Origin: Thermodesulfovibrionia bacterium
GTDB taxonomy: Bacteria; Nitrospirota; Thermodesulfovibrionia; UBA6902
NCBI GenBank assembly: GCA_947258735.1
Contig: CAMYJJ010000032.1
Coordinates: 1 to 17,207, forward strand
Direction: 5' to 3'
Length of the DNA stretch: 17,207 bases
A model generated the notes under the pieces. The model was given only the letters and a program-made list of their open reading frames with translations, did no database searches and was not told the origin of the DNA. Position numbers and translations under genes: made by a program. Position 1 is the first letter of the stretch. Each line of letters begins with the position of its first letter. Of this stretch, positions 1 to 17,207 are shown piece by piece.

Positions 1-437
1 CCCTTGGAGTGGCGTTTGTGGTGGGACTGCTCATGAATGCCTATGTGGTGCAGCAGCTTTTTGCAAAGGGAGAGCATATACTGTACCGGATGCCGTTGAT
101 TAAGTCAGTGTATAAGGCGATCCGCGACTTCTTTCAGTACTTTTCCCCCATTGCCAAAAAGGAATTCGAGCAGGTGGTTTCAATTTCGATCGGCAATACA
201 GGCATGAAGGTGATCGGCTTTGTGACCCAGGCAATCCCTGAGCGTCTGCCGCAAGGTCTTCAGGATGAAGACAGCATACTGGTCTATCTGCCTCTGAGTT
301 ATATGATTGGTGGGTATGCTGTTCTGGTGCCGCGCCGCGCAGTCAAACCCCTTGATATGAACATGGAAGAGGCCATGCGCTTTACACTTACCGCTGGGGT
401 AACCGGTACCCCCGCTTCTCCCAAAAGTGAAAAGTAA
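1..437 (+). CDS. DUF502 family membrane protein (C-terminal part)
   Basis: The gene enters from the left edge; the frame is open back to base 3, so the GTG at 9 is probably internal rather than the start. The visible residues begin with the end of a hydrophobic helix (VAFVVGLLMNAY). They continue with the pattern I recognise from DUF502: a PLIKSVYKAIRDF segment, then GFVTQ, a VYLPLS segment, GGYAVLVPR, and a final MNMEEAMRF stretch. DUF502 proteins are inner-membrane proteins of unknown role, with two N-terminal helices and a soluble domain; the first helix would lie outside the window. The tail after ...TAGVTG is low-complexity (TPASPKSEK). The gene converges on the exonuclease-like gene at 536. 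Family call is fairly sure; function is unknown. Confidence 0.8.
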   Translation, partial: LGVAFVVGLLMNAYVVQQLFAKGEHILYRMPLIKSVYKAIRDFFQYFSPIAKKEFEQVVSISIGNTGMKVIGFVTQAIPERLPQGLQDEDSILVYLPLSYMIGGYAVLVPRRAVKPLDMNMEEAMRFTLTAGVTGTPASPKSEK

Positions 438-485
438 TAAACAGGGGATAAAAAATATAGTTCCAACAGCTTGAGCAGTCCCAGC

Positions 486-511
486 CGTTTGAGACGTTTA
501 AGCGTTTCAAG
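486..511. repeat. Three tandem copies of a CGTTT-RAG word
   Basis: In the gap between the convergent DUF502 and exonuclease-like genes, the words CGTTTGAGA, CGTTTAAG and CGTTTCAAG follow each other directly. They are degenerate copies of one 8-9 base unit. No coding sense is seen and no terminator hairpin with a T-run is obvious here. Confidence 0.5.
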
Positions 512-535
512 CAATTAAAGAAGATGAAACCGTAT

Positions 536-1252
536 TTAAGTTTTCCTCTGTGTACATTCACGGACCCATTCGTAAAACTTTGTCTTAAGCATCGGGTTAT
601 CCATCCAGGACTGGTCTGGTTCCGGATCATTGATGACTTCTTCGACGGATTTGAGTCGCGGCATGGGCTTTGAGCTGATGTTTCCTTTAGCCGTCACCCA
701 TCGCACTTGCCCTGCCTCCTGTATTCCGCGGACAATGAGGTTTGTCATCTGGCAGTCACCGAGGCAGTAGTCCATTACCTCCTGATGGTTTCCTGCGCGC
801 CATTGCTTTGGTGCGTCCGCACCGTCCATGAGTTTTTCCTGCGGGATATCCATACCTTCTGCGACTTTTCCCAGCCCCACCGGAAAACCGGCCTGATTGA
901 AAAACTGAAACATGGGGTCGTAGCTCTTCAGGGCAACACGAGCAGCAAAGGCCATGTCTTTGGCCTGATGGCCGATCCACTTCAGGTCGAAGCTCAAGCC
1001 ATTCCACGCGCACACCATATAATCCTTCTGCTGCATCTCATCAAGATATTCAAGCAACTCATGAGCACGCTCCTTCGTCAGGTTCAACGCAGGCTGCCCA
1101 TTTTCACCTGCTGAATACCATACCCGTTCCTCTCCTTCATGCACCGCTGTTGCTGCTACGGATATATGGAATGGCGCATACTTCTCAATGTCTTCGTGCT
1201 TACCCAATTCAAAGACATCCGAGAGCTCTATGTCAAAACTCAGTAGTTTCAT
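536..1252 (-). CDS. DEDDy-type 3'-5' exonuclease-like (RNase H-fold) protein
   Basis: The 238-residue protein carries the three exonuclease motifs of the DnaQ-like RNase H fold: FDIE near the N-terminus (D7, E9), NGLSFD (D89), and YCLGD (Y162, D166), whose tyrosine marks the DEDDy subgroup. This matches predicted PolB-like or YprB-like 3'-5' exonucleases that stand alone without a polymerase domain. Two-metal hydrolysis of DNA or RNA ends is expected from the family; the substrate cannot be told. The start is ATG at 1252, preceded by AGGGACCAGGC. It follows the selenoprotein DsbA-like gene on the same strand, but a candidate promoter with a strong dyad sits in the 142-base gap, so it may be transcribed separately. 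The C-terminal 50 residues lie outside the motif core and I do not recognise them. Confidence 0.72.
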   Translation of the reverse strand: MKLLSFDIELSDVFELGKHEDIEKYAPFHISVAATAVHEGEERVWYSAGENGQPALNLTKERAHELLEYLDEMQQKDYMVCAWNGLSFDLKWIGHQAKDMAFAARVALKSYDPMFQFFNQAGFPVGLGKVAEGMDIPQEKLMDGADAPKQWRAGNHQEVMDYCLGDCQMTNLIVRGIQEAGQVRWVTAKGNISSKPMPRLKSVEEVINDPEPDQSWMDNPMLKTKFYEWVRECTQRKT

Positions 1253-1298
1253 GCCTGGTCCCTGCCTTACATGTTATATATTATTTTGTATCTAAAAG

Positions 1299-1337
1299 AA
1301 TATACATAATTTTTCATACAATTGCCAATTATGTATA
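1299..1337 (-). promoter_or_regulatory. Candidate promoter overlapped by an 11-bp perfect inverted repeat
   Basis: On the minus strand TTGGCA (1328-1323) and TATATT (1304-1299) are separated by 18 bases, 47 bases before the exonuclease-like gene. The arms TATACATAATT (1301-1311) and AATTATGTATA (1327-1337) are perfectly complementary with a 15-base spacer. They cover both hexamers, which is the geometry of a repressor operator. The hexamers and dyad are seen directly; regulation is inference. Confidence 0.45.
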
Positions 1338-1394
1338 CTGCTTGGGGAGAAAAAAATAATCAGCATTATGAGATTGGGGATAGTGCCCGCCAAT

Positions 1395-2024
1395 CTACAT
1401 ACTTATCCTGTCCGTAACTCCCTGTTCTTTCAAAAGTCGTTCCAGCTTCTCATAAGGCTGCGCTCCGACCAGCCTGTCATTGTTTATCACAAAAGTAGGG
1501 ACAGCAGTAATACCGTTCTTTTGTGAAAGCGACCAGTCCTCATCCACCTCTTCTTTAAAAGACCTCTTAACAATAACTGCTTCCGATTCATCACGGGGAA
1601 GACAGACTGAGGAGGCAATATCAACCAGCGTCGGAATTTTTGCGATGTTTATCCCGTCTGCAAAATAGGCTTTAAAGACCGCGTAGTGAAATGGATCTCC
1701 CTTACCTTGACTTTCAGCCCATTTCCCCAGTTCCTGCGCAAGACGGCTGTTAAAGGTCCTGTTACGGTCACCCAGAGGCAGCCCTGCCTCTGCCGCTGCT
1801 ACTTTCATACGGTCTTTCATATTCTTCATTTCTTCGCTGCTAAAGTTGGAGAAGAGATCTGCAAGAAGGGTCCCCTCTTGCGGTGTTTCAGGATGCAGGG
1901 GAAATGCCCGCCAGCGGACATCAATGTCATATTCTTTTTTCAGCTGTTCAATACGCCCGGTAATGAAATAGCACCAGGGTCAGATGTAATCGGAATATAT
2001 TTCAAGTGTTGGACGTAAAGTCAT
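1395..2024 (-). CDS. Selenocysteine-containing DsbA/FrnE-like thiol oxidoreductase
   Basis: Read from ATG at 2024 through the in-frame UGA at 1982-1980, the frame gives one 209-residue protein, the usual FrnE/DsbA-family length. The UGA is codon 15 and lies in SDYI-U-PWCY, where relatives have the active-site CPWC. So selenocysteine replaces the first, attacking cysteine and C18 is the resolving thiol. Downstream the DsbA landmarks are intact: a helical insertion (about residues 60-140) and the cis-proline loop AVPTF (P176), followed by VINND and VGAQPYE. The start has AAGGAAAGG about 8 bases upstream. Thiol-disulfide or isomerase-type redox chemistry is expected from the family; no signal peptide is seen, so it is probably cytoplasmic. 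Reading only from the internal methionine at 1829 would lose the redox centre, which argues against a simple short gene. A TGT-to-TGA nonsense mutation is the alternative. Confidence 0.85.
1947..1982 (-). promoter_or_regulatory. UGA (Sec) codon and candidate bacterial SECIS in the DsbA-like gene
   Basis: The UGA at 1982-1980 is followed after 20 bases by a hairpin. TTCATTAC (1967-1960) pairs with GTATTGAA (1954-1947), 7 of 8 pairs with one T-T mismatch, around a five-base loop CGGGC. A G occupies the second loop position and the loop begins within the usual 16-37 bases after UGA known for bacterial SECIS elements. A lower GCT/AGC pairing can extend the stem. The hairpin is AT-rich and weaker than the one in fdhA. 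Confidence 0.6.
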
Positions 2025-2047
2025 TTTCTTTTCCTTTCCTTGATACC

Positions 2048-2053
2048 ATTATA
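2048..2053 (-). promoter_or_regulatory. Candidate -10 hexamer for the DsbA-like gene
   Basis: A perfect TATAAT lies on the minus strand 24 bases before the ATG at 2024. No good -35 is found 16-18 bases upstream. A second possibility, TTGTCA with TATAAC 18 bases on, lies further upstream near 2128-2157. Weak evidence. Confidence 0.3.
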
Positions 2054-2151
2054 AAATATCAATGGAGAATAGACCAGACAGAAAGGATTGCCCCTACAGT
2101 TCAAATGTATGCGCAGGCAACTCCGTATGTTATAATTCATCAGTCAATACG

Positions 2152-2181
2152 GTGACAACGGCTAGAGCAATACTTTATAAT
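2152..2181 (+). promoter_or_regulatory. Candidate promoter of the ORF6N gene
   Basis: GTGACA (2152-2157) and TATAAT (2176-2181) are 18 bases apart. They end 24 bases before the ATG at 2206, which has a GGGGGG ribosome-binding run directly upstream. Hexamer match only. Confidence 0.35.
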
Positions 2182-2205
2182 TGCAAATTAAACTTGGGGG
2201 GCCAT

Positions 2206-2718
2206 ATGACTGAACTTATTCCTTATCATTCGATTCAACAAAAAATATTATTTATTCGTGGGCTACGGGTCATGATAGATGCGGATCTGGCATCGATATA
2301 TGGCGTTACCACAAAGCGGCTCAATGAGCAAGTAAAACGCAACAGAAAAAGGTTCCCTAAAGATTTCATGTTTCCTTTGAATAAAAAAGAGAAATCAGAG
2401 GTGGTCGCAAATTGCGACCACCTGAAGAACCTTAAATTTTCACCAAACTTGCCTTTTGTGTTTACTGAACACGGTGCAATAATGCTTGCATCCGTTTTAA
2501 ATAGTACTGCAGCAATCGAAGCAAGCATTCAGGTTGTCAGAGCTTTTGTAAAACTAAGGGAAATCCTTTCAACTCATAAGAAATTAGCCATAAAGATGGA
2601 ACAACTTGAAAAGAAATTAGAATCACAGGACGAGAAGATTTATACGATATTTGAAGCTATTAATTCTCTTATGGCTCCTCCGGAGAAAAAGAAAAGGAAA
2701 ATCGGGTTTAAAAGATAA
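2206..2718 (+). CDS. ORF6N domain-containing protein
   Basis: The 170-residue protein shows the ORF6N (KilA-N-related) signature. It begins with an IRGLRVMIDADLASIYGV block and a TKRLNEQVKRN block (about residues 18-45). Then come RFPKDFMFPL and the conserved FTEHGAIMLASVLNS segment, followed by a VVRAFVKLRE helix. The last third (about 115-155) is a charged coiled-coil (LAIKMEQLEKKLESQDEKI) and the tail is lysine/arginine-rich. ORF6N proteins are DNA-binding or antirepressor-like proteins common in phages, plasmids and genomic islands; the target is unknown. I chose ATG 2206 because of the G-run ribosome-binding site; an upstream ATG at 2062 gives 48 extra residues unlike the family. It stands alone, with no phage genes around it, and diverges from the DsbA-like gene. 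Confidence 0.82.
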   Translation: MTELIPYHSIQQKILFIRGLRVMIDADLASIYGVTTKRLNEQVKRNRKRFPKDFMFPLNKKEKSEVVANCDHLKNLKFSPNLPFVFTEHGAIMLASVLNSTAAIEASIQVVRAFVKLREILSTHKKLAIKMEQLEKKLESQDEKIYTIFEAINSLMAPPEKKKRKIGFKR

Positions 2719-2725
2719 CCGTTCC

Positions 2726-2758
2726 ATCTGCGTGAGCCGTTAAACCGTTCAGGCAGAT
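2726..2758 (+). terminator. Weak stem-loop after the ORF6N gene
   Basis: ATCTGC (2726-2731) pairs with GCAGAT (2753-2758), with TGA/TCA adding inner pairs. No T-run follows, so termination is doubtful. Confidence 0.25.
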
Positions 2759-2799
2759 CAAGCGAATCAAAAGGTTATAACTTTATTAATTTGCCCTTA

Positions 2800-3093
2800 T
2801 TATCTCAACCTTGTTTCACAGTGCCTGCATACGCGTTTATGAATATCTTTGCCGAGATATTTTTTACATAAAGGGCATCTCCAGTTTATGGCTGTAAATC
2901 CAATAAATGCAGATATGACAATGACCTGGGCAGCAAACAGGGTGTTTCTTGAGTATTCTCCAAACAGGTCATGTCGCTTATAAATTACTGCCATTAATAT
3001 AACCAGAAAAAGAGCTATTGCTATAGCTAAAATCTGACGCCCCTGACGCTGCTGGAACTCACGCTTAATCTGTATGACATTGTTTCTTTTCAT
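2800..3093 (-). CDS. Small two-helix membrane protein with C-terminal zinc ribbon
   Basis: The 97-residue protein has a basic N-terminus (residues 1-20), a hydrophobic helix at about 21-38, a polar loop with KRHDLFGEY, and a second helix at about 51-69. It ends in a treble-cleft/zinc-ribbon pattern: C73-x2-C76 and C89-x2-C92. The pattern predicts an inner-membrane protein with both termini in the cytoplasm and one bound zinc. I do not recognise a named family, and no function can be given. The start is ATG at 3093. It is separated by about 280 bases from the binding-protein gene upstream and has no partner in an operon. The clear helices and paired CxxC motifs make a real gene likely. Confidence 0.65.
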   Translation of the reverse strand: MKRNNVIQIKREFQQRQGRQILAIAIALFLVILMAVIYKRHDLFGEYSRNTLFAAQVIVISAFIGFTAINWRCPLCKKYLGKDIHKRVCRHCETRLR

Positions 3094-3141
3094 TAAATTT
3101 TGATTTGATATTATAATTTCTCGATCAATATTTTTTCAAAC

Positions 3142-3209
3142 CTACGGGGCAAGTCTTATTTTTTGTTAATTAACTGTCGTAACTACCCGTTCAAAGGCAG
3201 GCCCCGTAG
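3142..3209. repeat. 9-bp perfect inverted repeat in an intergenic gap
   Basis: CTACGGGGC (3142-3150) and GCCCCGTAG (3201-3209) are exact complements 50 bases apart. They lie in the 277-base gap upstream of the zinc-ribbon protein gene and downstream of the binding-protein gene. Nothing else structured is seen between 3094 and 3370. Confidence 0.4.
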
Positions 3210-3370
3210 CGGGCGAAAAATCCACGATATGAAGATTCCTATCGGATATTGTTAACTGTTGGACAGATCAGAAACAGCAATTTTATCTCTGTTATTTATG
3301 ATTTGGAAAATGTGGGATTCGCGTATTACATCATGTTTTCGTCAGAACAAAGAACGATCAAATGTGTAAT

Positions 3371-4156
3371 CTAGTTTTGTATATGAGATTTATCGTGACG
3401 GCAATACTGTTTTAAAGCAAACTGTCCGCCCTCAGTTCTGGTCCAGTCAATAAAATCCTTTACATCTCCTTTCGGTTCGCCCTTTGTTGTAATTTTTATA
3501 GGTCTTGAAAGCTTATATTCATCATTGTGGACACATGCCAGCTCTCCGTCTATATCCAGGATTTTAATTCCCTCTACATCATGAGTTAATTCAATGCTAA
3601 TCGGAGCAATCCCCCCTGCGACTTTGGATACTATTATCGGTAATTTTTCGTGAGGGCTTATGTCATCAGCTTCTTTAAGGCTCTTACCATCCAGTATCGT
3701 GTTTGAAAATATTTTTCTTGTACCACTTCCTTTTTTAGCAATTAATGGTTTTATGGGCATATCAGGCCCCCCTACCTCTGCCCAGTTTTTAGTCTGACCC
3801 GTATAAATCGATTCGAGTTGTGCTGAGCTTAATTCATTAACTGGGTTATCTGCATTCACGATGAGTACGATCAGGTCTTTCCCAATAATATTCGATACTA
3901 CTCCTCCTCTTTTTTTTATACCTTTGGAGAGATCCCTAGATATGCCGCCCATATTACATTCATTATTTGCGGAACACAACTCTCCCTTACGGCTCTGTCC
4001 TGAAGTATTAATGCTCAATGAAGAAGATGAATAATATTCGCAGGCATGTTTCAAGTAGTCACCTACTGTTGCGGAGCCTTCATAGGAGATTTCACCGGCA
4101 ATGATGCTCAAAGGAAATAAGAGTACGCTCATGAATAAAAGAAATAATTTAACCAT
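3371..4156 (-). CDS. PstS-like periplasmic substrate-binding protein
   Basis: The 261-residue product starts with a signal peptide (MVKLFLLF..., hydrophobic to about residue 19, likely cut in IIA-GE). It continues as a type-II periplasmic binding protein of the PstS-like group: EGSATVGDYLK at the N-terminus, LIVLIVNADNPV, the LSSAQLESIYTGQTKNWAEVGG block, and the anion-binding KKGSGTRKIF loop. Family members bind phosphate or similar oxyanions. No pst or other ABC-transporter genes are nearby, so the ligand is open; a sensing or scavenging role is as possible as transport. I chose ATG 4156, preceded by GGAGGGAG; the longer reading from a TTG at 4177 would run through that ribosome-binding site. 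Five cysteines (C30, C62, C68, C209, C252) could form disulfides in the periplasm. Confidence 0.78.
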   Translation of the reverse strand: MVKLFLLFMSVLLFPLSIIAGEISYEGSATVGDYLKHACEYYSSSSLSINTSGQSRKGELCSANNECNMGGISRDLSKGIKKRGGVVSNIIGKDLIVLIVNADNPVNELSSAQLESIYTGQTKNWAEVGGPDMPIKPLIAKKGSGTRKIFSNTILDGKSLKEADDISPHEKLPIIVSKVAGGIAPISIELTHDVEGIKILDIDGELACVHNDEYKLSRPIKITTKGEPKGDVKDFIDWTRTEGGQFALKQYCRHDKSHIQN

Positions 4157-4226
4157 CCATCTCCCTCCTTTATTCAAAATGACAAAAACATGCTTAATAG
4201 TTCACTTTATTATCGGCTTTATGAAG

Positions 4227-4257
4227 CTTTATCTTTAGAGAATTATATTAGATAAAG
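4227..4257 (-). promoter_or_regulatory. Dyad enclosing a TATAAT upstream of the binding-protein gene
   Basis: CTTTATCT (4227-4234) and AGATAAAG (4250-4257) are perfect 8-base complements with a 15-base spacer. The spacer contains a minus-strand TATAAT (4247-4242), 86 bases before the ATG at 4156. A weak -35 (CTTTCA, 4270-4265) sits 17 bases upstream. An operator over the -10 is the likely reading. The rest of the gap from 4157 to 4514 holds only the terminator below. Confidence 0.4.
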
Positions 4258-4450
4258 AGAGTTCTGAAAGTAAGAATGATCAGATATATCGTTACTTACC
4301 TTTGTCTGCAGTCTGAAGGGTCTGATCGTTATTAGTAATAGAATTATCACGATGAAAAATCTGCCCCCCCACACTGTTCACATGCACACCAGCAACGAGC
4401 AATAGGGAGTGCAGTAAAAAATATTCATACATGAATACATTCTCATCAAT

Positions 4451-4487
4451 AAAAAACGCCCTGCTGGCTTCAAACCATCGGGCGTTT
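4451..4487 (-). terminator. Rho-independent terminator of the DUF1059 gene
   Basis: On the minus strand AAACGCCC (4487-4480) pairs perfectly with GGGCGTTT (4461-4454) around an 18-base loop, and the T-run continues into TTTATT. It lies 27 bases after the DUF1059 stop. Its presence argues that the open frame running across it is not a gene. Confidence 0.8.
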
Positions 4488-4514
4488 CTCTGAATCTGTT
4501 CCCATGTATCCGAA

Positions 4515-4709
4515 CTATGCCGGGGGCGTTCCTTCTTTAAACTCCTTTCGGATATTTTCTCTAAAATCTGGCGTATCCTTATACCCGTGAACTTTTGTTC
4601 CATGCTGAACAACAGCTTCTATAAGCTCCTCATTTGTATCAGCGGATAGTGCAACGGAACATTTAATATCACCAGGGAAATCTCTACAATCTATATATTT
4701 TCTGGCCAT
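4515..4709 (-). CDS. DUF1059 family small protein
   Basis: The 64-residue protein begins MARKYIDCRDFPGD and keeps the family's pattern: C8, a C at 17 followed by a VALSAD strand, then DTNEELIEAVVQHGTKVHGYKDTPDFRENIRKEF. The AVVQHGTKVHG helix is typical of DUF1059, a family of about 60 residues of unknown function. The start ATG at 4709 has a strong AGGAGG about 5 bases upstream. It is a monocistronic unit: its own terminator follows at 4451-4487, and about 300 bases of repeat-rich sequence separate it from the formate dehydrogenase operon. Family call is confident; the role is unknown. Confidence 0.85.
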   Translation of the reverse strand: MARKYIDCRDFPGDIKCSVALSADTNEELIEAVVQHGTKVHGYKDTPDFRENIRKEFKEGTPPA

Positions 4710-4841
4710 GATATCCTCCTTTCATTAACCTTCATTCTCTAAATATAGATTATGCCTATTGCAGTATGATTACCATGATATATGTCATGTAATTCAAGAT
4801 TAAATTAAGAAATCCTTTATTTAGGGATGCATATTAAGGAA

Positions 4842-4975
4842 CTGGATTCCGGCTATCATACTGGCGGAATAACAACCTGTTAATCGAGGGATCCTGAAAT
4901 AAACCTGACTGCCGTCAGGCAGGTTCAGGATGACAACCAGGGGAAGATTCTTTGGCTAAAGCCCCGGAATGACAG
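4842..4975. repeat. Interspersed palindromic repeat cluster between DUF1059 and fdhA
   Basis: Three pieces are seen. A CTGGATTCCGGC...GCGGAAT hairpin lies at 4842-4870. A long hairpin lies at 4891-4931, where ATCCTGAA/TTCAGGAT flanks an inner AACCTG/CAGGTT palindrome. CCGGAATGACA lies at 4964-4974. These look like the GGATTCC...GGAATGACA intergenic repeat type seen in many genomes; that comparison is from memory. The last word recurs in opposite orientation at 10715-10725. Confidence 0.55.
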
Positions 4976-4979
4976 CAAA

Positions 4980-5006
4980 CAGGGCATGGCACGCGCCACG
5001 CCCCTG
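4980..5006 (-). terminator. Hairpin directly after fdhA
   Basis: One base after the fdhA stop codon, CAGGGGCGTGGC and GCCATGCCCTG form a long GC-rich stem around a short GCGT loop. It is followed by TTTGCTG, so the T-run is poor. A terminator or 3'-end stabiliser is likely. Confidence 0.5.
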
Positions 5007-5007
5007 A

Positions 5008-7698
5008 TTACTTATCAATCCTTACCGCACATGATTTATACTCAGGCGTACCGGTAATCGGGTCCTTATGCTCTGACGTAAGTATATTTGTCAATGCATC
5101 TTCATGATGAAAAGTCATGAACACATTCCCCTTCTGGGAACGGTTGGTCACCTTCACCTTCACTTGAACCTTTCCTCTTCTTGAAGAAACCTTCACATAA
5201 TCACCGTCATCTATTTTCAACTGCTTTGCATCAGCAGGACTGAGCTCTACAAGTTCTTCTGAAACGAGTTTTTTGATGCCTATTGCCCTTCTGGTCATGG
5301 ATCCGTTGTTATAATGCTCCCTGATCCTTCCGGTAATAAGAGTTAAAGGATACTCTTTGTCAGCAACTTCACCTGATCCCTTATGATCAAGGGCCATGAA
5401 CTTGGCAAGTCCGCCCGGTCTTGAGAAGAGGTCGGTGTACATCGTCTTTGTTCCGGGATGGTCCTTAGTCGGACAGGGCCACTGCAGGCTCTCTGTCTCC
5501 AGACGTTCATAGCTGATACCGCCATATTGAGGGGTCAGGCTTGCGATCTCATCCATGATCTCAGAAGGATGATTGTATGTCATGGGATATCCCATCTTGT
5601 TTGCCAGTTTGCAGATAACTTCCCACTCTGCCATACCGGCGATCGGTTCAATAGCTTTTCTGACCCTCTGCACCCTTCTTTCGCCATTGGTGAATGTCCC
5701 GTCCTTTTCAGCAAAGCTTGCGCCCGGGAGTATGACATCAGCATATTTTGAGGTCTCTGTATGAAAAATGTCCTGCACTACAAGAAAATCAAGTGATCTG
5801 AGAGCTTTTCTTACCTCATGGACGTTCGGGTCTGTATGTGCCGGGTCTTCTCCAAGGATAAATATGCCCCTGAACTTACCCTGACATGCCATGTCCAGCA
5901 TTTCTACTGACTTGAATCCGGGCGTGGCACTAATAGGCACCTTCCATGCCTTTTCAAACTTTGCCCTCACTGCCGGATCAGCGACCGCCTGGTATCCGGG
6001 CAGGGTTGCCGGAAGCGGTCCTAAATCTGAAGCGCCCTGAACATTGTTCTGTCCTCTCAGCGCCATGATGCCTGTTGAAGGACGGCCGATATGTCCGCAG
6101 AGAAGGGCCAGGTTTGCAATGGCCATTGAGTTCTCAGTACCTGTCTGGTGCTCGGTAACACCAAGACCATAGACTATCATTGCCTTGTCAGCGTGCGAAT
6201 AGAGACGGGCGGCCTCTACGATATCATCTGCTTTCACTCCGGTGAGCTTTTCAACCTTTTTCAGGTCATACTTCTCCACCTGCTCTATAAATTCATCAAA
6301 ACTCTCTGTTCTTGTTTTTATAAACTCCTTGTTCTCCCAGCCGTTTTTCAGGATCACATGGGCCAGTCCGTTCATCATGGCGATATTGCTGCCCGGCTTA
6401 AGGTTAAGCCACACATCGGCACGCTTGGCCATCCAGGTCTTTCTCGGGTCACCAACGATCAGCTTTGCGCCCTTGCGCAGTGCTTTCTTCAGATATAAGG
6501 AGACAATGGGATGTGCTTCTGTCGGGTTTGAACCAAAGAGAAATATCGTGTCTATATCAGGCATCTGTTCCAGAGAATTGGTAGCAGCTCCTGCTCCCAG
6601 GCTGGTGGCCAGACCGGCCACAGTTGGAGCGTGTCAGACACGCGCACAGTTATCAACATTGTTGCTCTTGAAAACCGTGCGTACAAATTTCGCAAGTAAA
6701 AAGTTCTCTTCATTGGTACAGCGTGATGATGAAAATCCGCCTACTGAGTTATTACCATGCTTTTTAATAATCTTCTTGAAATTTTCAGCTGTATATTCCA
6801 GTGCCTCGTCCCAGGACACTTCATGCATCCTGTCGCCCTTTCTGATAAGAGGCCGCTTAATTCTCTCAAAGCTGTGTATAAAATCATATCCGTATCGGCC
6901 CTTTATGCACAGGTTTCCGTGGTTAACAGGTGCATCATATGCAGAGGTGACCTTGACTACTTTTCCGTCTTTGACATTAAGGTCAAAGTTGCAGCCTGTA
7001 CCGCAGTAGCTGCAGGTTGTTCTGACTTTCTTAAATTCAAAGGAGCGGCCCTTGCCCCTTCCCTTTTTATTTGTCAGCGCTCCCGTGGGACAGGTTGAAA
7101 CGCACTGGCCGCAGAACTCGCAGTTTTTTAATGTACGGGGTTTCCCGAATGAGGTATCCGGAAGCGCCTTGAAACCTCTTCCGGTAAGCTCGATCGTTCC
7201 TGCCATTACCACTTCATTGCATATTCTTGTGCACCTGCCGCAAAGAATGCACTTGTTCGGTTCAAAGGTGATAAACGGGTTGTCCTCTCTTATCGGCAGG
7301 TTCCATTTCTCACCGTAAAATCGTGCTCCCTTTACATTATATTCATAAGACAGGTCCTGAAGCGTGCAATTACCTGTTGCCTCACAGCGCATGCAGTCGT
7401 TCGGATGATTGGAGAGCAGGAGATCAATAATATTGGCCCTGATCTTTCTGATTTCATCTGTCTCAGTCTGGATCTCCATATTGTCTGCAACCGGTGTTGT
7501 ACATGCCGTGACTGGCCTGGGAACACGGTCAATCTTAACAAGACAGAGCCGGCATCCGCCGTATGGCTCAAGCCGGTCGTCATCACAGAGGGTCGGAATA
7601 TATACATTTGCCCTCTTTGCAACCTGTAGTATTGTTTCATGATGGCTGCATGCGATCTCTTTGCCGTTTATTTTTATGTTTAATATTTTTTCTGCCAC
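5008..7698 (-). CDS. fdhA: Formate dehydrogenase catalytic subunit, selenocysteine type (NuoG-like N-terminus)
   Basis: Read through the UGA at 6634-6636, this is an 896-residue Mo/W-bis-MGD enzyme oxidising formate or reducing CO2. Domains run as follows. A [2Fe-2S] ferredoxin domain has C38, C49, C52, C66. A NuoG-type His-Cys3 cluster has H98, C102, C105, C111. Two [4Fe-4S] clusters follow (C150/153/156/160 and C193/196/199/203), then the catalytic-domain [4Fe-4S] (C229, C232, C236, C264). Sec355 lies in NCARV-U-HAPTVAGLATSLG with H356 behind it, as in known formate dehydrogenases. The C-terminal dinucleotide-binding domain starts near LTLITGRIREHYN. The start is GTG at 7698 with AGGAGG 8 bases upstream. 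It is the last gene of the operon, 18 bases after the cNMP-binding gene. The NuoE/NuoF partners make an NAD(P)-linked soluble complex likely. The frame beyond the UGA is intact and conserved, so this is not a pseudogene. Confidence 0.95.
6602..6636 (-). promoter_or_regulatory. UGA (Sec) codon and SECIS hairpin of fdhA
   Basis: Eighteen bases after the UGA (6636-6634), GTGGCC (6621-6616) pairs perfectly with GGCCAC (6610-6605) around the loop GGTCT. Two further pairs are possible if one C is bulged. The GGUCU loop and the spacing are those of the well-studied E. coli fdhF SECIS, which SelB binds. Confidence 0.9.
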
Positions 7699-7716
7699 TG
7701 TATTCCTCCTGAAAAG

Positions 7717-8178
7717 TTAATCCCAGAGAAAATCTACCATATTGATAAATTTGTCATTCATATTGCGTAAGATGTGACTGATCTCTATTGCCATGTCACG
7801 GACTATCTTATATGCAATCTTCGGGTTCTTGTTGAGAAGCGTGTCCATGTCTGCCTTGCGGATAATAAAGAGGTTCGTCTTCATCAGTGCCTCGGCTGAA
7901 GCTGAATGCGAGCGGCCGTCAAGCAATGAGAGCTCTCCAAGGAAATTGTCTTTCTTAAGTACCGCAAGAACCTGCTTGTTGCCGTCCCTGGTCTTCCGGC
8001 TGATGCCGACCTTTCCTTTATCAATAATATGGAGCCCCTGTTCCGCGCTGCCCTCTTCCCATATGAGCGCTCCCTTTTTGAGAGATTTCTCCTTTACCAG
8101 TTTGGAGACCTTTTTCAGTTCATCATTTGTGAGGTCCTTGAATAATGAAATCTTTTTTAATCGGGCTAACGTCGGCAT
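7717..8178 (-). CDS. Stand-alone cyclic-nucleotide-binding-domain protein
   Basis: The 153-residue protein is a single Crp-type beta-barrel. LFKDLTNDELKKVSKLV is the entry helix, then WEEGSAEQGLHIIDKGKVGI. The phosphate-binding cassette reads FLGELSLLDGRSHSASAEA, with E82 in place, but the usual arginine before SA is H91. It ends in a long helix (about 113-145) and has no DNA-binding helix-turn-helix. It therefore cannot act like CRP or FNR on DNA by itself; a role as a regulatory or docking subunit is possible. The His for Arg change makes classical cAMP binding uncertain. ATG 8178 follows GAGGAGGAACT. It sits between the NuoF-like and catalytic subunit genes, 18 bases before fdhA, so it should be made together with the enzyme. 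Confidence 0.85.
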   Translation of the reverse strand: MPTLARLKKISLFKDLTNDELKKVSKLVKEKSLKKGALIWEEGSAEQGLHIIDKGKVGISRKTRDGNKQVLAVLKKDNFLGELSLLDGRSHSASAEALMKTNLFIIRKADMDTLLNKNPKIAYKIVRDMAIEISHILRNMNDKFINMVDFLWD

Positions 8179-8196
8179 AGTTCCTCCTCAAAAACC

Positions 8197-8274
8197 GTGA
8201 CGCGTAACGCGTGATGAGTGACGGGTAAAAGATTAGGTGTTGTTACCTGTCACGCGTCACCAGTAACGCGTTAC
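8197..8274. repeat. Imperfect 32-base inverted repeat made of GTGACGCGT-like words
   Basis: The arms 8197-8228 and 8243-8274 are complementary at roughly three quarters of positions and enclose a 14-base loop. Each arm is itself a chain of degenerate words of the GTGACGCGT/GTAACGCGT type. The hairpin starts five bases after the NuoF-like stop and ends just before the ribosome-binding site of the cNMP-binding gene, so it would be transcribed in the middle of the operon. Confidence 0.7.
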
Positions 8275-8278
8275 TGTT

Positions 8279-10075
8279 TTATAATATTGCATTAAACGGA
8301 CATGTTTCATAGCATGCCCCGCATTTTATACATTTTGCTTTTTCTATTTTTGCAAACTGCTTTTTCTCCCACAGAATGGCATCAGACGGACATACCCTGA
8401 AACACTTGCCACACTTCTTACAGGTCTCTTCACTGACCAGATACTGGCGAAGTGCCTTGCATGCACCTGCAGGACAGATGCCGTCATTTATGTGGGATTC
8501 GTACTCATGTCTGAAAAAATTAATAGTTGACATGACCGGATACGGCGCTGAACGGCCCAAACCGCACAGAGACCCGAGCCTGATCGTATCAGACAGTTCA
8601 AGCAAAAGATCTATGTCTCCTTTTTTCCCTTTGCCTTCTGTTATCCTGGTCAGCATCTCAAGCATCCGCTTTGTACCAATCCTGCAGGGAACACATTTGC
8701 CGCATGATTCGTCTTCTGTAAAAGACAGAAAGAACTTGGCCATATCGACCATGCAGGTGGTATCATCCATGACCACCATACCGCCCGAACCCATCATTGA
8801 ACCGATTTGCGTAAGGGAGTCAAAGTCAACCGGCATATCTATATGTTTGGCAGGGATACAGCCCCCTGAAGGTCCGCCGGTCTGCACGGCCTTTAATTCA
8901 CGGTTCTTTTCAACACCACCGCCGATATCATAGATAATCTCTTTCAGGGACATGCCGAGCGGCACTTCAATCAAACCGGTATTTTTGCATTTGCCCGTAA
9001 GGGCAAACACCTTGGTCCCTGTGTTGTTCTTTGTACCGAATGAGGTAAACCAGTCAGCGCCCTTCAGCATGATCAATGGAACATTTGCAAGGGTCTCTAC
9101 ATTATTAAGAGCGGTCGGCTTGTCATACAGCCCTTTTGTTACTGACCTCGGCGGGGTAGGTCTCGGCATACCTCGCTTGCCCTCAATGGAACGCATCAGC
9201 GCAGTACTCTCACCGCAGACAAATGCTCCGGCGCCGAGTTTTATTTTTATATCAAAATCATACTTTGATTTAAAGATATTTTTTCCAAGAAAATTCTTCT
9301 TCCGTGCCTGATCAAGGGCTGTTTCAAGCCGTTCTACGGCAAGGGGATATTCAGCACGGATATACACATACCCCAGCTCTGCACCTATCGCATATCCGCC
9401 AATAATCATGCCCTCAATAACAGAATGAGGGTTGCCCTCGATGATAGAGCGGTCCATAAATGCCCCGGGGTCTCCCTCGTCAGCATTACAAATAATATAC
9501 CGTGGAGTGGCCGGGGTCCTTCTGCAGAAATCCCATTTCATGCCGCAGGAAAAACCTGCGCCACCCCTGCCCCGCAGTCCTGAATTGCGGACCTCCTCTA
9601 TGACCTCAAGGGGATCCAGGGAGAGTGATTTTTTTGCGCCCTTGTATCCGTCAATGGCAATATAGGCCTCGATGTCTTCAGGGTCAATCTGTCCGCACTG
9701 GTGAAGGAGTATCTTTGTCTGTCTGTTATGAAACTCATGATAATCTGGCCCTACCAGCCATTTCCCAACAGGCTCACCATGTATAATATGCTCCTCTACA
9801 ATGGTACTCACCATATCAGGAGTAATCAGCTGGTACGTCTCGGTCTTTTTGTTGCGTATCACATCAACAAGAACGTCCTTTGCGCAGAACCCTCTGCAGC
9901 CTGTCTTGTTAACGCATTTTTTTGTGATCGTTGCCTTGATCCTTTTGGACTTGAGCTGCTTTGTAAATTCGTCAATCACGTCCTGACTTCCTGCAGCGAG
10001 ACCGCCTGTTCCAACGCATACTCGTATGGTTAAGCTTTTCAGATCAGTTTTTTTTGTTTTTGTCTTTGCTGGCAT
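8279..10075 (-). CDS. fdhB: NuoF-like NAD(P)H-binding flavoprotein subunit of formate dehydrogenase
   Basis: This 598-residue subunit should pass electrons between NAD(P)H and the iron-sulfur chain through FMN. It has an N-terminal thioredoxin-like [2Fe-2S] domain (about 13-85; C20, C54, C60, C64). The complex I 51-kDa core follows, with GLRGRGGAGFSCGMKW (about 167-181) for FMN/NADH and CNADEGDPGAFMDR. An SLBB segment comes next, then the N3-type [4Fe-4S] (C458, C461, C464, C504). Two ferredoxin clusters close the chain (C552/555/558/562 and C582/585/588/592). This matches HydB/HndC and formate dehydrogenase beta proteins. The usual second cysteine of the N-terminal cluster (GTGC) is a glycine here (GTGG, G25), with C54 an extra candidate ligand. 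ATG 10075 follows CAGGAGC and lies 11 bases after the NuoE-like gene. The symbol is by role; naming varies. Confidence 0.9.
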   Translation of the reverse strand: MPAKTKTKKTDLKSLTIRVCVGTGGLAAGSQDVIDEFTKQLKSKRIKATITKKCVNKTGCRGFCAKDVLVDVIRNKKTETYQLITPDMVSTIVEEHIIHGEPVGKWLVGPDYHEFHNRQTKILLHQCGQIDPEDIEAYIAIDGYKGAKKSLSLDPLEVIEEVRNSGLRGRGGAGFSCGMKWDFCRRTPATPRYIICNADEGDPGAFMDRSIIEGNPHSVIEGMIIGGYAIGAELGYVYIRAEYPLAVERLETALDQARKKNFLGKNIFKSKYDFDIKIKLGAGAFVCGESTALMRSIEGKRGMPRPTPPRSVTKGLYDKPTALNNVETLANVPLIMLKGADWFTSFGTKNNTGTKVFALTGKCKNTGLIEVPLGMSLKEIIYDIGGGVEKNRELKAVQTGGPSGGCIPAKHIDMPVDFDSLTQIGSMMGSGGMVVMDDTTCMVDMAKFFLSFTEDESCGKCVPCRIGTKRMLEMLTRITEGKGKKGDIDLLLELSDTIRLGSLCGLGRSAPYPVMSTINFFRHEYESHINDGICPAGACKALRQYLVSEETCKKCGKCFRVCPSDAILWEKKQFAKIEKAKCIKCGACYETCPFNAIL

Positions 10076-10086
10076 AAATGCTCCTG

Positions 10087-10545
10087 TTATTTATTGTCCA
10101 GACCCTTGATCATATCGTCTGCCATCTCGGACGTCAGTTTGCCGAACACCTTTTTATTGGCAATAAAGACCGGTGCAATACTGCATGCGCCTACGCATGC
10201 TACGCTCTCAAGGGTATATTTTCCATTCCTGCTTGTATCCTCGCCTTCAGGAATTTTCAGATCATTCCTCAGCTTTTCTATAATAGGAGCAGAGCCTTTC
10301 ACATGACAGGCTGTACCGCAGCAGGCAGTAATAATGTTTTCCCCGCGGGGCTTGAGGTAAAACTGGGCATAAAATGTTGCCACACCAAAGAAACTGCTTG
10401 CAGGCAGATTAAGCTCGTCAGAAAACCAATCAACCACATCTTCCCGTATATATCCAAAAATTCCCTGTATGTCCTGGAGAAGTGACACGACACTGCCGCC
10501 TTCCATGTTATATCTGTCGAGAATCCGTTGACACTTTTTTTCCAT
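10087..10545 (-). CDS. NuoE-like [2Fe-2S] subunit of formate dehydrogenase
   Basis: The 152-residue protein is a complete 24-kDa/NuoE thioredoxin-fold ferredoxin. A helical N-terminus (about 1-50, with LLQDIQGIFGYI) is followed by FFGVATFYAQF and the cluster ligands C75-x4-C80 (ACCGTAC) and C117-x3-C121 (ACVGAC). In NuoE/HndA-type subunits this cluster sits next to the NuoF FMN site. It is the first gene of the operon, with ATG 10545 preceded by AAAGGTGG at a spacing of about 8 bases, and the NuoF-like gene follows after 11 bases. Together with the NuoF-like and catalytic subunits it forms the diaphorase end of the enzyme. No anomalies are seen. Confidence 0.92.
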   Translation of the reverse strand: MEKKCQRILDRYNMEGGSVVSLLQDIQGIFGYIREDVVDWFSDELNLPASSFFGVATFYAQFYLKPRGENIITACCGTACHVKGSAPIIEKLRNDLKIPEGEDTSRNGKYTLESVACVGACSIAPVFIANKKVFGKLTSEMADDMIKGLDNK

Positions 10546-10599
10546 TTGTAACTACCACCTTTTAATGAATTTCATACGATACAGCTTACATCCAGATGC

Positions 10600-10664
10600 T
10601 TCATTCAACTTAATGAATAATAAAGTGGATGGATATTTTAAATAAACAGCCCTTTGAAAATCAA
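10600..10664 (-). promoter_or_regulatory. Candidate promoter and downstream dyad of the formate dehydrogenase operon
   Basis: On the minus strand TTGATT (10664-10659) and TAAAAT (10640-10635) are 18 bases apart, about 90 bases before the NuoE-like ATG. A dyad of TTCATT (10600-10605) and AATGAA (10612-10617) with a six-base spacer would lie about 10-30 bases into the transcript region. The word ATTCATTAA occurs again close to the ribosome-binding site. The gap 10546-10924 contains only this, the repeat at 10713-10792 and the promoter of the next gene. Confidence 0.35.
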
Positions 10665-10712
10665 TAACAATAGAAAAATAAGTTAAATTAATGGACACAT
10701 AGTCTATTTTTG

Positions 10713-10792
10713 TCTGTCATTCCGGTAGTCATTAAGCCGGCATCCATTTTTTTACCAGCACCTGGATGCCGGATCACGTCCGGCATGACAGA
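10713..10792. repeat. Nested inverted-repeat element (MITE-like)
   Basis: Outer arms TCTGTCATTCCGG (10713-10725) and CCGGCATGACAGA (10780-10792) match at 12 of 13 positions. Inner arms CCGGCATCCA (10737-10746) and TGGATGCCGG (10763-10772) are exact complements. The 80-base element lies between the divergent formate dehydrogenase operon and the PPC gene. It shares the word TGTCATTCCGG, inverted, with the cluster at 4964-4974. Confidence 0.65.
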
Positions 10793-10825
10793 AAAGAGAT
10801 GTATATAGTAACAGGCATTTGGGTT

Positions 10826-10856
10826 TTGACTTCCTGCTCCGGTTATTGGCTAAAAT
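10826..10856 (+). promoter_or_regulatory. Candidate promoter of the PPC-domain gene
   Basis: TTGACT (10826-10831) and TAAAAT (10851-10856) are separated by 19 bases, slightly long. They lie 69 bases before the ATG at 10925. Confidence 0.35.
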
Positions 10857-10924
10857 TGAGACTTGTATCAGGCATGCATATTGGATTAAAGTTAAAGCTA
10901 TTCGAAAACCGAGGAGGAGGCACC

Positions 10925-11359
10925 ATGAAATATCAGGTAGGAAAACCAGGAAGGATGATCGTTGCTAAGTTCGACGACCATGACGATGTTCTGGGCAATC
11001 TATCAGACATAGCCAAAAAGGAAGATATCACGGCCGGTGTATTTTATCTGGTTGGCGGTATGCGTGAAGGAAAGATGGTGGTTGGACCTGAAACCGATGA
11101 ACTTCCGCCAAGACCGGTCTGGAAGGAACTTGGTGAAAGTCACGAAATCCTGGGCATAGGGACGATCTTCTGGCTTGCAGATGAACCAAAGATACACTTT
11201 CACGGAGCATTCGGGAAAAAGGACATGGTAAAGGTCGGTTGCCTGCGTGAAAAGGCTGAGACCTTTCTGGTCCTCGAAGCAATTATCATAGAAATGGAAG
11301 GCATTAATGCTGTGCGGGAAATAGATCCGGCAATCGGGATGCCGCTTTTGAAAATGTAA
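10925..11359 (+). CDS. PPC (DUF296) domain protein
   Basis: The 144-residue protein is a single PPC/PCC domain of the type seen in plant AT-hook proteins and in stand-alone prokaryotic trimers. It shows the start GRMIVAKFDDHDDVLGNL, the ITAGVFYLVGGMREGKMVV strand-helix unit, the middle ESHEILGIGTIF and the conserved histidine pair HFHGAFG (H91, H93) near the proposed metal or ligand site. It has no AT-hook. The prokaryotic members have no settled function. ATG 10925 has GAGGAGG at 10911-10917 at good spacing; an upstream in-frame ATG at 10766 would start inside the repeat element and is rejected. It is divergent from the formate dehydrogenase operon and convergent with the lipoprotein gene. 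Confidence 0.85.
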   Translation: MKYQVGKPGRMIVAKFDDHDDVLGNLSDIAKKEDITAGVFYLVGGMREGKMVVGPETDELPPRPVWKELGESHEILGIGTIFWLADEPKIHFHGAFGKKDMVKVGCLREKAETFLVLEAIIIEMEGINAVREIDPAIGMPLLKM

Positions 11360-11435
11360 ATAGTCGTTGATCGGCATGCAGCGTGGTGTCTCGAGTGGTG
11401 TAAGACTATATTATCTCTTTGAGACTTTTTCTCTG

Positions 11436-12074
11436 TTACCGGCCGGTTTCATACCTTTTTTTAATTATGTTCTTTCCGGCAGCATCAACAAGGAATTCAT
11501 TAATATCAATAGAGGCATTTCCCACAGATATTATCACACATTGCTCTTCGCTGTTTTTTATTTTAAGGTTGCTTGGCCGGTGACTCTCAGCAACTGTTCT
11601 TCCTGATTTCACGTCTATGAGCTTTACCGTTGCAATTGCATCAAAGGACGTAGCTTTCTGTATGGTTTCGATATTCCCCATTATCAGGACCTGGGCATCC
11701 AGTTGTTCTGCAATTTTTTTTGCATGTTCAAATGATATGACATTGTCCTGGCTCTGAATGCCTAGCCTGTTTATCGAAGCATAGGCTATCACGGGAGGGA
11801 TAATTTCAAAGTGTTCTTTGGCCTTAATATGAAAGGTAAACGCCTCTGCCGCCAGATAGGTAAATCCCCGGCTTCCGGTAAAGGGTAAGACAACAATGCT
11901 TTTCCATCCTTCCGGAGTAAAAGAGGAGTCTTTTTTTACATAGCTGTTGTGTGTACAGCTGACTACAAGGAGTAAGAAGAGAGGAATTGTTACGAGAAAA
12001 GAAAATTTCTTGATTTTCTTGAGTATCAAATTATAACGACCTGATTTACTATTGATCTTGCCCTGCAGGATCAA
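11436..12074 (-). CDS. Lipoprotein of unknown function
   Basis: The product has a lysine-rich N-terminus, a hydrophobic stretch (FSFLVTIPLFLLLVVS) and a lipobox ending LVVSC, with lipid-anchored C40, so export and lipidation are expected. The mature part reads WKSIVVLPFTG, then EAFTFHIKAKEHFEIIPP, and later AEQLDAQVLIMGNIE and VKLIDVKSGRTVAES. This resembles the alpha/beta pattern of CsgG-like or GNA1162-like outer-membrane assembly lipoproteins; that is a fold-level impression only. No ATG start exists: the frame begins with TTG at 12074 after in-frame stops, or with a second TTG at 12029 behind AGGTCG, which would give a more usual signal peptide of about 24 residues. It stands alone. Confidence 0.7.
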   Translation of the reverse strand: MILQGKINSKSGRYNLILKKIKKFSFLVTIPLFLLLVVSCTHNSYVKKDSSFTPEGWKSIVVLPFTGSRGFTYLAAEAFTFHIKAKEHFEIIPPVIAYASINRLGIQSQDNVISFEHAKKIAEQLDAQVLIMGNIETIQKATSFDAIATVKLIDVKSGRTVAESHRPSNLKIKNSEEQCVIISVGNASIDINEFLVDAAGKNIIKKRYETGR

Positions 12075-12182
12075 TTTATTTCATCAGCTATGTCTTACAA
12101 TGTAGAATGATTATATATAATGCGTTCATTATTATCCAGACAGAATGATTTATGTCGATTCACATAAAATCCAGGAATACGT

Positions 12183-12695
12183 CTATTTCAAAGTGATCCC
12201 CAGTTTTTTTATTTTACTGCGGAGAGTATTCCGGTTAATGCCAAGAATTTTTGATGCCTTTATCTGGTTGCCCTTTGTCTCTCTCAGGACCATTTCAATA
12301 AGAGATTTTTCCACCTCCGGAATGACCATGCTGTACAGGTTAAAACTTTCAAACTGCTTGATGTTGCGCATAAAACCTTTTAACCGGGCTTCCACGAATT
12401 TTCCTACAGATTTTGACTGTCTCCGCTTCAAATCAAAATCCTCGGTCTGAAGAAACGGACCGTCTGATAAAATACATGCCCGTTTTACTGCTGTCTCCAG
12501 CTCTTTCTCATTGCCGGGCCACTCATAAGACAGGAGGTAGTCCTCTGCTTCCCGGGACAGTTTCCGTGGACCTGTACCGACCTGATCTTCAGCCAGTTTG
12601 ATATATTCCCTTGCAAGAGGGATGATCTCCTCTCTGCGCTCTTTAAGACCGGTTCCCTTTGAATTGTCCATAAACATGTTTCCAGTGTTCTTCAT
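12183..12695 (-). CDS. Truncated NtrC-type regulator: AAA+ lid plus Fis-type DNA-binding domain
   Basis: The 170-residue product starts where the AAA+ domain of sigma-54 activators ends. GLKERREEIIPLAREYI corresponds to the LRERxEDI motif, and LSYEWPGNEKELETAVKRACILSDG to the YxWPGNVRELxN lid. It ends with a Fis-type helix-turn-helix: EVEKSLIEMVLRETKGNQIKASKILGINRNTLRSKIKKLGI. Walker A, Walker B and the GAFTGA loop are absent, so it cannot activate sigma-54 itself. The upstream 83 bases in no frame supply the missing part. It may be a relic of a full activator or a working DNA-binding protein; the intact frame and conserved C-terminus favour recent or continuing use. It follows panC on the same strand. 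The ATG at 12695 has only a poor ribosome-binding site. Confidence 0.72.
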   Translation of the reverse strand: MKNTGNMFMDNSKGTGLKERREEIIPLAREYIKLAEDQVGTGPRKLSREAEDYLLSYEWPGNEKELETAVKRACILSDGPFLQTEDFDLKRRQSKSVGKFVEARLKGFMRNIKQFESFNLYSMVIPEVEKSLIEMVLRETKGNQIKASKILGINRNTLRSKIKKLGITLK

Positions 12696-12778
12696 TCATC
12701 TGTTGTGATAAAAACCAGAAAGCCCTCAGTTGAGTACGGTCTTTCAAAAGATGGAAGATGAACACCCCGTGATAAAAT

Positions 12779-13624
12779 TTACTGCACTATTATATTATCA
12801 ATCAACCTTGTATTTCCAATATTAACCGCGATGCATATAGCTGCAGGAACCCTCACCTCCTGCAATTTTTCAAGGTACTGAGGTCCAACAATCTCAACAT
12901 AATCAATTTTTACGAGGGGATCTGATGCCAGTAACGCTTTCATTTTATCTTTTACCGCTGAAATATCGCCTTCCTTCCCTGACACAATCAGAGTCTCACC
13001 ATACTGCAGCGCCTTATTCAGCAGTAATGCGGACTTTCTTTCTTCATCACTTAAATATGAATTTCTTGAACTCATGGCAAGTCCGTCATCTTCCCTAATA
13101 ATCGGACAAACGACGATGTTTATATCAAATCCGAGTTCCCTTACGACTTTTTTTATGACCACTGTCTGCTGAAAGTCCTTTTGCCCGAAATACGCCCTGT
13201 CCGGCATGGCAATATGAAACAGTTTTGTCACCACAGTTGCCACACCGTTGAAGTGATCGGGCCTTGACGCGCCGCATAATAAATTTCCTATGCCCCCTAC
13301 ATAAATGAATGTGGAAAAGCCCTTTGGATATATCTCAGCAACATCAGGCAAAAAAACAGCCTCAACACTGAGCGTTGAGAGCTTTTCCATGTCAGACTTG
13401 TGGTCTTTCGGGTACCGGTTAAAGTCTTCACCGGGTCCAAACTGTGCAGGATTGATAAAGATGCTTGCAACAGTAACATCATTCTCCTCTGTTGAACGCC
13501 TGAGAAGACTCATATGCCCTTCATGCAGGGCCCCCATTGTAGGGACAAACCCTATTGTTTTTCCTTTGGCCTTTAGTGCGTTGGAAAAGGCTTGCATGTC
13601 TTTAATGGTTTTTAGAATGTGCAT
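12779..13624 (-). CDS. panC: Pantothenate synthetase
   Basis: PanC joins pantoate and beta-alanine with ATP to make pantothenate, the precursor of coenzyme A. The 281-residue length is normal. The nucleotidyl-transferase HIGH-type motif reads FVPTMGALHEGHMSLL (about 26-41). FINPAQF and RYPKD follow, then the FGQKDFQQ block, and the KMSKS-equivalent MSSRNSYLS. The C-terminal domain ends with DYVEIVGPQYL and NTRLIDNI. The ATG at 13624 lacks a clear Shine-Dalgarno sequence: the repeat tract 13631-13692 runs almost to the start codon. It follows ispG after 79 bases on the same strand. Cytoplasmic; no anomalies in the protein. Confidence 0.96.
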   Translation of the reverse strand: MHILKTIKDMQAFSNALKAKGKTIGFVPTMGALHEGHMSLLRRSTEENDVTVASIFINPAQFGPGEDFNRYPKDHKSDMEKLSTLSVEAVFLPDVAEIYPKGFSTFIYVGGIGNLLCGASRPDHFNGVATVVTKLFHIAMPDRAYFGQKDFQQTVVIKKVVRELGFDINIVVCPIIREDDGLAMSSRNSYLSDEERKSALLLNKALQYGETLIVSGKEGDISAVKDKMKALLASDPLVKIDYVEIVGPQYLEKLQEVRVPAAICIAVNIGNTRLIDNIIVQ

Positions 13625-13630
13625 AGGAAT

Positions 13631-13692
13631 ATAGGTTATAGGTCATGGGTCAGGGGTTAAGGATATAGGGATCAATATTACACCCATAACCT
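13631..13692. repeat. Degenerate ATAGGTTATAGGTCATGGGT-type repeat forming an inverted repeat
   Basis: Between ispG and panC, words of the type ATAGGT/TATAGGT/CATGGGT/CAGGGGT follow in tandem (13631-13670). Their complement follows them: AGGTTATAGGT (13633-13643) pairs with ACCCATAACCT (13682-13692) at 10 of 11 positions. The architecture, tandem words then complement, resembles the tract at 8197-8274 with different words. Confidence 0.5.
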
Positions 13693-13703
13693 CTTACCTC
13701 ATC

Positions 13704-14777
13704 TTACATCTTCTTTATCTCTCTCATTAGCGTACTGAAGAGTTCCCTCTCTTTAAGGGTCTTTACCACCTTGCCGTTTTTAAAAAGTATCCCCATACCC
13801 TTTCCCCCGGCAATGCCGATATCAGCTTCTCTTGCCTCACCCGGTCCATTCACGACACATCCCATCACAGCAACTTTGATCGGTTTATCGATACGGTCAA
13901 GCTTAGCTTCAACCTTCTCCACTATCCCGCGAATGTCCACCTTGCACCTGCCGCATGTCGGACAGGAGATCAGTTCCGGTCCTGTCTGTCTGATATGGAG
14001 TGATTTCAGTATCTCATATGCCACCTTGACCTCTTCTACAGGATCAGCTGTCAGGGACACCCTCATGGTGTTACCTATTCCTTCAGAAAGCAATATTCCC
14101 AGACCAACCGCGCTTTTTACAGTGCCTGAGAAGGACGGGCCTGCCTCGGAGATTCCTATGTGTGTGGGATATCTGTATGTTTCAGAAAAAAGCCGATACG
14201 CATCAACCGTCTTCATGACATCTGAAGCTTTAAGTGAGACCTTTATAGATGTAAACCCGAGATCTTCAAGAATCCTGATATGCCTTCCGGCACTGGCAAC
14301 AAGCGCCTTTGCTGTGGGATGTCTGTATTTTCTCAACAGGTCTTTTTCAAGAGATCCTGCATTTACCCCGATCCTTATCGGAACCTTATTGGCCTTTGCT
14401 GCTGCTACAACCTCCTTCACTTTGAGTTTACTGCCTATGTTGCCGGGATTGATACGCAATCCATCGACTCCACTGTCAATTGATTGAAGGGCAAGCTTGT
14501 GGTCAAAGTGAATATCTGCAATAAGGGGGATTTTGATCTTTTTCTTTATTGCCCGGATGGCAAGAGCTGCTTCATTATTCAGGACGGCAACTCTCACTGC
14601 TTCACATCCTGCAGACTGAAGCCTCTTTATCTGGGACACTGTCGCTGAAACATTACAGGTATCAGTCTTTGTCATTGACTGGACAAGGACAGGCGCACGT
14701 CCCCCTATCTTAAGCCCGCCCAGGGTTATCTGTTTAGTTATTCTTTTTTTTGTTCTTCCGTTTTTTCTTGACGCCAT
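13704..14777 (-). CDS. ispG: 4-hydroxy-3-methylbut-2-en-1-yl diphosphate synthase
   Basis: IspG (GcpE) converts MEcPP to HMBPP in the non-mevalonate isoprenoid pathway using a [4Fe-4S] cluster. The 357 residues form the TIM barrel (VQSMTKTDT, LIADIHFDHKLAL, LRINPGNIG, IRIGVNAGSLEKDLL, HIGISEAG) and the C-terminal cluster domain, with ligands C272 and C275 (SCPTCGRCKVD) and C307 (MGCVVNGPGE), and E314 as the usual fourth ligand. The start ATG at 14777 lies inside the end of mltG, a 44-base overlap in another frame, giving translational coupling. The first 15 residues are unusually basic (ASRKNGRTKKRITK) because of this overlap; the conserved part begins at about residue 14. Confidence 0.96.
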   Translation of the reverse strand: MASRKNGRTKKRITKQITLGGLKIGGRAPVLVQSMTKTDTCNVSATVSQIKRLQSAGCEAVRVAVLNNEAALAIRAIKKKIKIPLIADIHFDHKLALQSIDSGVDGLRINPGNIGSKLKVKEVVAAAKANKVPIRIGVNAGSLEKDLLRKYRHPTAKALVASAGRHIRILEDLGFTSIKVSLKASDVMKTVDAYRLFSETYRYPTHIGISEAGPSFSGTVKSAVGLGILLSEGIGNTMRVSLTADPVEEVKVAYEILKSLHIRQTGPELISCPTCGRCKVDIRGIVEKVEAKLDRIDKPIKVAVMGCVVNGPGEAREADIGIAGGKGMGILFKNGKVVKTLKERELFSTLMREIKKM

Positions 14778-15774
14778 TTAATTGGTATTTCACCACTGCT
14801 CTGGAATGTTCTGCATTAGATTTCGAAAAATAATGCCAGCCATTGTTCTTGGCAACAAAATACAGGTAATCATCATCAGAGGGATACAGTGCAGCCCTGA
14901 TCGATTTGATCCCCGGTGACGCTATCGGTCCGGGAGGCAGTCCCCTGAACCGGTAGGTGTTATACGGGGTCTCTCTTTTCAGGTCCTTATACCTGATCCG
15001 TTTCCACCTGTCTTCTACTCCATACAGCACGGTCGGATCAGCCTGCAGCCTCATCTTCTTTTTCAACCGGTTATGAAACACAGCTGATATTTTCGGCCTC
15101 TCTATATCATATATTGCCTCTCTTTCAATTATGGAGGCAAGGGTAAGGACTTCATTAACACTCATGCCCAGCTCTTCTGTTCTTTTTCTCAGTGAATCAT
15201 CATAATGTTCCCTCAATCGCTGAATCATGATTTTAAAAATGATTTCCGGTTTGGTCCCCTTGGTGAACATATATGTATCAGGATATAGATAGCCCTCCAG
15301 ACTCGGGGCATTCACTTTAAGAGATTGGAGAAATTCCTCGTTATAAACGATTTGCCACGATTCTTCATCCATAAGACCTGTTGAGAGAAACTGTTCTCTT
15401 ATTTTTCGCAGTTCTGATCCCTCAGGAATGGTAATGGTATACTGAACAGTCCTGCCCTCAACAAGATTATTAAATATCTGAAGAGGCGTCATGGATTCAC
15501 TGAAATTATAATATCCTGCCTTGATGTCCGTATCAGACCCGGTTATCCTTCCCATCAACAGCATGCCCAGACGGGACTTGAGAAGTCCTTTGTCTTTTAA
15601 AATATTAATGCTGTCTTTAAATGTGGAGCCCTCCGGTATTTCTACATCTCTCCATTTTTCCTTATATGAAACGGGCGTAACCATATAATTAAACATGAGC
15701 AGACAGAACAGAACAGAAAGTCCGATGCATATGGAAACGGATTCGGTAATACCGGGCAAAAACGTCTTCTTCAT
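14734..15774 (-). CDS. mltG: Endolytic peptidoglycan transglycosylase MltG (YceG-like)
   Basis: MltG cuts nascent glycan strands at the inner membrane and ends their growth. The 346-residue protein has one N-terminal transmembrane helix (about 11-33). A LysM-like segment with IPEGSTFKDSINILKDKGLL and IPEGSELRKIREQF follows. The catalytic domain has LEGYLYPDTYMF, then ASIIEREA with the catalytic glutamate E217, LQADPTVLYG, YNTYRFRGLPPGPIASPG and YLYFVAKNNGWHYFS. The last residues (KKKRKNKKKNN) are very basic and overlap the start of ispG. ATG 15774 has AAAGG about 8 bases upstream. It is the first visible gene of the mltG-ispG-panC run. Confidence 0.94.
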   Translation of the reverse strand: MKKTFLPGITESVSICIGLSVLFCLLMFNYMVTPVSYKEKWRDVEIPEGSTFKDSINILKDKGLLKSRLGMLLMGRITGSDTDIKAGYYNFSESMTPLQIFNNLVEGRTVQYTITIPEGSELRKIREQFLSTGLMDEESWQIVYNEEFLQSLKVNAPSLEGYLYPDTYMFTKGTKPEIIFKIMIQRLREHYDDSLRKRTEELGMSVNEVLTLASIIEREAIYDIERPKISAVFHNRLKKKMRLQADPTVLYGVEDRWKRIRYKDLKRETPYNTYRFRGLPPGPIASPGIKSIRAALYPSDDDYLYFVAKNNGWHYFSKSNAEHSRAVVKYQLNGVKKKRKNKKKNN

Positions 15775-16137
15775 ATCGTGCCTTTAATCAATGTAACGGC
15801 CTAACCCAGCTTTCTCTTGACTAATGAATGATGTATGACAACCGGCTGCAACAGATGCTGTGTGATTTAACATGATGACGTTTATTAAGATATGGTTTCT
15901 TATTCAGAATACAGGACTTATATACAGCTAGCATGCCAAAAACCACATATAAAATCAAACGGTACGTGTGCGCAATTCACCATGTCTTCCTTGGTCTAAA
16001 TACATACAGGGATGGAACGTGATATCATATGCAGGTCGTGATTATAATACATTCATATCGGATACAACTATTTCGTATCATAATGTTGACCCGGTTTGTA
16101 TAATATTACAAACACTGTAAGAACGGTTTCTGAATAA
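15775..16137. other. Divergent intergenic region between mltG and the FmdE gene
   Basis: This 363-base AT-rich stretch separates two divergent genes. I see no credible coding frame, tRNA or known riboswitch. The only clear structure is the dyad at 16094-16113, described separately. Confidence 0.6.
16094..16113 (+). promoter_or_regulatory. Dyad overlapping a TATAAT upstream of the FmdE gene
   Basis: GTTTGTA (16094-16100) and TACAAAC (16107-16113) are perfect 7-base complements with a six-base spacer. A TATAAT (16099-16104) overlaps the left arm and spacer, 33 bases before the ATG. No convincing -35 is found at 16-18 bases. A repressor site over the -10 is a reasonable guess. Confidence 0.4.
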
Positions 16138-16740
16138 ATGAAAAATATTAATGTTTCTGGTCTTGGCTTCAACGATCTCCTGGATGAATCTGTAAAAATA
16201 CACAGACACCTATGTCCCGGTCAGGTACTCGGGGTAAGACTGAGCATGCTGGGACTTGATAAGATCGGCATATACGACCCAAAAGGGGCTGACAGAAAAA
16301 AACTGATCGTCTATGTTGAAATAGACCGGTGCGCTACAGATGCAATCCAGTCAGTCACCGGATGTTCTCCGGGGAAAAGATCACTGAAACTGAAAGACTA
16401 CGGGAAAATGGCCGCAACATTTGTAAACCTTGATACCGGGAGGTCGGTGAGAGTACTGGCAAAAGAAGATTCAAAGCACAAGGCCAAAAACTACTTCCCT
16501 GACATAGAGGACAAATATAAGTGCCAGCTTGAAGCCTATAAAATAATGTCAGATGAAGACCTGTTTGCATGGAAAGAGGTTACGGTCAACGTCCCTGATG
16601 AGGACATGCCCGGCAGACCCAAAAGAAGAATAATCTGTCAGACATGCGGAGAACATGTACAGGACAGCCGGGACATTACGGTTGAGGGGAAGGAATTATG
16701 CAAGGCCTGCGCCCATGGTGGTTATTATGAAGATGTATAG
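16138..16740 (+). CDS. FmdE family protein with C-terminal zinc ribbon
   Basis: The 200-residue protein has the FmdE N-terminal domain: HRHLCPGQVLGVRLSMLGL (H22, H24, C26), then the C65/C76 pair in DRCATDAIQSVTGCSPGKRSLKLKDYGKMAATF. It ends in a zinc ribbon with C167-x2-C170 and C188-x2-C191 (CQTCGE...CKACAHGGYY). FmdE proteins were named from methanogen formylmethanofuran dehydrogenase operons. In bacteria they occur in anaerobes with molybdenum or tungsten enzymes, and a role in metal or cofactor handling has been proposed but is not settled. The formate dehydrogenase operon lies 5.6 kb away, so a link is suggestive only. ATG 16138 has a weak ribosome-binding site; no better start is seen. 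It is probably monocistronic, with a tRNA gene on the other strand downstream. Confidence 0.88.
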   Translation: MKNINVSGLGFNDLLDESVKIHRHLCPGQVLGVRLSMLGLDKIGIYDPKGADRKKLIVYVEIDRCATDAIQSVTGCSPGKRSLKLKDYGKMAATFVNLDTGRSVRVLAKEDSKHKAKNYFPDIEDKYKCQLEAYKIMSDEDLFAWKEVTVNVPDEDMPGRPKRRIICQTCGEHVQDSRDITVEGKELCKACAHGGYYEDV

Positions 16741-16846
16741 AGAAGTGAGACACCCTTATTAATCCCGGCACAGCAACTCGGAATAGCCACTCTTCATATC
16801 AATCCACTAAGTCATTCAAGTTAAATTAATTGAAAAGCGCTCTTAA

Positions 16847-16924
16847 TGGCGGGGTGGACGGGACTTGAACCCGCGACCTCTGGCTTGACAGGCCAGCGTT
16901 CTAACCAATCTGAACTACCACCCC
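16847..16924 (-). tRNA. tRNA-Asp (GTC)
   Basis: The 78-base gene folds as a full cloverleaf on the minus strand. The acceptor is GGGGTGG/CCACCCC, the D-arm GTTC/GAAC, the anticodon arm CTGGC-CTGTCAA-GCCAG with anticodon GTC, and the T-arm GCGGG-TTCAAGT-CCCGT. The discriminator is G and CCA is encoded in the DNA. No other tRNA is adjacent in the window. Confidence 0.97.
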
Positions 16925-17028
16925 GATAGATGCTCACGGTTATGCCTGCCCTTCACTTTACAGGTCATATGCTGGATACGAATCAGAAAGACTGTATCCT
17001 TCCGTTCCCCGGTATGATAAGAAAATAT

Positions 17029-17058
17029 ACTATACAAAAAGTAGAGATGAATTGTCTA
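17029..17058 (-). promoter_or_regulatory. Candidate promoter of tRNA-Asp
   Basis: TAGACA (17058-17053) and TATAGT (17034-17029) on the minus strand are 18 bases apart, about 105 bases before the mature tRNA 5' end. The rest of 16925-17207 shows no convincing gene. Confidence 0.3.
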
Positions 17059-17207
17059 CCATACGTGTCAAGAGTCCCGACTGCAGCAGTGCAGACATGT
17101 AAAGATCTCCTATTCCTGAAAATACTATTTCGGTATCTGTTTGTCCCGTCTTTTTTTTGCACGGCATACAAGCAGAAATTCAAAAGCTGCAAGTGCTATT
17201 AATGAGA

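Follow-up and report, generated by a model that had tools for sequence, protein, structure and literature searches.

An open reading frame on the minus strand of a Thermodesulfovibrionia contig (Nitrospirota; CAMYJJ010000032.1) contains a UGA at codon 15 that almost certainly, judging from sequence, specifies selenocysteine (Sec) at the active site of a FrnE/DsbA-like protein. The original prediction made Sec the first residue of the CxxC motif, and this is borne out by the conservation of the UGA, by a covarying hairpin 3' of it, by a formate dehydrogenase gene with its own Sec-type UGA in the window (the whole stretch of 17,207 nt that was analysed) and by the co-occurrence of selB with the UGA form of the gene.

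Reading frame and standard annotation

The features of the gene are as follows:

1395..2024, minus strand: predicted frnE/dsbA-like selenoprotein gene, 209 codons, ATG at 2024, TAG stop at 1395-1397
1980..1982, minus strand: in-frame TGA, codon 15, putative Sec (U of UPWC)
1971..1973, minus strand: TGC, codon 18, second Cys of UxxC
2033..2041, minus strand: AAGGAAAGG, likely ribosome-binding site, ending 8 nt 5' of the ATG
1497..1499, minus strand: Pro codon 176, VPTF motif, unchanged across all 21 rows of alignment A1
1395..1829, minus strand: 144-aa ORF of standard annotation, starting at Met 1829, without the active site

As had been proposed, the frame upstream of Met 1829 continues through a single TGA to an ATG preceded at 8 nt by a likely ribosome-binding site, AAGGAAAGG. 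The TGA is the sole internal stop of the 209-codon frame (...LEIYSDYI-UGA-PWCYF...) and falls, again as claimed, on the first Cys of the CPWC motif (codon 15, 1982-1980); distant homologues have Cys at the same column. The read-through product matched the Pfam DSBA family (PF01323) over residues 6-198 with 116.7 bits (cut-off 25.6), in line with the claim that the family pattern is kept on both sides of the TGA. None of the NCBIfam models scored above cut-off against the read-through protein.

Under translation table 11 the gene call begins no earlier than Met 1829 and gives a remnant of 144 aa, which covers only profile positions 58-190 of Pfam DSBA at 62.7 bits. This remnant is also the protein recorded in the database for the contig (P0004), so that standard annotation truncates the protein and loses its redox centre, as anticipated. 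Such recording recurs in the family: among the best-listed 120 of 7671 homologues (P0004 included), 70 have their start beyond the Sec site, 42 show Trp at it and 8 show Cys.

Fold and family of the read-through protein

An AlphaFold2 model built on the 21-row alignment A1 had a mean pLDDT of 95 and a pTM of 0.89. In this model the first strand spans residues 6-11 and the first helix runs from residue 16, directly after residue 15. By family analogy, Pro176 of the VPTF motif would belong to the cis-Pro loop. Judged by eye from the first strand, which begins at residue 6, the FrnE-type protein is probably cytoplasmic.

Five FrnE entries of Deinococcus radiodurans ranked first in a Foldseek search, followed by SCO1869 of Streptomyces coelicolor. 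FrnE of D. radiodurans (5cnw, 5cp1, 5coh) also gave the best sequence matches (E 6e-20); its TM-score by query length was 0.81-0.89, and that of SCO1869 (3gl5) was 0.87. The CPWC of the FrnE structures aligns with the UPWC of the window protein, the difference being that Sec would replace Cys here. By its modelled fold and its best matches, the read-through protein is a member of the FrnE-type DsbA proteins. D. radiodurans FrnE differs in carrying a C-terminal CXXXXC, a motif that we looked for in the 209-aa sequence and found to be absent. This absence is compatible with FrnE membership, because some FrnE proteins lack the motif according to the available portion of one account (PMC8945050).

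FrnE proteins presumably correspond to COG2761. The original prediction held that selenoproteins with a DsbA-like fold are known, and the literature agrees: DsbA-like UxxC selenoproteins entered the catalogues in 2005, when nine sequences from the Sargasso Sea were listed under COG2761 (PMC1088965), and were reported again from bacterial genomes in 2006 (PMC1794560), from GOS samples in 2008 (PMC2398784) and from Asgard archaea in 2024 (PMC11227280), with coverage in reviews of 2022 (PMC9312934) and 2026 (PMC13188914). In eukaryotes, the same kind of excerpts describe Sec-containing DsbA of Ciona and Branchiostoma, aligned with the Sargasso Sea proteins by the authors (PMC2874816), name a Sec-containing FrnE in Mamiellophyceae (PMC6627142), give FrnE (DsbA) as a family of SelenoDB 2.0 (PMC3965025) and count DsbA among algal selenoprotein families (PMC7539508). 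Because DsbA-like UxxC proteins, even under the name FrnE, have thus been published, we regard the window protein as a new member of a known selenoprotein type; the excerpted accounts of DsbA-like UxxC selenoproteins do not name a member from Nitrospirota.

As described, the prokaryotic DsbA-like selenoprotein designated form 1 in the 2026 review (PMC13188914; published representative NIP15863.1) has in common with the window protein PF01323, Sec as the first residue of UxxC and a bacterial SECIS predicted after the UGA. Eukaryotic Sec-FrnE/DsbA proteins, likewise compared by description, share the active site U(or C)XXC. Their genes have the SECIS in the 3' UTR (PMC2874816), whereas the hairpin of the window gene lies in the coding sequence.

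Conservation of the UGA codon

We scanned GTDB genomes for relatives and kept the best 80 of 342, together with one locus from viral contigs (IMG/VR). The codon aligned with codon 15 is TGA in 80 of these 81 first related loci, all of them distinct, and TGG in the remaining one (L007); chance is excluded by this recurrence at the same codon. In one locus (L005) the region 5' of the site was unreadable and the codon was located by extending the alignment. Further in-match stops among the 81 loci occur only in L047 and L051, both at the gene's own end.

Loci added later belong to two phyla, Desulfobacterota (that of G016) and Nitrospirota (that of G004), and the UGA is conserved in both. In the window and 163 loci together, the codon is TGA in 143, TGC in 14, TGT in 6 and TGG in 1; a further locus, L113, holds a split gene in which no site was read. 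Removal of nine exact duplicates from these 164 left 155 distinct sites (window included). At these, the alignment with homologues that had been suggested as a check gives TGA (Sec) at 134, Cys at 20 and Trp (TGG) at 1, which is to say that 20 of the 21 stop-free sites read encode Cys. The Cys forms have the motif CPFC, or CPWC in one distant group.

A tree was built from 153 rows (132 Sec, 20 Cys, 1 Trp) and implies at least 7 changes of state. It places the window in a set of seven rows with six Nitrospirota loci, all TGA, with support 100/100. Since the bootstrap had not fully settled and a long-branch warning was raised, we took only this placement and the clustering of the Sec forms from the tree. 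TGT or TGC in close relatives and decay of the gene in them had been named as grounds for doubt; among the six nearest loci, neither was found.

More distant Sec-FrnE loci have the motif UPFC (L134-L143, L145 and L162-L171, of which L164 has UPYC). This distant UPFC group has a different sequence 3' of the UGA, often GGC AAG/GAG GGC ATC GTC GAA. Bearing on a possible viral origin are the one IMG/VR locus and three phage records at 28% identity.

Within flanks of up to 6 kb per locus, we found no conserved operon around frnE; an exonuclease-like neighbour occurs in one locus only (L002), ~4 kb away. In the window, a divergent ORF6N-domain gene adjoins frnE (2062-2718, plus strand). ORF6N-domain proteins are usually regulators of phages or mobile elements. 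Another gene (2803-3093, minus strand) encodes a protein of 97 aa that contains a membrane stretch and has a zinc-ribbon-like end (CPLC...CRHC). A search of this protein against Pfam gave no match, and a relative 66% identical to it adjoins fdhA in L159.

A covarying hairpin downstream of the UGA

A search for a SECIS element 3' of the UGA, also suggested as a check, revealed a SECIS-like hairpin that covaries in relatives and has a small, G-bearing loop:

1947..1967, minus strand: SECIS-like hairpin UUCAUUAC-CGGGC-GUAUUGAA, 7 pairs and a U.U mismatch, 5-nt loop

The loop, CGGGC, starts 20 nt 3' of the UGA. Counting the U of UGA as 0, the stem is formed by columns 15-22 with 28-35, the U.U mismatch lying inside it. 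A small loop with a G is given as a feature of bacterial SECIS elements in the Sargasso Sea study (PMC1088965).

To describe the hairpin in relatives, we used 104 sequences, namely all distinct UPWC/UPYC sequences then available; this count is without 11 UPFC sequences, the divergent L144 and the later L162-L171. The codons ATT ACC GGG CGT ATT are present exactly in 40 of the 104, and most of the others have 1-3 differences. At pairs 18-32 and 20-30, 203 of 208 cells are paired, compared with 175.7 ± 1.8 after shuffling; none of 5000 partner shuffles, which ignore kinship, reached 203. The pair types are AU 85, GC 11 and UA 3 at 18-32, and UA 90, CG 12 and AU 1 at 20-30. The outermost stem pair is formed in 74% of the 104 sequences and the mismatch place in 38%.

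A second alignment, A2, comprised 38 sequences chosen by hand among the first 81 loci and the window, with variants favoured. Here 96.9% of cells are paired against 18-58% in slid versions, and there are 11 double changes against 1.6 ± 1.1 in shuffles, while two of five measures are indistinct from shuffles. The version slid by +3 comes close in covariation score (0.169 vs 0.180), but only 57.5% of its cells are paired, against 96.9%. RNAalifold recovered the same helix unprompted. The folding energy of the window hairpin by itself is unremarkable (z -1.14); the case for the hairpin rests on covariation.

Codon choice within the hairpin is frozen as well. In 111 distinct TGA sequences, Gly is GGG in 86 of 92 cases (75 of 208 downstream), Arg is CGT in 93 of 96 (33 of 322 downstream), Thr is ACC in 99 of 107 (91 of 230 in later codons) and Ile is ATT in 141 of 159 (60 of 187 in later codons).

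Selenocysteine machinery and a second UGA gene

The window contains another gene with an in-frame TGA:

5008..7698, minus strand: fdhA, formate dehydrogenase alpha, single in-frame TGA at codon 355 (ARVUHAPTVAGL)

This TGA lies at the classical Sec site of FdhA, and the same TGA in the same motif is present in L154-L159. Standard calling splits fdhA at codon 355 into ORFs 6634-7698 and 5008-6621. By its motif, fdhA is the second predicted selenoprotein gene of the window's genome, and because its TGA stands in the ARVUH context, this genome very likely decodes Sec. The likeness between the two genes lies in the decoding of UGA as Sec; in FdhA, Sec serves as a metal ligand, whereas in the FrnE-type protein of the window it would be a redox thiol analogue. 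The gene comes after a NuoE/NuoF-like pair and a cNMP-binding-domain gene.

Absence of sel genes had been named as evidence against the Sec reading, yet the near relatives carry them: in the six nearest Nitrospirota genomes, selA was over cut-off in 6/6, selB in 5/6 and selD in 5/6. In G004, a near relative whose record is of chromosome length, selA and selB are close neighbours; this genome also has selD and an fdhA that is 90% identical to that of the window with TGA at the same motif; frnE and fdhA are ~7 kb apart on the same strand there and 3 kb apart in the window. tRNA-Sec was recognised in two of the six genomes. In G004 it consists of 53 bases followed by a run of N, and in G005 it scored 55 bits and is cut by the end of a contig that also carries selA and selB. 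G006 has tRNA-Sec only as a 30-base fragment, and a search of G001-G003 gave no match. The G006 fragment lies near 1509-1539 of L152 and extends up to the anticodon arm, after which the sequence is unrelated; a 27-base partial copy of tRNA-Sec is present on contig C141 of G005.

In wider sampling, selB was over cut-off in most TGA-form genomes of three sets: 27/29, 30/31 and, for Nitrospirota, 10/11, with G004 counted in both the first and the last. In the set that includes the 30/31, 42 of 63 genomes with a match were asked for selB, and one genome counted (G167, with the split gene L113) has its TGA from the search match, the codon itself being unread. Four TGA-form genomes lack selB over cut-off (G006, G020, G039 and G419). 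G020 has a C-terminal selB fragment, G039 has a tRNA-Sec match of 74 bits, and a search of G419 for selD gave none over cut-off; the absence of selB from these four is likely due to gaps in the metagenome-assembled genomes.

Among 198 Nitrospirota genomes, of which 82 have selB, selB was found in 10 of the 11 that carry the TGA form and in 0 of the 28 whose matches lack TGA (Fisher p 1.7e-8), where the selB listing was limited to E <= 1e-70 and would miss selB fragments. The 28 comprise 9 Cys forms (L172-L180), 18 matches known only to be stop-free and one with TAG (G528). We read this as a contrast at the level of the family and not orthologue by orthologue, because most of the nine that were read sit on other branches of the tree. 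Of 11 Desulfobacterota genomes with the Cys form, 8 have selB, and the Cys form thus does not equate with absence of the Sec trait. tRNA-Sec, searched in 40 of the 80 genome loci, passed in 30 of the 40 genomes asked and in 5 of 14 controls, only 2 of which pass selB, so that by itself a tRNA-Sec pass is weak evidence.

Alternative readings of the UGA

UGA might instead be read as Trp, through genetic code 4 or a suppressor, to give WPWC. One locus does have TGG at the site: L007 (JAHJQU010000359.1, codon at 2473), which encodes a protein identical to P0009, a true TGG among the Trp records. WPWC also appears in the 42 Trp records among the 120 best-listed homologues, and 0 of the 17 tabulated genes of the window end in TGA (13 TAA, 4 TAG). 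Against this, of 66 long ORFs counted in the closest Nitrospirota loci, 24 terminate with TGA (some of these being fdhA frames cut at the Sec codon), and within the 17 tabulated genes an in-frame TGA occurs just twice, each time at a Sec-type site. A Trp residue would also be at odds with the Cys found at nearly all stop-free sites, with the covariation of the hairpin and with the co-occurrence of selB. Two of the WPWC records, P0058 and P0032, are 98% identical to the TGA loci L078 and L088, and the W in them is probably a gene caller's rendering of the UGA.

L007 is the only locus with TGG. In the tree it is sister to L008, where the codon is TGA. The genome of L007 (G007) showed neither selB nor tRNA-Sec over cut-off in our searches, and it has selA as well as a TGA in both selD and an FdhA-type gene. 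Because these and the hairpin are kept, the TGG may have arisen recently or through an error in assembly. We rejected Trp as a general rule and, since L007 truly has TGG, keep this reading as a small rival with very little probability.

Equally improbable is that the 144-aa product from Met 1829 is functional and the upstream part unused. Databases do call this ORF (P0004), and the records that begin after the site, 70 of the 120 best-listed homologues with P0004 among them, follow the same pattern. The residues 5' of the TGA are conserved, however: of 133 distinct TGA loci, 132 keep the D and 131 the Y of the SDY motif. The frozen codons of the hairpin also speak against an internal start, and the 144-aa product would lack the first strand of the fold together with the active site.

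The least probable reading is an ordinary Cys gene in decay through a nonsense mutation, or one altered by a sequencing error, to which the stop of the standard annotation at the TGA would correspond. We rejected it on the evidence of the conserved TGA (134 of 155 distinct sites), supported by the grouping of the window with all-TGA Nitrospirota rows at full support and by the intact and conserved remaining frame.

Proposed mechanism and significance

With these alternatives set aside, we hold with high confidence, from sequence comparison, that the gene encodes a probably cytoplasmic FrnE-type DsbA protein with the active site U15-P-W-C18, into which Sec would be inserted by way of SelB and the hairpin. 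A ribosome arriving at the UGA would meet SelB with Sec-tRNA(Sec), recruited by the mRNA hairpin whose loop begins 20 nt downstream, and Sec would be inserted there in place of termination. Going by the family, the group that attacks disulfides would be the selenol of residue 15, located where the first helix starts, and the resulting selenenylsulfide would be resolved by Cys18. This would make the protein a candidate thiol-disulfide reductase or isomerase. A reductase/isomerase role is reported for D. radiodurans FrnE, and its C-terminal CXXXXC is thought to regenerate the enzyme (PMC8945050). As the window protein has no CXXXXC, it would presumably need another reductant.

A more far-reaching proposal is that Sec-FrnE with UPWC forms a distinct FrnE lineage of anaerobes, with a selenium-dependent job that the Cys form lacks, in which preservation of the SECIS hairpin has steered amino-acid changes at residues 21 and 25 and Sec has given way to Trp in L007. 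An example at these residues is a joint change of codons from ATT..ATT to ATC..GTT, which turns Ile/Ile into Ile/Val. We consider this proposal unlikely. If L007 has truly exchanged Sec for Trp, the protein can function with one redox residue.

The gene adds a well-supported selenoprotein to Nitrospirota and shows that DsbA-like UxxC proteins are frequently mis-recorded. Such entries would be put right by a SECIS model or by UGA-aware gene calling for PF01323, which would also offer redox biologists natural Sec/Cys pairs to compare.
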